Source of the DNA: Bradyrhizobium rifense
GTDB lineage: Bacteria > Pseudomonadota > Alphaproteobacteria > Rhizobiales > Xanthobacteraceae
Length of the DNA stretch: 64,000 bases
NCBI RefSeq assembly: GCF_008123425.1
Contig: NZ_VSSS01000084.1
Location: 1-64,000, forward strand
Direction: 5' to 3'
The translations under genes and the position numbers were made by a program. Under the pieces are notes generated by a model, which saw nothing but the letters and a program-made list of their open reading frames with translations, had not been told where the DNA came from and did no database searches. Below, piece by piece: positions 1 through 64,000 of the stretch (positions are counted from its first letter, which is position 1; every line of letters begins with the position of its first letter).

Positions 1-77
1 AGTCATCCGGCGTACAGACACAATCAATTCTGGAAGGATAAAAACGGTCCGTGAGCAGCTTATGAGAGGGGTTCGCT

Positions 78-284
78 ATGGGCCAGGTACGCCGCCGGAT
101 CAAACACAAAGAGACATTTGAAGAGCGATTAGCGCAAGAGGCTGCACGATATAGGTACGCGGCCGAAGAGCAGCCGGTCGGCAGTATGGCGCGGGAACTG
201 CTTTTGCGCCGTGCACGACAGGCAGAAACCGCCTCTCACATGAACGATTGGCTAAAGTCGTCCGGCGCGCAAAGCCCGAAATAG
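78..284 (+). CDS. small conserved hypothetical protein, 68 aa
   Basis: This encodes a short, charged, soluble protein with no membrane segment. The N-terminus is basic (MGQVRRRIKHKETFEERL) and the rest looks like a continuous amphipathic helix rich in Ala, Arg and Glu, ending in an 'LLLRRARQAETASH' stretch that I recall from small Bradyrhizobium hypotheticals. The start is supported by a purine-rich GAGAGGGG upstream of the ATG. It lies 7 bp ahead of the next small gene on the same strand, so the first three genes are probably co-transcribed. Function unknown. Confidence 0.65.
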   Translation: MGQVRRRIKHKETFEERLAQEAARYRYAAEEQPVGSMARELLLRRARQAETASHMNDWLKSSGAQSPK

Positions 285-291
285 GTCCACC

Positions 292-477
292 ATGCCTTGG
301 GGATATTACGCCTACGTCATTGACGATAATGGCCACGTTGCCAATCGTATCGAGATTAATTGCGGCGACGACGACGAGGCCATTCGATGCACTAAGCGAT
401 TGGTCGACGGGCACGCGATAGAGCTATGGCAAGAGACGCGTCAGGTGGCGACCTTTACGCCCAAGAGCGAGCAATGA
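292..477 (+). CDS. small conserved hypothetical protein, 61 aa
   Basis: This is a 61-residue protein starting MPWGYYAYVIDDNGH. Alternating hydrophobic residues suggest a small beta-rich fold ('GYYAYVIDDNGHVANRIEI', then an acidic 'GDDDEAI' turn and a helix). The type is familiar from rhizobial genomes as an uncharacterised protein; I recognise no catalytic motif. Its stop overlaps the start of the following gene in an ATGA arrangement, which implies translational coupling. Confidence 0.65.
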   Translation: MPWGYYAYVIDDNGHVANRIEINCGDDDEAIRCTKRLVDGHAIELWQETRQVATFTPKSEQ

Positions 478-689
478 AAGTTCGAACTCCTAAAATGCCG
501 ATCATGGTGCAGGTTGCGGACATACTTTGCCGGGCGCGCGAGCTTCCCCCCGGACCGGCCCGAAATGACCTTCGGCAACTTGCGCAGGGTTTGCTGAAGC
601 TCCATCGGGCGGGCATTCGTGCAAACGTGCAGATCATCGAAGAAGCCACAACACCACTGAACGCTGCGCTTAATTCACTTTGCGATTGA
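474..689 (+). CDS. small hypothetical protein, 71 aa
   Basis: I take the ATG at 474 as the start because it forms a 4-nt ATGA overlap with the preceding stop; a longer frame beginning at 426 would run inside the upstream gene. The product (MKVRTPKMPIMVQVADIL...) is helical, with 'ELPPGPARNDLRQLAQGLLKLHRAGI' predicting two short amphipathic helices. No family was recognised. It is the last gene of the three-gene cluster and is followed by a hairpin terminator about 200 bp downstream. Confidence 0.55.
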   Translation: MKVRTPKMPIMVQVADILCRARELPPGPARNDLRQLAQGLLKLHRAGIRANVQIIEEATTPLNAALNSLCD

Positions 690-886
690 GCTTCAACTGT
701 CGCTACCGTGCGCGATGCAGCTTAGGATAGTTCCTGCGGCGGAACATCAGCCACGAAATACTCCTGAAACAAAGCGATGGTTTGATGCCGTCATCCCGGC
801 GGGAGTTTTTAGATCCCTAGCTATTTTCATTCGAGGCTGGTCTTTAGTTCACCGAGTTATTGACCGAAGCATTCAGACTTCGAACA

Positions 887-912
887 GGGCCGCCGCAGGG
901 CGGCCCTTTCTT
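887..912 (+). terminator. rho-independent terminator
   Basis: A perfect 8-bp inverted repeat GGGCCGCC / GGCGGCCC with a 4-nt GCAG loop is followed by TTTCTT. It sits about 200 bp after the three-gene hypothetical cluster and just before the ligase remnant. The 690-886 gap holds no other convincing feature. Confidence 0.7.
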
Positions 913-940
913 ATGGGCCGCGGGTCCCTATTTCCGCACC

Positions 941-1370
941 ATGCGTACCGCGTTCGAATTCAGCCTGCCGAGCCCCGCCCAAGGTGGCGTCTGTTGGGCC
1001 CGACTGGATCCACGAAATCAAGTATGACGGCTACCGCCTGCGCGTTGAGCGCCAGGGCAAGACCGTGCGGCTGTTCACCCGCAACGGCCACGACTGGACT
1101 AAGCGCTTCCCCTGGATCGTCCAGGCCGCGCTGAAGAACCGCGAGCAGCATTTCGTCATCGATGGCGAAGCCGTAGTACTCGGCGTCGACGGCGTCTCCG
1201 ACTTCAACGCGCTGCACTCGCGCAAACACGATTCCGAGGTGCAGCTCTACGCCTTTGATGTGCTCGCGCTCGGCGAGGATCTGCGCCAGCTGCCGCTGTC
1301 GATGCGCAAATCCAATCTGGCGCGGCTGTTGCGCGCCGGCCGGACGGCATGTTCGTCGCGCCGTTCGAGA
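941..1370 (+). pseudogene. ATP-dependent DNA ligase remnant (LigC/LigD ligase-domain type)
   Basis: The translation contains the ligase motif I block 'WIHEIKYDGYRLRV' with the adenylated lysine, then 'FVIDGEAVVLG', a hallmark of the bacterial NHEJ ligase adenylation domain. The natural start is probably the ATG at 941 (MRTAFEFSLPSP), but one base is missing near 978, so the rest reads in another frame. A second shift near 1335 moves 'GMFVAPFE' out of frame, after which similarity stops. Only about 140 residues of the adenylation domain remain and the OB-fold is absent, so no active ligase can be made. The break point lies next to IS-end-like repeats. Confidence 0.8.
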
Positions 1371-1390
1371 CTGTGAATGCTGATCGAATA

Positions 1391-1484
1391 GTGACCCCCA
1401 TCGGCACCGTCGGGACCCCTTCAATCCATTGATTTCGCTAAATGGGATGATGTGACCCCCACGCCGATCATGGTCGAGACCCCG
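1391..1484. repeat. pair of imperfect direct repeats, possible IS21-type terminal repeats
   Basis: Two copies share the outline GTGACCCCCA, then a variable centre, then GTCGGGACCCC (1391-1419) or GTCGAGACCCC (1453-1484), 62 bp apart. IS21-family elements carry multiple short repeats of this kind near their ends, and the ligase pseudogene breaks off just beside them. No transposase frame is present, so an IS scar is only an inference. From 1500 to 1770 I see nothing else I can support. Confidence 0.3.
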
Positions 1485-1770
1485 CGCCGAAACACAGCAC
1501 ACAGTGCCTGATTGGAAGCCAAAAATGGACCTATCTCCCGGGGAACGAAAGGCATTCGTGAAAAGCATCGAAGATTCCTCTTTGCTCTTCACCATCCTCT
1601 TCGCGCGGTGAGGCCGCAGTCGCGTGAGCGGCGCAAACGGCGGTTAGTGCCCGCTTTGACCGCCTCGATGATCTGCTCTGGTTGTAGGGCATTGGGATGC
1701 AGGGCCGAATTGCAGCATGACGGCCAAAACGTGGAAGCCCTTTTCTCCGAATACGCTTTGGATCGCAGTT

Positions 1771-4467
1771 TCAGGCTGCCCGTCGCGAATGCCCATGTCT
1801 GCTAAGTCTCTCGATTGCTTCCCACGGCGATCGCTCGCCATCGCAATAGTCCTGCCAAGCCTTCGATCGCACCAGCATCTCGGGCACCGTGCTTGTCGTG
1901 TATCGCGCCGGATCCAGACCTGATTTCACCTGCAACCAACGCACTGGCATCGAAACCGGAGCAATCGGTCTTGCCCTAGGGGAAAGCGGCGCCACGGCGG
2001 TGGAGAACTGATCGTTCCGCAGATAGTCGAGGAAGATCTTGCCGGTGCGCTTGGCCTTGCTCATGTTGATCAGGAAGCGGTCGGGGCTGTCGACGGCCAT
2101 TCGATCGCAGATCTCGCGCGCGAATTGCTTGGCTTCCGCCCAGGTGAGCTTCTGCCCTTTTCGAGGTCGCGAAAAGGGCGTGACCACGTGCAGCCCTTTG
2201 CCGCCGGTCGTCTTGCAGAATGAGACCAAGCCCAGGTCGGCCAGGCGATCGCGCATCTCCTTCGCGGCGTCGACCACGGCGTCGAAGGGGACGTCCGGTG
2301 CGGGATCGAGATCGAAGACGAGACGGCCGGGAAGGGCGAGGTCGCCGGGCTGGTTGTTCCATGGGTGCAGTTCGACGCCGGCGCTTTGCGCCACGGCGGC
2401 AAGGCCCTTCGATGCGGTCGATCTGGACGTAGGGCTTGCGATCGCCCGAGACGGAGACCTCTTCAAGGAGAGTCGAGCCGCCCTTCATCGCATGGCGCTG
2501 AAAGAACCGCTGGCCCCCGATGCCGTCGGGGGCCCGAATGATGGAGCAAGGACGACCTTTCAGGTGTTCCATCATCCAGGCGCCCACGCTTTCGTAATAG
2601 AGTGCGAGATCCAGCTTGGTGACAGCTCCTTCGCCTTCATCCGGCCAGAGTATCTTATCGGGACGACTGAGCGGCACTCCCATGACCGTTCCGTTGGCGG
2701 GAGCGACGGACTTTCGCGCTCCCCTGCGCGGCCGGGTGACCGCAGGCATCGCAATCTGGGTGTGGTCCGATGGCGCAGGCCGTTCGGCCTCGACCTCCTC
2801 GGCGGGCTTGTCCTGGCGCAGCCCCTTGAACGCCGCCTGCCGGATCATGCCGCTGCCTGTGAAGCCTGCGAATTCTATCTCGGCCACCAACCGAGGCTTG
2901 AGCCAGTGCACTCCGGCCTTGTTGCGGGGAGCATCCTTGCCGCCGAAAGGATTCTTCTCCGAGGCTGCGGCCTTGAGCGCGGACATCAGGGGCAGGACCT
3001 TGTCGGCCCCGAAGCCGGAGCCGATGTTGCCGACGTAGACCAGATGGTCGCCGCGGTAGACGCCAGCCATCAGCGACCTGAACTGGCTGCCGTTGCTGTT
3101 CCAACCGCCTATGACCACTTCATGCCCGCCGCGGCACTTTGCTTTGGTCCAGCTGTCGCTACGGCTCGAAACGTACGGGGCGTCTGCTCGCTTCGAGACG
3201 ATGCCCTCCAGAGACATCCGGCAGGCCGATTTGAGAACGGCGTCGCCCCCGCTCTCGAAGTGCTCGACGTATCGGATTGCGGTCTGATCTTTTCCGTAGG
3301 CCTTTTCGATCATCCGCTCGAGGGCGCTCTTTCGATCCGAAAGACCTTCTCTCCGCAGATCCTTCCCATCGTGGAAAAGGAGATCGAAGGCGAAGAAGAT
3401 CAGATCGGCGGTCTTCCCCTCGGACAACGCGGCTTGAAGCCCGGCGAAGTCCGGGGAGCCGCGATGATCGAGGGCGACGATCTCGCCGTCGATGATGCAA
3501 TTTGGCAAAGCTTCCGCAGCCGAAGAAATGGCGCCGCCGAACTTTGCGGTCCAATCCAGCCCCTTGCGGGTCCTCAGAGCGACCGTCCCATTCTCGACCC
3601 GCATCTGGATGCGATAGCCGTCGAACTTAATTTCGTGGACCCAACCTCCGCCCGCCGGCGGACGCTCCACCGAAGTGCACAGTTGCGGCGCAACGAAGGG
3701 CGGCATGTGCGCGTCGGACGAAAGTCGCTTCTTCTTGGCCGCTTTCTTCGTGGTCGACCGCTTCGATCGGGCGGCCAACCGGGATCGCTTCTTAGGGGAA
3801 GATGTCGCAGCCGCACGGTGCGACGTCCATTCGGCCTTGGCCGATGCCCTTGCTCTTTTCGCGGTCACGAACGGCTTCGGTCCGCGGCCTTTGCCGGCCG
3901 TAATCGCGTCCATCGAGCGGCCCGATGCGACCGACGCATCCTGCTCCTCCAAGAGTTTATTCTTTTTCCCTTCGAGGGCGGACGCGTCCCGATGCTTGAT
4001 CAGAAGCCAGTTGATGCGCTTATCGCCCTCGCGGTTGCGCATGCGCGTCAGAATCCAGCCGCCCTCAGCTTCTCGCCTTCAAGGACGAAGTCGAGTTTGC
4101 CTTTCTTGTACGCGCGTTCCGCATCTTCGCATCGCCAATAGCCGCGGTCCCAAACCATGACGGTGCCGCCGCCATATTGACCCTTCGGGATGGTGCCTTC
4201 GAAGTCCCCGTAGTCCAGAGGATGGTCTTCGACCTCGACCGCGAGCCGCTTGTCATGCGGGTCGAGGGAGGGACCCTTGGCGACGGCCCAGGATTTGAAC
4301 ACCCCGTTCAGTTCGAGCCTCAGGTCGAAGTGCAGATGCGAAGCCGCATGCTTCTGGATGACGAAACGCAGCTCCGGCGACTGCTTGACTATAGCTTGGC
4401 CGCTTGGCTCGGCCGTCTTGGTGAAATCGCGTTTCGCGCGGTACTTCGCGAGCAGCTTCTTGACCAT
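1771..4467 (-). pseudogene. ligD: multifunctional DNA ligase D, frameshifted
   Basis: LigD repairs double-strand breaks with Ku by end processing, gap filling and ligation. All three domains are present in order: 3'-phosphoesterase (4467 to about 4060, 'LRFVIQKHAASHLHFDLRLE'), ligase (about 3700-2760, motif I '[10 protein letters not shown]') and primase-polymerase (about 2650-1790, '[17 protein letters not shown]'). The 899-codon span matches a full-length LigD. Two single-base shifts break it: a missing G near 4070, before '[13 protein letters not shown]', and an extra C near 2405, after 'QIDRIEG'. The start is backed by a GGAGG site. It diverges from ku. Either LigD is inactive here or both indels are sequencing errors; both lie in short G or C runs. 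Confidence 0.85.
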
Positions 4468-4486
4468 ACTCCACCTCCAGACACTC

Positions 4487-4511
4487 GGAACAGAAAGTTC
4501 CCCGGTCCGTT
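4487..4511 (+). promoter_or_regulatory. EcfG-type general stress promoter for ku operon
   Basis: GGAAC at 4487-4491, a 16-nt spacer and CGTT at 4508-4511 match the alphaproteobacterial EcfG (general stress sigma) consensus GGAAC-N16/17-CGTT. It ends 27 bp before the ku start codon. Ku-mediated end joining is a plausible member of this regulon. Confidence 0.65.
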
Positions 4512-4538
4512 AAAGTTCCTCAACCGGAGGACAAAGGC

Positions 4539-5384
4539 ATGGCGCCGCGCGCATACTGGAAGGGTTCGTTGAAGCTATCGCTGGTGACATGCCCAATCGC
4601 GCTCTACCCAGCGTCCACGCAAGCGGAAAAAACCCACTTCCACCAGATCAACACCAAGACGGGCCATAGGCTTAAGCAGCAGATGGTGGACGAGGAGACC
4701 GGCCGAGTCGTCGACAAGGAACACAAGGCGCGGGGTTACGAACTCTCCAAGGGGCGCTATGTGCAGATCGAGGAGGACGAGCTCGACGCCGTCAAGATCG
4801 AAAGCACCCATACCATAGAGATCGACGACTTCGTGCCCTCCGAAGATATCGACGAGCGTTATCTGGACAAGCCTTACTACATCGTTCCCAACGGAAAGGC
4901 GGGCGCGGATGCCTTCGTCGTGATCCGGGACGCCATGAAGCGGAAGGAAAAGGTGGCGCTCGCTCGCGTGGTACTTTCGAACCGGGAGCACGTCATCGCG
5001 CTGAAACCTTTCGGCAAGGGCTTGCTCGGCACCACACTCCGTTATCCGTACGAACTCAGAGACGAGGACGACTATTTCGACGACATTCCCAGTCCGCGGG
5101 TCTCCAAGGACATGGTCGATTTGGCTGCGCATATCCTCGATACCAACGCTTCGAAATTCGATCCGAGCAAATTCAAGGACAAGTACGAAACCGCACTGAA
5201 GGCGCTGGTCAAGCGCAAGGCGGCCGGCAAGACCATCGAGGTACCTGAGGCCGAAGAGCAGGAAAGCAACGTCATCGATCTGATGGACGCGTTGAAACAA
5301 AGCCTCGGCCGCAAGAAATCAAAGATGAAGCCGGCCAGAAGAAAGCGCGCCGGATCGCGCGGCCGCGGGCGCAAGGCCGCATGA
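4539..5384 (+). CDS. ku: non-homologous end-joining protein Ku
   Basis: Ku homodimers thread onto broken DNA ends and recruit LigD/LigC. The 281-residue product starts MAPRAYWKGSLKLSLVTCPIALYPA, the typical bacterial Ku beta-barrel entry, and includes 'RYVQIEEDELDAVKIESTHTIEIDDFV' and 'YLDKPYYIVPNGK'. Its C-terminal tail is a long lysine/arginine-rich extension (KKSKMKPARRKRAGSRGRGRK), as in other rhizobial Ku proteins, and probably contacts DNA. A GGAGGA ribosome site precedes the ATG. It overlaps ligC by 4 nt and sits behind an EcfG-like promoter, divergent from the broken ligD. Confidence 0.95.
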   Translation: MAPRAYWKGSLKLSLVTCPIALYPASTQAEKTHFHQINTKTGHRLKQQMVDEETGRVVDKEHKARGYELSKGRYVQIEEDELDAVKIESTHTIEIDDFVPSEDIDERYLDKPYYIVPNGKAGADAFVVIRDAMKRKEKVALARVVLSNREHVIALKPFGKGLLGTTLRYPYELRDEDDYFDDIPSPRVSKDMVDLAAHILDTNASKFDPSKFKDKYETALKALVKRKAAGKTIEVPEAEEQESNVIDLMDALKQSLGRKKSKMKPARRKRAGSRGRGRKAA

Positions 5385-6424
5385 CGAAACGCTCGGCCTC
5401 CCTCGCCGCCATGGAGGCGCGTTCGGTCGACGCCATTCCGGAAGGCCCGGAGTGGCAGTACGAACCGAAATGGGACGGCTTTCGCTGCCTCTTGAGTCGT
5501 GACGACGAGGAAGTCTGCTTGCGCTCCAAGTCTGGTCAGGAGCTGTCCCGATACTTTCCTGAGATCGTCTCGGCTGCGCGCTCTCTGCGTGCGAAACGTT
5601 TCGTCTTGGACGGCGAAATCGTCGTACCCATCGATGGCCAGTTTTCGTTCGACGATCTACTCCAGCGCATCCATCCGGCCGCCAGCCGCGTGAGGAAACT
5701 GGCTTCGGAGACGCCAGCTATGTACTTGGCATTCGACTTGCTGAAGGCGGGTCGAGAAGACGTGGCGCCGGAACCATTGTCCGCGCGTCGGCCCTTATTG
5801 GAAGAATTCGCGAAGCGCCGGTTTTCGGATGCGACGCTGTTTCGGCTCTCGCCTGCCACGCGCGAACTGAAAGACGCTCAGGGCTGGCTGGCTTCGGCGG
5901 GCGGCGGTAGCGACGGCGTGATCGCAAAGCGTCTGGATCTGCCCTATCAGGCGGGCAATCGCGAAGGCATGCAGAAGATAAAGAAGTACCGCAGCGCGGA
6001 CTGCGTGATCGGCGGTTTCCGTTATGCCGAGAAGCTCACATCCGGTAGGAAGGTCGTCGGCTCGGTGCTACTCGGGCTTTACGATGACGAAGGCCTGCTG
6101 CATCACGTGGGATTTTCGTCTGGCATCAAAGCTAGGGACAAAGCCGCGCTTACTTTTAAGTTGGAAGCCGTCCAACAGGAGCGAAGTTTCACAGGCAATG
6201 CGCCAGGTGGTCCGAGCCGCTGGTCGGCCAAACGCTCTTCGGAGTGGGTGCCAGTCAAGCCAAGATACGTCGTCGAGGTATCCTACGATCACTTCACGGG
6301 AGGACGATTTCGGCATGGTACCTCCATCCTGAGATGGCGATCCGACAAGAAGCCCGCACAGTGCACGATGGAGCAGGTGAAGCAGAAAGTAGCCCGCAAA
6401 CTGATCAATTCACTGGCCCTATAG
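5381..6424 (+). CDS. ligC: ATP-dependent DNA ligase, LigC type
   Basis: This is a stand-alone NHEJ ligase of 347 residues lacking the phosphoesterase and polymerase domains. Motif I 'YEPKWDGFRCLL' places the adenylated lysine at residue 30; 'FVLDGEIVVP' and 'SDGVIAKRLDLPY' are motifs III and IV, and 'YRSADCVIGGFRY' leads into motif V. The C-terminal OB-fold runs to 'HFTGGRFRHGTSILRWR'. The start codon overlaps the ku stop (ATGA), so the two are translationally coupled. With ligD broken, this is the likely partner of Ku. A homologue lies at 31459-32505. Confidence 0.93.
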   Translation: MTKRSASLAAMEARSVDAIPEGPEWQYEPKWDGFRCLLSRDDEEVCLRSKSGQELSRYFPEIVSAARSLRAKRFVLDGEIVVPIDGQFSFDDLLQRIHPAASRVRKLASETPAMYLAFDLLKAGREDVAPEPLSARRPLLEEFAKRRFSDATLFRLSPATRELKDAQGWLASAGGGSDGVIAKRLDLPYQAGNREGMQKIKKYRSADCVIGGFRYAEKLTSGRKVVGSVLLGLYDDEGLLHHVGFSSGIKARDKAALTFKLEAVQQERSFTGNAPGGPSRWSAKRSSEWVPVKPRYVVEVSYDHFTGGRFRHGTSILRWRSDKKPAQCTMEQVKQKVARKLINSLAL

Positions 6425-6467
6425 GTCCGAAATAGGAGCCAAGCTCGAGGCCGGACGTTGGCATATC

Positions 6468-7751
6468 ATGGAGACCATGGATACCTATCTACGTCGCAAG
6501 CACGAAGAACTTCGGCTGCTGGACGCTTGTCTAGATCGACCTCTCGCTTCGCCGCCCCCGCAGTCGATCGATGAAGTTATCGCCCTCAAGTTCAAGCTCA
6601 CGGCCGCCATCAGAGCTCAGCATGATCTGAAAGATTGGACAACGACCGAAACCGCATGGTCGCATCGCAGGAAATCTTCCGATAGCCCGTTCGAGTTTCG
6701 ATACGACTACCAGCGGGCCGATCTCAACGTTGCTGGCCCGTCGTTCTACGATCTTGGTGACGACATAAGCTGCGAGACCATCTACACGTCATCGGGCATG
6801 GCTTCCATCTCGGGCCTGATGTTGGCGCTTTCGCACGTCTTCCTGCGAGCCGACATGGTCGTGCTGCCGGGGACGTATGGCGAGACTTTGGAGTTTATCC
6901 AAGGATATGCACGTTACCTGAACGTCATTCCCCCGGGAGGTGCAGTTTTAGGCAAGCCAGCGCCGAACGCGCCACACCGTATCCTGCTTCTGGAGTCTTG
7001 TGCATTGGCCAAAGATTTCGAAGCATGCCTGCGCTCTTCCTGGTCGCAGTTCGACCTCTGCATCTTCGACACCACTTGCTTCTATGGAGGATCCAGCCGG
7101 GTTCGGAGAGCCTTGCAGAAAGCCGGCAGAGACGGGGTGCCAGTAGTGATGGTGCGAAGCCATACCAAGCTGGATTCGCTGGGGGCGGAATACGGAAGAC
7201 TCGGCTCGACGACGTTCGTTCGTTGTCGCAAGAAAGACACCTGGTGCTCTTCTCGTCTCGGAAAGCTGGCCGAGGAAATGCGGAAAGCCGTCAGGCTGCT
7301 CGGCGGCGCCGCGCTTCCGGCGCACTTCCCGCCCTATGTCGGAAATACAGCGTACCGATCCCTCTCGGCCAAGCGAGTGGCTGCGATGCTTCGGAATGGC
7401 CGGCGTACGGCTCGGCATTTCCGCAAAGTGCTCGGCAACCTGACGGCGGAGTTGGATTTCGTCCACGGACTGTATTTCACGCTGACGTGTAGGCGTCCGT
7501 TGGACGAACGTGGAGCAAGGCAGGCTGCATCGAAGATGAGCGACGATATCGGTCGCGCAGGCTTCCCGATGCGTCATGCCGGAAGCTTTGGTTTCGACTT
7601 CGCCGCGATAGAGTGGTGTCACGATGTCCACACCGGCGGCTTCGCGGTCCGCATAGCTGTCCCAGACCTTCCAACTGCGATTTGGGACGCGCAGAGCAGC
7701 GCGATAGCTATGTGGTGGATTGAGCATGACCGCGCGTTGGGGCCGCGGTAA
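6468..7751 (+). CDS. PLP-dependent aminotransferase-fold protein of unknown function
   Basis: I do not recognise a named family, but the layout is that of a fold-type I PLP enzyme of the Cys/Met-metabolism kind: 'TSSGMASISGL' (residues 107-117) as the cofactor phosphate loop, 'CIFDTTCFYGG' with Asp201 as the pyridine-nitrogen contact, and 'VRSHTKLDSLGAEYG' with Lys234 as the candidate Schiff-base lysine. The C-terminal small domain contains 'HDVHTGGFAVRIAV'. At 427 residues it is full length for the fold. It starts 43 bp after ligC on the same strand and may be the third gene of the ku operon. No signal peptide is visible. Whether it acts on an amino acid or is a catalytically altered relative is open. 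Confidence 0.6.
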   Translation: METMDTYLRRKHEELRLLDACLDRPLASPPPQSIDEVIALKFKLTAAIRAQHDLKDWTTTETAWSHRRKSSDSPFEFRYDYQRADLNVAGPSFYDLGDDISCETIYTSSGMASISGLMLALSHVFLRADMVVLPGTYGETLEFIQGYARYLNVIPPGGAVLGKPAPNAPHRILLLESCALAKDFEACLRSSWSQFDLCIFDTTCFYGGSSRVRRALQKAGRDGVPVVMVRSHTKLDSLGAEYGRLGSTTFVRCRKKDTWCSSRLGKLAEEMRKAVRLLGGAALPAHFPPYVGNTAYRSLSAKRVAAMLRNGRRTARHFRKVLGNLTAELDFVHGLYFTLTCRRPLDERGARQAASKMSDDIGRAGFPMRHAGSFGFDFAAIEWCHDVHTGGFAVRIAVPDLPTAIWDAQSSAIAMWWIEHDRALGPR

Positions 7752-8756
7752 CGCGCGCCGTCGAACGAGCGGGTCTGCCGGAAAGTGCCCAAAGAGAACG
7801 GAGAATCTGCTTTAGGCGCATGCTGGTGCTCAATCTCAGATGAGCGAAGAAACGTGGCTGCCGTAGCGCGGGTGGAAAGCGATTGTTTTGGCCCAAGTGC
7901 CTAACGACAATGGAGTTGGATGCCTGTCGTGACAAATGATCGAACCTAAAGGCGGCAACTCTTCTCGGGCTGGGCGAACCGAAGGCAATCAGCTTGTCGC
8001 GCCCGAAGAGCGCATGGATGTTTTGGCCGAACCTCGCAGGCGCATTCGCGCGCATGTCTTTGTCGCTCCGTCCTGCCAGAAACTTCTGAATGCCATGGGC
8101 GATCTATCCCGTGAGGGCGATCCTTGGATTCGGCTAAAACAAGGGCAGCTCATCCAAACAGTCGTTGTCATCAGCCGGTAGGAGATGCTGGCGTGCGAAG
8201 CCGGGGACGGGCTCCCGATCGGATTGGTTGGCGCGCATGGACGAGCTCCAGGCAACTTTGGTGAAACGTGTCCTCACAGAAGGCTTTAGGGTTCTTCGTC
8301 GTTCACACTTCCCACATGGATAAAGTGCACAAGTTCAGCGCGTTCGTCGAACTCAAGGTTTGCGAGAACCGCCATCACCATTGGGTCGCCTTCGTCATGC
8401 TGGCGACGTCTCGAGACGTACCTTGACGCCAGCTCTTTCCGGGAGCGCAGAAGCACACACTGACGGTGAACAGCGACATCTTCATCTCCTATGTCTGCAC
8501 GGAGGCGCGGAGCGTGACTGCCCCGCTTAGGACCGATACCGGCCCGGATCGGCAACAAAGCCTGCAAGGCTGCGTATGCATTTCTGGTGGTGGACCGGCT
8601 GAGACTTAGACCTGCAATGTCTGCAATGGGGTCGTGAGCGGCCTTCGGCATCCGGCTGACTTACTTCCGGCCGGGAGCGGACACTACCGGCGCCAGCCGG
8701 GAGCTCCGAGAGATGGGCCATAAACTGACCCTCAACATAGACGGATCGGGGGTCTC
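7752..8756. other. gene-poor kilobase with no supportable gene
   Basis: Several short open frames exist on both strands (for example 7936-8181 plus and 8286-8651 minus), but none has a clear ribosome site, recognisable motif or coding-like composition. The region may contain decayed genes. Nothing here is called as a gene. Confidence 0.5.
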
Positions 8757-8781
8757 GGAACCTGCGGACCGCACGCCCGTT
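8757..8781 (+). promoter_or_regulatory. EcfG-type general stress promoter for response regulator
   Basis: GGAAC at 8757-8761, a 16-nt spacer and CGTT at 8778-8781 match the EcfG consensus exactly. The -10 element ends 19 bp before the ATG of the receiver gene, giving a very short leader. Confidence 0.65.
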
Positions 8782-8800
8782 AAGACTCAGAGGTTCTTCA

Positions 8801-9145
8801 ATGAGTCACACAGTTCTCGTCGTTGATGATGACCCTGCCGTTCTCGTCGTGGTCGCATCCATGCTCGATGACTTTGGCTGCGAGGTCATATGCGCGCGCA
8901 GCGGCGATGAAGCTCTGGAAACATTGACGCGCCACCAAAACATTTCAATCTTGATCACCGACATCAACATGCCCGGCATGGATGGCCATGAACTAGCTGA
9001 GCGTGCCACGCGCATTCGTCCGACGCTCAAAGTTCTTCAGCTATCGGGCCGCGAGCGAAGGCGAGATGGCTTCCCGATGCTCAGGAAACCGTTCACTGAA
9101 GAGGACCTCGCCCGCGTGATGCAACAGACTACTGGCGTTTGTTAG
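8801..9145 (+). CDS. single-domain response regulator (CheY-like receiver)
   Basis: This is a 114-residue stand-alone receiver without an output domain. It shows the acidic pocket 'VVDDDPAVL' near residues 7-13, the phosphoacceptor in 'LITDINMPGMDG' near residue 54 and the conserved lysine in 'MLRKPFTEEDL'. The sequence 'VLQLSGRERRRDG' replaces the usual switch region. Such proteins relay or buffer phosphate between kinases. It is preceded by an EcfG-like promoter and converges on another receiver gene with overlapping stop codons. Confidence 0.88.
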   Translation: MSHTVLVVDDDPAVLVVVASMLDDFGCEVICARSGDEALETLTRHQNISILITDINMPGMDGHELAERATRIRPTLKVLQLSGRERRRDGFPMLRKPFTEEDLARVMQQTTGVC

Positions 9146-9486
9146 CGCAACAGAGAGGCTAAGCAGCGTTCAAGCTCCTCAATTTGGAACGGCTTTTCAA
9201 GGACCGGATAACCTTTAAATCCTTCAGGTAGACCGTCCGCCCCGTATCCGCTCGCAAAGGCAAAGGGGACGCCTTTGCGTTGCAGCGCTTCTGCGATACG
9301 GTCAGAACTATGTGCGCCAAGCTGTATGTCGAGAATGGCGGCATCGACGCCCGGCGCAGAAGCGAGCAAAAGCCCATTCTCCAAATCGTTAGCTTCGCCA
9401 GCGACGCTATGCCCTAGCTCGACCAGCATGTCCGCAATCATCATAAGTATGAGCGATTCATCTTCGATCAGAAGCACAGATGCCAT
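9142..9486 (-). CDS. single-domain response regulator (CheY-like receiver)
   Basis: This 114-residue receiver has 'LLIEDESLILMMIADML' at the N-terminus, the phosphoacceptor Asp in 'AAILDIQLGAHSSDRIAEAL' and 'VLEKPFQIEELERCL' with the conserved Lys. The 'LDIQLG' form is typical of receivers paired with HWE/HisKA_2 kinases in rhizobia, such as the kinase at 21904-24615. It converges with the receiver at 8801-9145; the two stop codons overlap. I found no EcfG-like box in front of it. Confidence 0.88.
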   Translation of the reverse strand: MASVLLIEDESLILMMIADMLVELGHSVAGEANDLENGLLLASAPGVDAAILDIQLGAHSSDRIAEALQRKGVPFAFASGYGADGLPEGFKGYPVLEKPFQIEELERCLASLLR

Positions 9487-9660
9487 AACGCTGCCCCCAA
9501 GCGCATTCTACCTAACTACAACATCCCGAGCTATGCAATTTGACATGGCTCAGAGCGGACTCGCGTCCTTGCGCGTAGAAATAGTCGTGTGACCATAATT
9601 GGCCAAGGCCGTCCAATGTCCTCGTGCACCCCAATCCGTCGCCCCGAATGGCGCAATCGC

Positions 9661-9909
9661 TCAGAAAAGGAGCCCCCAGACGTCCGGGCCGAAGGCCATG
9701 GCTGCCACCAGGGACAAAAGCATCCTGCTCCACAGAAGATCGCGACCAATTTTGAGTTCATCGAGGTCCGTGTCCGTGCCGGTCGCGCGCGCCAGCGCCT
9801 TAGCCGTCCATTCCATGGTTCGGTCTCCTCTGAAAGCCACTATGCCAGCCGTTGCAGCTTTCGCCGCCGTCGAGTGTGAATTGGCTCTCACGCGTGGGTG
9901 GTGAAGCAT
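9661..9909 (-). CDS. small hypothetical protein with hydrophobic C-terminus, 82 aa
   Basis: The start at 9909 has a strong AGGAGGAAAGCC site directly upstream; an internal ATG at 9816 (51 aa product) also has an AGAGGAGACC site, so either could be used. The last 25 residues (LLWSRMLLSLVAAMAFGPDVWGLLF) are hydrophobic and could form one membrane helix. No known domain. It is downstream of the decayed 9971-10890 tract on the same strand. Confidence 0.5.
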   Translation of the reverse strand: MLHHPRVRANSHSTAAKAATAGIVAFRGDRTMEWTAKALARATGTDTDLDELKIGRDLLWSRMLLSLVAAMAFGPDVWGLLF

Positions 9910-9970
9910 GGCTTTCCTCCTGATTGGATCCGATCCGCAAACCTGGCGCGCGAAGACGGGCCTGAAGGAT

Positions 9971-10281
9971 TCAGAGAGCCATGATTTCCTGGGCGCGGAT
10001 GACGATCTCCTCCTGCAAGAGCTCCCGTTCGAGCCTCTCGCGGAGGGACCGCCGGAATTCGGGTGCGAGTTTACCGACGATGACCTCGACGACCGCGATG
10101 TCGTCACGCTCGGTCGTGTCGCCGCTGCGCCACAGGCCATCTGCCGGGGCGCGGATGTAGCTCGTCGCCCCGCCGAACTTGTCGGTCAGTTCTGTAGGAA
10201 TTTGTCGAACCATTCCTTGGAAACCGGCTCGCCCTTTCCGGTCTCCTTCGGCACGAGGTTCTGCAGCGGAAGGGGCCTGAC
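9971..10281 (-). pseudogene. conserved hypothetical protein, frameshifted
   Basis: Joining two frames gives a protein of about 103 residues: 'LPLQNLVPKETGKGEPVSKEWFDKFLQ' followed by 'ELTDKFGGATSYIRAPADGLWR' and ending 'QEEIVIRAQEIMAL'. I recall this family as a common uncharacterised rhizobial protein of about 100 aa. One G is missing at about 10195 (CAGGAACTG became CAGAACTG), and the frame then hits a stop. The N-terminal half is now fused in frame to the end of the upstream cysteine hydrolase remnant, so the original start codon is unclear. Confidence 0.6.
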
Positions 10282-10890
10282 CCGGCCGTCGGGCGGGCAG
10301 TTCCCGAGAAGCGTTTCGCTCGTAACGCACTCCACCTGCTGTCCGAACCGGTTCATGTAGATGTTCATCATGGAATCATGCGTCTCGTCTGCCGAGCTGC
10401 AAAGCGCATCGGCGACGAGAATCACGAGGAAGCCCCAGTCGACCGCGCCCAGTACGGTCGCGAGGACGCAGACGTCGGTTTCGCCGCCCGTGACGACGAC
10501 CGTTTCGATGCCGGCTTCGCGAAGCTGCGCATGAAGCCCGCTCCCCGTCCAAGGCGAGTAGACGTACTTGTCCAAAGTGCGCGCGGGCGGGACGAAGCGG
10601 GCGAGCTCCGGCACCAGGTCGACCATATTCGGCCCGAGCCGGTCGATGGTCATCTAACTCCAGCGTTCGTAATACCGCCGCCACATGCCGGCGCCCTGGC
10701 CTGGGCTTTGCGCCGGAATGAAACGCGTGAAGATTGTCCGCTCGGGATGGGCGGAGGTGATCGCGACGACGTTCGGCAGGACGCGCGGCAACCACGGCAT
10801 CGTCCAATCCGTACCTCAAGCGAACATCCGCTACATGTCGACGCAGAAATGGACTGCGTTCCGGGGGAGCGCCGTAGCGGAGTTCGTCAC
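10282..10890 (-). pseudogene. isochorismatase-like cysteine hydrolase with three in-frame stops
   Basis: Read from the GTG at 10890, the frame gives 'NAVHFCVDM', TAG, 'RMFA', TGA, 'GTDWTMPWLPRVLPNVVAI' and 'PERTIFTRFIPAQSPGQGAG', then TAG before 'MTIDRLGPNMVDLVPELARFV', and finally 'VVVTGGETDVCVLATVLGAVD'. It aligns along its whole length with the gene at 14469-15077. There are no frameshifts, only three nonsense codons (one where the family has Gln after 'DM'), so sequencing indels cannot explain it. The C-terminal part from 10653 keeps the nucleophile Cys but lacks the Asp region. Copy one of three in this window. Confidence 0.85.
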
Positions 10891-10965
10891 CCCTTCGTCA
10901 TGGGCTTATCCTCAAGCCAGCCCTAACGGTGGTGTAGAGGCTTCGTTCCTCCGTTTGCCGAAGGG

Positions 10966-11302
10966 CTACAGCGAAGGAAGCCGTTTCTGATCTCCGTCGG
11001 GCAGGATGACGCGCGCACGGTCGCCGGCCGCCATCTGTCCGCCGGCTCGCATCAGGCCCAGGACGCCGCATCTGAATGCAGGGCCGGTTTTGGCCGACGA
11101 CACGACCTGCCTTTTCAGGCCGTCTTTGAGGCGGTCGATGAGCACGCAGGGCGTCCGGAGGCCCGACGACCGCCTCAGGCCCGAGTGCGATGCGCGTGCC
11201 GAGCGGCATCCGCTCGAGGTCCAGGCCAGCCGTGGTGATGTTCTCGCCGAGCTGTCCGGGACCTATGTCGTAACCCGCCACCCAATCTTCCCGGATCAGT
11301 CC
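10966..11302 (-). pseudogene. MOSC-domain protein remnant
   Basis: The fragment begins with 'EDWVAGYDIGPGQLGENITTAGLDLERMPLGTRIALG', the core of the MOSC (molybdenum cofactor sulfurase C-terminal) fold, and after an extra base near 11155 continues as 'VVGLRTPCVLIDRLKDGL', 'CGVLGLMRAGG' and 'AAGDRARVILPDG' to a stop at 10966. MOSC proteins handle sulfur-carrying molybdenum cofactor. The N-terminal part is missing: the frame is cut by the stop codon of the adjacent SemiSWEET remnant. This looks like a deletion joining two half-genes plus a frameshift. Confidence 0.7.
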
Positions 11303-11466
11303 CTACACGGCCCAAAGGCCGAGGCCCAGCATCAGGGCCGTCAGCATGCCGAGCGAGAGATCGTCCTTGGAATTGCGCGGCCAGGTCTCCTCACCTGCGG
11401 AATGTAGGAAAGCGAGGCAAGAAGGGCGGCGATGCTGCCGATATAGGTGGCGAGAGATCCGGACAT
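11303..11466 (-). pseudogene. SemiSWEET-type PQ-loop protein, truncated and frameshifted
   Basis: From the ATG at 11466 the frame reads 'MSGSLATYIGSIAALLASLSYIPQV', the first helix and PQ motif of SemiSWEET sugar-transporter-like proteins. After a one-base shift near 11395 it continues 'TWPRNSKDDLSLGMLTALMLGLGLWAV' and stops. A complete SemiSWEET has a third helix of about 30 more residues; here the gene ends where MOSC sequence begins. Confidence 0.7.
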
Positions 11467-11550
11467 GACCGTCGACGGGGCGACTAGTGGCCGTTCCTCC
11501 GCGCGAACGCTTGGCACCTTGAGAACTGCCGCGCGTTATAGGATTCCCCA

Positions 11551-12144
11551 ATGAACATCAGAGGATCGATGTCCCTTCTCACCGTGAAACCGACCAAGAT
11601 CGACAAGACGATCGCGCGGGCGGTGTCGCGCAAGACCAACCATCGTACGGAAACGGTCGCCCGCGGGTTGACGTGGGGCGCCGACGAAAAAATCCTTTTG
11701 GCCTTGGCGGCCGTAGGTTGGGTGGTGTCGCGCACGCAAGGAGAGCCGCTGCGCCGCGCCGGCAATCATGCTGTGCTGGTGGCCGCGACGGCTTCCGTGC
11801 TTCCGCACGTGTTGAAGTCGGTCTTCGACCAAACGCGTCCAGACCGGAAGACGGTGTTGGGGCATGTTCACGGGATCTCCTTCTCCGGCAAGCGCAAAGA
11901 TGCCTTTCCGTCGGGACACGCACTGCACATGGGAGCGCTGGCATCGGCGGCGGGCCCGCTGCCGGCTGGGCCCCGCCGGGCGATACGGGTGCTGGCGGTA
12001 GGCCTTTGTCTGACGCGCATCGTCGTGCTGGCGCACTGGGCCAGCGACGTCGTCGCCGGCTTCGCGCTTGGCGCGGCACTCGAACGGATGCTTCGCTTAT
12101 GGACCGGCTATCCTATCAAGGAGACAGATCATGCCGATACTTGA
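11551..12144 (+). CDS. PAP2-family membrane phosphatase
   Basis: This is a 197-residue PAP2 (phosphatidic acid phosphatase/bromoperoxidase) superfamily protein. The three phosphatase signatures are intact: Lys89 with Arg96-Pro97 ('KSVFDQTRP'), 'PSGH' at 120-123 and Arg156, His162 and Asp166 in 'RIVVLAHWASD'. Hydrophobic stretches near 48-60, 73-86 and 145-175 suggest three or more membrane spans. Likely substrates are lipid phosphates such as undecaprenyl pyrophosphate or phosphatidic acid, but the sequence does not decide. The cupin gene starts inside its last codons. A paralogue lies at 13912-14466. Confidence 0.88.
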   Translation: MNIRGSMSLLTVKPTKIDKTIARAVSRKTNHRTETVARGLTWGADEKILLALAAVGWVVSRTQGEPLRRAGNHAVLVAATASVLPHVLKSVFDQTRPDRKTVLGHVHGISFSGKRKDAFPSGHALHMGALASAAGPLPAGPRRAIRVLAVGLCLTRIVVLAHWASDVVAGFALGAALERMLRLWTGYPIKETDHADT

Positions 12145-12736
12145 GGACCTTAAGGAGTACGCGGAACGCGCCACCGGCCTTCATCGTCCGGGCAAGCGTC
12201 AGGCTGCCGAACTGCCTCATCCAAGGAAGCCGCATGTGGTCCGATTTAGGGATGACGGCCTTGTACCCAACCACCCGCGGTGGCCGCTAACACTGTACAG
12301 AAGCGCCGTTAGAATCGACGAGCGGCACGACCCGGCGGCGGTGCTCGAAGACCTGTTCGAAGCCAATGGCTGGGGGGATAGCTGGCGCAACGGCATCTAC
12401 GACTATGTTCACTACCATTCGAGAATTCACGAGGTGCTCGGGATCGCGCGCGGCAAAGGGCGCGTCCGCTTCGGCGGAAACAAGGGACGGATCTTCACAC
12501 TGAAGGCCGGTGACGTCGCGATTCTCCCCGCCGGCACGGGACATCAATGCCTCTCTGAGGAGGACGACTTCCTCGTCGTCGGTGCCTATCCGCCCGTCGG
12601 CACCTACGACGAGTGCACGGAGGTCGAGGACCGTCCGAAAGCTCTGCAGAGGATTCCAAAGGTGCCGGTCCCGCGCAAGGATCCGGTGTATGGCGCAGAC
12701 GGCCCGCTCTTAAGGTTGTGGAAGAAATCCAAATGA
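12131..12736 (+). CDS. cupin-fold protein
   Basis: The start at 12131 is chosen for its AAGGAGACAG ribosome site; it overlaps the PAP2 gene by 14 nt. The 201-residue product has the single cupin barrel 'YDYVHYHSRIHEVLGIARGKGRVRFGG' (metal-binding HxH and Glu) and 'LKAGDVAILPAGTGHQCL' (second His). A C-terminal 'VGAYPPVGTYDECTE' and 'VPVPRKDPVYG' stretch resembles YjlB-type cupins. The substrate is unknown. It is coupled by an ATGA overlap to the DUF3147 gene. Confidence 0.85.
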   Translation: MPILEDLKEYAERATGLHRPGKRQAAELPHPRKPHVVRFRDDGLVPNHPRWPLTLYRSAVRIDERHDPAAVLEDLFEANGWGDSWRNGIYDYVHYHSRIHEVLGIARGKGRVRFGGNKGRIFTLKAGDVAILPAGTGHQCLSEEDDFLVVGAYPPVGTYDECTEVEDRPKALQRIPKVPVPRKDPVYGADGPLLRLWKKSK

Positions 12737-13080
12737 GCGAGTACGTCGTTCGATTTCTGGTCGGAGGCGCCGTGGTGTCGGCTTTCGCGATGCTCGGAGA
12801 CGTGCTGAGGCCCAAGAGCTTCGCCGGCCTGTTCGGAGCCGCGCCCTCGGTCGCGCTCGCCACTCTTGGCATCGCAATCTATCGGCACGGCCAATCCTAC
12901 GCAGCCGTCCAGACCCACTCCATGATGGCCGGCGCCGTTGCGCTCGCGGTCTACAGCGTCGTGGTGTGCCAGCTCTTGATCCGGGCGCGCATGCGCGCTC
13001 TGCCGGCTACGCTGCTCTCGATCGCCGTGTGGCTCACCGCGGCCTTCGGCCTGTGGGCGGTCGCGGGAGGTCAGGCATGA
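12733..13080 (+). CDS. DUF3147-like membrane protein
   Basis: This is a 115-residue integral membrane protein starting MSEYVVRFLVGGAVVSAFAMLGDVLRPKSFAGLFGAAPSVAL, the signature of the DUF3147 family. Hydrophobicity suggests four helices (about 5-22, 34-52, 62-82, 92-112). Function unknown. Start and stop codons overlap by 4 nt with the genes on both sides, so PAP2, cupin and the two DUF3147 genes form one tightly packed operon. Confidence 0.75.
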   Translation: MSEYVVRFLVGGAVVSAFAMLGDVLRPKSFAGLFGAAPSVALATLGIAIYRHGQSYAAVQTHSMMAGAVALAVYSVVVCQLLIRARMRALPATLLSIAVWLTAAFGLWAVAGGQA

Positions 13081-13565
13081 GCACGCCGATCAAGATTTCG
13101 CCGTCGTCGCTGCGGGAGGGGCGGTGGTACGAGTACGTGGTCCGCTTCGTGCTGGGCGGGGCGGCGACGGTCTTCACCGGCCTGGTCAGCACTTGGTACG
13201 GGGCTTCGATCGGCGGCCTCTTCCTGGCTTTGCCAGCAATCTTCTGCGCCAGCGCCACGCTCATCGAAAAACATGAGATCCGCCGCATGCGGGAGGCCGG
13301 TCTCGATGGCACGCGTCGCGGACGACATGCCGCCGCACTGGATGCCGCTGGCGCCGCGCTCGGAGCGCTGGGTATGCTGGCGTTCGCCGGGCTCTTCTCG
13401 CTGCTGGTCCAACAAAGCGTCGCAGGCGCATTCGCGGGCGCCTCACTGGCGTGGCTCGCGGTTTCGGTCGCAGCCTGGTTCGCGCGCCGCAAAGCAAGGT
13501 TATCCAGGAGTTCGCCTGCTCGCGCGAAAAGCCGGCCCGCGATAAAGCGAAGCCGGCCCTTCTGA
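13077..13565 (+). CDS. DUF3147-like membrane protein, second copy
   Basis: This 162-residue relative of the preceding gene shares 'YEYVVRFVLGGAATVFTGLVSTWYGASIGGLFLALPAIFCASATLIEKHE'. It begins with a short cytoplasmic tail and has four predicted helices. The C-terminal 35 residues (RKARLSRSSPARAKSRP...) are very basic and are encoded by the bases of a hairpin that looks like the terminator of the opposite strand, so the original stop may have been lost and the tail may be read-through. Confidence 0.72.
   Translation: MSTPIKISPSSLREGRWYEYVVRFVLGGAATVFTGLVSTWYGASIGGLFLALPAIFCASATLIEKHEIRRMREAGLDGTRRGRHAAALDAAGAALGALGMLAFAGLFSLLVQQSVAGAFAGASLAWLAVSVAAWFARRKARLSRSSPARAKSRPAIKRSRPF
13527..13561 (-). 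terminator. candidate terminator of a deleted DUF892 gene
   Basis: On the minus strand GGGCCGGC, a 13-nt loop and GGGCCGGCTTTT can pair through the self-complementary GCCGGC arms with flanking G-U pairs. It follows the DUF892 tail remnant at 13577-13633 directly. Confidence 0.45.
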
Positions 13566-13576
13566 GATGGCAGCCG

Positions 13577-13633
13577 TCAGGCCGCGTCGGAGGCCTTCGC
13601 GTTGATGCCCTTTCGCAAAGCCACCGTATTGGG
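13577..13633 (-). pseudogene. DUF892 (YciF-like) C-terminal remnant
   Basis: The frame reads 'PNTVALRKGINAKASDAA' and a stop, nearly identical to the last residues of the intact DUF892 protein at 17922-18437 ('LNTVALRKGVNKKAS'). Only the final 18 codons and the presumed terminator remain; the body of the gene has been deleted up to the neighbouring 28-aa ORF. Confidence 0.6.
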
Positions 13634-13648
13634 ACGCGGCTCGCCAGC

Positions 13649-13735
13649 CTAATGGTGCCAGAAGATCGCCAGCAGCAGAATGATCGGCAGCGGGATGCCC
13701 AGCAACCACAACAATGCGCCTCGTCCAAAACCCAT
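13649..13735 (-). CDS. 28-aa single-helix membrane peptide
   Basis: MGFGRGALLWLLGIPLPIILLLAIFWHH is one predicted transmembrane helix with a Gly-rich start and a Trp-His-His end. A textbook GGAGGAAAGAGCC ribosome site precedes the ATG. I recall very similar peptides from Bradyrhizobium genomes. No function is known. It lies alone between the DUF892 scar and the second PAP2 gene. Confidence 0.65.
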   Translation of the reverse strand: MGFGRGALLWLLGIPLPIILLLAIFWHH

Positions 13736-13911
13736 GGCTCTTTCCTCCAATCATCTGTCCCACGCTTTCAACGCCACCGTCCGCCGCACAGTTCCTCGCT
13801 GGGAACGGTTTTCGCGGCTGTTGATTGAGAGACCGAGACGACCTGCTCCGCTTGCCAATCGCTATTTTATGGGAGGGCAGGCCAATCGGGGAAAGGAGCT
13901 CAAGGCTATCG

Positions 13912-14466
13912 ATGACAATACGCGTGCACCCTTTACCCGCCGACACTGCGCTCGCGCGTGCGATCGCGCGCAACACCGGGCCCGTGCCCGAAGACGTATC
14001 TTCGATCATCACCTGGGGAGCTGATGGACATGTTCTGACGGCGCAAGCTGTCGGATGGTGGCTCTGGTCGCGCTCCAAGCCACCCGCGCAGCGACGGGCA
14101 AGCGATCATGTGCTGCTGACGACGTTAGCGGCAGTTCTGCTGCCTCACCTTTTGAAAACGCAGCTCGATCAGGTCCGGCCCGATCGCCGCACCGTGCGCG
14201 GCCATCTTCATGGCATTCCGCTCTCGGGCAAGGCGCTTGATGCGTTTCCCTCAGGCCATGCCGTGCATGTCGGAGCCCTTGCTTCCGCCGCGAACGAACT
14301 GCCGCCGGCCAGGAGAAACCTCGTCTGGGCCGTCGGTGCAGTTCTCGTCTCGACGCGCATCGTTTTGCTCGCGCACTGGGCAAGCGACGTGATCGCGGGT
14401 CTGGCGATCGGCGCTGTTCTCGATCACTTGATGCGGCGGCTGACCGGCTTCGGAAGGTCGCGCTAG
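13912..14466 (+). CDS. PAP2-family membrane phosphatase, second copy
   Basis: The paralogue of 11551-12144 has intact signatures: 'KTQLDQVRPDRRTV', 'FPSGHAVHVGALASA' and 'RIVLLAHWASDVIAG'. I start at the ATG at 13912 (MTIRVHPLPADTALARAIAR) with an AAAGGAG upstream; a longer frame from 13825 lacks a ribosome site and would add unrelated residues. The cysteine hydrolase gene follows after 2 nt, so the two are likely co-expressed. Confidence 0.85.
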   Translation: MTIRVHPLPADTALARAIARNTGPVPEDVSSIITWGADGHVLTAQAVGWWLWSRSKPPAQRRASDHVLLTTLAAVLLPHLLKTQLDQVRPDRRTVRGHLHGIPLSGKALDAFPSGHAVHVGALASAANELPPARRNLVWAVGAVLVSTRIVLLAHWASDVIAGLAIGAVLDHLMRRLTGFGRSR

Positions 14467-14468
14467 TC

Positions 14469-15077
14469 ATGGGGCAGTTGCTCTCACCGCCTGGCCCGCA
14501 TGCCGTCCATCTCTGCATCGACATGCAAGGATTGTTCGCGCCCGGTGCTCCATGGGCAACGCCTTGGCTTGAGCGTGCGCTACCCGAGGCGGTCAGGCTG
14601 ATTGCACACGCGCCGCAGCGTACCGTCTTCACGCGATTCATACCCGTCCGCAACAAGGCCGAGGCGCGCGGCGTCTGGAAGGCCTATTACGAGAAATGGG
14701 AATGCGTGACACGTGATAGGGTCGATCCGGCGCTGCTGGAGCTGATGCCGGCCCTGCTGCGCTTCGTACCGCGTGCCACGGTCATCGACCGCCAAACCTA
14801 CTGCGCTTTCGCCAATGGCCGGCTGCAAGGCTTTCTGGACGGGCATCAGGTGGATACGCTGATCGTTTCCGGCGGTGAGACTGATGTTTGTGTGCTGGCC
14901 ACTGTGCTGGCCGCGGTCGATATCGGCTATCGCGTGATCCTTGCCGAAGACGCGCTATGCAGCTCGTCCGATGAGAGCCACGACGCCCTGCTCGATCTCT
15001 ATACCAAGCGCTTCAGCCTGCAAATCGAGGTGGCATCGGTTGACCGCATTCTAGCGAGTTGGGCGGTCGATGACTGA
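14469..15077 (+). CDS. isochorismatase-like cysteine hydrolase
   Basis: This 202-residue protein has the isochorismatase/nicotinamidase fold: 'HLCIDMQGLFAPG' with catalytic Asp18, 'RTVFTRFIP', and 'VSGGETDVCVLATVLAAVD' with the cis-peptide and nucleophile Cys141. At the usual catalytic lysine ('DK') this copy has Arg108 ('VIDRQTYCAF'), whereas both broken paralogues here keep Lys. The activity is therefore uncertain; the substrate is unknown and family members hydrolyse amides or vinyl ethers. It directly follows the second PAP2 gene. This is the only one of three copies with an open frame. Confidence 0.85.
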   Translation: MGQLLSPPGPHAVHLCIDMQGLFAPGAPWATPWLERALPEAVRLIAHAPQRTVFTRFIPVRNKAEARGVWKAYYEKWECVTRDRVDPALLELMPALLRFVPRATVIDRQTYCAFANGRLQGFLDGHQVDTLIVSGGETDVCVLATVLAAVDIGYRVILAEDALCSSSDESHDALLDLYTKRFSLQIEVASVDRILASWAVDD

Positions 15078-15223
15078 GCGCGCAGGCGTACGAGGGAACT
15101 TTTGGGCGCGCTTAACATAGGTTAGACTTGCGATTGCAAAGCAAACACTTCGATCAACGGGCTTGAATTGAAGCCGATCACATGGCCCGATGGGCGGGCG
15201 TCCCGCCAATCAGGATCGAAACT

Positions 15224-16624
15224 GTGAGCCGTACCAAAAGGCGCCTTTACCAATTGCTTCTCGCAGCCGCGCTGCTGGCGGCGGGGGCAGCGGCTGCCCA
15301 GGAAGACAAGAAGACCGACGACGATAAGCCGGCCGATCCCGATACGGGCGAAAGTACCGTGGAGGAAAAGACGCTGGGTCTCCTTCCCAACCCTTTCCAA
15401 AAATACGGCGTCAAATTCGCGGCCACCTATATCGGCGAAGTGCTGGGCAACCCTTCCGGCGGACTGAAACAGGGTTCTGTCTACGAAGGTCGGTTGAACC
15501 TCGCCGTGGACCTAGACCTGCAAAAGCTCGCCGGCCTCGACCAGCTGACATTCCATGCCAACATGTTCCAGATTCATGGCGGCGGGTTGTCGCGCGGCAG
15601 TCTACAGAATTACTTTGTGGTCAGCGGAATCGAGGCGTTGCCGTCTACGCGTCTTTACGAGGCGTACTTTGAAAAGCAGTGGGGCAACAAGAAAGTCTCA
15701 ATCAAAGTGGGGCAACTCGCGGCCGACAGCGAGTTCTTCAATACCAAATACACCGACGTGCTGACAAACGCCTCGATGGGCTGGCCGGCTATCACCTCGC
15801 TTGATTTGCCAAGCGGCGGTCCGTCGCCTCCCTTGGCTGCCATGGGAGCCCGACTTCTGGTGAATGTCACTGAGCAATTGTCCGTTCTTGGCGGCATCTT
15901 CGATGGCGATCAGGCTGGGCCCGGCCCCGGCGATCCGCAGGAGCGTAACCGGTATGGCGTCAACTTCCGCGTCAACGATCCGCCCCTGCTGCTCGGCCAG
16001 ATCCAGTATGCCTGGAATAACACAAAGGGCGATCCGAACCCGGCCGGCCAGATCAAGTTTGGCGGCTGGCGTCATTTTGGGTCTTTCGCCGATCAGAGAT
16101 TGGCGTCCAATGGCGTCTCACTCGCTTCACCTGTTAGCAGCGGCGAACCTCTGCTCCTGTCCGGTGATGTCGGCGGCTGGATGGTATTCGAGCAAAAGCT
16201 CTATCGTGTGTCGAAAAGCGACGACCATGGCATCGGCATCTTTGCGCGTATCTCGGGTGCGCCTGCCGACCGCAATCTTATTGATCGCTACGCCGACGCC
16301 GGCATCGAATTCATCGGACTCGACGACCGCCGTCCGGACGACAAGTTCGGAATCGCCGCCGGCTACGCGCATGTGTCGAAACGCGCCCAGAGGCTGGATG
16401 CCGACTATCGCACATTCGTCGATCCCGCCTGGCCGACGCGGAGTTTCGAGGGCCTACTGACAGCCGTGTATCAATATCAGATCAGGGACGGGTGGACGTT
16501 ACAGCCCAATCTTCAATACATCATCCATCCGGGCGGAGGTGCCACCAACCCTTCAAGCGCAACGCCCGGCAAGGCTCTTCACAATGCGACGGTTCTTGGC
16601 CTGCGAACGACCATGAAGTTTTAG
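15224..16624 (+). CDS. oprB: carbohydrate porin, OprB family
   Basis: This is an outer-membrane beta-barrel for sugar uptake. The GTG at 15224 is preferred over an ATG at 15182 because it has an AGGA site and gives a clean signal peptide (MSRTKRRLYQLLLAAALLAAGAAAAQ). The mature part has the family's opening 'LGLLPNPFQKYGVKFAATYIGEVLGNPSGG', 'YEAYFEKQWGNKKVSIKVGQLAADSEF' and a terminal Phe ('LRTTMKF') for BAM insertion. The length of 466 residues is normal for OprB. It is monocistronic. Confidence 0.88.
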   Translation: MSRTKRRLYQLLLAAALLAAGAAAAQEDKKTDDDKPADPDTGESTVEEKTLGLLPNPFQKYGVKFAATYIGEVLGNPSGGLKQGSVYEGRLNLAVDLDLQKLAGLDQLTFHANMFQIHGGGLSRGSLQNYFVVSGIEALPSTRLYEAYFEKQWGNKKVSIKVGQLAADSEFFNTKYTDVLTNASMGWPAITSLDLPSGGPSPPLAAMGARLLVNVTEQLSVLGGIFDGDQAGPGPGDPQERNRYGVNFRVNDPPLLLGQIQYAWNNTKGDPNPAGQIKFGGWRHFGSFADQRLASNGVSLASPVSSGEPLLLSGDVGGWMVFEQKLYRVSKSDDHGIGIFARISGAPADRNLIDRYADAGIEFIGLDDRRPDDKFGIAAGYAHVSKRAQRLDADYRTFVDPAWPTRSFEGLLTAVYQYQIRDGWTLQPNLQYIIHPGGGATNPSSATPGKALHNATVLGLRTTMKF

Positions 16625-16716
16625 GCCGTGCCTGTAAACCTGGCGCCACGCGTTGCAGGAACAGGAAACGTCGAGACGGCCCGAATGACGCGTGACCGCG
16701 CAATGACTGTGCCCTG

Positions 16717-16920
16717 TTACTTCTTCTTGGGAACTTTCTTGCCTTTTTTGCGGGCCTTGGAAAGGCCGATCGCGACTGCCTGTTTCTTGCTCTTGACCTT
16801 GCCGCCCTTTCCGCCACGGCCACTTTTGGCCGTCCCCTTCTTGTACCGTCGCATCTCGCTCTTAACCTCCGAGCCCGAGCTCTTCGAGGTGCGACGCTTC
16901 TTCTTTGCTTTCTTTGCCAT
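16717..16920 (-). CDS. lysine-rich small protein (DUF6496-like)
   Basis: The 67-residue product MAKKAKKKRRTSKSSGSEVKSEMRRYKKG... is about one third Lys/Arg, with 'KSKKQAVAIGLSKARKKGKKVPKKK' at the end, typical of DUF6496. It probably binds nucleic acid; the role is unknown. The ATG at 16920 has a GGGAGAAA ribosome site; a longer frame to 16986 has none. Confidence 0.75.
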   Translation of the reverse strand: MAKKAKKKRRTSKSSGSEVKSEMRRYKKGTAKSGRGGKGGKVKSKKQAVAIGLSKARKKGKKVPKKK

Positions 16921-16960
16921 AGGTTTCTCCCTTTCCATATTCGGATAACGACAGACGTGG

Positions 16961-17065
16961 TCAAGATGACGGGTTGTCACCCCCACCGACCATCCAATCC
17001 TCGATGCCTTCGTCGTCTTCCTCGGTACTGAGCCGCCAACTGCGTCGGCGGACTCGGTCGGACAT
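16961..17065 (-). CDS. putative 34-aa acidic-tailed peptide
   Basis: MSDRVRRRSWRLSTEEDDEGIEDWMVGGGDNPSS has a basic head and an acidic tail and looks coding, but its ribosome site is weak. It ends 40 bp before the lysine-rich gene on the same strand. The 17066-17335 stretch upstream holds only short open frames with no support. Confidence 0.35.
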   Translation of the reverse strand: MSDRVRRRSWRLSTEEDDEGIEDWMVGGGDNPSS

Positions 17066-17335
17066 CTGTTGCTTCAGCTGAGTTCTGGTGCGGCGCATCG
17101 ATCAAGGTTCTCCACGCCATCAACCATGAAGCGTCCGGCGGCGTTCCTATGCGGTCATCCCATTCAGCGCGTGCTATGTCAGATGCGCGGAGCTGTACCT
17201 TGGAATTTGCCCGCGCCATCGAGATTTGTCGCCACACCAACGCGATCAGCTTAGCCGCGCGGCGGACCAGCAAGATACACGCTGTAATCACTAGCGATGG
17301 CGGAACCGTGCGCAGGCGATGGCTGAGAGAGCAGC

Positions 17336-17851
17336 TCAGCGGGCCAGACGCTTGATGGTCTTGGTCGCACGGTTTGGCCCATGCCAGCCGAGAAACTTCA
17401 GCTCCTTGTTCTCCAGCGCATTCGTTGCCCGGAAGAACTGTTCGAGATCATCGCGCGCATGCGATGGAAGATTGCGGATGTCCTTGAGATCCGTTTCGAG
17501 CGGTGACCGGTCCGGCACCGCAAAAATGCGGTCGTTTCGCTCGCTCTTGCCCTTTTTCTTCTGCTCGACTTCGAGAATGCCGATCGGCCGGCAGCGTAGC
17601 ACAACACCGGGATAGGTTTGCGCGTCGTGCAGGATCAGCACATCCAGTGGATCGCCATCCTCGGCCTTGGTCGAGGGAATGAAACCCCAATCGTAGGGAT
17701 AGGTCAGGCCCGCCATCAACGGCTTCGCCAGAGCAAAAGCACCGAGCTTCGGATCGAATTCGAGCTTGCAGGAATTGCCGCGCGGCGTCTCGACCACGGC
17801 AAAGATATTATCGTTGTCGGCCCAGCTCGGCAGTTTCGTCAGATTGGTCAT
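17336..17851 (-). CDS. ppa: inorganic pyrophosphatase family protein
   Basis: Family I pyrophosphatase splits PPi to phosphate and pulls biosynthetic reactions forward. The signature 'DGDPLDVLIL' carries the metal-binding aspartates; 'YPYDWGFIPSTKAEDGDP' and the Lys-containing 'PRGNSCKLEFDPKLG' are also present. At 171 residues it is normal for the bacterial enzyme. The C-terminal half ('EVEQKKKGKSERNDRIFAVPDR...') differs from housekeeping PpaA, so this may be an accessory paralogue. It lies downstream of the DUF892 gene with a hairpin between them. Confidence 0.85.
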   Translation of the reverse strand: MTNLTKLPSWADNDNIFAVVETPRGNSCKLEFDPKLGAFALAKPLMAGLTYPYDWGFIPSTKAEDGDPLDVLILHDAQTYPGVVLRCRPIGILEVEQKKKGKSERNDRIFAVPDRSPLETDLKDIRNLPSHARDDLEQFFRATNALENKELKFLGWHGPNRATKTIKRLAR

Positions 17852-17882
17852 GGCGGATGACTTGGGCCTCGAAAGGAGCAGC

Positions 17883-17912
17883 GGACCCGACGGAAATCGA
17901 TCCGTCGGGCCC
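17883..17912 (-). terminator. hairpin between DUF892 gene and pyrophosphatase
   Basis: GGACCCGACGG and CCGTCGGGCCC form an 11-bp stem with one mismatch around an 8-nt loop. No long T-run follows, so it could be an attenuating hairpin rather than a full terminator. Confidence 0.55.
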
Positions 17913-17921
17913 TGCCGGGAA

Positions 17922-18437
17922 TCAGGTGGCGGTGGAGGCCTTCTTGTTGACGCCCTTGCGCAACGCGACTGTGTTGAGCTTGGTGTTCGCCGCCTTTTCT
18001 TCGTTGAGGTTCGTGGTCAGGAAGCGAACGATATCGTCGTGGCCAAGCTCCTGCGCCCAGGCGATCAGTGTGCCATAGCGGCAAATCTCATAGTGCTCGA
18101 CCGCCTGCGCGTTGGCGACGATCGCCGCGTCCAGCACCGTCTTGTCTTCGATGTCGCCGGCCGTTTCGTCGGCTTCCTTGATGATGCCGTCGATGGCGGG
18201 ACATTGCGTGCCGCTTGGCGACTGGCCAAGTTTCTCGAAGACCTTCTCAAGCCGTTCGATCTGCTTGTTGGTCTCCTCGAGATGATTCTTGAGGCCGGTT
18301 TCCAGATCACGGTTGGTGGCCTTGTCGATCATTTTCGGCAAGGCCTTGGTGATCTGCTGCTCGGCATAATAGATGTCCTGTAAGCCATGCAGCAGCAGGT
18401 CGTCCATCGTCTTGATGTCTTTGGTGAATAGTCCCAC
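17922..18437 (-). CDS. YciE/YciF-like ferritin-fold protein (DUF892)
   Basis: This is a 171-residue four-helix-bundle protein related to E. coli YciF, a stress-induced ferritin-like protein. It contains 'LLLHGLQDIYYAEQQITKALPKMIDKA', 'LKNHLEETNKQIERLEKVFEKLG' and 'AQAVEHYEICRYGTLIAWAQELGHDDIVRFL', with Glu/His positions suited to a di-metal site. It has an EcfG-like promoter. Further copies in the window are a fusion domain (25974-26475), a broken fragment (33258-33591) and a tail remnant (13577-13633). Confidence 0.9.
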   Translation of the reverse strand: MGLFTKDIKTMDDLLLHGLQDIYYAEQQITKALPKMIDKATNRDLETGLKNHLEETNKQIERLEKVFEKLGQSPSGTQCPAIDGIIKEADETAGDIEDKTVLDAAIVANAQAVEHYEICRYGTLIAWAQELGHDDIVRFLTTNLNEEKAANTKLNTVALRKGVNKKASTAT

Positions 18438-18463
18438 GGCTTACTCCTCGCTCTAAAGCGGGA

Positions 18464-18488
18464 AACGCACGCTCAGCGTGCCGGTTCC
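18464..18488 (-). promoter_or_regulatory. EcfG-type general stress promoter for DUF892 gene
   Basis: On the minus strand GGAAC (18488-18484), a 16-nt spacer and CGTT (18467-18464) match the EcfG consensus, 27 bp before the ATG at 18437. Confidence 0.65.
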
Positions 18489-18596
18489 TATGCGACAACG
18501 CCGCAGCCGGCCGGGAGGATGATGACGTGGTGTCTCGCGCGTCCGCAGGAACCCGCGCAAAGAGCCCGCGTTTTGCCTCTTTGGGTGGAGTTCAAT

Positions 18597-20102
18597 ATGG
18601 TCAGCACCTCGCTCTGGATGGAGACGGAGATCCTGCCGGAAGCGGGAGCGCTTAAAGGCGATGTGCGCTGCGATGTCGCCGTGGTCGGCTCCGGCATCGC
18701 CGGGCTCTCGACGGCGTACGAACTCATGAAGCGCGGCCGGTCAGTCGTCGTCATTGATCGCAAAGGCATCGCAAGCGGTATGACGGCGCGCACGTCGGCG
18801 CACCTTGCGCCGCTTTGTGATGATCTGATGAGCGAATTCAAGAAGCTGCGCGGCGCCGATGCCGCCAAGCTGTTCTACGAAAGTCAGGCTGCCGCCGTCG
18901 ACCGGATCGAGGACATCCAGGCCGGCGAGAATATTGCCTGCGACTTCCTCCGTACTAACGGCTATCTTTTTCAAGACAACGGCATGCCGGCCGATATATT
19001 CGATGAGGAGCTGGAAGCGGTGCGCGAGGTCGGCGCTCCCGTTCACCGGCTGGTCGGCGTGCCCCTCAAAGGCTGCGAGAACCGGCATGTCCTTCAATAT
19101 CCACGCCAAGGAAAATTCCACCCCCTTAAATATCTCGCCGGACTTGCGGCCGTTTGCGAGAGCGGCGGCGTTCGTTTCTTTGCCAACAGTCCAGTGGAAG
19201 AAGTTGCCGAGCAGGACGGCGCCGTCACGCTGCGAACATCGCAAGGGCAGGTCACGGCCAGCCACGCCGTGATCGCGACCAACGCATCCATCGCCGATCG
19301 GTTTCAACTGCACACGAAGGTGGCTCCCTATCGCACGTATGTCGTCGCTTTCGACATTGAACGGGGCGAACTTCCCGATGCGCTCTATTGGGACACCGAA
19401 GATCCCTACCACTATGTACGGCTGCAAACCGGCCCAGACGATCATGATTTCGTCCTTGTCGGCGGCGAAGACCATAAAAGCGGCGAGGCCAACGACGCCG
19501 ACAAACGCTTTGCCCGGCTGGAAAGCTGGGCACGCGACCTGATCCCGGCTTTGGGCCGCATCACCCATCGCTGGTCGGGTCAGGTTCTCGATACGATCGA
19601 CTATGCCGGCTTCATCGGCCGCGAGCCCGGCAGCGAGCGCATCTACCTCGCGATGGGAGATTCAGGCCAGGGTCTGACCCATGGCGTGATGGGCGCGATG
19701 CTGAACACGGCGCTCATTCTGGGCGAAGATCATCCCTGGAAGCCCGTCTATGCGCCGGATCGCAAGCCGCTCGCAGCGGCGCGGAACTTCCTACGCGAGA
19801 ACATGACGATCCTGCAAAATCTTGCGGAATACGTGGCACCGGGTGAAATCGCTTCCCTCGAAGAGCTTGAGCCGGGTGAGGGCGCTATCCTGCGGCGGGG
19901 ACTCGAAAAGATCGCCGCCTACAAGGACAAGGCCGGCGAACTGCATCTTCATTCGGCCAGTTGCACCCATATCGGCTGTCATCTGCACTGGAATAGCTTT
20001 GAGAGCTGCTGGGACTGCCCGTGCCACGGTTCGATCTTTGCCCCCAACGGACAGCCGATCAATGCACCGGCCGTGTCGGCCTTGCGCCCGGTGAAGGTCT
20101 AG
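18597..20102 (+). CDS. FAD-dependent oxidoreductase with C-terminal Rieske domain
   Basis: The 501-residue product begins with a DAO-type FAD domain ('DVAVVGSGIAGLSTAYELMKRGRSVVVIDR', then 'GMTARTSAHLAPLCDDL') and ends with a Rieske [2Fe-2S] domain: Cys456-x-His458 ('CTH') and Cys474-x-x-His477 ('CPCH'). This arrangement occurs in uncharacterised bacterial oxidoreductases related to glycine and sarcosine oxidases, where the cluster probably carries electrons from flavin. I start at 18597 (MVSTSLWMETEILPE) after a GGTGGAG site. The next gene is a second DAO-type flavoprotein in another frame. It is divergent from the stress-regulated DUF892 gene. Confidence 0.88.
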   Translation: MVSTSLWMETEILPEAGALKGDVRCDVAVVGSGIAGLSTAYELMKRGRSVVVIDRKGIASGMTARTSAHLAPLCDDLMSEFKKLRGADAAKLFYESQAAAVDRIEDIQAGENIACDFLRTNGYLFQDNGMPADIFDEELEAVREVGAPVHRLVGVPLKGCENRHVLQYPRQGKFHPLKYLAGLAAVCESGGVRFFANSPVEEVAEQDGAVTLRTSQGQVTASHAVIATNASIADRFQLHTKVAPYRTYVVAFDIERGELPDALYWDTEDPYHYVRLQTGPDDHDFVLVGGEDHKSGEANDADKRFARLESWARDLIPALGRITHRWSGQVLDTIDYAGFIGREPGSERIYLAMGDSGQGLTHGVMGAMLNTALILGEDHPWKPVYAPDRKPLAAARNFLRENMTILQNLAEYVAPGEIASLEELEPGEGAILRRGLEKIAAYKDKAGELHLHSASCTHIGCHLHWNSFESCWDCPCHGSIFAPNGQPINAPAVSALRPVKV

Positions 20103-21355
20103 GGGGTCAAGGCACCTGGGAGCGTTCCATCTTCAAAAATGATGACATCGAGCAGGACGATCTGCGCAGCCCGCGCGCACCGTGGGCCGTCCTGCCGCCG
20201 CCGCCGATTGAACCGATAGCTGACAGCTTTCGATGCGAGGTGTTGATCATCGGCGCTGGCATCACCGGCGCGCTGGTGGCCGAGCGTCTGACACGGCAAG
20301 GCCGCCAAGTTGTCATTATCGATCGCGAGCTTCCCAGTCTCGGCAGCACGGTGGCCAGCACCGCCATGCTGCTCTGGGAAATCGACCGGCCACTGTTCGA
20401 ACTCGCGCAGCTCTACGGCTTCGAGAAAGCCGTGCGCTGCTATCGGGCCAGCCACCATGCCGCGCAAGGCCTCCTGTCCCTGGTTGCGCATCAGGGAATT
20501 GCGTGCCAGATGCGTCCGCGTCTCTCGCTCTATCTCGCTGTCGATGACAGTCCGAAGCTTGTTCAGGATGAATACGCGCTGAGAAACCGCGCCGATCTGC
20601 CATCCCGCTATCTCGATCATGCCGCGCTTCTGAAGCGCTTTGGCATCGCGCGGGCGGACGCCCTTTTGTCAGGGGACGCGGCTGACGCCGATCCGGTGCT
20701 GCTCACGCATGGCCTGCTTGATATCGCGCTTCGGCGCGGCGCCCGCCTTCTCAAGGCTGATGCGGTTGCCTTTGATAGCGCGGGCCGGAGCGTAACCGTC
20801 GGCCTCGAAAGCGGGCTTTCGATCGAGGCGCGCTGTGTCGTGCTCGCGACCGGCTATGTAATACCCGACATCGTGAAGCCCACAGCCCAACCGGCTTCCA
20901 GCTGGGCCATTGCGACCCGGCGGCAGCCGGGCAATCTGTGGCCAGAGCAGGTGCTGATCTGGGAAGCGAGCCGGAACTATCATTATGCGCGGACTACCGC
21001 TAATGGCCGCATCATCCTTGGTGGCGAGGATGATCATGCGCTGATCGAGCCTGATGCTCGCAATGACGCAACGCCGGCAAAGATTGCTGCGCTCAAGCAT
21101 TATCTGAAGGCACTTTGGCCGCAGGCCTCGGACCGGGTCGACTTCACCTGGTCGGGCGCTTTCGATACCACCCATGACGGCCTGCCGTTAATCGGCGCGG
21201 TGCCCGGCTGCAAGAATATCTTCGCCGCCTTTGGCTATGGCGGCAACGGAATTACCTTTAGTTTCCTCGCGGCGGAACTTCTGGCTGCGTTGCTTGCCGG
21301 GGGCTCTTCGCCCCTGCTCAATGATCTTGCGATTGACCGCGATATTCCTGGCTAA
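20021..21355 (+). CDS. FAD-dependent oxidoreductase (DAO family)
   Basis: This flavoprotein has the Rossmann FAD motif 'CEVLIIGAGITGALVAERLTRQGRQVVIID', 'STVASTAMLLWEID' and the C-terminal 'DTTHDGLPLIGAVPGCKNIFAAFGYGGNGITFS', which closes the FAD site. It has no Rieske domain. The start is a problem: the only in-frame GTG, ATG or TTG before the Rossmann fold is the GTG at 20021, deep inside the preceding gene, while family-like sequence starts near 20141 ('DDIEQDDLRSPRAPWAV'). A non-standard start or a small indel near the ATGs at 20139/20142 is likely. It probably works with the upstream FAD-Rieske protein. Confidence 0.8.
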   Translation: MPRFDLCPQRTADQCTGRVGLAPGEGLGGQGTWERSIFKNDDIEQDDLRSPRAPWAVLPPPPIEPIADSFRCEVLIIGAGITGALVAERLTRQGRQVVIIDRELPSLGSTVASTAMLLWEIDRPLFELAQLYGFEKAVRCYRASHHAAQGLLSLVAHQGIACQMRPRLSLYLAVDDSPKLVQDEYALRNRADLPSRYLDHAALLKRFGIARADALLSGDAADADPVLLTHGLLDIALRRGARLLKADAVAFDSAGRSVTVGLESGLSIEARCVVLATGYVIPDIVKPTAQPASSWAIATRRQPGNLWPEQVLIWEASRNYHYARTTANGRIILGGEDDHALIEPDARNDATPAKIAALKHYLKALWPQASDRVDFTWSGAFDTTHDGLPLIGAVPGCKNIFAAFGYGGNGITFSFLAAELLAALLAGGSSPLLNDLAIDRDIPG

Positions 21356-21534
21356 CGGCGCGCGATCAGGCTGCCTAGCATGAAGGCGACGAGTAGCGAG
21401 GGCAGCGGCGCCTCTCGCACCACGTCGCGCAGAAAGGCGAGCGCCTGGCCTGGCGGCTGCCCTTCTTCCGGGCTTTGCCGCACAGTGCGGGCGGTCTCAC
21501 GCACGCCTTCCGAAACGTCCTTCACTTTTGCCAT
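21352..21534 (-). CDS. small protein with C-terminal membrane helix, 60 aa
   Basis: MAKVKDVSEGVRETARTVRQ... ends in 'APLPSLLVAFMLGSLIARR', a tail-anchor-like helix, preceded by an amphipathic charged region. This resembles small YqjD/ElaB-like tail-anchored proteins, although it is shorter. The ribosome site is weak and upstream in-frame sequence to 21702 is arginine-rich without support. It converges on the FAD gene with overlapping ends. Confidence 0.5.
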   Translation of the reverse strand: MAKVKDVSEGVRETARTVRQSPEEGQPPGQALAFLRDVVREAPLPSLLVAFMLGSLIARR

Positions 21535-21772
21535 AGGCGTCTTCGCTGTCCATCTGATCCTCCTCCGGCATATCCAACAAGCCACGCTCATGGATGCCCA
21601 GTCGTTCCTCCACCGTTCTGTCCTTCGCCATGAAGCCGTTGTTGTGAAGTGAACCATCGGCGGAAGCTTGCCTCGGCGCCTAAGACGAAAGACGGAGAGC
21701 AAGCCCCAGCGACTCCGCTTATCGTGGCGTAATGGTCTGTCCTCGCGTGTGCCGTACGGAAGACCCGATTTA

Positions 21773-21798
21773 GGAACTTCTGATCTCGGCCGGGCGTT
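21773..21798 (+). promoter_or_regulatory. EcfG-type general stress promoter for the PAS/HisKA_2 kinase
   Basis: GGAAC at 21773-21777, a 17-nt spacer and CGTT at 21795-21798 match the EcfG consensus, 105 bp before the kinase ATG. Confidence 0.65.
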
Positions 21799-21903
21799 TA
21801 GCCATGTTTCGCGGAGTCGGGAACCAACCGGCCAAGGCGACCCAGGGGCAGGAAAAACAATGGTGCCGCACCCCTCTTGGTCCTGGCGCGGGGGATGAGA
21901 CTT

Positions 21904-24615
21904 ATGAATATTCAGCAGACGGCGGTCGATCTTGACAGTCTCGAGCCGCTCGCAGCGCTCGGTTTACAAAGCCCGTCACCCGCTTTCCTCGCGCAGCTTC
22001 CCATCGCGATCCACGCCTGTGACGCGGAGGGGCGCATTCTGTGGTTCAATTCACGCGCGGCGGATTTGTGGGGCCGCGCGCCGCGGGTTGGCGACAATAG
22101 CGAACTCTTCTGCGGCTCCTACAAGCTCTTCCTTGATGGACGGCCGATCTCGCGCGAGCAGACGCCAATGGCCAAAGTGCTGCGGACCGGCGCTCCGGTC
22201 CGTGGCCTCGAAGGTCGCCTGGAAAGGCCCGATGGCTCACACGTCTGGGTCACCATCCATATTGCGCCGGTCTTCGATGAGGACGGTGTCCTGGCCGGGG
22301 CCATCAACTGCTTTCACGAGCGCATCGGCGGCCGACTCGAAATGTCCGACGCCCGTTCCGACGACTGGATGCAGGCCCGCGATGAACGACTTGCCGCCAC
22401 CTATGAGCATGTCGGCGCCGGCATCGTCGAAATCGATCGCGACGGCCGCATGCTACGGGTCAACCAGCAGCTTTGCCGGCTGACCGGATATACGGCTTCC
22501 GAGCTTTTGGGACGAACGATCTTCGAGGAGACGCTGCCCGAAGATATTGCCGAGGACCGCGCGCAATTCAGCCGCCAGATCGCGGGCGAATTCGATCGCT
22601 ACAGCATCGAGAAGCGCATCTACCATAAGGATGGCGGACATATCTGGGCGGCCGTCACGTCATCGAGCATTCGCGACGTCGCCGGCAATTTTCTCTACGC
22701 CGTTCGTGTGCAGCACGACATTACGGACCGCAAGCGCGCCGAACAGTCGCTCGCCCGGAGCATGGAAGAGCAGGCCGCGTTGTTTGCCTTCTCGGAAAGG
22801 CTGCAGCACTGCCAGACGGCCGAGCAAGTCCACGAAGCCGCGCTTGATGCCATCACGCGCGCGCTGGGTTGCACGCTCGCCTCGATCCTGCTGTATGATC
22901 AGGCCGACATCATGCGGTTCGTGGCCTGGCGCGACCTCTCGGAAGCCTACCGCAGGAGGGTGGAAGGACATTCCCCGTGGGATCGCGGTGAGATCAGGCC
23001 GACGCCGGTCTGCATCGAAGATGTCGGCAGCAGCGAACTGCCTGATGATCTGAAGCAGACAATCCTCAATGAAGGCGTTCAAGCCGCGGCCTTTACGCCT
23101 ATTGTCCAGGATGGCCGGCTTGCCGGCAAGTTCATGGCCTACCATAGCGAGCCACACCACTTCACACCGTCCGAGCTCGACACGGCGCTCACGCTGGCAC
23201 GGCTGCTCGGTTTTGCCCTTGCGCGTCTTGCTGGCGAAGAGGCCCGCCGCCTGGCCGAGCGCGATGCCCAGCAACTCGCGGCCATCGTTCAATCGTCGGT
23301 CGATGCCATCGTCAGCAAGAATCTCGACGGCATTATCCAGACTTGGAATGATGGCGCCCGGCGTCTGTTTGGCTACAGCCGGGATGAGGTTGTGGGCCGA
23401 TCGATCACGATGCTCATTCCGCCCGACCGGGAGGATGAGGAGCCGCGAATTCTGGCCAAGATCAAGGCCGGTGAGCGGGTGGATCATTTCGAGACCGTGC
23501 GTCGCCGCAAAGATGGCAGTCTGGTCGACATTTCGCTGACAATCTCGCCGATCCGCGATCGCATGGGTCGCGTGATTGGAGCCTCAAAGATCGCCCGCGA
23601 CATCACCGAACGCAAGCTCGCCGAAAGAAGATTGCAGGAGAGCGAACAACGGTTGCAGGAATTGCTCGACGCCATACCGGCCGCCATCTATACGACCGAT
23701 GCCGACGGCAAGATCACCTATTTCAACCAGACAGCCGTCGAATTTGCCGGCCGGACACCGTCGCTCGGCAGCGACGAATGGTGCGTGACCTGGAACCTCT
23801 ATCTTCCCGACGGCACGCCGTTGCCGCATGATCAATGCCCGATGGCCATTGCCCTCAAAGAAGGCCGTCCGGTGCGCGGGGTCGAAGCGGTTGCCGAACG
23901 GCCCGATGGCACACGCGTTCCCTTCATCCCGTTCCCGACGCCCCTGTTCGATGCATCCGGCCGAGTCACCGGTGCCATCAATATGCTGGTTGATTTGAGC
24001 GAGCGAAAGCAGGCCGAAACGCAGCAGCGCCTGCTGCTCAATGAGCTCAACCACCGCACCAAGAACAACATGCAGATGCTCCAGGGGCTCCTATACACGG
24101 CGGCCCGCAGCGCCCGGAGCGAGGAGGCCCGGCGTGTGCTCGACGATGCCTGTAGCCGGATCGCCGCTATGGCCGCTGCCCAGCGTGTTCTCTATGGCAC
24201 CACCGACGCGACCAGCTTCGCCGCGGATGAGTTTCTCGGCGCCGTGGTCGAAACGATCCAGCAGACGCTGCCAGCGGGAATCAAGATCACGCGCACGTCG
24301 GCAACCGGTGCGCTATCCAATGATATTGCCATGCCGCTCGCCCTGATCCTCAATGAATTGCTGACTAACGCAGCCAAGCACGGGATCAGCGATCCGGCCG
24401 CCGACAGCATTCGCGTCAGCCTTGTTGAATATGATGGACAGTTCGAGCTTTATGTCGAGGATGACGGGCCCGGATTTGACTTGAATGCGGTGCGGCAAAC
24501 TTCGTCGGGCCTGCGTCTGGTACTTGGCCTTGCCCGCCAGCTCCATGCTGAGCTTACCGTGAGCCGGTCGCCTTCGCGCGCTACCCTTCGCTTCGGCGCA
24601 TCGCGAGGTGCATGA
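21904..24615 (+). CDS. multi-PAS/GAF sensor histidine kinase (HisKA_2/HWE type)
   Basis: This soluble kinase of about 900 residues has PAS domains near residues 20-140 ('AIHACDAEGRILWFNSRAADLWGR'), 160-285 ('GIVEIDRDGRMLRVNQQLCRLTGY'), 460-580 ('DAIVSKNLDGIIQTWNDGARRLFGY') and 590-700 ('AIYTTDADGKITYFNQ'), with a GAF domain between the second and third. The phosphotransfer block is 'LLLNELNHRTKNNMQMLQGLL', the HisKA_2 form, followed by 'LILNELLTNAAKHG' and 'VEDDGPGFD' of the ATPase domain. No membrane segment is visible. HisKA_2/HWE kinases commonly feed PhyR-NepR-EcfG. The ATG at 21904 (MNIQQTAVDL) is chosen as the first residue with PAS-like continuity. The receiver gene overlaps its stop. 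Confidence 0.9.
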   Translation: MNIQQTAVDLDSLEPLAALGLQSPSPAFLAQLPIAIHACDAEGRILWFNSRAADLWGRAPRVGDNSELFCGSYKLFLDGRPISREQTPMAKVLRTGAPVRGLEGRLERPDGSHVWVTIHIAPVFDEDGVLAGAINCFHERIGGRLEMSDARSDDWMQARDERLAATYEHVGAGIVEIDRDGRMLRVNQQLCRLTGYTASELLGRTIFEETLPEDIAEDRAQFSRQIAGEFDRYSIEKRIYHKDGGHIWAAVTSSSIRDVAGNFLYAVRVQHDITDRKRAEQSLARSMEEQAALFAFSERLQHCQTAEQVHEAALDAITRALGCTLASILLYDQADIMRFVAWRDLSEAYRRRVEGHSPWDRGEIRPTPVCIEDVGSSELPDDLKQTILNEGVQAAAFTPIVQDGRLAGKFMAYHSEPHHFTPSELDTALTLARLLGFALARLAGEEARRLAERDAQQLAAIVQSSVDAIVSKNLDGIIQTWNDGARRLFGYSRDEVVGRSITMLIPPDREDEEPRILAKIKAGERVDHFETVRRRKDGSLVDISLTISPIRDRMGRVIGASKIARDITERKLAERRLQESEQRLQELLDAIPAAIYTTDADGKITYFNQTAVEFAGRTPSLGSDEWCVTWNLYLPDGTPLPHDQCPMAIALKEGRPVRGVEAVAERPDGTRVPFIPFPTPLFDASGRVTGAINMLVDLSERKQAETQQRLLLNELNHRTKNNMQMLQGLLYTAARSARSEEARRVLDDACSRIAAMAAAQRVLYGTTDATSFAADEFLGAVVETIQQTLPAGIKITRTSATGALSNDIAMPLALILNELLTNAAKHGISDPAADSIRVSLVEYDGQFELYVEDDGPGFDLNAVRQTSSGLRLVLGLARQLHAELTVSRSPSRATLRFGASRGA

Positions 24616-25094
24616 TGACGCAGCCGAGCATGTCCGATAGTCATGAGCTGGCTGCTCCGACCGATCGTCCGCCTGATGATAAAGTGGCGCCCGCCGCCGA
24701 CGAAGCGAACGATCGTGTTGATCAGTCCCGCGCGGTTCTGATCGTCGAAGACGATTTTCTGATTGCCATGCAGGCCGAAGCCGCGTTGCTCGATGCCGGC
24801 TTTCGAGTGACCGGCATTGCAACCACCGCCGAGGAAGCCTTGACGATGGCGAGGGAACAGAAGCCGGCCCTTGCCATCATGGATATACGTTTGGCCGGCC
24901 GACGCGACGGCGTCGAGGCAGCCGGTGATCTCTTTCGCGAACTTGGCTTGCGCTGTGTCTTTGCTACGGCCCATGATGATTTCTTGACCCGCACGCGGGC
25001 CGAGCCGTTCGCGCCGCTGGGCTGGCTCTCGAAGCCTTATACTATGGCTTCCCTGACGAGCGTGGTCCGTGCATCGCTGGCGCGGCCAGCCTAG
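24612..25094 (+). CDS. response regulator receiver protein
   Basis: This is a 160-residue receiver with a charged 40-residue N-terminal extension. It contains 'VLIVEDDFLIAMQAEAALLDAGF', the phosphoacceptor Asp in 'LAIMDIRLAGRRDGVEAA' and 'GWLSKPYTMASL' with the conserved Lys. No output domain is present. Its start overlaps the kinase stop, so it is the cognate partner. 'MDIRLAG' is the receiver type usually seen with HWE/HisKA_2 kinases. Confidence 0.9.
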   Translation: MMTQPSMSDSHELAAPTDRPPDDKVAPAADEANDRVDQSRAVLIVEDDFLIAMQAEAALLDAGFRVTGIATTAEEALTMAREQKPALAIMDIRLAGRRDGVEAAGDLFRELGLRCVFATAHDDFLTRTRAEPFAPLGWLSKPYTMASLTSVVRASLARPA

Positions 25095-25139
25095 CTTCTC
25101 CGCGTCCAGCGTCGATGCCGCGACACTTCCGCCTCGATA

Positions 25140-25164
25140 GGAACAACCGCAGCGCCTGGCTGTT
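25140..25164 (+). promoter_or_regulatory. EcfG-like promoter for Mn-catalase gene
   Basis: GGAAC at 25140-25144, a 16-nt spacer and TGTT at 25161-25164 (one mismatch to CGTT) lie 36 bp before the catalase ATG. Confidence 0.5.
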
Positions 25165-25199
25165 CGGGAGTCATCTCCCTTCAAGCCCGAGGCTCTTCC

Positions 25200-26475
25200 A
25201 TGTATCACCACGTCAAGAAGTTGATGTTCACCGTCCGCGTCGATGAGCCGGACCCGCGTTTTGGCAACATGCTTCTTGAACAGTTCGGCGGCGCCAATGG
25301 CGAACTTGCAGCAGCAATGCAATATTCGATCCAGGGACTCAATTGCGAAGACCCGGATCGCAAGGACCTCCTGATGGATATCGGAACCGAAGAGCTGAGC
25401 CATCTGGAAGTCGTCGGTACGCTGGCCCGCATGCATCTCAAGCCGGCGAAGTTTGATCGCCAGGCGGCCGAGGCCGATCCGCTGATCGCGATCGCGGGTG
25501 GGGGCGGCGTGAACCTCTTCAATTCGCAAGGCAATGCCTGGACCGCCGATTACCTGAAGATCACGGGCGAACTGGACGTGGACCTGCGCAGCAATATTGC
25601 CGCCGAAGCGCGGGCGAAGATCGTCTACGAACGCCTGATCAACTTTACTGACGACGCCGGCACTAAGGACGCCTTGCAGGTTCCTCATGACCCGCGAAAT
25701 CACCCATATGAAGGCATTCTCGCTCGCCCTCGAGAGCATGAGCAAGCCGGCCTTCAGCATTGGCCGCATCGCGCCCACACCGGGTCTCGTCGACCAGTTC
25801 TTCAACGACTCCACGGGCACCGGCGATCATGGTGAGATCGACACCCGCGGGCCCTGGAACGAGGGCGGCGAATGGGTCTTCACGGAATCGCCGGCCATTC
25901 AGGCCGGGGAACCAGGACCCGCGGCGGCTATCGTCACCGAAAGCTCACCGCCGGTCGACGAGGCCGGTCTTGGCGACCTGCTGATCGACGAGCTCCGCGA
26001 CATCCTTCACGCCGAGAAGCAGTTGACGAAGGCGCTTCCCAAGATGGCGGAAGCGGCGCGATTCGACCAGTTGCGCGAGCTGTTCGAGCTGCATCTCGGC
26101 GAGACCGAAACCCAGATCGAGCGCATCAATGAATGCTTTGAGTTGCTCGGCAAGTCCGCGCGCGCCAAGCCCTGCAAGGGCATGATGGGTCTTGTCGAAG
26201 AAGGTCAGGAAGTCATGACCGAGGGCGAGGAGAAGGAAGACGCCGCGGCCGACCTCGCCCTGATCGGCGCGGCGCAGCGGGTCGAGCATTATGAGATTGC
26301 CGGCTAGACGACAGCGCGCAACCTTGCCCAGCAGCTACGCCATAGCGCCGTCGTCAGCCTCCTATCGAAGTCACTGGCAGAAGAGGAAAACGCGGACCAA
26401 TTGCTCAACCAGGTCGCGCGGTCCCTGATGTCCGTCGCCAAGATGCCGGCCGCCGTCGAACAGACCGAACAGTAG
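25200..26475 (+). pseudogene. manganese catalase fused to DUF892 domain, broken
   Basis: The N-terminal part is a di-manganese catalase: 'MYHHVKKLMFTVRVDEPDPRF', 'FGGANGELAAAMQYSIQG' and 'DIGTEELSHLEVVGTLARMH' supply the Glu and His metal ligands. After an extra G near 25681 it continues in another frame with 'FLMTREITHMKAFSLALESM' to 'GDHGEIDTRGPWNEGGEW', then without a stop into a DUF892 domain ('LLIDELRDILHAEKQLTKALPKM'). In that domain a TAG at 26305 replaces the Tyr of 'AGYTTARNLAQQL'; the remaining codons run to 26475. The frameshift could be an error, but the nonsense codon is harder to dismiss. Catalase-DUF892 fusion as such appears original, not caused by the damage. Confidence 0.8.
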
Positions 26476-26567
26476 GCGGATGAGGGCGGTCCCGAGCAAT
26501 GCCACGGTAACTGCGCAGCTTTGAGTCTGCGTCAGCCGCCGTGCCTTGCTGTAGTCGGAGGCGTTGC

Positions 26568-26927
26568 CGATGTCGTCCATCGTCCCTCAGCGTGACGAGC
26601 AGGACATCTATCTCGTTGAAGACGATGGTGGCGCCTCGGGCCCTGTCTGGTGCGAGGCGCCCGTCCTTGGCAACGACTTCGAAGCCGTTGTGATGGATCT
26701 GCTGGAGGGAAACTATCAATGCCCGCGCCGGGTCGCGGTCTATCGCTCAAGGTTGGGTGCGCGATGCGTCGGCCGAGGTGGTTCACGAATTGCGGCGGCG
26801 CTGCGATCTCCAGCTCCGCGATATACCGGAGGCCCTGCATGCCTTTACCGACCGCTATGAAGGACGCTTCGCGGACGTGCAATTGCCGTTGCCAAAACCA
26901 ATAGGCATTAGGCCTTCCACACACGCC
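26568..26927 (+). pseudogene. conserved hypothetical protein, frameshifted and fused in frame to next gene
   Basis: From 26568 the frame reads 'MSSIVPQRDEQDIYLVEDDGG' and 'FEAVVMDLLEGNYQCPRRVAVY', then after a one-base shift near 26747 'GWVRDASAEVVHELRRRCDLQLRDIPEALHAF' and 'DRYEGRFADVQLPLP'. I recall this as a small Bradyrhizobium protein that normally stops after 'LPLP...'. Here no stop follows and the frame runs straight into the ureohydrolase, so its own stop codon has also been lost. Confidence 0.6.
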
Positions 26928-27872
26928 ATGACACAACCTGTCACCCCTGCCACCTTTCTAAGCCTTCCTGCGGGCGCGCCCGACATGGTCTCAAGCGCGG
27001 ATGTCGTGATCTTTGGTGCGCCGGACGCGACGCCGCATGTTCCGGGCGCCACCAGCCATGCCGCACGGGCTCCTTCGGCTCTACGGGAAAGTACCCAGCA
27101 AATTGCGCGTGATCCCTTGCGGTGGGATTTCGATCAGGGCGGCCCGTTGATCCCCGAAGGATTGCGGGCGGTTGATCTTGGCGACCTTCCAACCGATCCG
27201 GCAACACCGCAGGAGAACCGCTCGCTGATCACATCCACAACCGTGAGCATTCTGAAGGCGGGCGTCGTGCCTCTGCTGCTCGGCGGGGATGACTCGGTTC
27301 CCATTCCATTCTTCGCGGGGTTCGAGCGGTTTGGCCCCGTCACCATCCTGCAAATCGATGCGCATCTCGACTGGCGTGACGAGCGGGATGGCCTCAAGCA
27401 TACATTCTCCAGCACCATGCGCCGCGCCAGCGAAATGCCATGGGTGGAGCGGATCATTCAGGTTGGACAGCGCAGCATCGGTGGTTCGCGGGAACGGGAT
27501 CTTGCCGACGCCCAAGCTTGGGGCGTGACACTGTTCAGTGCGGCGACCGTGCGCCGACATGGCGTGCAGCCGGTCATCGACCTCATCCCGCCGGGCAGCC
27601 AATGCGTCGTTACGCTCGATTGCGACGGCCTCGACCCGACTGTTATTCCCGCGGTGCTGGTCCCACAGCCGGGCGGTCTCGGCTATCTCGATATCGTCGA
27701 GCTGTTGCATGGCGTTACGCAACGGGCGCGGATCGTTGGTTTTGATCTCGTGGAACTGGTGCCGGATGCGGATGTACGAGGCTTAGGCGTGCTCGCCGCC
27801 TCGCGCATTCTCTGCGTTGCCCTCGGATGCGTGGCGCGACAGCGATCCGCTATGAGGCTAGCGGATCAATGA
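26928..27872 (+). CDS. agmatinase/arginase-family ureohydrolase
   Basis: This 314-residue enzyme carries the binuclear manganese signatures of ureohydrolases: 'LLLGGDDSVPIP' (GGDxS), 'LQIDAHLDWRDE' (DAHxD) and 'VTLDCDGLDPTVIP' (DxDxxDP). The family hydrolyses guanidino compounds such as agmatine, guanidinobutyrate or formiminoglutamate to urea or an amide; specificity cannot be read here. The start ATG at 26928 is preceded in frame by the remnant of a small hypothetical gene without an intervening stop. A decayed second copy lies at 34262-34872. Confidence 0.85.
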   Translation: MTQPVTPATFLSLPAGAPDMVSSADVVIFGAPDATPHVPGATSHAARAPSALRESTQQIARDPLRWDFDQGGPLIPEGLRAVDLGDLPTDPATPQENRSLITSTTVSILKAGVVPLLLGGDDSVPIPFFAGFERFGPVTILQIDAHLDWRDERDGLKHTFSSTMRRASEMPWVERIIQVGQRSIGGSRERDLADAQAWGVTLFSAATVRRHGVQPVIDLIPPGSQCVVTLDCDGLDPTVIPAVLVPQPGGLGYLDIVELLHGVTQRARIVGFDLVELVPDADVRGLGVLAASRILCVALGCVARQRSAMRLADQ

Positions 27873-27889
27873 CAGCACGAGAGGCCTGA

Positions 27890-28675
27890 TCAGGATTTTG
27901 CGGTGCCGGGCTCCGCCTGTTTGCGATGCTGCTTGGCGAGTGTTTCGGCCGGCGTCACATTGGCAACCGCCGACTGGATCTTGTTCTTGAGGCCGGTCAC
28001 GACATCGCCTTCGCCATTCATCATCGCCTCGAAACCCTTGCGGGCGACCATCGCCGCATCGTCCTTGTCCTCAGAGCCCACTTTGGTGTCGAGCATATCT
28101 GCGCGTGCAAAGAACTCGGTCTCGGTGGCGCCCGGCATCAGGCAGGTGACCGTCACTTTCGTGTCGCGCAGTTCCTCGCGCAGCGCAAAAGAGAGGGAGT
28201 TCAGGTACGACTTCGAGGCGTTGTAGACGGCCTGGAAGCTCCCCGGGGTGAAGCCCGCGATCGAACCAGTAATAAGGATCTGTCCCTCATTGCGCCGGCG
28301 CATGTCCTGGCCAACCCGATGGAGCAGGTAGGTCGTCCCCATGACGTTGGTGTCGATCACCTGACGGACACGCGCCCACTCCTGATCCAGGAAAGCATGG
28401 CCCAGGCCGCGGCCGGCATTGGCCATCAGCACGTCGACCTTGCGACCTTGTGCAACCTCGTAGAGCTTGTCGACGCCTTCAATGGTAGCTAGATCGGCTT
28501 GCAACGCCACAACGGCGATGCTGTTGACTTCTTTGCGCAGCGCCTCCGCGGCCGCCTCGATCTCGGGTTCATCCGCGGCGACGAGAAGGTCATATCCTTT
28601 GGAGGCGCAGAGCCGGGCAAGCTCAAAGCCGATGCCGGTCGAGGCACCCGTCACAATTGCAAACTGTCCGGCCAT
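27890..28675 (-). CDS. short-chain dehydrogenase/reductase
   Basis: This is a classical SDR of 261 residues: cofactor motif 'TGASTGIG' (9-16), 'NAG' (86-88), catalytic Ser138, Tyr151 and Lys155 ('YNASK'). The C-terminal 'EDKDDAAMVARKGFEAMMNGEGDVVTGLKNK' is that of the DltE/YqjQ-like stress SDRs often found with general-stress genes. It is NAD(P)-dependent with unknown substrate. It diverges from the zinc alcohol dehydrogenase across a shared palindromic promoter region. Confidence 0.88.
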   Translation of the reverse strand: MAGQFAIVTGASTGIGFELARLCASKGYDLLVAADEPEIEAAAEALRKEVNSIAVVALQADLATIEGVDKLYEVAQGRKVDVLMANAGRGLGHAFLDQEWARVRQVIDTNVMGTTYLLHRVGQDMRRRNEGQILITGSIAGFTPGSFQAVYNASKSYLNSLSFALREELRDTKVTVTCLMPGATETEFFARADMLDTKVGSEDKDDAAMVARKGFEAMMNGEGDVVTGLKNKIQSAVANVTPAETLAKQHRKQAEPGTAKS

Positions 28676-28716
28676 GGGCGCATTCCCTCTCGGTTTTTTT
28701 ACGTGGCTCTGAGCCT

Positions 28717-28756
28717 AATGGGGCACAGGCGAGAGCGTTCCTAAGCGGTTAGGAAC
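28717..28756. promoter_or_regulatory. palindromic EcfG-like region between SDR and alcohol dehydrogenase
   Basis: GTTCCTAA and TTAGGAAC around a GCGG loop (28737-28756) place two back-to-back GGAAC boxes. Toward the SDR the box is followed after 16 nt by CATT (28720-28717 on the minus strand), a variant of the CGTT element. Toward the alcohol dehydrogenase the -10 match is poor (CTTG after 17 nt). A near-identical palindrome lies at 54721-54736. Confidence 0.45.
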
Positions 28757-28806
28757 CAGCCGCAAGATTGATGCTTGGTCTGGTCGCGCAACCTTTGGAG
28801 CGGAGC

Positions 28807-29982
28807 ATGAAAGCCCTCACCTGGCACGGCAAGAGCGACATCCGCTGTGAATCCGTTCCCGATCCCAAGATCCAGGACGGACGTGACGCGATCATCAAGG
28901 TGACGGCCTGCGCGATCTGCGGCTCGGACCTTCATCTGTTCGACGGCATCATGCCCACCATGGAAAAAGGCGATGTGCTCGGCCACGAGACAATGGGCGA
29001 GGTTGTCGAGGTCGGCAAGGACAATAGCAAGCTCAAGGTCGGCGACCGCGTGGTGGTGCCCTTCACCATTGCCTGTGGCGAATGCTTTTTCTGCAAGAAC
29101 GGCTTCTACTCCGGTTGCGAGCGCTCCAACCCCAACGCCAAAGAGGCTGAGAAAATGTGGGGGCATTCGCCCGCTGGCCTGTTCGGCTATTCGCACATGT
29201 TGGGCGGCTTTGCCGGCGGCCAGGCCGAGTATATGCGCGTACCGTACGCGGATGTCGGGCCTTATAAGGTCCCGGAGGGGCTCACGGACGAACAGGTCTT
29301 GTTTCTCTCGGATATTTTCCCGACCGGCTATATGGCCGCGGAATTTTGCAACCTCAAAGGCGGCGAGACAGTCGCCGTCTGGGGCTGCGGACCAGTCGGC
29401 CAGTTTGCCATCAAGAGCGCATTTCTGCTGGGCGCCGAACGGGTGATCGCCATCGACACGGTGCCCGAGCGATTGACCCTCGCCATGCAATCGGGCGCCA
29501 TCACGCTCGATTTTATGAAAGAGGATGTCTACGAGCGCATCCAGCAACTCACGCAAGGGCGCGGCGCCGATGCCTGCATCGATGCGGTCGGCACCGAGCC
29601 TGACACCATGGCAAGCAAGGATTCTGTGATCGATCGCATCAAGGTCGCGACCTTCATGGGAACCGATCGCCCGCATGTTTTGCGGCAGGCCATCCAATGC
29701 TGCCGCAACTTCGGTACTGTCTCGATTGTCGGCGTCTATGGCGGCGTGCTCGACAACATCCCGATGGGCAGTGCCATCAATCGCGGACTAACCTTCCGCA
29801 TGGCCCAGACCCCTGTTCAGCATTACCTGCCCAAGCTTTTGCAACGCATCGAAAAGGGCGAGATCGATCCAAGCTTCGTTATCACCCATCGAGCGACGCT
29901 TGAGGAAGGGCCCGATCTCTACAAGACGTTCCGCGCCAAACAGGATGGCTGCATCAAGGTCGTGATGAAGCCGTTCGGCTGA
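28807..29982 (+). CDS. zinc-dependent alcohol dehydrogenase (formaldehyde dehydrogenase-like)
   Basis: This medium-chain dehydrogenase of 391 residues has catalytic zinc ligands Cys38 and His60/Glu61 ('CAICGSDLH', '[12 protein letters not shown]'), structural zinc cysteines 90, 93, 96 and 104 ('[15 protein letters not shown]') and the NAD loop '[17 protein letters not shown]'. The sequence pattern is of the glutathione-independent formaldehyde dehydrogenase-like group. The ATG at 28807 follows 'GGAGC'. Its stop shares a base with the DUF305 gene start. Confidence 0.9.
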
Positions 29983-31100
29983 TGGGAGAGGGCGCCGCGA
30001 AAGAGTCGAAGTCGAATTGGCTGGCGGCCGCTCAACTCGGGCTTGTCAGCAGCACGTTTTCGACGCTCATCAGCCAGCTTGCGGCGTCACAGTTGGGACG
30101 GGACGCGGCGGTCGACTGGATGACGGTCGCTGCCATTCCAGGTCGCGACTCCATGCTGAGCGCGTCGCCTTCGGTTCACGCGATTGCCCTTGGCATCGCC
30201 TTTCATCAATGGGCGGACTTTTCCTGGGCGCTGGTCTTCTTCGGTCTGTTTGGGCGCTGGACGAGCCGTCTTGTGCCCGGCACTCTCTTTTGGCTGGCGA
30301 TACCCTGGGCCGCGGTTACTTCGGCGACCGAGTGGTTTGGACTGGTGCCGCTGTTTCCGTTCTTCCAGCCGATCTTCACTTTGCAGCAACCCTACTGGAT
30401 CGGCTTTCTCGTTCATCTCTCGTCCGCTTTGATCTATCCCCTGTTCGCCTGGCTGCGTTGGCCGCTGGGGCGCGCGCCGCCAACATCCGCGGTGCGCTTT
30501 GCCAAACGGTGGGCAGCGGGAGCACTTCTCGTGCTTGCAACGTTCGGCCTTGTTTCCGTGATTGATGGGTTTGGTTGGCCGCTGCCAATCCTCAGCCGCG
30601 ATGTTGCCGGTGATCAGCGCTATATCCGCCATATGGTCACGCATCATGAGCAAGGAATTGAGCTTGCTAAGCTCGGCCAGCAGCGTGCGCAGGACCCGCA
30701 CCTGCGCGCGCTCGCGGCCTTGATGATCGCCAGCCAGCAGGGCGAGAACCGCATCTTCGATCGTTGGTGGCGCGGGTGGTTCAGCGAGCCGATGGCGCTC
30801 TGCTTGAGCGAGGAGCGGGTGGCCATGCCTGGCTATCTGACGTCGGCACAAATGGCGGATGCGCGCAACGCGGCCGATGGTGAGTTTGATGCGATGTTTA
30901 TCCGTCTGATGAGCCTGCATCATGCCGGCGCCGTCCAGATGGCGGATAACCAATGGCATTCGTCCGGCGATCCCCGCCTGCGTCTGATGGCGCATGCCAT
31001 ACGACATGAGCAGCAAGGCGAGATTGCTTTGATGAACAACGTCACGGGCATCGAAGCCGTGCGGCAGGCGACGCGCAACATGCTGGCCAACAATCTCTGA
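29982..31100 (+). CDS. membrane protein with C-terminal DUF305 (ferritin-like) domain
   Basis: The first 200 residues contain four or five membrane helices (about 12-35, 62-85, 95-115, 130-155, 172-195). The C-terminal half is a periplasmic-type DUF305 domain with paired His motifs: 'RYIRHMVTHHEQGIELAKLGQQRA' and 'MFIRLMSLHHAGAVQMAD'. DUF305 proteins are linked to copper or iron handling and stress. The ATG overlaps the alcohol dehydrogenase stop, so the two form an operon. Confidence 0.8.
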   Translation: MGEGAAKESKSNWLAAAQLGLVSSTFSTLISQLAASQLGRDAAVDWMTVAAIPGRDSMLSASPSVHAIALGIAFHQWADFSWALVFFGLFGRWTSRLVPGTLFWLAIPWAAVTSATEWFGLVPLFPFFQPIFTLQQPYWIGFLVHLSSALIYPLFAWLRWPLGRAPPTSAVRFAKRWAAGALLVLATFGLVSVIDGFGWPLPILSRDVAGDQRYIRHMVTHHEQGIELAKLGQQRAQDPHLRALAALMIASQQGENRIFDRWWRGWFSEPMALCLSEERVAMPGYLTSAQMADARNAADGEFDAMFIRLMSLHHAGAVQMADNQWHSSGDPRLRLMAHAIRHEQQGEIALMNNVTGIEAVRQATRNMLANNL

Positions 31101-31121
31101 CCAACCTTAATCTTTCTCTCA

Positions 31122-31146
31122 GGAACGAGCTTCTGATCTCGCCATT
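31122..31146 (+). promoter_or_regulatory. EcfG-like promoter for KGG-repeat gene
   Basis: GGAAC at 31122-31126, a 16-nt spacer and CATT at 31143-31146 (one mismatch to CGTT) lie 39 bp before the ATG. KGG proteins are classic general-stress products, which supports the assignment. Confidence 0.5.
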
Positions 31147-31184
31147 AGCCTTCATGGGCCGGGCAACAAACAAGGAGAAGATTG

Positions 31185-31406
31185 ATGGCAGACGAACAAC
31201 GTGGTGGCTCCGGAAATTTCGCCAACGATCCGCAGCGCGCGTCTGAGGCCGGCAAGAAGGGTGGCGAGCAAAGCCACGGCCAGCAGGGACAGCAGACCCA
31301 GGGCGGAAGCAAGCCCGGCCAGCAGGGCTCGACGGACAATCCGGGCAATTTCGCCAACGATCGCGAGAAGGCCAGCGAAGCCGGACGTAAAGGCGGCCAG
31401 TCCTAA
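31185..31406 (+). CDS. KGG-repeat stress-induced protein
   Basis: The 73-residue product has two KGG motifs, 'GNFANDPQRASEAGKKGG' and 'GNFANDREKASEAGRKGG', joined by a Gln/Gly-rich linker. Such hydrophilic proteins, related to GsiB, accumulate under desiccation and general stress. An AAGGAG site precedes the ATG. A strong hairpin terminator follows within 20 bp. Confidence 0.85.
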   Translation: MADEQRGGSGNFANDPQRASEAGKKGGEQSHGQQGQQTQGGSKPGQQGSTDNPGNFANDREKASEAGRKGGQS

Positions 31407-31423
31407 GGCTTCACTGACCCAGC

Positions 31424-31456
31424 AAGGCCAGGACGTCGATGAGATGTCCTGGCCTT
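31424..31456. terminator. bidirectional hairpin terminator
   Basis: AAGGCCAGGAC and GTCCTGGCCTT form a perfect 11-bp stem with an 11-nt loop; TTTGTT follows on the plus strand. It separates the KGG gene from the convergent ligC and can serve both. Confidence 0.8.
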
Positions 31457-31458
31457 TG

Positions 31459-32505
31459 TTAAAAGCGCGCCGAGCTACGTCGCTGCTCGGAAGGTTTGTG
31501 TGGCCGCCTCTGCCGAAGCTGATCCATGCGACATTGCGAGGGCTTCTTGTCAGGACGCCACCGGATGACTTCCGTGCCGTGCCGAAAGCGGTCGCCCGTC
31601 ACATGGTCATAGGATACTTCGACCACGAAAGTTGGACGCACGGCTTTCCATTCGGCCGATCGCTTTGTCGACCAGCGGCTTGGACCGCCCGGTGAATTGC
31701 TGGTGAAGCTCTGCAACCTGACGATTTTCTCCAGCCGATCGGTGAGAGCCAGTCGATCGGACGATCGGATGCCGGACGTAAATCCGACATGGTGCAGAAG
31801 TCCACCCTTGTCGTAGAGGCCGAGCAACAATGAGCCAACGACTTTTCGATTGCCCTGCTTCTTCTCGGCATAACGAAATCCGCCGACAACGCAATCAGCC
31901 GATCGCAGCAGCTTGATCTTCTGCATGCCGTCTCGGGTGCCGCCTCGATAGGGCAGGTCGAGGCGCTTGGCGACCACGCCGTCATGATCTTCATTTACGC
32001 TGTTGAGCCAGGCCTCGGCATCCGCATAGTTTCGGCTTGCCGGTGTCAGCCGGAAAAGCCCGCTCGCCTGGAAGGCCTTTCCCGCAAGTGTTTCAAGGGC
32101 GGCGCGGCGCTTCAAAAGCGGCAGACCCGAAAGATCTCTCGCGCCCGATCGCAACAGGTCAAAAACCATGAAGGTTGCGGGAGTTTCTTTGGCAAGGTGC
32201 TTGACCCGGCTGGCGGCCGGATGAATGCGTTGAAGCAACGCATCAAACGAATAGCCCTCATCAAGCTCGATAATCAACTCACCATCCAGGGTGAGCGTCT
32301 TCGGCGACAAGGCGGCCGCGGCTGCGGCAATTTCCGGGAAGTAACGAACCAGATCGCGGCCGCTTTTGGATTGCATGCTGACTCGGCTGCGTTCGCGGAT
32401 CAAAAGACAACGGAATCCATCCCATTTCGGCTCGTATTGCCACTGGGCCCCCCGTGGCAGTTGGGCGACGGACTGGGCTTCCATGAGCTGCATTGTGCGG
32501 TTCAA
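31459..32505 (-). CDS. ligC: ATP-dependent DNA ligase, LigC type, second copy
   Basis: This stand-alone NHEJ ligase of 348 residues is clearly homologous to 5381-6424. It has motif I 'YEPKWDGFRCLL' with Lys27, 'LTLDGELIIEL', 'DGVVAKRLDLPYRGGTRDGMQKIK', 'RSADCVVGGFRY' and the OB-fold end 'HVTGDRFRHGTEVIRWR'. No ku partner lies beside it. It is the fourth ligase locus in the window (two intact ligC, one broken ligD, one remnant). Confidence 0.92.
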   Translation of the reverse strand: MNRTMQLMEAQSVAQLPRGAQWQYEPKWDGFRCLLIRERSRVSMQSKSGRDLVRYFPEIAAAAAALSPKTLTLDGELIIELDEGYSFDALLQRIHPAASRVKHLAKETPATFMVFDLLRSGARDLSGLPLLKRRAALETLAGKAFQASGLFRLTPASRNYADAEAWLNSVNEDHDGVVAKRLDLPYRGGTRDGMQKIKLLRSADCVVGGFRYAEKKQGNRKVVGSLLLGLYDKGGLLHHVGFTSGIRSSDRLALTDRLEKIVRLQSFTSNSPGGPSRWSTKRSAEWKAVRPTFVVEVSYDHVTGDRFRHGTEVIRWRPDKKPSQCRMDQLRQRRPHKPSEQRRSSARF

Positions 32506-32642
32506 GCCTCCCGGAGGGGGCGCAGGACACTGATCGTGAAGCCCTGGCTTTTCACGGCATCAAGCGAAACCGTCTGGAAAACGTTCCTCCGTCACGGTTA
32601 TGCTGCGATTGATTTCGATGTCGGCTCCTTCTGCTCCAGTCG

Positions 32643-33256
32643 CTACAGCAGTTCTCTCAACGCCTGCGCGTCGGCCGGCGCCGCACTCTTCTGGTCGTTG
32701 TCGAAATAGACAAAGGAGTCGCAGCCTTGCCGCCTCCACGATTTGAGGCGCCCTGCCCACTGGGTGAGCGCTGTCTGCGAGTAATGGCCGGGATAGCGCC
32801 GCCTGGACCGTGTCCGCGGACATACACGAAGTCCCGTGGGCTTCCAGCGAGCTGACGCATCGTGATGCGTCGGACAGGTAGAGTGAGATACACTTGTTAG
32901 CCAGCATCCGGAGAACGCGCGGCTGATACCAGCTCGCACGCCGAAATTCGAAACTGTAACAGCGTTCCCTGGAGAGAAGCTTGAAGAAGGACCCCAGCCG
33001 ATCTGGGTCCGCTTCAAACTGCGGCGGAAGCTGAAACAGGATCGGGCCGACCTTGCCGCGTAAAAAGGAAATGCGACTTTCAAGCAGGTCGAGGCTGTTC
33101 TCGGAGCGTTCGGACAGACGCTTCCCGTGCGTGGTCAAATTCGTAGCCTTCCATATGAATACGAAGTCGCGCCCGGTCTGGTCGCGCCATGCCTTCACTG
33201 TCTCTAGCGTAGGAGTACGGTAGAACACGCCGTTCAGTTCGGTGGTCTCAAACGCC
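32643..33256 (-). pseudogene. DUF72 protein, 5'-truncated with several frameshifts
   Basis: The readable part is 'FETTELNGVFYRTPTLETVKAWRDQTGRDFVFIWKA', 'GPILFQLPPQFEAD' and 'YSFEFRRASWYQPRVLRML', the DUF72 TIM-barrel core (YecE-like). From about 32880 the reading frame changes three times: 'HHDASARWKPTG', then 'FVYVRGHGPGG', then 'GHYSQTALTQWAGRLKSWRRQGCDSFVYFDNDQKSAAPADA', and the stop is at 32643. The N-terminal 30 or so residues are missing; the sequence is cut at a junction with a DUF892 fragment on the other strand. Confidence 0.8.
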
Positions 33257-33257
33257 C

Positions 33258-33591
33258 GGCAGCTGCTCGGCAAAGCGGCGCGGGGCAAACCCTGCAAGGG
33301 CATGATGGGCCTAGTTGAAGAAGGTCAGGAAATCACCACGGAGGGCAAGGAGAAGGAAGACGCGGCGGCGGACCTCGCCTTGATCGGTGCGGCGCAGCGG
33401 GGTCGAGCATTACGAAATTGCCGGCTACACGACCGCGCGCAATCTCGCCCCAGCTACGCCACAGCGCGATCGTCGCCTTGTTGTCGAAATCGCTGGCGGA
33501 AGAGGAAAATGCCTATCAGTTGCTCAATCAGGTTGCTCGTTCCCTCATGTCGGTCGCAAAGATGCCAGCGGCGGTCGAACTGACAGAATAA
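33258..33591 (+). pseudogene. DUF892 C-terminal fragment (second copy of the 26.1 kb block)
   Basis: The frame gives 'KPCKGMMGLVEEGQEITTEGKEKEDAAADLALIGAAQR', then after an extra G and a 2-nt loss 'VEHYEIAGYTTARNLA' and 'IVALLSKSLAEEENAYQLLNQVARSLMSVAKMPAAVEL'. It matches the C-terminal DUF892 part of the catalase fusion closely at the DNA level, but here the Tyr codon that is TAG in the other copy is TAC. There is no start codon of its own. Confidence 0.75.
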
Positions 33592-33749
33592 AACGGCGGC
33601 CGTGGACAGAGCATCGACACGTGTGTGAACCGCATCTCGTCTAATGATGCAGGTTCACAATCGTGGCGATCATCGGAGGAACGCCTCACGCACCATTCGG
33701 TTGTTGCTGATCCTCAATTTCGGGGAGCAACAGACCGACGGAGGCAGTC

Positions 33750-34169
33750 ATGCGGATAGCCACACTCTTCACGCTCGTCTTCGCCGCCACGGCGATTGGC
33801 CTTCCGGCAGCCGCCCAGCAGCAAAATCCCGGGCAGAACCTTCAAAGCGAAGCCGACAAGGGTGCGAAAACCCAGAATTCGGGCGCTTCTGGCTATGTCG
33901 GAAATCAGGAGAAGCCAGGCGCTGCCGCTCATCCGCCTGGCGAGCCGAATGCCGCCACCGTTGGCACAAGTCCAGCAATGGCGCCCAGCGCTCAAAACTC
34001 CGGTGCCGGCATCAGCGGATCAGCCGGCAACAAGAATGGGCCTCCTGGCCAAAAGGGCACAGTGGGCTCAAGCCAGCAAAATCTCTCGGTGCAGGAGCAA
34101 GATCCCTCGAACATCAAGGGCCTGCCAGGTGGCAAGAGCGGTCCCGCTACCAAACAATCGCCCCGTTAG
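33750..34169 (+). CDS. secreted low-complexity hydrophilic protein
   Basis: The 139-residue product has a signal peptide (MRIATLFTLVFAATAIGLPAAAQQ) followed by a mature part rich in Gly, Asn, Gln, Pro and Ser with no hydrophobic core ('KNGPPGQKGTVGSSQQNLSVQEQDPSNIKGLPGGKSG'). It is probably disordered and periplasmic. No known domain; it could be a hydrophilin-like protein given its stress-gene neighbours. Confidence 0.65.
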   Translation: MRIATLFTLVFAATAIGLPAAAQQQNPGQNLQSEADKGAKTQNSGASGYVGNQEKPGAAAHPPGEPNAATVGTSPAMAPSAQNSGAGISGSAGNKNGPPGQKGTVGSSQQNLSVQEQDPSNIKGLPGGKSGPATKQSPR

Positions 34170-34261
34170 GACAGGGCCGCACGATCCGTTGCCGGGGACG
34201 GCAGCTGCCGCCGCGAAAGTCGTGACGTGGTTGCGCCTGCGAGAAGTCAGGTCGCCGAAGC

Positions 34262-34872
34262 TGATGAGCAATGCGCTCCCGCTACATTTCTTGGTGTGTC
34301 AGCGGCGAAGCCCGGGTCGTTTGCCTGCGCGGAGGCCGTGATCTTTGGCGCGCCGGACGCAACCCCGCATGTGCCCGGGCGCGCCAGTCATGCCGCGGGG
34401 CGCGCCCACCGCTTTTCGGGAGAGCACGAGACAAGAGGCCGAAGATTCTTCGTGTTGGGATTTTGCTCAGGACGGTCCTCTCCTGGATCGCGAGCTGAAA
34501 ATCATTGATCTCGGCTACCTTGCGACAGATCCGCAAACGCCGGAGGCGAACCGATCATTGATCACCTCCACGACATCTTCCATTGTGAACAGGCGTTGCC
34601 GTGCCTTTGCTGCGCGGCGGCGATGATTCCGTGCCCATTCCTTTCTTCGCGGGCTTCGAAGGGTTTGATCCGATCACCTTATTGCAGATCGATGCGCATC
34701 TTGACTGGCGTGACGAGCGCGCCGGTCTGAAGCATACCTTCTCGAGCACTATGCGCCGCGCCAGCGAAATGCCCTGGGTTGAACGCATCATCCAGGTCGG
34801 GCAACGGGGCATTGGCGGATCGCGCGCCAATGATCTTTCCGATGCCCGGGCCTGGGGCGTGACGTTGTGCCG
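34262..34872 (+). pseudogene. ureohydrolase (agmatinase-like), decayed second copy
   Basis: Three frames must be joined: 'APATFLGVSAAKPGSFACAEAVIFGAPDATPHVPG', then 'TAFRESTRQEAEDSSCWDFAQDGPLL' to 'EANRSLITSTTSSIV', then 'GGDDSVPIPFFAGFEGFDPITLLQIDAHLDWRDE' to 'RAWGVTL'. It is a close relative of 26928-27872, including the metal motifs, but is truncated after about 200 codons, so the 'DCDGLDP' motif is gone. After 34873 unrelated sequence follows, including a short tail 'YVTEGGHWKIRTLSAMPKPPPK' that may be the end of another lost gene. Confidence 0.8.
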
Positions 34873-35087
34873 CCTCTGTCCGGAACATGGCGAGCGGCGC
34901 GCCGTAGGCGCCTGAACGCGACCTACGTGACAGAGGGCGGGCATTGGAAAATCCGCACGCTGTCGGCGATGCCGAAACCGCCGCCGAAGTGACTGGACGG
35001 CGGCCAGTTATCGCCGGCGAAGCTCGCCGCCACTAGCCGACCTGATTGCAGGCAAGCCAGAGCGAATGTCGGGCTTACCGGCAGGTG

Positions 35088-35450
35088 TCAGAACCCGGAA
35101 TAGTAGTCGTTAACAGCTCTCGCACGTCCCGGGTCATTCCAGTTCCAATCGTTGTCATTGCCATATTTCGGTGCACCCTGGAGCCTGTCGGCGGTGAGAT
35201 TGGTCCGATACCCGCCGAGGCCCGTGTCGTACTTCAGCGACTGCCATGGCAACGGGTAGTGATCGTCTCCGATGCCCAGGAAGCCGCCGAAGCCAAGAAC
35301 CGCGTACGACACTTGGCCGCTGACCTTGTCGATCATGACGCGCTCGATCGAGCCGATCTTTTGAGCGTCGGCGCCATAGACGGCGGTGCCTTCGACCTTG
35401 TCGCTGCCGATCAGCGTTCCTGTTTCACGCCTTTCCGTTTCCATCGTCAT
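35088..35450 (-). CDS. PRC-barrel domain protein
   Basis: This 120-residue protein has a PRC-barrel: 'TGTLIGSDKVEGTAVYGADAQKIGSIERVMIDKVSGQVSYAVLGFGGFLGIGDDHYPLPWQ'. The Tyr/Asn/Asp-rich tail ('YGNDNDWNWNDPGR') is typical of rhizobial members. PRC proteins are small adaptor-like or stress proteins without known enzymatic role. Two ATGs 6 bp apart (35450, 35444) share an AGGAGG site. Confidence 0.82.
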   Translation of the reverse strand: MTMETERRETGTLIGSDKVEGTAVYGADAQKIGSIERVMIDKVSGQVSYAVLGFGGFLGIGDDHYPLPWQSLKYDTGLGGYRTNLTADRLQGAPKYGNDNDWNWNDPGRARAVNDYYSGF

Positions 35451-35652
35451 CCTCCTCCTGAAAGATCGATGCAAGACAAGTGCGATCGGCAGGTGCTCGT
35501 TCCTCCGCTCGCGCGTGCTGAGACCGCTTTCGGCCCGTCGCGCGTTTCTGGCTATTGCCAAGTCCAAGCCGGGACGTAGAATCCACGAAATTTCATAGCA
35601 CTCTTGAATTCGACGCTTCGGCGATTGCCTCACTGTTCTTTCTTCTGGGGTC

Positions 35653-35811
35653 GACGAGGTCTGCGAAAGCGTTTCCCGGGCCGAGACCGGCGCCCGTGCC
35701 CACGTGGCTTCTAAAATCCTGGAAGCCGCAACCAGGGGCGAGACATCTCAGGACCATCTCAAGCAGGTCGGCCGCCAAGCTCTCTCGCAAGCGCCAACCA
35801 TGTGGCGTTGA
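35653..35811 (+). pseudogene. C-terminal fragment of a small helical protein
   Basis: The frame 'DEVCESVSRAETGARAHVASKILEAATRGETSQDHLKQVGRQALSQAPTMWR' looks coding and helical, like small rhizobial hypotheticals, but an upstream stop leaves no usable ATG, GTG or TTG. It is either a truncated gene or one with an unrecognised upstream frameshift. Confidence 0.35.
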
Positions 35812-35830
35812 CCGGGCGTGGAGGGACGGG

Positions 35831-36259
35831 GTGAATTTCCAGGTCACGGTTCTGAAGATCCTAGTCAGCTACCCGGATGGATTTGCCGCAATGGCCGACC
35901 TGAAGCGCGACATGGCGATCCTGGCGACCAGCGGTCCCGACTGGAGCGATCGCACCAAGCGCTTGGCTGCGCGCGTGCCGGACCTCGAAATCTTTTCGCA
36001 AAACCTCGTCGAGCGCGAAAACGGCGGTTGGAAGATCACCGCCAAGGGCCGTGCCGCCCTGAATTTCATGGAAGCGCGATCTGGCGCTACCCAGGTGATG
36101 GAGAGGGGGCCGACCGAGAAGGTGGTGGATACGCCCGTGCCCGTTCTGCCGCAGCCCGCCGAGCGGGCGAAGCGGCGGCGGGAACGTCGCGAGCGCCGAC
36201 GCGAGGCTCGCGAGCGGGTGCGGGCGAACGCTTCCCAGGTCGCTGGCCGTGATGTCTGA
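35831..36259 (+). CDS. winged-helix-like hypothetical protein with basic tail
   Basis: The GTG at 35831 (MNFQVTVLKILVSYPDGFAAMADLKRDMAIL) is preferred over longer in-frame extensions because it follows GGGACGGG and begins the conserved part. The first 85 residues resemble a small winged-helix domain ('VTVLKILVSYPDGFAAMADLKRDM', '...NLVERENGGWKITAKGRAALNFM'). The C-terminal 40 residues are extremely Arg-rich (KRRRERRERRREARERVR). A DNA-binding role is plausible but unproven. Confidence 0.65.
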   Translation: MNFQVTVLKILVSYPDGFAAMADLKRDMAILATSGPDWSDRTKRLAARVPDLEIFSQNLVERENGGWKITAKGRAALNFMEARSGATQVMERGPTEKVVDTPVPVLPQPAERAKRRRERRERRREARERVRANASQVAGRDV

Positions 36260-36283
36260 TCCGGATCGTCTAGGCGCTCCGAG

Positions 36284-36405
36284 CTACGGCCATGCGACCA
36301 CCTGTCCGGCCATGACCAGCCGATCACGGCCGTTATCCTTGGCCGCATAGAGCGCGCGGTCGGCGGCCGTGAGCAGCGCAGGCACACTCGCTCGCGCCAT
36401 GGGCG
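36284..36405 (-). pseudogene. GGDEF (diguanylate cyclase) C-terminal remnant
   Basis: The frame reads 'ASVPALLTAADRALYAAKDNGRDRLVMAGQ', the last helix of a GGDEF domain ('ADxALYxAKxxGRNR'). The GGDEF active site itself is absent and upstream sequence to 36700 is not recognisable. Confidence 0.55.
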
Positions 36406-36718
36406 GGAACATTTGTGGCGCTCCCGAGCCCAGGGCGCGCGATGCGCGCTGGCGGGAAGCGGCGCGGTCGCGACCGCAACGGCTGTGTGAAGTCAGGCAC
36501 GACCGCCGCAGAGATGGTCGGACCACTGGCGCCTGTGGCGATCACGCTCACCCACCCTCCCGGCCAACTCCGTCGTCCGGCTAGAACCGGCCCGGCGGCC
36601 CGCGCGGCCGCCGACGCCCGCGTCGTGCCGACCAATCCCCCTGAAAGTCGAGCCGAAGCAAACGGGAACGGCCATTCGGTCTAGCCGTTGCTCCCCGACA
36701 ACGAAAGAGGACGGCGAC

Positions 36719-37120
36719 TTGAGTGCGAAGGACACTTTCATCGGAACGGCCAAGCAGGTCGTCGCAGAAATCGTTGGAGACGGTCGGCTTGCCGAAGAAG
36801 GTTCGCGCCAAGCCAGCGAGGGGAATCTCAAGCCGGACATAGATTCCGCCTCAAGTGGCTCTCCACCTGATGAGGTAGCGTCTAAGCCACCGCCGGGCAA
36901 TTCATTTCAATCGGAGCCAGCACACATGAACGAAAGCCGGTTCGCTTCTCTACTCGGCCTTGCCGCTCTGAAGGTATGGCCCGACCTGCCGCGGGATGCA
37001 CAGGAACGGCTATTCGCCGCCGCCGTGGACGACGGCGTCATCGCGAACGACCTGGCCGAGTTCCTGCACGACCGCCATCCCAGGACCGCGCACCCGCCCA
37101 AACCGACGCGCTTCGTTTAG
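36719..37120 (+). CDS. hypothetical protein with CsbD-like N-terminus
   Basis: Starting at a TTG (36719) with an AGAGGA site, the 133-residue frame begins 'MSAKDTFIGTAKQVVAEIVGDGRLAEEGSRQASEG', similar to CsbD stress proteins, and continues without a stop into 'MNESRFASLLGLAALKVWPDLPRDAQERLFAAAVDDGVIANDLAEFLHDRHP'. The second half could be a separate 64-aa gene starting at the ATG at 36926, a type I recall from rhizobia. A fusion or two-start locus is possible. Confidence 0.5.
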   Translation: MSAKDTFIGTAKQVVAEIVGDGRLAEEGSRQASEGNLKPDIDSASSGSPPDEVASKPPPGNSFQSEPAHMNESRFASLLGLAALKVWPDLPRDAQERLFAAAVDDGVIANDLAEFLHDRHPRTAHPPKPTRFV

Positions 37121-37151
37121 ACGGGGGCGTTCGCAAAAACTGGAGCATCCT

Positions 37152-37451
37152 ATGCTGCTGAAACTTGGAAAGCCGAAGATGCCACCCTCCGAGCCCCGCA
37201 GGGATCGGGAGCGCGAGATGCGGGAGGCCGTCATCGAAGACGCCGCTAAAACAGAAGGCAAGGACCGCGACGGGGGCAAGAAGAGCGGGTCCGGCCGCGG
37301 GACGAAGAGGATCACTCTCCCTCGCGGAAGGGCGGGCGACTCGGCGGCGCCGCGTCGGCCAAACGGCCGGCGGCGGAGCGTTCCCGTTCGGCGAAGAAGG
37401 CCGCGAAAACCAGAAAGCCGCGTGCCGCTTGATTCATTGAGGGAGATCTAG
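37152..37451 (+). CDS. basic hypothetical protein
   Basis: MLLKLGKPKMPPSEPRRDREREMREAVIEDAAKTEGKDRDGG... is highly charged. The last 40 residues in this frame are Arg/Pro-rich; another frame over the same bases ends in 'SAKRPAAERSRSAKKAAKTRKPRAA', which looks more like a histone-like tail, so a one-base shift near 37305 may be present. Function unknown. Confidence 0.4.
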   Translation: MLLKLGKPKMPPSEPRRDREREMREAVIEDAAKTEGKDRDGGKKSGSGRGTKRITLPRGRAGDSAAPRRPNGRRRSVPVRRRRPRKPESRVPLDSLREI

Positions 37452-37598
37452 ATGGGCGAAGTCGTCTACTTCATCGGAGCCTTCGTGCTGTTGACGGCAC
37501 TGATCTACGGCTCCCTGAGCTATCGCTATCGAAACCGCGCGTTGGACCGCGTGGCGGAGGAGATCACGCGCGAGCGGTATCGTAGAAATCAGACGTAG
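37452..37598 (+). CDS. 48-aa membrane peptide
   Basis: MGEVVYFIGAFVLLTALIYGSLSYRYRNRALDRVAEEITRERYRRNQT has one N-terminal membrane helix (residues 4-23) and a charged cytoplasmic tail. A GAGGGAGATCTAG ribosome site precedes the ATG. It follows the preceding stop directly and is 9 bp before the glutaredoxin-MauE gene. Confidence 0.65.
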   Translation: MGEVVYFIGAFVLLTALIYGSLSYRYRNRALDRVAEEITRERYRRNQT

Positions 37599-37607
37599 TG
37601 AGCGGAC

Positions 37608-38356
37608 ATGCTGGACCAGACGCGTACCAAATCCGCGGCGCTATACCGAATGGTAACGCCGGAGCACATCTGTCCGTTCGGCCTGAAGTCGCTCGATCTC
37701 CTGGAGCGCCTAGGGTTCGAAATTGAGGATCATCAGCTCAAGAGCCGAGCCGAGACTGATGCATTCATGGCCCACGAAGGCGTCGACACAACGCCCCAGA
37801 CCTTCATCGAGGGCAACCGAGTTGGTGGCTACGACGATCTCCGCCGCTACTTCCATGAACCGGTCGCAGATCCGGCTGCGACCAGCTATCAACCCGTCAT
37901 CGCGGTTTTTGCGACAGCGCTGGCGATGGCTCTGGCAGCGACTTGGGTCGCGAGCGGAACCTTGGCTACGCTGCGCACCGCAGAATGGTTCGTTGCCTTC
38001 AGCATGTGCATCCTGGCGATCCTGAAGCTGCGGGACCTCGAGACGTTCTCGAACATGTTCCTGGGTTACGATCTCTTGGCTCAGCGGTATTGCGATATGC
38101 GTACATCTACCCGTTTGGCGAGGTGATCGCCGGCGTCCTGATGATCGCAGGCGCCCCGCTGAAGTGGATCGCCATTCCGATGGCCTTTGTCATCGGCAGC
38201 ATCGGGGCAGTGTCGGTTTTCAAGGCGGTCTACGTGGATCGGCGCGAGCTCAAATGCGCTTGCGTCGGTGGCGACAGCAAGGTCCCTCTCGGCTTCATTT
38301 CGCTGACCGAGAACCTCATGATGGTGGCTATGGCCCTATGGATGGCGATTCGGTAA
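37608..38356 (+). pseudogene. glutaredoxin-MauE/DoxX fusion membrane protein, frameshifted
   Basis: The N-terminal 80 residues are glutaredoxin-like ('PEHICPFGLKSLDLLERLGFEIEDHQLK', 'TTPQTFIEGNRVGGYDDLRRYF'), with a single Cys in place of CxxC. Four membrane helices follow ('VIAVFATALAMALAATW', 'AEWFVAFSMCILAILKLRDLETF'). Near 38093 one base is gained or lost; the rest reads 'VRYAYIYPFGEVIAGVLMIAG' and 'RRELKCACVGGDSKVPLGFISLTENLMMVAMALW', ending at 38356. The MauE-like part with its 'CAC' motif suggests membrane thiol redox work. If the indel is an error the protein is about 249 aa. Confidence 0.75.
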
Positions 38357-38411
38357 TCGCCAAAGGCGGCCAGCAACGGCCATCAAGACCTCGTTGCCGT
38401 CTCTTGGTTGT

Positions 38412-40667
38412 CTACTCCGTCTCGGTGATCAGCTTGTCCAACGTGATGGGAAAGTCGCGGACGCGGCGTCCCGTCGCATTAAAGATCGCGTTGGCGACGG
38501 CCGCCGCCGTGCCCACGATCCCGATTTCTCCCAAGCCCTTGACGCCGAGCGGACTTACCTTGTCATCCGCCTCATCTACAAAGATGACCTCAATGTCGGA
38601 AATATCAGCGTGCGCGGGCACGTGATACTCCGCGAGGTTATGGTTCATGATCTTGCCCATGCGGTGGTCCGTCATGGCTTCCTCGTGCAGCGCCATGCCG
38701 ATGCCCATGACGACGCCGCCGAGAATCTGGCTACGCGCAGTTTTTGGGTTGATGATACGGCCGGCCGCTGCCGCGCAGACGATCTTCGGAATACGAACCA
38801 CACCGAGATCTTCGTCGACCCTTACCTCGGCGAACACGGCGGAGTGCGTGTAGCTGGTGTATTTCCGCATTTGCAGGAGGCTCGGGGATGCCTTGCCGCT
38901 TTCGACAATCTCCGAAAGGTCGGCTGCGTGCATGACCTCATCGATGGAAAGGCTGCGCGCATGGTCCCCATCGTGCGCGATACGGCCGCCAGCAAAGACT
39001 GTCCGCTCGTAGTCGGCGTCCGCGAGCGGCGAGTTGGTCATCGTCTTCGCGTATTTGAAGAGTGTCTGTTTGACGGCCTCGCAGGCCGCAAGCACTGCTG
39101 ATCCGTTGGATGCAGCCGTCCACGAGCCGCCTTCGACGGGAGAGGCTGGCAGCGTCGAATCGCCAATTCTTGGCGTGACGGACTCCAGCGGCAGACCGAG
39201 CGCATCGGCACCGATCTGAGCCAGAATTGTCCAGGTGCCGGTTCCGATATCGGAGGCCGCAGTGGAGACTTCGAGGCGCCCATCCGAAGTCAGTTTCGCC
39301 TGGGCGGTGGCCTTCATCAGAGATGCTTCCCACGTTCCAGTCGCCATCCCGAACCCAATCAGCTCGTGGCCGTCCTTCTGGGATCGAGGCATGGGGGAGC
39401 GCTTTGGCCAGCCGATCGCGCTCGCCCCGTCGCGATAGCACGACATTAGGGCCTTGGATGTGAACTGCTTCCCGGTGTTCTCGTCCTTGGACGCGAAATT
39501 GATCTCTCTGAATTGGAGGGGATCAATACCAACTTCATGACAAAGTTCGTCGATGGCGCACTCGATCGCATTGACGCCGACGGCCGCGCCCGGTGCCCGC
39601 ATGTCGCACGGTGTCGCGGTGTCGAGTTTTGCAAGACTGTAGCTGAGCTTGACGTTGTCGCAGTGGTACAACATGCCCGACCAGTTCACGATCGCTTCTT
39701 GGTAATCTTCATAATGGGAGGTCGCGGCCACGGCATCGTGCATGATCGACGTCAGCCTACCGGTTTCGTCGGCAGCCAGAGCAATCGCGTGGTAGGTATC
39801 GGGCCGGTGTCCGATGTAGAACATTTGCGATCGAGTGAGGACGACGCGCACAGATCGCTCGAGTTCGAGGCTCGCCATGACGGCGAAGAATAATTGCTGC
39901 TGGGGACGCAGCGCAGAGCCGAATGCACCGCCGACATAATGATTGATGACCTTGACGTTCCTGGACTTGAGGCCGAACACGGAAGTGACGTAACCTTGGC
40001 TGTTGTGAGATCCTTGGGTCTTTTCATAGATAGTCAGCTTTCCCGGTGCTTCGAACACGCAGGTCGTGCCGAACAGCTCCATCGGATTGTGATGTTCGGC
40101 ATTGATCCGGTACTCGCTGGAGATGCGGCAGGGCGACCTTTCGAAGGCTTCCTCGGCGTCGCCGCGGGGCGATGGCGGAGGCGGAATGCCACTGCGCTTC
40201 TCGGGCGGATCGTAGGCATCTGTACGCTTCATCTCGAGTTCTGTACAATGATCGCCGAGTTCGTACTCGGCACGGACGAGCGAGGCGGCGTCGCGCGCCA
40301 CTTCGAAACTATCCGAAACGACGAGTGCGATGGGTTGCCCGTCGAACAGGATTCGATCGGAGTGCAGGGGACGGAACGGATGACCCGGCGGAGCGACCTC
40401 GTCGCGCCATTTCCGGTCCAGCCATGCTGCGCTCCTCACGTTTTCATGGGTGAAGATACGGACAACGCCCGGAAGCGCTGCAGCACGCTTGGTATCCAGC
40501 GTCTTGATGCGCCCGACAGGGACTGTTGCCGAAACGATCACCCCGTACAGGAGATCCGGGGCTGGATATTCCGCGGCATAGCGCGCGCGCCCCGTGACTT
40601 TCAGCTCACCATCGACACGGCGTGTGGGTTTGCCGATCAGATCGTAGTTGGTTCGGTGCAATTCCAC
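38412..40667 (-). CDS. paoC: aldehyde oxidoreductase molybdenum-binding subunit (PaoC-like)
   Basis: This is the large subunit of a xanthine-oxidase-family enzyme, 751 residues. It shows 'YAAEYPAPDLLYGVIVSATVPVGRI' at the start, 'YVGGAFGSALRPQQQLFFAV', 'APGAAVGVNAIECAIDEL' and the catalytic Glu in 'GVKGLGEIGIVG' near the C-terminus. The best overall match in memory is E. coli PaoC (YagR), which oxidises aromatic aldehydes. The order paoA-paoB-paoC on the minus strand matches E. coli. The enzyme needs MCD-form cofactor. Confidence 0.88.
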   Translation of the reverse strand: MELHRTNYDLIGKPTRRVDGELKVTGRARYAAEYPAPDLLYGVIVSATVPVGRIKTLDTKRAAALPGVVRIFTHENVRSAAWLDRKWRDEVAPPGHPFRPLHSDRILFDGQPIALVVSDSFEVARDAASLVRAEYELGDHCTELEMKRTDAYDPPEKRSGIPPPPSPRGDAEEAFERSPCRISSEYRINAEHHNPMELFGTTCVFEAPGKLTIYEKTQGSHNSQGYVTSVFGLKSRNVKVINHYVGGAFGSALRPQQQLFFAVMASLELERSVRVVLTRSQMFYIGHRPDTYHAIALAADETGRLTSIMHDAVAATSHYEDYQEAIVNWSGMLYHCDNVKLSYSLAKLDTATPCDMRAPGAAVGVNAIECAIDELCHEVGIDPLQFREINFASKDENTGKQFTSKALMSCYRDGASAIGWPKRSPMPRSQKDGHELIGFGMATGTWEASLMKATAQAKLTSDGRLEVSTAASDIGTGTWTILAQIGADALGLPLESVTPRIGDSTLPASPVEGGSWTAASNGSAVLAACEAVKQTLFKYAKTMTNSPLADADYERTVFAGGRIAHDGDHARSLSIDEVMHAADLSEIVESGKASPSLLQMRKYTSYTHSAVFAEVRVDEDLGVVRIPKIVCAAAAGRIINPKTARSQILGGVVMGIGMALHEEAMTDHRMGKIMNHNLAEYHVPAHADISDIEVIFVDEADDKVSPLGVKGLGEIGIVGTAAAVANAIFNATGRRVRDFPITLDKLITETE

Positions 40668-40678
40668 TGAAGAGATCC

Positions 40679-41695
40679 CTAGCGAAAGGTCTTATCGGAT
40701 TGATCTTGCGGCGTGCCACGCGCGGCCTGCGTCAACGCGCGAACGATCGTGCGGCGCGCAAGCGCGATCTTGAAGTCGTTCTGTCCCTGACCCTTGGCAC
40801 CCCGGAGCGCCTCCTCGGCGAAGTGTCGGAAGCTGGCCTTGTTGACTTCCGCGCCGTGCAAGGTCTTTTCGAGGACCTTATTACGCCACGGCTTGTGCGC
40901 GACTCCGCCCATCGCCAGGCGAAGATCCGCTATCACGCCATCTTCCATCGTCATTCCGACGGCTACGGAAACCAGCGCGAAGGCGTAGGACAGTCGATCG
41001 CGAATCTTGAGGTAAGTGTGATGGCTGCCGAAATCGGTTGCAGGCAGGATGACCGCAGTCACGAGGTCACCCTGTTCCAGCGTGTTGTCGCGTTCAGGGG
41101 TCGTCTCCGGCAGCCGATGAAATTGCTCGAACGGTATCAGCCGGCGCCCTTTCACGCCCTCGACCTCGACTTCGGCATCGAGCGCAGCCAGCGCGATGCA
41201 CATGTCTGAAGGATGTACTGCGATGCAGCTCTCGCTTGCGCCGAAAATGGCGTGAATGCGATTGACGCCACCGATGGCACCGCAACCTGAGCCAGGCGTC
41301 CGCTTGTTGCAGGGGGTGGAGCTGTCGTAGAAATAGTAGCAGCGCGTCCGCTGGAGCAGATTGCCTCCGGTCGTCGCAGCGTTGCGAAGTTGTGGCGAGG
41401 CGCCCGCCAGAATCGCGCTCGCGAGCAGAGGGAACCGCTTCACGATCTGCGGGTGCCAGGCGAGGTCGCTGTTCGACACCAAGGCCCCGATCTTCAAGCC
41501 GCCGTTCTCTGTGTCCGCGACCTCTTTGAGCGGAAGACGGTTAATGTCGACGACGCGCGACGGCTTCGCGACATCGTACTTCATGAGGTCGACGAGATTG
41601 GTGCCGCCTGCCAGAACTCGTGCTTCAGCGGACTGTGCGAGCGCAGCGATGGCGTCAGCAATCGTATCCGCGCGCACATATTCGAAACGGTTCAT
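40679..41695 (-). CDS. paoB: aldehyde oxidoreductase FAD subunit (PaoB-like)
   Basis: The 338-residue FAD subunit has 'EARVLAGGTNLVDLMKYDVAKPSRVVDI' and 'NAATTGGNLLQRTRCYYFYDSSTPCNKRTPGSGC'; cysteines 119, 129 and 138 belong to the insert that gives PaoB its extra [4Fe-4S] cluster and separate it from ordinary XdhB proteins. It overlaps paoA by 4 nt and lies 11 bp before paoC. Confidence 0.88.
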   Translation of the reverse strand: MNRFEYVRADTIADAIAALAQSAEARVLAGGTNLVDLMKYDVAKPSRVVDINRLPLKEVADTENGGLKIGALVSNSDLAWHPQIVKRFPLLASAILAGASPQLRNAATTGGNLLQRTRCYYFYDSSTPCNKRTPGSGCGAIGGVNRIHAIFGASESCIAVHPSDMCIALAALDAEVEVEGVKGRRLIPFEQFHRLPETTPERDNTLEQGDLVTAVILPATDFGSHHTYLKIRDRLSYAFALVSVAVGMTMEDGVIADLRLAMGGVAHKPWRNKVLEKTLHGAEVNKASFRHFAEEALRGAKGQGQNDFKIALARRTIVRALTQAARGTPQDQSDKTFR

Positions 41696-42200
41696 TCTGC
41701 TGCTTTCCTGGATGTCGATTGTTCACCGAGGACGTCAGCGATGGCATCGGCAATGTTGGTGTAAGCACCGCAGCGGCAGATATTACCACTCATCTGCTCG
41801 CGGATGTCTGCTCTGGAGCGGATGTGTCCTTCCCGCATCAAGCCGACCCCGGAGCAGATCTGGCCCGGTGTGCAATAGCCGCACTGGAAGGCGTCGTGTT
41901 CGATGAAAGCGGCTTGTAACGGATGCAACTGGTTGCCGTCGGCCAATCCCTCAACCGTCGTGATCTCGGCTCCGTCGCGCGAAACGGCCAGAATGAGACA
42001 CGAGTTGACACGTTGTCCGTCGATCAGGACTGTGCATGCGCCGCACTGACCATGGTCGCACCCTTCTTCGAGCCGGTGAGGCCAAGCTGTTCCCGTAACA
42101 GATCGAGCAATGCGACCCAAGGAGGCAACGACAGCTCGTGGCGCGTCCCGTTAATCGTCAGAGCGACTCGGAAAGTCGGTGTAGAAGCTGAATCCCGCAC
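41692..42200 (-). pseudogene. paoA: aldehyde oxidoreductase [2Fe-2S] subunit (PaoA-like), frameshifted
   Basis: Both [2Fe-2S] clusters are encoded: 'CDHGQCGACTVLIDGQRVNSC' and 'CGYCTPGQICSGVG' with 'GNICRCGAYTNI'. One base is missing near 42062, just before 'CDHGQCGAC', so the N-terminal 'TFRVALTINGTRHELSLPPWVALLDLLREQLGLTGSKKG' lies in another frame. I start at GTG 42200 (GAGGG site), because an ATG at 42248 would overlap the candidate promoter. Unlike E. coli PaoA there is no Tat signal, so the complex would be cytoplasmic. If the indel is real, electron transfer from paoBC is lost. Confidence 0.8.
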
Positions 42201-42230
42201 AACGCCCTCACATGGAATAGGATTGAAATG

Positions 42231-42255
42231 AACCCGTTGGGTATCCACTCGTTCC
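42231..42255 (-). promoter_or_regulatory. EcfG-like promoter for pao operon
   Basis: On the minus strand GGAAC (42255-42251), a 16-nt spacer and GGTT (42234-42231, one mismatch to CGTT) lie 30 bp upstream of the GTG start I prefer for paoA. Confidence 0.45.
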
Positions 42256-42356
42256 TAGCGTCGGCGAGCGCGGAGTTCGGGGAATAGGTGAGTGGGAACC
42301 GGGCTGGGAAAGCCTTGGCGCAAGTGTCTTGCGCCGAGCCCGTCCTTATCGGCACC

Positions 42357-43178
42357 TCAACGAAGAACTCCCGCAGGATGGCTGAATATTTCGAAATCAC
42401 TTCCGCGTGCGATTCCGATCAACGTCACCTGGGCAGCTTGAGCGGTGCGAATTGCGAGCGCAGTTGGCGCGGAGACTGCGATGACGATTCCGGCATCGAT
42501 CGCAGCGGCCTTTTGCACCATCTCGACCGATATGCGGCTCGTGAGAATGACGGCGCCGGTGCGGCCTGAAATGCCCTCCGATGCCAGCGCGCCAGCTAGC
42601 TTGTCGAGCGCGTTGTGGCGCCCGACGTCCTCGCGCAGGATCATGTCATGATCGCCGGGTCGAAAAAGGCCGGCGGCGTGAGTAGCGCGGGTCGCGCGGT
42701 TCAAAACTTGAGCTTCGCCAAGGCTTTCGATCGACATCCGGATCTGTTCCGGCGTGAGGCTGATCCGTCGCTCAACGGGGCGGCGTGTCCGGTTGGCCTC
42801 AGCGAGGCTTTCGATGCCGCATAAGCCGCAGCCTGTCGGGCCAATCAGTCGCCGGCGCCGATCCTTCAGGAGACGCCCCGCACCCGGGCTCAACCAGGTT
42901 CGGACCTCGATGCCGTCCAGACCGGGAACGACCGACAGTTCTTCGATCTCGCCAACATCTTCGATAATTCCTTCCGTCAGACTGAACCCGAGCGCGAGGT
43001 CGGTCAAATCGGATGGCGTGGCCATCAAGATGGCGACAGTTGTTCCGTCGTAGACCAGCGCGACGGGGGATTCCTCGGCCACCACCCGTTCGTCCTGCGT
43101 CCCGTTCGCGGTCAGGCGCGGCAGTTTGACTGTCGATTCGTGCGCGCGCTCGCGCAGCGGGAAGTGGGAGCCGTGCAT
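42357..43178 (-). CDS. fdhD: formate dehydrogenase accessory sulfurtransferase FdhD
   Basis: FdhD passes sulfur from a cysteine desulfurase to the molybdenum cofactor of formate dehydrogenases. The 273-residue protein has the sulfur-carrying 'CGLC' (Cys117, Cys120) in 'GPTGCGLCGIESL', 'ALGFSLTEGII' and 'REDVGRHNALDKLAGAL'. The ATG at 43178 is the only one near the conserved start. It diverges from the YdeP-type molybdoenzyme gene, its presumed client. Confidence 0.92.
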   Translation of the reverse strand: MHGSHFPLRERAHESTVKLPRLTANGTQDERVVAEESPVALVYDGTTVAILMATPSDLTDLALGFSLTEGIIEDVGEIEELSVVPGLDGIEVRTWLSPGAGRLLKDRRRRLIGPTGCGLCGIESLAEANRTRRPVERRISLTPEQIRMSIESLGEAQVLNRATRATHAAGLFRPGDHDMILREDVGRHNALDKLAGALASEGISGRTGAVILTSRISVEMVQKAAAIDAGIVIAVSAPTALAIRTAQAAQVTLIGIARGSDFEIFSHPAGVLR

Positions 43179-43294
43179 GATGTCCGTCCAGCGACGACGT
43201 ATCGACGCGCAAGCTGATGCAATGTTCCTGTCGCGGAGGAACCAGCGACGCCACCTCCGGTTTCCCGTTGGGGACTGGCAATCGAGGGCTCGCC

Positions 43295-45616
43295 ATGCGG
43301 CAAAAAGCAAAAGTCGAAACCTATGATGCGCCGGCTGGTGGCTGGGGCTCGCTCAATGCCGTAATGCACATTCTCACGCAGGAAGAGGTCGCGATCCTCG
43401 GCAGCGAGATCCTGCTGAAGCAGAACAAACCCGGCGGGTTCATGTGCGTGAGTTGCTCCTGGGCCAAGCCTGCAAGCCCGCATCCGTTCGAGTTCTGCGA
43501 GAACGGCGCCAAAGCGACCGCGTGGGAAATAACAGGCAAAACCGTTACGCCGGAGTTCTTCGCACAGCATACGCTCACCGAGTTGAGGAACTGGTCCGAT
43601 CACCAACTGGAGGAGCAGGGACGGCTGACCCACCCGATGCGCTACGATGCGGACAGCGACAGATATGTGGCGGTTGATTGGTCCGAAGCATTTTGCGAGA
43701 TCGGCAACGAGCTCAACAGGCTCGATCCCCGCACGGTCATCATGTACACGTCCGGCCGCGCCTCGTTGGAAGCGAGCTACATGTACCAGCTGTTCGGCCG
43801 CATGTACGGCACGAACAACTTTCCTGATAGCTCCAACATGTGCCACGAGACGACGTCGGTGGCTCTTCCGCAGGTGATCGGATCACCGGTCGGCACGGTG
43901 CTGCTGAAGGACTTCGAACACACCGACTGCATCTTCTTCTTCGGCCACAACACCACCACGAACGCGCCCCGCATGTTGCATCCGTTGCAGGAAGCTGCCC
44001 AACGCGGCGTGCCGATCGTGACCTTCAACCCGCTCCGTGAACGTGGGCTGGAGCGTTTCGTCAATCCACAAAGCCCCGTACAGATGATCGCGGGCGGTAC
44101 GCGCATCAGCTCGCAATATCATCAGGTTCGGATCGGCGGAGACGCTGCGGCAATGGTCGGCATCTGCAAATGGGTGATCGAGTCCGACGATCTGGCTCTG
44201 GCGAACGGAAGCGCGCGCGTCGTTGACGTCGATTTCATTCAGCAACACACGGCCGGATTTGAGGAGTTTGCCGCCTTCTGTCGCGCCCAGGATTGGCACG
44301 AGATCGAGCGTGCATCGGGACTCTCCCGGGTGGCCATGCGCGATGCCGCGAACACCTACATGGCCGCCAATGCGGTGATCGCCAATTACGCGATGGGGGT
44401 GACCCAGCACAAGCACGGCGTCGAGACCGCCAAGATGATCGTGAACCTGCTGCTGCTACGCGGCAATATCGGCAAGCCCGGGGCCGGCATCTCGCCGATC
44501 CGCGGTCACTCCAACGTTCAGGGTCAGCGCACCGTCGGGATCTCCGAAAAGACGAAGCTCGTGCCGCTCGACGAGCTCGGCGAACTCTATGGCTTCGAGC
44601 CGCCGCGATGGGATGGCCTGACGACTGTGGACGCCTGTCAGGGCATTTTGAAGGGAGATGTGCGCGGCTTCTTGAGCCTTGGCGGTAATTTTGTGCGCGC
44701 CATTCCGGAACGGTCGCTGATGGAGCCGGCCTGGTCCGGCCTGCGTCTGTCGGTGCAGATCGCGACCAAGCTCAATCGCAGCCATATCGTGCCGGGAGAA
44801 GTCACCTATCTCCTGCCGTGCCTTGGCCGCATCGAGATCGACGAGCAGGCAAGCGGCGCCCAAGCGGTCTCGATGGAGGATTCTACCGCGTGTATTCATG
44901 GCTCGCGTGGTCAGCGCGAGCGGGTGGCCAAAGAGGCTCTGTCCGAGCCGGCTATCGTGGCGGGCCTCGCCAAGGCGACGCTCAAGCCCAATCCCAAGGT
45001 CGACTGGGACGCCTGGACTGGCGATTATTCGAAAGTCCGCGATGCCATAGAGCGGACCTATCCCGACCAGTTCAGGAACTTCAATCAACGCATGTTCGAG
45101 CCCGGCGGATTCCCGAGACCGCTGGGAGCTCGAGAGCGCAAGTGGAAGACGCCAAACGGCAAGGCGAACTTCACCGTTCCGAAGAACGCCTTTGCGCCGC
45201 CACAAGAGAACGACGGCGTCTATGAATTGATGACCATGCGCGCCGATGGGCAGTTCAACACGACGATCTATAACGAGGACGACCGCTTTCGCGGCATCCA
45301 GGGCAGCCGCTACGTCATCCTGATGAATTCCGCCGACATGGAGGCGGATGGCCTGAAGTCGGGCGACACCGTCACTCTTGTGACTGAGGCTGGTGACGGC
45401 GTCGAGCGCAGCCTGAGCGAGCTTCAGGTCGTGCCTTACGACATTCCGCGCAGGACGATTGCCGGCTATTACCCCGAATGCAACGGCCTGATCCCGTTGT
45501 GGCACTACGCGGAAGGCAGCAAGGTGCCCGCGGCCAAATCGGTTCCGGTACGGGTTTTCAAGGATGTTCCTCCGGAGATCATCGAAGGCGGAGAGATTCC
45601 TATCGCGACCGACTGA
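43295..45616 (+). CDS. FdhF/YdeP-family molybdopterin oxidoreductase
   Basis: This 773-residue molybdoenzyme starts 'MRQKAKVETYDAPAGGWGSLNAVMHILTQEEVAILGSEILLKQNKPGGFMCVSCSWAKP', the YdeP signature, with only a partial Cys motif instead of a full N-terminal [4Fe-4S] CxxC-x3-C set. 'TDCIFFFGHNTTTNAPRMLHPL' and 'GHSNVQGQRTVGI' bind the cofactor, and the C-terminal domain contains 'NEDDRFRGIQGSRYVILMNSADM'. Its natural substrate is not known; E. coli YdeP is linked to acid resistance. fdhD lies divergently next to it. Confidence 0.88.
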   Translation: MRQKAKVETYDAPAGGWGSLNAVMHILTQEEVAILGSEILLKQNKPGGFMCVSCSWAKPASPHPFEFCENGAKATAWEITGKTVTPEFFAQHTLTELRNWSDHQLEEQGRLTHPMRYDADSDRYVAVDWSEAFCEIGNELNRLDPRTVIMYTSGRASLEASYMYQLFGRMYGTNNFPDSSNMCHETTSVALPQVIGSPVGTVLLKDFEHTDCIFFFGHNTTTNAPRMLHPLQEAAQRGVPIVTFNPLRERGLERFVNPQSPVQMIAGGTRISSQYHQVRIGGDAAAMVGICKWVIESDDLALANGSARVVDVDFIQQHTAGFEEFAAFCRAQDWHEIERASGLSRVAMRDAANTYMAANAVIANYAMGVTQHKHGVETAKMIVNLLLLRGNIGKPGAGISPIRGHSNVQGQRTVGISEKTKLVPLDELGELYGFEPPRWDGLTTVDACQGILKGDVRGFLSLGGNFVRAIPERSLMEPAWSGLRLSVQIATKLNRSHIVPGEVTYLLPCLGRIEIDEQASGAQAVSMEDSTACIHGSRGQRERVAKEALSEPAIVAGLAKATLKPNPKVDWDAWTGDYSKVRDAIERTYPDQFRNFNQRMFEPGGFPRPLGARERKWKTPNGKANFTVPKNAFAPPQENDGVYELMTMRADGQFNTTIYNEDDRFRGIQGSRYVILMNSADMEADGLKSGDTVTLVTEAGDGVERSLSELQVVPYDIPRRTIAGYYPECNGLIPLWHYAEGSKVPAAKSVPVRVFKDVPPEIIEGGEIPIATD

Positions 45617-45643
45617 ATCCCAGCCTCCAAAATTGGATGTCCG

Positions 45644-46078
45644 ATGAAATCAAACTCGTTCAATGACGGCGCCGAGCGAACCTTTGTTCTCGTGCTCGAT
45701 CCAGGTGAGGAAGCTTTCAAGTCGATCACGGAGTTTGCCGAGCGTGAGAAGATCACGGGCGCGTCGGTGTCCGCGATCGGAGCCTTTTCGCAAGCGAAAG
45801 TGGGCTGGTTTGACTTTGCTGCAAAAACCTACAAGCCGATCGAGGTCGGCGAGCAATGCGAGGTGTTGAGCGTGCTTGGTGACGTCGCCCAAGGAGATGA
45901 CGGCAAGGCCAGCCTGCATCTTCATGCCGTGCTGGGGCTACAGGACGGCACGGTGCGCGGTGGCCATCTGCTCTCCGGCCTGGTGCAGCCGACGCTCGAA
46001 GTGACGATCACGGAGACGGTGGTGCACTTGCGTCGCAAGAAGCGCCCCGACCTCGGGATCGCGCTCATCAGCATCTAG
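45644..46078 (+). CDS. PPC/DUF296 domain protein
   Basis: This 144-residue protein is made almost entirely of a PPC domain: 'RTFVLVLDPGEEAFKSITEFAEREKITGASVSAIGAFSQAKVGWFD', 'LHLHAVLGLQDGTVRGGHLLSGLVQPTLEVTITE'. The His pair in 'LHLHAVL' and the 'GGHL' His can bind metal. Bacterial stand-alone members are of unknown function. It follows the molybdoenzyme gene after 27 bp in the same direction. Confidence 0.85.
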   Translation: MKSNSFNDGAERTFVLVLDPGEEAFKSITEFAEREKITGASVSAIGAFSQAKVGWFDFAAKTYKPIEVGEQCEVLSVLGDVAQGDDGKASLHLHAVLGLQDGTVRGGHLLSGLVQPTLEVTITETVVHLRRKKRPDLGIALISI

Positions 46079-46092
46079 CGATTGGAGGCATC

Positions 46093-46306
46093 ATGTACGC
46101 CTTGTTTGAAGGAGATCGGCAATCCGTTCGCGACCGAAAAGGAAGTCTGGGAGGCGGTGTTGATCGAAGGCCTCGTGACGGATGTTCCTGTCGCAGATGA
46201 GGAAGGTGGTCGTCTGCTTCCAGCCGGCTATCACGTCCAACAGGTGAGTGAAACGGCGCGTCCCGAGGGCGCAGGGGCGAGCCGGAATCCTGACAGAGGC
46301 TCCTAG
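46093..46306 (+). pseudogene. small conserved hypothetical protein, frameshifted
   Basis: The ATG at 46093 gives 'MYALFEG', and after a one-base shift near 46113 the frame continues 'EIGNPFATEKEVWEAVLIEGLVTDVPVADEEGGRLLPAGYHVQQV'. I recall this 70-aa protein as a common small Bradyrhizobium hypothetical. The indel separates its start from the rest. Confidence 0.6.
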
Positions 46307-46325
46307 ATCCGATCGGGAAGCTTCG

Positions 46326-47039
46326 ATGAATATGCCCCTCCATCCAACTGCCACCGATATTGCGATACGGCTCGCACTCACCATGCTGGCAGGCGGGATT
46401 GTCGGTCTCAATCGCGGCGCCCGTGGCCATGCCGCCGGTTTTCGGACGACGATCCTCGTCTGTCTAGCGGCCTCGATTGCAATGATCCAGGCCAATATTC
46501 TGTTGCCTCTCGGAGGCAAGACTTCCGAGTCCTTCTCGGTCATGGATCTCATGCGTCTCCAGCTCGGAATTCTGACGGGTGTTGGCTTCATCGGTGGCGG
46601 AACGATCCTGAAACGGGGGGACCTCGTCACCGGCGTCACTACGGCGGCGACGTTGTGGCTGGTTACTGTGATCGGGCTATGTTTCGGCGGAGGACAGCTC
46701 GCGCTTGGGACTGTGGCGACCGTATTGGCCGTATTCACGCTTTGGGCCCTCAAAATGGTCGATATCTGGATGCCGCGAGAACATCGTGCCCGCCTGGTCG
46801 TGAAGGGCCCATCACAGTGGCACGTGGTCGACGATGTACGAGAACTGGTCGGACAAAGGCACGTTCGTGCGCGGTTTCAGGAGCAGACACGGGCGGCCGA
46901 CGGCAAAAGCGCGGAATATGCGTTTGAACTTGCCTGGAGGCAGCCGGAACAGGCAGAGCTGCCGCTGGATATGTTGCAGGCAATTGAAAAGCAATTCGAG
47001 ATCGAGGCCTTTGAGGTCGCAACGGACACCGGCCGCTGA
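46326..47039 (+). CDS. MgtC/SapB family membrane protein
   Basis: This 237-residue protein has five predicted helices in the first 145 residues ('DIAIRLALTMLAGGIVGLNRGARGHAAGFRTTILVCLAASIAMI', 'LGILTGVGFIGGGTILK', 'VTGVTTAATLWLVTVIGLCFGGG') and a cytoplasmic ACT-like C-terminal domain. MgtC proteins modulate ATP synthase or phosphate/Mg handling during stress. I start at 46326 (MNMPLHPTATD); 26 codons upstream in frame lack support. Confidence 0.85.
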   Translation: MNMPLHPTATDIAIRLALTMLAGGIVGLNRGARGHAAGFRTTILVCLAASIAMIQANILLPLGGKTSESFSVMDLMRLQLGILTGVGFIGGGTILKRGDLVTGVTTAATLWLVTVIGLCFGGGQLALGTVATVLAVFTLWALKMVDIWMPREHRARLVVKGPSQWHVVDDVRELVGQRHVRARFQEQTRAADGKSAEYAFELAWRQPEQAELPLDMLQAIEKQFEIEAFEVATDTGR

Positions 47040-47081
47040 TCTGAAATTGATCAGGTCCGACTAAAGACTGGGAATGGCATA

Positions 47082-47106
47082 GGAACGGTCGCACCCCAGT
47101 TTCGTT
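47082..47106 (+). promoter_or_regulatory. EcfG-type general stress promoter for GMC dehydrogenase operon
   Basis: GGAAC at 47082-47086, a 16-nt spacer and CGTT at 47103-47106 match the EcfG consensus exactly, 28 bp before the first gene of the three-subunit dehydrogenase. Confidence 0.65.
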
Positions 47107-47133
47107 GGCGGAACAGCTCACTGGATTCCCCCA

Positions 47134-47861
47134 ATGCAGCGACGGACATTTCTGGTTTCGCTGGCGGCGTGGCTTGTCGGCACAACATCCCTCACGCGTG
47201 CCGGCGTGATCTATGGTCACGTACCATGGTCGCCTTATCCCAGTTCGACGCCCGAATGGGTCCGGCCAGGACCGTGGCAATTCTTTAGCCTGGACGAGGC
47301 TCGCGCGATAGAGGCGATCGCCGATCGGATCATTCCATCCGATCCGGATACGCCGGGCGGCAAGGATGCAGGCTGCGCCGTCTTCATCGATCGTCAGCTC
47401 AAGGGGCCCTATGGCGCAAGCCAGGGCCTCTACACGCTTGGACCCTTTGTGAAGGGCACCAAAGAACAAGGCTCGCAATCGGAGCTCACGCCCGGCGAAC
47501 TCTATCGCAAGGGATTGGCGGCCCTCGACAAGCACTGCAAGTCAACGCAGAGCGGCAAGACCTTTGCGGAGCTTGATTCCGCTGCGCAGGACGACATGTT
47601 GCGGAAGATCGAGGCGGGCGAGATCAAGTTCGAGGGTGTCGACGCCCAGGGCTTCTTCTCCGCATTGCTGAAGGATATTCCGGAGGTTTTTTTTCCGACC
47701 CCATCCATGGCGGCAATCGCGACATGGTGGGCTGGAAGATGATCGGCTTTCCCGGCATCCGCTACGATTATCGCGACTGGGTCGGTCGTCACAACGAGCG
47801 CTACCCGCATCCGCCCGTCAGCATCGCTGGGCGAGCCGATTGGACCCCAGCCAAATCGTGA
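47134..47861 (+). pseudogene. gluconate 2-dehydrogenase subunit 3-like protein, frameshifted near 3' end
   Basis: This is the small accessory subunit of membrane-bound GMC dehydrogenases. It has a signal-like start (MQRRTFLVSLAAWLVGTTSL) and the family's 'FFSLDEARAIEAIADRIIPSDPDTPGGKDAGCAVFIDRQL'. At a T8 run near 47692 the frame shifts: the next frame reads 'SDPIHGGNRDMVGWKMIGFPGIRYDYRDWVGRH' and ends at 47861, which is the conserved end of the family. In the given frame it would stop at 47742 and lose that end. Because the break lies in a homopolymer it may be a sequencing error. Confidence 0.8.
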
Positions 47862-47870
47862 GTGCTCCAT

Positions 47871-49649
47871 ATGGGCCGCAAGCTTCCGCGCAAAGACGTT
47901 GTCATCATCGGACTGGGGTGGACGGGCTCGATCATGGCCTACGAGCTCGCGGATGCTGGCCTCGATGTGATCGCGATCGAGCGCGGGCCCTGGCGTAATA
48001 CGGCCACAGATTATCCGCCCGGCTATGCGGCTGACGAATTGCGCTATCGCATTCGCCACGAGCTGTTCCTCAGTCCAAGCCAGACCACGTTTACATTCCG
48101 CAACAAGATGGACCAGACGGCGCTGCCGATCAGGAGTTGGGGTGCGTTCATGCCGCCGAACGGCGTCGGCGGAGGCGGCGTGCACTGGAATGCGGAAACC
48201 TGGCGCTTCCTGCCGTCGGATTTCGTCCTGAAGACCCATCTGACCGAGCGCTATGGTGCGGCCTTCTTGCCTGAGGACATGACCATCCAGGATTGGGGTG
48301 TCACTTATGACGAGCTCGAACCGCACTACGACCGGTTCGAATATCTCTGCGGCACGTCCGGCCAGGCTGGTAACGTCAAGGGCACCCTCATGGAGGGCGG
48401 CAATCCCTTTGAGGGGCCGCGCTCGCGACCCTATCCAAATCCGCCGCAGGAGCAGCCGTTCGGACACACGCTGTTCGGCAAGGCGGCCCGCGATCTCGGC
48501 TACAAGCCGTTCCCGCAGCCCTCAGGCAACATGTCCCGTCCCTATCAGAACCCATTGGGTGTCCGTCTCGGACCGTGCACCTATTGCGGCTTCTGCGAGT
48601 GGTTCGGCTGCGGTAACTACTCGAAGGCCTCGCCGCAGACGACGGTGTTGCCGGCGCTGGTCCGCAAGCCAAACTTCACCGCGCGTGACAATAGCGAGGT
48701 GACGCGGATCAATCTCGATAGCTCCGGCAAGCGCGCCACCGGCGTGACGTTTGTGGATGCCGCGGGCGAAGAGTGGGAGCAGCCGGCCGATCTCGTCGTG
48801 CTATCCGCATTTGCGATCTTCAACGTCCAGCTTCTTCTGCTGTCCGGAATCGGAAAGGCTTATGATCCCGAGACCAACACAGGGGTGGTCGGCCGCAATT
48901 TCACCCACCAGACAATTTCCGACGTCGTCAGCTTTTTCGACCCCACCAAGTTCGTCTTCAACCCTTTCATCGCGTCCGCCGCGATCGGGATGTGCATCGA
49001 CGAGTTCAACGGCGACAATTTCGACCATGGTCCGCACGGCTTCGTGGGCGGCGGCTACATGGGACAGATCCAAACCAACGGCAGGCCGATTGAAACGACC
49101 CCAGTGCCGCCGGGAACGCCGCTGTGGGGCGCGCAATGGAAGAAGGCCGTGAAGGAGAACTATCAAAGCGCGATGAAGCCCGGCACCGGCGTCCATGGCA
49201 GCATGTACAGCTACCGGGACGTCTATGTGGATCTCGACCCGACTTACACGGATAGGTTCAATCGGCCGCTGGCGCGGATCACGATGGATTTCCACGACAA
49301 TGAGATCAAGCAGAACAAATTCCTGACGGATAAATTCGCCGAGATATTCCAGGCGATGGGCGCAAGGCAGATGGTCAAGGAATATCGCAAGGCGCCGTAT
49401 GACGTCACGAAATACCAGACGACCCATCTGTGCGGTGGCGCGATCATGGGAAGCGATCCCGGAACGAGCGCGCTCAATCGCTATCTCCAGAATTGGGATG
49501 TGCCGAATCTATTCGTGCTCGGTGCCAGCGCATTTCCGCAGAACGCCGGTTACAACCCGACCGGAACGGTCGCTGCACTTGCCTATTGGGCCGCCGATGC
49601 GATCCGCTCCAAATACCTCAAGAACCCCGGGCAACTGATCAATGCGTAG
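47871..49649 (+). CDS. GMC-family flavoprotein dehydrogenase subunit
   Basis: This 592-residue flavoprotein has 'DVVIIGLGWTGSIMAYELADAGLDVIAIERG' as the FAD loop, 'SWGAFMPPNGVGGGGVHWNAETWRF', a Cys cluster 'CTYCGFCEWFGCGNYSK' typical of the 3Fe-4S-bearing membrane dehydrogenases, and the closing 'TSALNRYLQNWDVPNLFVLGASAFPQNAGYNPTGTVAALAYWAAD' with the His of 'THLCGG'. The substrate could be gluconate, sorbitol, fructose or a related alcohol; sequence alone does not decide. It is the catalytic subunit of the three-gene operon. The ATG at 47871 is preferred over a GTG at 47862. Confidence 0.9.
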   Translation: MGRKLPRKDVVIIGLGWTGSIMAYELADAGLDVIAIERGPWRNTATDYPPGYAADELRYRIRHELFLSPSQTTFTFRNKMDQTALPIRSWGAFMPPNGVGGGGVHWNAETWRFLPSDFVLKTHLTERYGAAFLPEDMTIQDWGVTYDELEPHYDRFEYLCGTSGQAGNVKGTLMEGGNPFEGPRSRPYPNPPQEQPFGHTLFGKAARDLGYKPFPQPSGNMSRPYQNPLGVRLGPCTYCGFCEWFGCGNYSKASPQTTVLPALVRKPNFTARDNSEVTRINLDSSGKRATGVTFVDAAGEEWEQPADLVVLSAFAIFNVQLLLLSGIGKAYDPETNTGVVGRNFTHQTISDVVSFFDPTKFVFNPFIASAAIGMCIDEFNGDNFDHGPHGFVGGGYMGQIQTNGRPIETTPVPPGTPLWGAQWKKAVKENYQSAMKPGTGVHGSMYSYRDVYVDLDPTYTDRFNRPLARITMDFHDNEIKQNKFLTDKFAEIFQAMGARQMVKEYRKAPYDVTKYQTTHLCGGAIMGSDPGTSALNRYLQNWDVPNLFVLGASAFPQNAGYNPTGTVAALAYWAADAIRSKYLKNPGQLINA

Positions 49650-50890
49650 AGCCGCGCAGTTCGCCCCTCGCCACGCTCGTGCTCGCTTCGGGCATTTGCG
49701 GGGCCATGGGAGCGGGCATGCAGGACTTCGCCGCCGTGGAACGTGGGCGCTATCTCACCAGCGCGGCCGACTGCGGAAGTTGCCATACCATTCCCGGCAG
49801 TGATCATCCCTTCAGCGGCGGTCGCCCGATCGAGACGCCGTTTGGCGTGCTGGTCGCACCCAACATCACACCGGATCGCGAGACAGGGATTGGGGCCTGG
49901 AGTGACGAGGAGTTCGACGCGGCGGTGCGCAGCGGCCGCCGGCGTGACGGCAAGCGGCTCTACCCGGCGATGCCTTTCCCTTATTTCGCGCGCATGACAT
50001 CAGAGGATGTGAAGGACATTCGGGCTTATCTGTCGACGATCGATCCGGTGCGCAATCCCGTGACCGTGAACCACCTGCCGTTTCCGCTGAACCAGCGAAT
50101 GGCCATGGCTGTCTGGGACGAACTTTATTTCACGCCTGGCATCTTCAAAGACGAGCCGTCAAAGTCGAAGCAATGGAATCGCGGAGCCTATCTGGTCCAG
50201 GGTCCCGGCCACTGCGGCGCCTGCCACACGCCGAAAACCTTCCTGGGCGGGGACGAGAGCTCGAAGCCCCTGCAAGGTTATACGCTTCAGGGCTGGGTCG
50301 CCCCGGATATCACCAGCGGACAAGGACCGCTCGCGCAATGGTCCCGTGACGCTGTCGCACAATATCTCAAAACCGGTCACAATCAATTTGCCGCCGCGGC
50401 GGGCCTTATGGGCGAGGTGGTCGAGCTCTCGACGTCCAGACTGACGGACGACGACGTCAAAGCGATGGCGACGTACTTGAAGGATGTGTCCGGGCCAAAG
50501 CCCACGGCTGACAGTTCGGCCGACGCCAAGGTGCTGACTGCGGGCGGCGCGATTTACCAGGATCTCTGCTCCGCGTGCCACAAGTCGGATGGCACTGGCG
50601 TCCCCAATCTCATTCCAGATCTGACCCACGCCGCTACGGTCAACACCGGCGATCCCACGACGGTGCTGCGCGTGATCCTGCAGGGCGCGCAGAGCGTCGC
50701 GACCGACCGGGAGCCGACTGGCCCCGCCATGCCTGCCTTCGGCTGGCAACTGAACGATGAGCAGGTTTCTGCCGTGGCAAGCTACGTCCGCAATCATTGG
50801 GGCAAAGCGCAGCGCGAACCAACTGAAGCTTCACGTTCGCGTCACGAAGTCCATCAGTCCGAGCCAGAGCAGGATGCCAAGCCAAAATAG
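49643..50890 (+). CDS. triheme cytochrome c subunit of GMC dehydrogenase
   Basis: The cytochrome subunit passes electrons from the flavoprotein to the respiratory chain. Three CxxCH heme sites are visible: 'CGSCHT', 'CGACHT' and 'CSACHK'. The gene start at 49643 overlaps the previous stop; the codons 'MRRAAQFA' and the hydrophobic 'PLATLVLASGICGAMGAGM' of the signal peptide lie in different frames, so one C seems to be missing near 49668. The C-terminal 20 residues (EASRSRHEVHQSEPEQDAKPK) overlap the convergent oxidase gene by 60 bp and look like read-through. Confidence 0.85.
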   Translation, partial: CVEPRSSPLATLVLASGICGAMGAGMQDFAAVERGRYLTSAADCGSCHTIPGSDHPFSGGRPIETPFGVLVAPNITPDRETGIGAWSDEEFDAAVRSGRRRDGKRLYPAMPFPYFARMTSEDVKDIRAYLSTIDPVRNPVTVNHLPFPLNQRMAMAVWDELYFTPGIFKDEPSKSKQWNRGAYLVQGPGHCGACHTPKTFLGGDESSKPLQGYTLQGWVAPDITSGQGPLAQWSRDAVAQYLKTGHNQFAAAAGLMGEVVELSTSRLTDDDVKAMATYLKDVSGPKPTADSSADAKVLTAGGAIYQDLCSACHKSDGTGVPNLIPDLTHAATVNTGDPTTVLRVILQGAQSVATDREPTGPAMPAFGWQLNDEQVSAVASYVRNHWGKAQREPTEASRSRHEVHQSEPEQDAKPK

Positions 50891-51106
50891 CCCGGCACCT
50901 GCAAAGACGAGCGTCAGGCCATTCCGGTGCCGCAATTCCATGAAAATTGCTGCGACGAGCGCCGCTTTGACGGTGCCGATACTCATGGCCACGACAGCAT
51001 TGCCTGCCCCGAGTGGTACATAGGCGAGTGCGACCGTCAGTGCCAACAAGGCCAGCAGGCCGAGCCAGGCGCCGACGAGCGCCAGAGGCGGTCGCCATTG
51101 TGTCAT
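50831..51106 (-). CDS. coxD: cytochrome c oxidase subunit IV-like protein
   Basis: This 91-residue protein has three helices ('LALVGAWLGLLALLALTVALAYV', 'VVAMSIGTVKAALVAAIFMELRHRNGL', 'LVFAGAGLFWLGILLWLGLMD'), matching the prokaryotic COX4 family; 'VKAALVAAIFMEL' is its hallmark. It stabilises the oxidase. It is the last gene of the cox operon, overlapping coxC by 4 nt. Confidence 0.88.
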   Translation of the reverse strand: MTQWRPPLALVGAWLGLLALLALTVALAYVPLGAGNAVVAMSIGTVKAALVAAIFMELRHRNGLTLVFAGAGLFWLGILLWLGLMDFVTRT

Positions 51107-51747
51107 GACGCAGCTCGCCCTGGCAGGTAGATCAGCGCGAACAGGAAGATCCAGACAACGTCGACGAAGTGCCAGTAGAGCGCCGCGCTGTGCAGTGCCG
51201 TGTGATGGCGTGTCGTTGGCGCCCTCCGGCTGATGATCGCAAGCGTTAGCAGCAGGCAAATCCCGATCAACATGTGCACTGCATGGATCGCCGTGGCGAT
51301 TAAGTAGAAGACGAAAAATAGCTGGACGCCATTGGCGAGAGGGCGCGCCAACTGGAAATCGATGCCGGGGATCAGATGCTCGTGATATTCCTTGCGGTAC
51401 TCGATCCCCTTGAGCGCGATGAACGCAAGGCCAAGGCACGCGGCGCCGACGAGAAGCCACGTGACGATCTTGGCGGTGGCGGCCGAGAAGATCTCGACGG
51501 CCCATGCCACCAGGAAGCTGGATGTCAGGAGAACGGCCGTGTTGATCGTTCCGATCAGGATGTCCGTATGTTGGCTGCCCTCTGCGAAGGCTTGGGGAAA
51601 CGCGTGCCGGTAGACGAAATAGGCAAGGATGAGGCCCCCGAACAACAGGATTTCGGTCGCGATGAACACCCACATACCGAGCTCGGCACTGTGGTCACGA
51701 TGAGGGATGGAGACATATTGGGAGGCGAAGACGGGCGGTTCAGGCAT
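51103..51747 (-). CDS. coxC: cytochrome c oxidase subunit III
   Basis: This 214-residue, five-helix subunit III contains '[25 protein letters not shown]', '[23 protein letters not shown]' and '[21 protein letters not shown]', the conserved Glu and His-containing helices. The five-helix form matches oxidases of the A2/caa3 group. It overlaps coxA by 8 nt. Confidence 0.93.
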
Positions 51748-53347
51748 TTTGTGGCTCCGCCTCAAACGCTTCGTTGTATTGGTACGGTTCGCGCGTGACC
51801 ACGGGCTGTGTCGCGAAATTCTCCTCGGGCGGTGGCGAGGACGTCTGCCATTCCAGTCCGGGTGCGTTCCAGGGATTTGCCGGCGCGCGGGCCCCGAAGA
51901 AAGCGGAATAACCAAGATAGACCAGCGGCATCAGATAGGCCACTGCGAGTATCACGGCCCCCCCGGATGAGAGCACATTCCAGACCTGAAACTCTGGCGG
52001 ATAGACGTGATAGCGCCGCGGCATTCCTTCCGCGCCCAGGATGAACTGTGGAAAGAAGGTCAGGTTGAAGCCGAAGAAGATCAGGATGGCGGCTGTGCGC
52101 GCCCAATATTCCGAATAGAGGCGGCCCGTGATCTTCGGCCACCAATAATGCAGGCCGCCGAAATAGGCGGTCACCATGCCGCCGACCATGATGTAATGAA
52201 AATGCGCCACGACGAAATAGGTGTCGGTCGCGTGCACGTCGAAGGCAAGGCAAGCCAGGAACAGTCCGGTGAGACCGCCGATCGTGAACAGGCCGATGAA
52301 CGCCAGTGCATAGAGCATGGGGGCATCGAAACGCAGTGACCCCTTATGCAGCGTTGCGGTCCAGTTGAACACTTTGATGGCCGAAGGCACCGCGACGATG
52401 AAGCTCGTGAAGGAAAACACCAGGCTTGCGATCAGCGATTGGCCGCTGACGAACATGTGGTGGCCCCACACCAGGAAGCCGACGCCGGCAATTGCGAGGC
52501 TCGCCCATGCCACGAATTTGTAGCCAAACACCGGCTTGCGCGAGAAGCACGAAATCAGCTCGTTGATCACGCCCATGCCGGGCAGGATCATGATGTAGAC
52601 GGCGGGGTGAGAGTAGAACCAGAAGAGATGCTGGAACAGCAGCGGATCGCCGCCGATCCGGGGGTCGAAAATGCCGACGCCGAAGAAGCGTTCGGTTGCC
52701 ATCAGGAGAAGCGTGATCGCCAGCACCGGCGTCGCCAGCACGAGGATGACGGACGTCGCATAGAGCGACCACAGGAACAGTGGTAGCCGATACCAAGTCA
52801 ATCCGGGGGCGCGCAGGCGGTGGATGGTCACGATGAAGTTAAGCCCGGTCAGGATCGATGAAAAGCCGGCGATGAACACGCCAGCGGCCGCGACGATGAC
52901 ATAGCTGTTGGAGTAAAGGCTGGAAAACGGCGTGTAAAAGGTCCAGCCAGTGTCGATGCCGCCGGCGAGAATCGCGAACAAGGCCGTGCAGCCGCCGAGC
53001 ATGAAGATGTACCAGCTCATCAGGTTGAGGCGAGGGAAGGCGAGATCACGCGCACCGATCATCAAGGGGACCATGAAATTGCCGAGCGTGTTGGGGATGG
53101 ACGGGATCAGGAAGAACCACACCATGATGATGCCATGCATGGTGAAAAGGCGATTGTAGATGTCGGAGCTGACGAGATCGGCTTGTGGAGTGGCGAGCTC
53201 GATCCGGATGGCGGTGGCGGCCGCGCCCCCGATGAAAAAGAAGAAGATCAGGCTCGCGAAATAGAGGATCGCAATGCGCTTGTGGTCGGTGGTCAGGAGC
53301 CAGGATCTCAGCGTGTAGTCGGTCGTGAGATAGTTCTTTTCGCTCAT
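51740..53347 (-). CDS. coxA: cytochrome c oxidase subunit I (A2-type)
   Basis: The catalytic heme-copper subunit, 535 residues and twelve helices, starts '[30 protein letters not shown]'. Heme ligands include the His in '[15 protein letters not shown]' and the paired His of '[12 protein letters not shown]'; the CuB site has '[13 protein letters not shown]' and 'WGHHMFVSG'. In the helix where A1 oxidases have 'GHPEVY', this one has 'YSHPAVY', the YS motif of A2 (caa3-like) oxidases, where the proton-gating Glu is absent. It overlaps coxB and coxC. Confidence 0.95.
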
Positions 53348-54285
53348 GATGGGCGCCCCGCGAGCGATTTGATGTAGACGACAAGCCGCAGCAACTGGTC
53401 CTCGGTGACCTTGCCCTCGAATGAGGGCATCAGCGGCTGATAGCTGGCGACGATCTGGCTGCGCGGCAGCAGGATGGAATCCCGAATGTACTTGTCGTCC
53501 GCGATCACCGTGCTGCCGTCGGAAAGGGGAACGGGCTTGCCGTACAGTCCTTCCAGTGGCGGGGCTCGCACCTGACTGCCATTGCCGTGGCAGCCGCTGC
53601 AGCCGAGCTGACGAAACAGCGCGCCGCCTTCGTCGGCGAGTGGGCTCGCGGGGGCCTGCTGCGTCAACCAATGGGAATAATCGGCCGGGTCCATCGCCAC
53701 AATCTCGCCGATCATGCCTGAGTGCTCCGTGCCGCAATATTCCGCGCAGAAGAGATGGTAGTGGCCCGGTCTGTCGATCTCGATCTCAATATCTTGATAG
53801 CGGCCAGGGACGACGTCGTGCTTGAGCCGCAGCGCCGGAATGAAGAAGCTGTGGATGACGTCCTGCGACGCCATGACGAGACGGACCGGCCGCTTGACGG
53901 GCAGATGCAGCGCATCGATCTCGGATTGGCCGCCGGCGTGTTGCGTCTTCCACATCCACTGCTTGGCGACAACGAAGACCACCAACTCGTCTGTTGGTGT
54001 TTTGTACATCTCGAAATAGACGCTTGCGCCCCACACGAACAGACCAAGGAAGCAGACAAAGGATGCTGCGGTCCAGCTGACTTCCCAGTGCCAGCTCTTG
54101 GAGGTGCGGTGCCCACGGTCGATCTCATTGCCGGCGCGATATCGCACGCAAAACAATATGAGCAGGAAGAACAGCAGGCCGAGGACGAGCGCGCTTGCGA
54201 TCAGAAGGCCGGCAAACAGCAGGTCGACGTCGCCGCTTTGTGGCGACAGCCCGGGGCGCCAGAACGGAATCCAGTCACGCCACAT
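53344..54285 (-). CDS. coxB: cytochrome c oxidase subunit II with fused cytochrome c (caa3 type)
   Basis: Two N-terminal helices are followed by the CuA domain with ligands His145, Cys180, Cys184, His188 and Met191 ('IHSFFIP', '[12 protein letters not shown]') and then a cytochrome c domain with heme site Cys229-x-x-Cys232-His233 ('GCSGCHGNG'). That fusion defines caa3 oxidases, which need no separate cytochrome c. No lipobox or signal peptide is obvious in front of the first helix. It overlaps coxA by 4 nt. Confidence 0.94.
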
Positions 54286-54320
54286 CTAGGGCGAGCTCCG
54301 GCGATGCTTCCGGGATTGCA

Positions 54321-54674
54321 TCATGGCGACGGCCATCCGGGCAAACCCTTGCGTAGCAGGATATCGACTGCGCGATCGATAGGGATGCGGACTGTTCCGC
54401 GCGGGCGATCGCTCCATCCGTAGCTCTGCGCGAAATGCGCATCATCGTCCCGTGATCGCTGGAACGTGTCGTGGGGATCGACCTCGAGCGGCGGCGCGTT
54501 CGAGCTCAGCGCGGGGCGGCCCGCCGGCGTGGTCGTTGTCATCGATAGGGGGAACATCCAAGGCAGCGTGAGCGGGATGACGACGATGAAGATCGCAAGG
54601 CCGCCTGCGAGCCATCCGACAAGGCGTATCCCCACGTCCGACCGCTCGTAGTCGAAGCGCTTGCTGTCCGCCAT
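54321..54674 (-). CDS. single-helix protein of unknown function upstream of cox genes
   Basis: This 117-residue protein has one membrane helix ('LVGWLAGGLAIFIVVIPLTLPWMF', about 18-41) and a soluble tail ending 'VRIPIDRAVDILLRKGLPGWPSP'. I know similar proteins next to ActABCDEF and oxidase genes in other bacteria but no function. It is the first gene of the cox operon (35 bp before coxB) and is directly divergent from actA, so it may be an accessory subunit or assembly factor. Confidence 0.7.
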   Translation of the reverse strand: MADSKRFDYERSDVGIRLVGWLAGGLAIFIVVIPLTLPWMFPLSMTTTTPAGRPALSSNAPPLEVDPHDTFQRSRDDDAHFAQSYGWSDRPRGTVRIPIDRAVDILLRKGLPGWPSP

Positions 54675-54700
54675 GTTGCTGCCCTCGATCGCGGCAGGAC

Positions 54701-54757
54701 AATGCCGGGGGTCGAATAGCGTTCCTAGTTAGGAACCAATGGGCGGCGGCAAGCATT
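54701..54757. promoter_or_regulatory. palindromic divergent promoter between cox and act operons
   Basis: GTTCCTAGTTAGGAAC (54721-54736) is a near-perfect palindrome holding two back-to-back GGAAC boxes. Each is followed by CATT: after 16 nt toward the cox operon (54704-54701, minus strand) and after 17 nt toward actA (54754-54757). This resembles two mirrored EcfG-like promoters with a CATT variant of the -10, so a single factor may drive both operons. Confidence 0.5.
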
Positions 54758-54793
54758 GCCGCCCCGACAACTCGCCACCGGGTCACAGCGGGA

Positions 54794-55450
54794 ATGGTCC
54801 AGTTATTCTCTCCTGTGGCGGACACATGGATGCGCCTCTTTCTGATCGGCGGCCTGTCGCTGGTCGGCGGCAGCGTTGTTGCCGTCGTCGGCTTCGCGCG
54901 CTCGGCCTACATGACGGAGACCGACATCCGTCCGCAGCAGCCCGTGCCGTTCAGCCATCGCCATCATGCGGGGGAACTCGGCATCGATTGTCGCTATTGC
55001 CACAGCAATGTCGAGATGGGTCCAAGAGCCGGCCTCCCACCGACCGAGACCTGCATGACATGCCACTCGGAAATCTGGAGCAATGCGGCCATGCTGGAGC
55101 CGGTGCGGGAAAGCCTCGCTCGCAACACTCCGATCCAGTGGACACGCGTCGCTAAGCTCCCCGATTACGTATTCTTTCGTCACGACATCCACATCGCCAA
55201 GGGCGTCGGATGCGAGAGCTGTCATGGTCGCATCGACCAGATGGCGCTGACCTATCGGGCGAAGGCGTTCACGATGGAGTTCTGCATCGATTGTCATCGT
55301 GATCCGGCGCCGCGTCTACGTCTACCAGACCACATCACCGACATGGCCTGGCGCCCAACCGCAAACGCGCGCAAGGAAGGGGAAGCGATTGCGGCTCATG
55401 AAGGCATTCGGTTCGGTGAACTGACCCATTGCTATGTGTGTCACCGATGA
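54794..55450 (+). CDS. actA: alternative complex III pentaheme cytochrome ActA
   Basis: ActA is the heme subunit of alternative complex III, a quinol oxidoreductase. After an N-terminal membrane anchor (residues 14-36) there are five CxxCH sites: CRYCH, CMTCH, CESCH, CIDCH and CYVCH, the expected pentaheme count. 'PFSHRHHAGELGIDCRYCH' is the family entry. It is the first gene of six whose start and stop codons overlap by 4 nt. Confidence 0.9.
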   Translation: MVQLFSPVADTWMRLFLIGGLSLVGGSVVAVVGFARSAYMTETDIRPQQPVPFSHRHHAGELGIDCRYCHSNVEMGPRAGLPPTETCMTCHSEIWSNAAMLEPVRESLARNTPIQWTRVAKLPDYVFFRHDIHIAKGVGCESCHGRIDQMALTYRAKAFTMEFCIDCHRDPAPRLRLPDHITDMAWRPTANARKEGEAIAAHEGIRFGELTHCYVCHR

Positions 55451-58350
55451 AACGCCGCATCGACCATCAATCCCAGGCGACGGCCGGACCGCGGGTCTGG
55501 GCAGGCATCGAAGAACTCTCCGATGATCCCCGGTTGCGCGCGCTCATTGAAGCGGAATATCCCGCCGTTCTGGAGTTGCCGACGACGGCGCGCCGTCAGT
55601 TCCTGAAACTGATGGGGGCCTCTTTCGCATTGGCTGGACTGACCGGATGCGAGAAGAGCTCGTTTGTGGCGGCATTGCCTTATGTCGATCAGCCTGCGAA
55701 CGAAACCATTGGCCTGCCGCGCTACTACGCGACCGCCGTCTTGCTCGATGGCTATGCGCAGCCTGTGATCTCAACGACCCATGCGGGACGGCCGACCAAG
55801 CTCGACGGCAATCCGGATCATCCGGTCACTCGCGGCCGCAGCGACGTCTTCATGCAGAGCGCCGTGCTGCAACTCTATGACCCCGATCGCGCAGCCGCGC
55901 CGAGCCGGCATGGCGAGCCCGTGAACTGGTCTGATGTGGAATCGGCGATGGGAACCATGCGGGAGAACTGGCGCGCTGATCAGGGCGATAGGGTCCGCCT
56001 GTTGCTCGGCCCCACTACGTCGCCGACGCTATTGCGGCAGATCGATGCCTTCCGGAAGCAGTTTCCAAAGGCGCGCGTTCATCTCCATACGACCACAGGA
56101 CTTGAAGCCGGGCGGCAGATCACGACCGCGGTCTATGGGCAAGCCGTCGATCTGCATTATGAGCTTGCGAATTGCGATGTCGTGGTTGGCTTTGATGAGG
56201 ACTTTCTTGGGCCAGGCCCCGACCAGGTGCGCAACGCTTTTGGCTGGTCGCAAGCGCGACGACGGTTTGGCGATCGGCCCGGCAATCTGCTGTTCATGGC
56301 CGAGAGTGTCCCGTCGGCGACGGGTGCATTGGCACATCAGCGCCTGATTGCCGACGCGAGGCGAATGCCGGCCCTTGTCGAGGCGCTTGCAAGCGCGCTC
56401 GGCGTTGCCGGCGCAACCAAGCCTGAATTGGCGGAAGCCGAGGCCGGCTGGATTGAGCGCGCCGCCGATGCCTGCAAGGAAAAGATCGGGCGGTCGCTGT
56501 TTGTCTCGGGATTAAGCGGCGGTATTGCAACTGCTCTCTGGGTCGCGCGGATCAATCAACAGCTCGGCAATGGCGGTGAAACCCTGAAGCTGACCGCGTC
56601 GCTTGCAGGCCCCTCGGAAACCGGAACTTTGGCCGCGCTGGTGTCGGACATCAATGCCGGACACGTCACCTCTCTCATCGTGCTCGACTGCAATCCGGCT
56701 TATACCGGGCCGGGAGAGCTCGAGCTTGGCGCGGCGATCGCGCGCGTCCGCTCGTCTCTGCACATCGGATTGCAGCGGGACGAGACCGGAGAAAAGTGCG
56801 AGTGGCAGCTTCCCCTGGCGCATGCGTTGGAGAGCTGGAGCGATGCGAAGGCCGTCGATGGTACCGCGACGATCCTTCAGCCGGTCATTTCGCCGTTCTA
56901 CGACGTCAAGACGGCGCATCAGATCTTCGCAATGTTGCTCGGAGAGACTGATCCGTCTTCGGATGCCGCTGTCCGCGAGACCTGGCGGCAAAACTTTGGC
57001 GACGCATTCGAGGTGCGCTGGAGACAGGCGTTGCATGATGGCTTCGTGGAAGGCGCAGCACCGTTCGTCACGGTACCGCCTGCGGCTGACGCGACCGCCC
57101 CGCCCGGTACTGCTGGCGACCTCGACATCGTATTTCAGCCGGATCCGACGATCTGGGACGGCCGGTTCGCTAACGTCGGTTGGCTTCAGGAGCTTCCCAA
57201 GACGCTGACGACGGTGACATGGAGCAATGTGATCGCGGTGAGCCCGGCGCTCGCAAAGCGCCTTGCGGCGGCCAATGGCGATCATGCCGAGGTGGCAATC
57301 GGAAAGCGTCGCATCAACGGGCCCCTCTGGGTCATGCCAGGGCAGGCCGACAATACGGTTGCACTTTATCTGGGGTACGGCAGGACCCGCGCGGGACGCG
57401 TGGGTGACGGCCTGGGTTATGATGCCTACCAAGTGCGCCCCGACGCCGAACCGTGGCTGACGCAGGGGAGCCTGCGCAAGCTGGATACGCGGGATGATCT
57501 CCCTGTCACGCAGCTGCATCATCGCATGGAGGGCTTTGATTTCGCCCGGGAGGTCAGCCCCACCCAAGTAAAGGAAGCGTCCGGGCACCCGTCGATCGAT
57601 CAGGCCAGTCTATATGCCAAATGGCCGTCGGCGAAGAACGCCTGGGGCATGGTGATCGACCTCGACAGCTGCATCGGCTGCAATGCCTGCGTGGCAGCCT
57701 GCACTGCGGAGAACAACGTGCCCGTGGTCGGGGCGGACCAGGTGAGAGCTGGTCGCGAGATGCACTGGCTGCGGATAGCGCGCTACTACACCGGCGACAT
57801 CGCTGAGCCTCGCAGCTTTTTCGAGCCTGTGCCCTGCATGCATTGCGAGGATGCGCCTTGCGAGATGGGTTGCCCGGTCCATGCCACGACGCACAGTCCA
57901 GAAGGCGTGAATCAGATGGTCTATAACCGTTGCATCGGGACGCGGACCTGCTCCAGCTACTGCCCTTACAAGGTGCGCCGCTTCAATTTTTACGACTATC
58001 GCGCGCCGGCGGATTCGCCGACGCATGCCGCGCACAATCCCGATGTCACCGTGCGCTCGCGTGGCGTCATGGAGAAATGCACTTATTGTACCCAACGCAT
58101 CGAGGCAGCGCATGTCGCCGCGGACAAGGAGAATCGCCCGATCCGTGACGGCGAGGTCGTTACTGCCTGCCAGCAGGCGTGTCCCACGAAGGCGATCGTG
58201 TTTGGTGACGTCAACGATCCGACCTCGGAGGTCGCGCGTTTGAAGCGCGATGGACGACATTACGTCCTGTTGGAAGAGCAGGGGACTCGTCCGCGGACGA
58301 CCTATTTGGCGCGCTGGCGCGAGGACGAGACGGAATCGAGGCGGAGATGA
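55447..58350 (+). CDS. actB: alternative complex III iron-sulfur/molybdopterin-like subunit ActB
   Basis: This 967-residue periplasmic-type subunit has an RR-F motif ('RRQFLKLMGASFALAGLTGC', Arg49-Arg50) suggesting Tat export and a possible lipid anchor at the Cys. The middle is a MopB-like domain without a cofactor; the C-terminal quarter is ferredoxin-like with 'CIGCNACVAAC', 'CMHCEDAPCEMGC', 'CIGTRTCSSYC' and 'CTYCTQ...CQQAC' for three [4Fe-4S] and one [3Fe-4S] cluster. The two halves, sometimes called B1 and B2, are fused here. Confidence 0.9.
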   Translation: MKRRIDHQSQATAGPRVWAGIEELSDDPRLRALIEAEYPAVLELPTTARRQFLKLMGASFALAGLTGCEKSSFVAALPYVDQPANETIGLPRYYATAVLLDGYAQPVISTTHAGRPTKLDGNPDHPVTRGRSDVFMQSAVLQLYDPDRAAAPSRHGEPVNWSDVESAMGTMRENWRADQGDRVRLLLGPTTSPTLLRQIDAFRKQFPKARVHLHTTTGLEAGRQITTAVYGQAVDLHYELANCDVVVGFDEDFLGPGPDQVRNAFGWSQARRRFGDRPGNLLFMAESVPSATGALAHQRLIADARRMPALVEALASALGVAGATKPELAEAEAGWIERAADACKEKIGRSLFVSGLSGGIATALWVARINQQLGNGGETLKLTASLAGPSETGTLAALVSDINAGHVTSLIVLDCNPAYTGPGELELGAAIARVRSSLHIGLQRDETGEKCEWQLPLAHALESWSDAKAVDGTATILQPVISPFYDVKTAHQIFAMLLGETDPSSDAAVRETWRQNFGDAFEVRWRQALHDGFVEGAAPFVTVPPAADATAPPGTAGDLDIVFQPDPTIWDGRFANVGWLQELPKTLTTVTWSNVIAVSPALAKRLAAANGDHAEVAIGKRRINGPLWVMPGQADNTVALYLGYGRTRAGRVGDGLGYDAYQVRPDAEPWLTQGSLRKLDTRDDLPVTQLHHRMEGFDFAREVSPTQVKEASGHPSIDQASLYAKWPSAKNAWGMVIDLDSCIGCNACVAACTAENNVPVVGADQVRAGREMHWLRIARYYTGDIAEPRSFFEPVPCMHCEDAPCEMGCPVHATTHSPEGVNQMVYNRCIGTRTCSSYCPYKVRRFNFYDYRAPADSPTHAAHNPDVTVRSRGVMEKCTYCTQRIEAAHVAADKENRPIRDGEVVTACQQACPTKAIVFGDVNDPTSEVARLKRDGRHYVLLEEQGTRPRTTYLARWREDETESRRR

Positions 58351-59699
58351 GCGAGCAATCGGACATCCTGCCGACGCGTCAGAGCATGGGTGGCATTGCT
58401 GACCAGCTCACCGGCATTCCCCTTCATTTCCCCGCCGAGCGGCGCTGGCTGATCGCCATGCTGTTTGCAAGCGCTCTGCTGCTGTTGTTGCTTGTTTCGG
58501 CGGTCGAGCTGTTCACGCGCGGCGTCGGCATCTGGGGCATCAACACCCCCGTGAACTGGGCCTTTGCGATCCACAATTATGTCTGGTGGCTTGGCATCGG
58601 CCATGCCGGCACGCTGATTTCTGCACTGCTGCTTCTCACTGGCAGCGAGTGGCGCAACTCGCTCAATCGTTTCGCCGAAACGATGACGCTATTCGCCGTG
58701 GTCTGCGCTGGCATTTATCCGCTCCTGCATCTCGGTCGTCCCTGGTACGTCTATTGGATGTTTCCCTATCCCGCGACGATGGGCGTGTGGCCACAATTCC
58801 GCAGCCCGCTGGAATGGGACATTTGGGCGGTGATGACCTATCTCATCGTCTCGCTCGCCTTTTGGTATACCGGCCTGATCCCCGATCTCGCCGCCGCGCG
58901 CGATCGGGCTACCCGGCGCGGCTGGCAGATCTTCTTCGGCATCACGGCACTCGGGTGGCGCGGATCTGCCAAGCATTGGTCGCGCTGGTCGCAAACGTAT
59001 CGGCTGATGGCGGGGCTCGCTGTCCCACTGGTTGTGTCGGTCCATAGCGAAGTCTCGTTGCTGTTTGCGGCCGGGCAGATCCCGGGCTGGCATTCGACGA
59101 TCTTTCCGCCGTACTTCGTGCTGGGAGCTGCGTTTTCCGGATTCGCTGTCGTTTCCATCATTGCCGTGACGCTACGCTCCTGGTTCGGTCTCGAAAACCT
59201 CGTGACCGACGATCATCTCGATCTGCTCGGAAAAGTCCTGTTGGCGACCGGATTGATGACGGCCTATGGCTACGTCTTCGAAGTGTTCGATGTGTTCTAT
59301 TCCGGTAACGAGCACGAGCTCCAGACCTTGGCCGACCGCTTCACCGGCGCTTACGCCTGGACTTATTGGGGCGCAGTCATCTTCAATTTCATTCCGCTCC
59401 AGGCCCTGTGGTGGCAAACCGTACGGCGGACGGGATGGGTGCTGCTGCCGATCTCGGTATCGGTTGCGGTCGGGATGTGGCTCGAGCGCTATATGATTCT
59501 CGTCAGCAGTCTCTATCGCGACTTTCTGGTTTCTTCGTGGAGCCATTTCACGCCGACGTTTTGGGACTGGTCAACTTATTTCGGCACGATCGGCCTGTTC
59601 CTGGTGCCATTCCTGATCGCTATCAGGATCATTCCCATGATTTCGATCTTTGAGACGAAAGAGCTTCTCCACGAGGAACAGGAGGAGCAACATGGCTGA
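58347..59699 (+). CDS. actC: alternative complex III quinol-binding subunit ActC (NrfD family)
   Basis: This 450-residue membrane protein has about ten helices of the NrfD/PsrC type. 'INTPVNWAFAIHNYVWWLGIGHAGTLISALLLL' carries the quinol-site His/Asn pattern, 'YPLLHLGRPWYVYWMFPYP' the conserved turn. It overlaps actB and actD by 4 and 8 nt. Confidence 0.92.
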   Translation: MSEQSDILPTRQSMGGIADQLTGIPLHFPAERRWLIAMLFASALLLLLLVSAVELFTRGVGIWGINTPVNWAFAIHNYVWWLGIGHAGTLISALLLLTGSEWRNSLNRFAETMTLFAVVCAGIYPLLHLGRPWYVYWMFPYPATMGVWPQFRSPLEWDIWAVMTYLIVSLAFWYTGLIPDLAAARDRATRRGWQIFFGITALGWRGSAKHWSRWSQTYRLMAGLAVPLVVSVHSEVSLLFAAGQIPGWHSTIFPPYFVLGAAFSGFAVVSIIAVTLRSWFGLENLVTDDHLDLLGKVLLATGLMTAYGYVFEVFDVFYSGNEHELQTLADRFTGAYAWTYWGAVIFNFIPLQALWWQTVRRTGWVLLPISVSVAVGMWLERYMILVSSLYRDFLVSSWSHFTPTFWDWSTYFGTIGLFLVPFLIAIRIIPMISIFETKELLHEEQEEQHG

Positions 59700-60222
59700 T
59701 ATAGCGTACGGCCTGCTTGCGGAGTTTCGCACGCCCGAAGCGCTGATGGCCGCAGCCCGGGAAGCGCGCGAGGCCGGTTATCGTCATCTCGACGCCCTCA
59801 CGCCGTTTCCGGTCGAGGGACTGGATCACATTCTGCACATCCCGCGACCAGGCATTTCCTTCGTAGGCCTGGCGGGGGCAATTGCCGGGGCGAGCACTGC
59901 GCTGCTGATGCAGGTCTACGTCAATTACGATTACCCGCTCAATGTCGGCGGTCGGCCCGTCTATGCGATCTCGGCCTTTGCGGTCGTCACGTTCGAGCTC
60001 ACGATCCTGTTGTCGGCACTGTCCATGCTGATCGCGATGCTTTGGCAAAACGGGCTGCCGAGGCTCAATTACCCCGTGTTCGGCGCGCAACGGTTCCACC
60101 GCGCCAGCAGGGACCGCTTCTTCCTTTGCGTGAATGCGGATGATGACCAATTCAGCGCAGGTGAAACGTCGAACTTTCTTAGGAGGATTGGCGCGCTCTC
60201 GGTGGAGTTTGTGCCGAAATGA
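59692..60222 (+). CDS. actD: alternative complex III subunit ActD (DUF3341)
   Basis: This 176-residue protein begins with a cytoplasmic domain ('YGLLAEFRTPEALMAAAREAREAGYRHLDALTPFPVEGL') followed by two helices ('FVGLAGAIAGASTALLMQVY', 'FAVVTFELTILLSALSMLIAML'), matching DUF3341. The ATG at 59692 has an AGGAGGAG site within actC. ActD contains no redox cofactor. Confidence 0.9.
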   Translation: MADIAYGLLAEFRTPEALMAAAREAREAGYRHLDALTPFPVEGLDHILHIPRPGISFVGLAGAIAGASTALLMQVYVNYDYPLNVGGRPVYAISAFAVVTFELTILLSALSMLIAMLWQNGLPRLNYPVFGAQRFHRASRDRFFLCVNADDDQFSAGETSNFLRRIGALSVEFVPK

Positions 60223-60749
60223 CCAGGCTTGCGCTCGTCGTTGTGCTGGCCGGACTGGTTGCTGGATGTGACCAGAACATGGACGAGCAGCCGCGCTATA
60301 GTGATTATTCGCGCGCGCCCCTGTTCCGCGGCAGTGTGCTACGTCCGTCGCCGGCCAATACGATCGCCCGCGATGACCCCGAGCGGGAAAAGGCCGCTCA
60401 CACCAAGCCGGCGCTCACGCCTGAACTGCTTGCGAGAGGAAAGGAGCGCTTTGGCATCTTCTGCTCGCCATGCCACGGCGGTGGTGGCGACGGAACTGGC
60501 ATCATCGTGCAACGAGGCATGCCGCGTCCGACCAGCTATCATGACGACCGGCTGCTTGCAGCTGACGACCAGCATTTCTTCGACGTCATCACCAACGGCT
60601 ATGGCGCGATGTATTCCTACGCTGCGCGGGTGCCGGCGGCCGACCGCTGGGCGATCGTCGCCTACATCCGCGCACTTCAGCTCAGCCGCCATGCCTCTCT
60701 CGATGACGTGCCGGCGGACGAGCGGTCCAAGCTGGAGGCCGCGCCGTGA
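60219..60749 (+). CDS. actE: alternative complex III monoheme cytochrome ActE
   Basis: This is a lipoprotein cytochrome c of 176 residues: lipobox 'LAGLVAGC' with Cys17, then 'YSDYSRAPLFRGSVLRPSPANTIARDD' and the heme site 'CSPCH' with the axial Met in the 'YSYAARV' to 'LDDVPAD' region. It transfers electrons out of ActA/B. It overlaps actD and actF by 4 nt. Confidence 0.9.
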   Translation: MTRLALVVVLAGLVAGCDQNMDEQPRYSDYSRAPLFRGSVLRPSPANTIARDDPEREKAAHTKPALTPELLARGKERFGIFCSPCHGGGGDGTGIIVQRGMPRPTSYHDDRLLAADDQHFFDVITNGYGAMYSYAARVPAADRWAIVAYIRALQLSRHASLDDVPADERSKLEAAP

Positions 60750-61855
60750 AATATCGCGGCGTCGCAACGATTGCAGCCGTGGTCGCTGGCCTCGTCCTGA
60801 TTGCCGGCTTTGCGGTCGATGCCCGATCGACAATTGCGGCCTATCTCGTTGCCTGGATCGCCTGGGGCGCAATTCCGATCGGAGCACTGATCCTCTTCAT
60901 GACCAGCTATCTGGTGCGGCGTCGCTGGACCGGGGCGCTGCATCCCGTCTTCGTCGCGGCAGCCGGCCTTCTGCCGATCGTTGCGCTGACTTTCGTTCCG
61001 GTTTTGCTCTTCATGAAGGATATCTATCCCGCGATCGCCGATGGAGCTTCCTTGCCGCCGTTTAAGGCGCACTGGTTCACGCCATGGTTCTTCGTGCTGC
61101 GAACCGTGCTCTATTTCGCGGGCTGGATCGGGCTCGCCGAATGGCTCCGGCGATCCTGGTGCAACGACGAAGCCATGGTGCGCGCGGCATCGGCCGGCGC
61201 GATCGTCGGGGTTCTGCTCATATCGTTCGCCGGCATCGATTGGATGGAATCTTTGGAGCCCGGGTTTCACTCGTCGATCTATGGCCTGATCTATCTCAGT
61301 TTCACGCTGGTGAACGGAACCGCTTTCGCCATAGCAGCCGGCTTGTTGTCGCCGCGTCCCATCGGGCCGAGCCGCGGCTATAGCGGCCTGCTGCTCGCGG
61401 TGCTGCTGCTGTGGTGCTACCTCCATGCCATGCAATACATTGTCATCTGGTCGGGTAACATTCCCAAGGAAGTCACTTGGTATTTGGCGCGGTCGGAGCA
61501 TGGTTGGCAGTTCGCCCTGGCGGTACTCTCCCTCGGTCAATTCGTCTTTCCGTTCTGCGCGATGCTCAGCAGCAAGGTGCGATCCGATCCGCACTGGCTG
61601 CTGGCTCTGTGCACGCTAACGTTGGCGATGCGGGAACTTGAATCGGCGATCCTCATCCTTCCTGCCATTCACGGACTGTTACCTGCTGTGACCGCTGTGA
61701 TGCTGATCGCCGCAGGAGTTTTCCTCGGCTTGGTGTTCTGGCTGGCGTTCGATGCGGTCCTTGCGAGAGCTCCGGAAGAGAATGGGCCGATCGTGGCTAT
61801 CTGGCCGCGAACTCGCGGCGAAACAGAAGTCCGATCAACAGGGCAAGGACAATGA
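60746..61855 (+). CDS. actF: alternative complex III membrane subunit ActF
   Basis: This 369-residue membrane protein with about ten helices is related to ActC (NrfD-like) and is normally the last core subunit. It starts at a GTG that overlaps the actE stop ('GTGAAATATCG'). Its C-terminal 20 codons overlap the convergent SCO-like gene by 59 bp, which suggests a read-through tail. Confidence 0.85.
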   Translation: MKYRGVATIAAVVAGLVLIAGFAVDARSTIAAYLVAWIAWGAIPIGALILFMTSYLVRRRWTGALHPVFVAAAGLLPIVALTFVPVLLFMKDIYPAIADGASLPPFKAHWFTPWFFVLRTVLYFAGWIGLAEWLRRSWCNDEAMVRAASAGAIVGVLLISFAGIDWMESLEPGFHSSIYGLIYLSFTLVNGTAFAIAAGLLSPRPIGPSRGYSGLLLAVLLLWCYLHAMQYIVIWSGNIPKEVTWYLARSEHGWQFALAVLSLGQFVFPFCAMLSSKVRSDPHWLLALCTLTLAMRELESAILILPAIHGLLPAVTAVMLIAAGVFLGLVFWLAFDAVLARAPEENGPIVAIWPRTRGETEVRSTGQGQ

Positions 61856-62630
61856 CGCTAATCGAGGAGGCGGCGAGCAGCAGCCGACGCGCTGCCAGCG
61901 TGTAGACGCCGGCTGCGGGGTCGAATCCGTAGCAGAGCAGGTGGACTTGATCGGTCCAGCGCCCGATGCGCCCCTGGCTCGCCTCGACCAGTGCGAGGCG
62001 CAGGTTCGCGGCATCGACCGACAGGGCGGAGAGGGCCCGAGAGATTCGCCCTTCCGGCGTGACGACGAATGCCGCCGCGGGATGGGCGAATTGGTCATGC
62101 TCGCGATCATAGATTGTCCGAACCCCAAACGCATCGCTCAGCGTCCTGATATCCGTACCGGTCGGGCGCAGGAAATAGCTCTGCTCGGGCAACCCACCCC
62201 TTTGGCTCACCCGTTCGTTCTTCATCGCCAGTGCTTGAGCCACCCCGTCCTTGGGATCGAAGCCGACGACGATCAGTCGATAGTCCTCGCCGGCCCTCAA
62301 GCCGGTATCGGCCAGCGCATTGGAGACGATCGATATCGCCGGTCCGCAAAGCGTTTCGCAAGTGTAGTCGGCCAGTATCCAGACGGTCGGGACGCCTCCG
62401 AGCCAGCTACGCAATGGCGCGGTGCGACCGCTCACGTCGCTCATGGGGACAAGCAAGGGAAGCAACGCGTTTGCGCGGGGAGCGAGAGCGATCTGGCCGA
62501 GCTCGGAGCTGGTGACGCCGGCTTGCGCTGGCAAAGAAACGGCCAAGCAGCCGCAGACCATCATGATCCACGTCAAGATCTGGGAGCGGCCCTGCCTTTC
62601 AGAAGCCTCGATTGGGCATTCGGTCGGCAA
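61797..62630 (-). CDS. SCO1/SenC-family copper chaperone
   Basis: SCO proteins load copper into the CuA site of oxidases. The 277-residue protein has a signal peptide (residues about 15-38), a thioredoxin-like domain with the metal motif 'CETLC' and the conserved His in 'HDQFAHPAAAFVV', and a C-terminal helix 'LLLAASSISVIVLALLIGLLF' that anchors it. It is placed to serve the caa3 oxidase 8 kb away, and ends convergently against actF. Confidence 0.88.
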   Translation of the reverse strand: MPTECPIEASERQGRSQILTWIMMVCGCLAVSLPAQAGVTSSELGQIALAPRANALLPLLVPMSDVSGRTAPLRSWLGGVPTVWILADYTCETLCGPAISIVSNALADTGLRAGEDYRLIVVGFDPKDGVAQALAMKNERVSQRGGLPEQSYFLRPTGTDIRTLSDAFGVRTIYDREHDQFAHPAAAFVVTPEGRISRALSALSVDAANLRLALVEASQGRIGRWTDQVHLLCYGFDPAAGVYTLAARRLLLAASSISVIVLALLIGLLFRREFAAR

Positions 62631-62767
62631 AATTCCCCCTGGATTGCGGATTACCGCGTGACGGTGGTTCCAAACGCGCGGCTTTGGAACGCCTCTTTGT
62701 CGCGCAGGTTCCTAATTCGGGGCACGCAGACACCCTCAAATGCCGTACGCGCTCACGGTGGAGGACG

Positions 62768-63356
62768 ATGAGAGACACCAAATCCGAGGTCGCCGAAATT
62801 CGGGACGCGGTCCATCTCTGCATCGACATGCAGAATATCTTCGCTCCGGGCGGGCTCTGGGAGACGCCCTGGATGGCGCGCGTTCTACCGACGATCGTCG
62901 ACATCGTCTCGCGGCATCAGTCGCGGACGATCTTCACGCGTTTCATCACACCGCGACATCCGGAAGAACGTCCAGGACAGTGGCAAAATTACTTCCGCCA
63001 CTGGCACCAAGCGACCCGCAATCATCTTGCGCCGACGGCGCTCCAGCTTGTGCCGGCCCTTGCGCGTTACGTGCCTCCGTTGCGCATTGTCGACAAGCCC
63101 GCCTACTCTGCGTTCAGCAATCCTGGCCTCGCAAGTTTGCTGTTTGAGCTTGGCGTGGGAACGGGGTCATCTCAGGCGCAGAAACAGACGTTTGAGCGCC
63201 GTCGATCTCGGCTTCAGGGTGGTGATCGTCGAGGATGCATTGTGCAGTTCGTCGGATGTTGGGCACGACGCCCTGATGACGATGTACCGCACGCGCTTCC
63301 ACGGCCAGGTGGATCTGGTGACTTCCGAGGAACTCCCTGACCACTGGCGCGAATAG
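62768..63356 (+). pseudogene. isochorismatase-like cysteine hydrolase, catalytic Cys deleted
   Basis: This third copy starts 'MRDTKSEVAEIRDAVHLCIDMQNIFAPGGLWETPWMARVL' and keeps 'RIVDKPAYSAF' with the catalytic Lys. Near 63165 the frame shifts before 'GVISGAETDV', and the bases coding for 'CVLATVL' are missing (about 19 nt lost), so 'SAVDLGFRVVIVEDALCSSSD' follows directly. The nucleophile Cys is therefore gone. The end at 63356 overlaps nothing. Confidence 0.85.
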
Positions 63357-64000
63357 CTACACCACCGGCTGCTTGTCTTTTCGCAGTTTCTCGATCACCG
63401 CGCGATCGATGTTAAGATGCGCGGCGACGAGTTCGGGCGGAGTCAGTGCCATCCATTGCGTGAGCGATACATCGACGAAACGTGGCGCCTTGAACAGCTC
63501 GAGGAACCGGAGCGGTTCATTGCCGGTATTTTCGATGAAATGGCTCATCGACATCGGGACGTAGCCGACATCGCCGGCGCGGTAGTCGAATGTCCGTGCC
63601 CTGGCTTCGGCCGCGAAAACCGTCATCCGCGCCTGCCCAGAGATGTAATATTGCCATTCATCGGCATTCGGATGCCAGTGCAGCTCGCGCATGTGACCGG
63701 GATTGACCTCGACCAGCGCCGCGGCCACGTCGCTTGAAATCGGGAAGTTGCGCATATCGGCAATCCGGACATTGCCGCCCGCCGATTGGGTCGGCGGCTG
63801 CTGGGTCAGCCGGAACACCATGTCGAGCGGAACTGCGCCAAGGGGATCGTGAACCTCGTCCGACGGCAACGCCGGAGGTGGCTCTGCCTGAAAGATGAAG
63901 CGCTCTTCCTTGGGGATACGGTCGAGGGCGTCCCGCTGAACGCCCAAGGTTTTCGCCAGCACGCCGGGATCGTTGTGGGCGAACAAATCGGTGATCGCAA
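63357..64000 (-). CDS. cupin-domain protein, partial (oxalate decarboxylase-like C-terminal)
   Basis: The gene runs off the right edge; at least 214 residues are present. The cupin shows 'MRELHWHPNADEWQYYISGQARMTVF' (HxH and Glu metal ligands) and 'SHFIENTGNEPLRFLELF' (last His), characteristic of bicupin oxalate decarboxylases. If the missing N-terminal part has a second cupin, it is OxdC-like; otherwise it is a monocupin. Its stop abuts the stop of the broken hydrolase. Confidence 0.85.
   Translation of the reverse strand, partial: AITDLFAHNDPGVLAKTLGVQRDALDRIPKEERFIFQAEPPPALPSDEVHDPLGAVPLDMVFRLTQQPPTQSAGGNVRIADMRNFPISSDVAAALVEVNPGHMRELHWHPNADEWQYYISGQARMTVFAAEARARTFDYRAGDVGYVPMSMSHFIENTGNEPLRFLELFKAPRFVDVSLTQWMALTPPELVAAHLNIDRAVIEKLRKDKQPVV

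Follow-up and report, generated by a model that had tools for sequence, protein, structure and literature searches.

A gene joining a manganese catalase to a DUF892/YciF domain is conserved and common in the genus Bradyrhizobium, and a twice-broken copy of it lies at positions 25200–26475 of the 64,000-nucleotide stretch of Bradyrhizobium rifense DNA analysed here (the window; contig C125 of a 9.95 Mb draft assembly in 140 contigs). We put a probability of roughly 0.85 on one joint explanation: the window copy would be a young pseudogene, the recently inactivated spare of a conserved KatB-type catalase/DUF892 fusion, and the intact copies would be driven by the general stress sigma factor EcfG and would combine H2O2 removal with iron uptake.

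Read through two frames and across one stop, the coding content of 25200–26475 is a PF05067 manganese catalase followed by a PF05974 DUF892/YciF domain, both on the plus strand. By alignments and profile match, the catalase keeps its frame over codons 1–160 (25200–25679), which include ligand positions E35, E65, H68 and E136. The window then reads GCAGGTTCC at 25676–25684, a stretch that is one base shorter in the two intact paralogues and in the six nearest relatives aligned. The original prediction placed an extra G near 25681; the surplus base is there, but its place is 25679 or 25680, just before, one of two Gs (25679–25680, plus strand). Past this frameshift, the catalase remainder with E166 and H169, the linker and the start of DUF892 are shifted into another frame (25681–26304), and the start frame, shifted after codon 160, ends at a stop at 25833–25835, giving 211 residues, about 160 of them catalase, without E166 and H169. 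The DUF892 domain (25972–26430; PF05974, 175.4 bits) contains one in-frame TAG at 26305–26307, which by alignment replaces Tyr369 and removes the domain's end. This substitution had been predicted, and it holds: the codon is TAC in all six aligned relatives, and all 89 intact genus copies have Tyr at residue 369. The ancestral stop codon of the fused gene, by alignment to relatives, is at 26473–26475.

Both fragments still score above cut-off (PF05067, 173.8 bits; PF05974, 140 bits over profile positions 3–112 of 159). The DUF892 fragment ends at profile position 112 of 159, and E394 and E395 are gone; these two residues, like E166 and H169, are invariant in the 89 intact genus copies. Since the first break costs the catalase E166 and H169 and the second costs DUF892 its last helix, neither fragment should work. 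The damage looks like ordinary gene decay.

That the catalase frame runs on into DUF892 with no stop between them, as originally proposed, is confirmed by two paralogues in the same genome (C101:54515–55783 and C35:38723–39985), each a single open frame with PF05067 followed by PF05974. Intact copies score 202–203 bits for PF05067 (cut-off 27) and 173 bits for PF05974, also above cut-off; against the NCBIfam ManCatBAC equivalog NF052557 they reach 138–151 bits, far below its cut-off of 350, and are thus related to it and not the named equivalog. The search for intact fusions in relatives that the original prediction recommended turned them up not only in this genome but across the genus and in other families of the order, and not merely separate catalase and DUF892 genes. 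With at most 12 candidate places scored per genome, the full-length fusion was found in 75 of 146 sampled genus genomes (B. rifense included), in 88 copies, with 12 genomes holding more than one. In one of the 75 (G135), the sole full-length copy found (L074) is interrupted by an in-frame stop at codon 114. The other 71 of the 146 yielded no full-length fusion, so the gene is dispensable in many strains. A sample of 297 genomes from the order contained fused copies outside the genus in five genomes from five families (G417, G420, G278, G321 and G318, the last with a damaged start). Among 385 genomes of the class, 8 had a match at E 1e-40, of which 2 were fused, both from the genus (one being our own genome), and 6 unfused; among 398 genomes of the phylum, 29 had a match, with 8 fused (7 from the genus including our own, plus G420) and 21 unfused. 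In a named collection, near-full-length matches among the best 80 of 252 came from Bradyrhizobium, Nitrobacter, Rhodopseudomonas and one Rhizobiales MAG. Stops flagged at the first scan in G145:C1:1303654 and G417 were absent from the extracted frames. At two loci (L208 and L209, 4001–5670) the tblastn span was about 400 nt longer than at the others, perhaps owing to an insertion or an additional DUF892-like stretch. The fused gene is real and no artefact.

A promoter-like site of the EcfG type, the general stress response sigma factor, lies 60 nt upstream of the window copy's ATG (GGAAC-N17-GTT by pattern match; 25140–25164, plus strand). The pattern GGAAC-N16-18-GTT, picked after seeing this upstream sequence and with the EcfG consensus in view, was present within 200 nt before the start in 84 of the 96 regions examined, those of the window and of 95 loci (start of L146 extrapolated), against 0.6 expected from dinucleotide shuffles, a count whose independence is overstated by the relatedness of the sequences, though the spacers differ widely. 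Its background was 132 of 6614 other 200-nt stretches. The motif as written was not found in 12 of the 96 regions, and the 83 sites in the 95 loci fell 53–73 nt before the start. PMC6599016 gives the S. melonis EcfG motif as GGAAC-N17-20-GTT. The broken copy retains its site at 25140, identical to those of three orthologues (L094–L096). Intact copies are most likely made under EcfG, judging from these sites. Elsewhere in the window, a stand-alone, near-complete DUF892 gene (17937–18410, minus strand; profile 1–157 of 159) has an EcfG-type site about 78 nt upstream, at 18488 on the minus strand, and further such sites include one at 21773 before a PAS/HWE histidine kinase gene at 21877; the pattern suggests a general stress response island.

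The nearest orthologues, L096, L095 and L094, occupy the matching place and are unbroken, with 97.8%, 95.9% and 95.9% DNA identity over the gene; the nearest comes from another Bradyrhizobium genome (G088). L094 and L095 align with the window across 7.2 kb at 94%, and the L096 alignment, at 91%, takes in the gene and its downstream side. The upstream flank of L096 matches window positions 18784–21568, so the kinase and receiver genes that match upstream in the other two orthologues are absent there. Under a strict rule, which counts a change only where the window departs from all five compared and the nearest four orthologues are in agreement, the window has seven private substitutions (five synonymous, one missense and the nonsense TAG) plus the insertion. 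So few private changes point to a young decay. The flanking kinase, receiver, arginase, SDR and ADH genes are all open in the window and gapless wherever the comparison with one or more orthologues reached (all but kinase residues 1–108 and ADH beyond residue 239); generally bad sequence at this locus is therefore unlikely. The downstream neighbour is an arginase-family gene (PF00491; 26757–27872, plus strand), open here and in L096. In L094 and L095 this neighbour is broken into two or three frames (about 4557–5668), and decay of the block thus hits different genes in different strains, arginase in those two and the fusion in the window.

A second copy at 33258 had been cited as having TAC where the first has TAG. 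TAC does stand at 33426–33428, but this is no clean copy: it is itself a remnant in three frames (33261–33590, plus strand), comprising the C-terminal part of DUF892 only and beginning inside that domain at about residue 309–315. The remnant of an arginase-family gene follows (34278–34863, plus strand). Over a 141-nt ungapped core, the 33261 remnant is 87% identical to the 25200 copy. We rejected the idea that the 33258 block arose from the 25200 block by recent tandem duplication, the remnant being 88.3% identical to the copy at another locus (L107) versus 82.7–83.2% to two orthologues of the 25200 copy (L096 and L093). The DUF72 gene at 32560–33303 (minus strand) matches only profile positions 9–142 of 217 and overlaps the remnant at 33261 with its 5′ end, so that one deletion junction probably cuts both.

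Broken copies also occur in other genomes. One in G039 (L295; C71, 1536–2805) is frameshifted between codons 61 and 62, and G013 and G012 hold C-terminal remnants; each of the three also has a full-length fused copy elsewhere in its genome. Together with the window, these cases indicate that decay of spare copies recurs. The stop-bearing copy in G135 is no spare, as it is the only full-length copy there. In B. rifense, two other open fused copies and three heme catalases mean that the window copy could be lost; being redundant, it would have been free to decay.

Residues E35, E65, H68, E136 and H169 of the fusion align with the dimanganese ligands of solved manganese catalases, which in L. plantarum are presumably E35, E66, H69, E148 and H181. 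All five are invariant in the 89 intact genus copies, which are related and not independent sequences (the 95 extracted loci minus L146, the stop-containing L074 and the other-family L142–L145). The putative metal positions of the DUF892 half (E272, H298, E362, E365, E394 and E395) are likewise invariant in 89 of 89, and would bind metal. The catalase half had a median dN/dS of 0.029 and the DUF892 half one of 0.050 (300 random pairs of the 89 sequences; values from 283 and 259 pairs, respectively), placing both under purifying selection. A FastTree phylogeny of the catalase domains of 14 fused sequences (of 95 extracted) and 32 unfused ones, with the 4 most distant as root, groups all 14 fused sequences in a single clade (support 0.996) that excludes the unfused ones. 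An AlphaFold2 model of an orthologue (L175), built from a 30-sequence alignment, had a mean pLDDT of 39.7 and a pTM of 0.27 and was discarded.

We inspected 32 unfused catalase loci, 28 KatB-like and 4 distant. A DUF892 gene directly adjoins the catalase in 10 of the 28 KatB-like loci, sharing its strand in 8 of these, and in 0 of the 4 distant ones; in the remaining 18 KatB-like loci none was found directly beside it. A first, narrower profile had given 7 adjacencies, and the second was built with ORFs that the first had found. Pfam confirmed 9 of 9 ORFs sent, covering the adjacency at six of the ten loci (L266, L268, L272, L274, L281 and L284); at L267, L270, L271 and L275 the identification of the adjacent ORF comes from our own profiles. 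At L274, L275 and L284, the catalase gene is preceded on its own strand by a pair of DUF892 genes. In a published test (PMC5126674), over-expression of three other DUF892 proteins in E. coli reduced sensed iron. The original idea that the fusion pairs H2O2 removal with metal binding is plausible in light of the conserved ligand positions, that published test and the adjacency in some unfused relatives.

The intact product would thus have a di-manganese catalase of KatB type at its N-terminus and a ferritin-like DUF892/YciF domain at its C-terminus, and would be produced under EcfG. Its catalase half would dismutate H2O2, its DUF892 half would take up free iron and so limit Fenton chemistry, and a single chain would supply both in fixed proportion, a putative benefit of fusion; H2O2 removal and iron binding would then act together under stress. 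Tentatively, and at somewhat less than even odds, we extend this to a bifunctional stress enzyme in which dimanganese peroxide dismutation is physically coupled to ferritin-like iron uptake, which arose once in Hyphomicrobiales from a catalase–DUF892 gene pair, has been kept under EcfG control, and whose spare copies have been repeatedly gained and lost across Bradyrhizobium.

Both breaks might instead be sequencing or assembly mistakes in a gene that is intact in the organism. The assembly is a draft in 140 contigs, the frameshift is a single base, and the gene has kept its promoter site and almost all of its codons, with a single private missense change; on the other hand, two unlike faults, an insertion and a substitution, would have to fall in one 1.3 kb gene amid neighbours that are open and, wherever they were compared, gapless against one orthologue or more, and other genomes have broken copies too (the frameshift in G039, the stop in G135 and the remnants in G013 and G012). 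We regard such error as improbable. Partial function of a split gene, with both fragments translated and, for example, the DUF892 part working alone, is less probable again: an ATG at 25687 does open a 206-aa frame with part of DUF892, but that part stops at profile position 112 of 159, ahead of the invariant E394 and E395, and the catalase fragment lacks H169. Least credible, to the point of being negligible, is recoding, in which a programmed frameshift and stop read-through would yield the full protein from the window copy. The preserved promoter site alone points that way; a frame break at the same site or a stop at codon 369 occurs in 0 of 95 extracted fused loci, and the open paralogues remove the need for it.

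A different objection concerns the fusion and not its broken copy, namely that DUF892 might be merely an oligomerisation or stability tail of the catalase, with no joint function. The faster evolution of the DUF892 half (0.050 versus 0.029) and the 18 of 28 unfused KatB-like relatives lacking a DUF892 gene directly beside the catalase fit this suggestion. Against it stand the six invariant putative metal positions and a DUF892 dN/dS that is still low, and we consider a mere tail doubtful, though a more serious contender than any of the alternatives concerning the breaks.

The decayed spare is itself of little weight and illustrates the loss of a redundant gene. Taken together, the fusion, the adjacency in some relatives and the conserved stress promoter are a concrete lead on the role of DUF892/YciF: still named a domain of unknown function, it would act alongside manganese catalase.

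Alr3090 of Anabaena, which we take to be KatB, is the closest solved relative of the catalase half (PDB 4r42, 6j42; aligned over residues 1–227), but is unlike the fusion in being a single 236-residue chain without DUF892. YciF (PDB 2gs4, 4eru) is one of the nearest solved relatives on the DUF892 side; unlike the fusion, these structures are of stand-alone proteins of 166–170 residues. The DUF892 genes of the yciGFEkatN operon are presumably yciF and yciE, as the YciF structures support. In Salmonella and EHEC, the manganese catalase gene katN shares this operon with yciGFE, according to PMC5363993; these are separate genes, in contrast to the fusion, and the catalase–DUF892 adjacency in unfused relatives resembles the operon so described. 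Going by titles and the opening lines of abstracts, no study of the fused protein was found in the literature. The fusion is nevertheless already in print, since PMC6727835, citing Hindupur et al. 2006, describes the YciF architecture with a manganese catalase domain in bll3758 of Bradyrhizobium japonicum; by that published description, bll3758 has the same Mn-catalase/YciF-like architecture as the gene whose window copy is broken.
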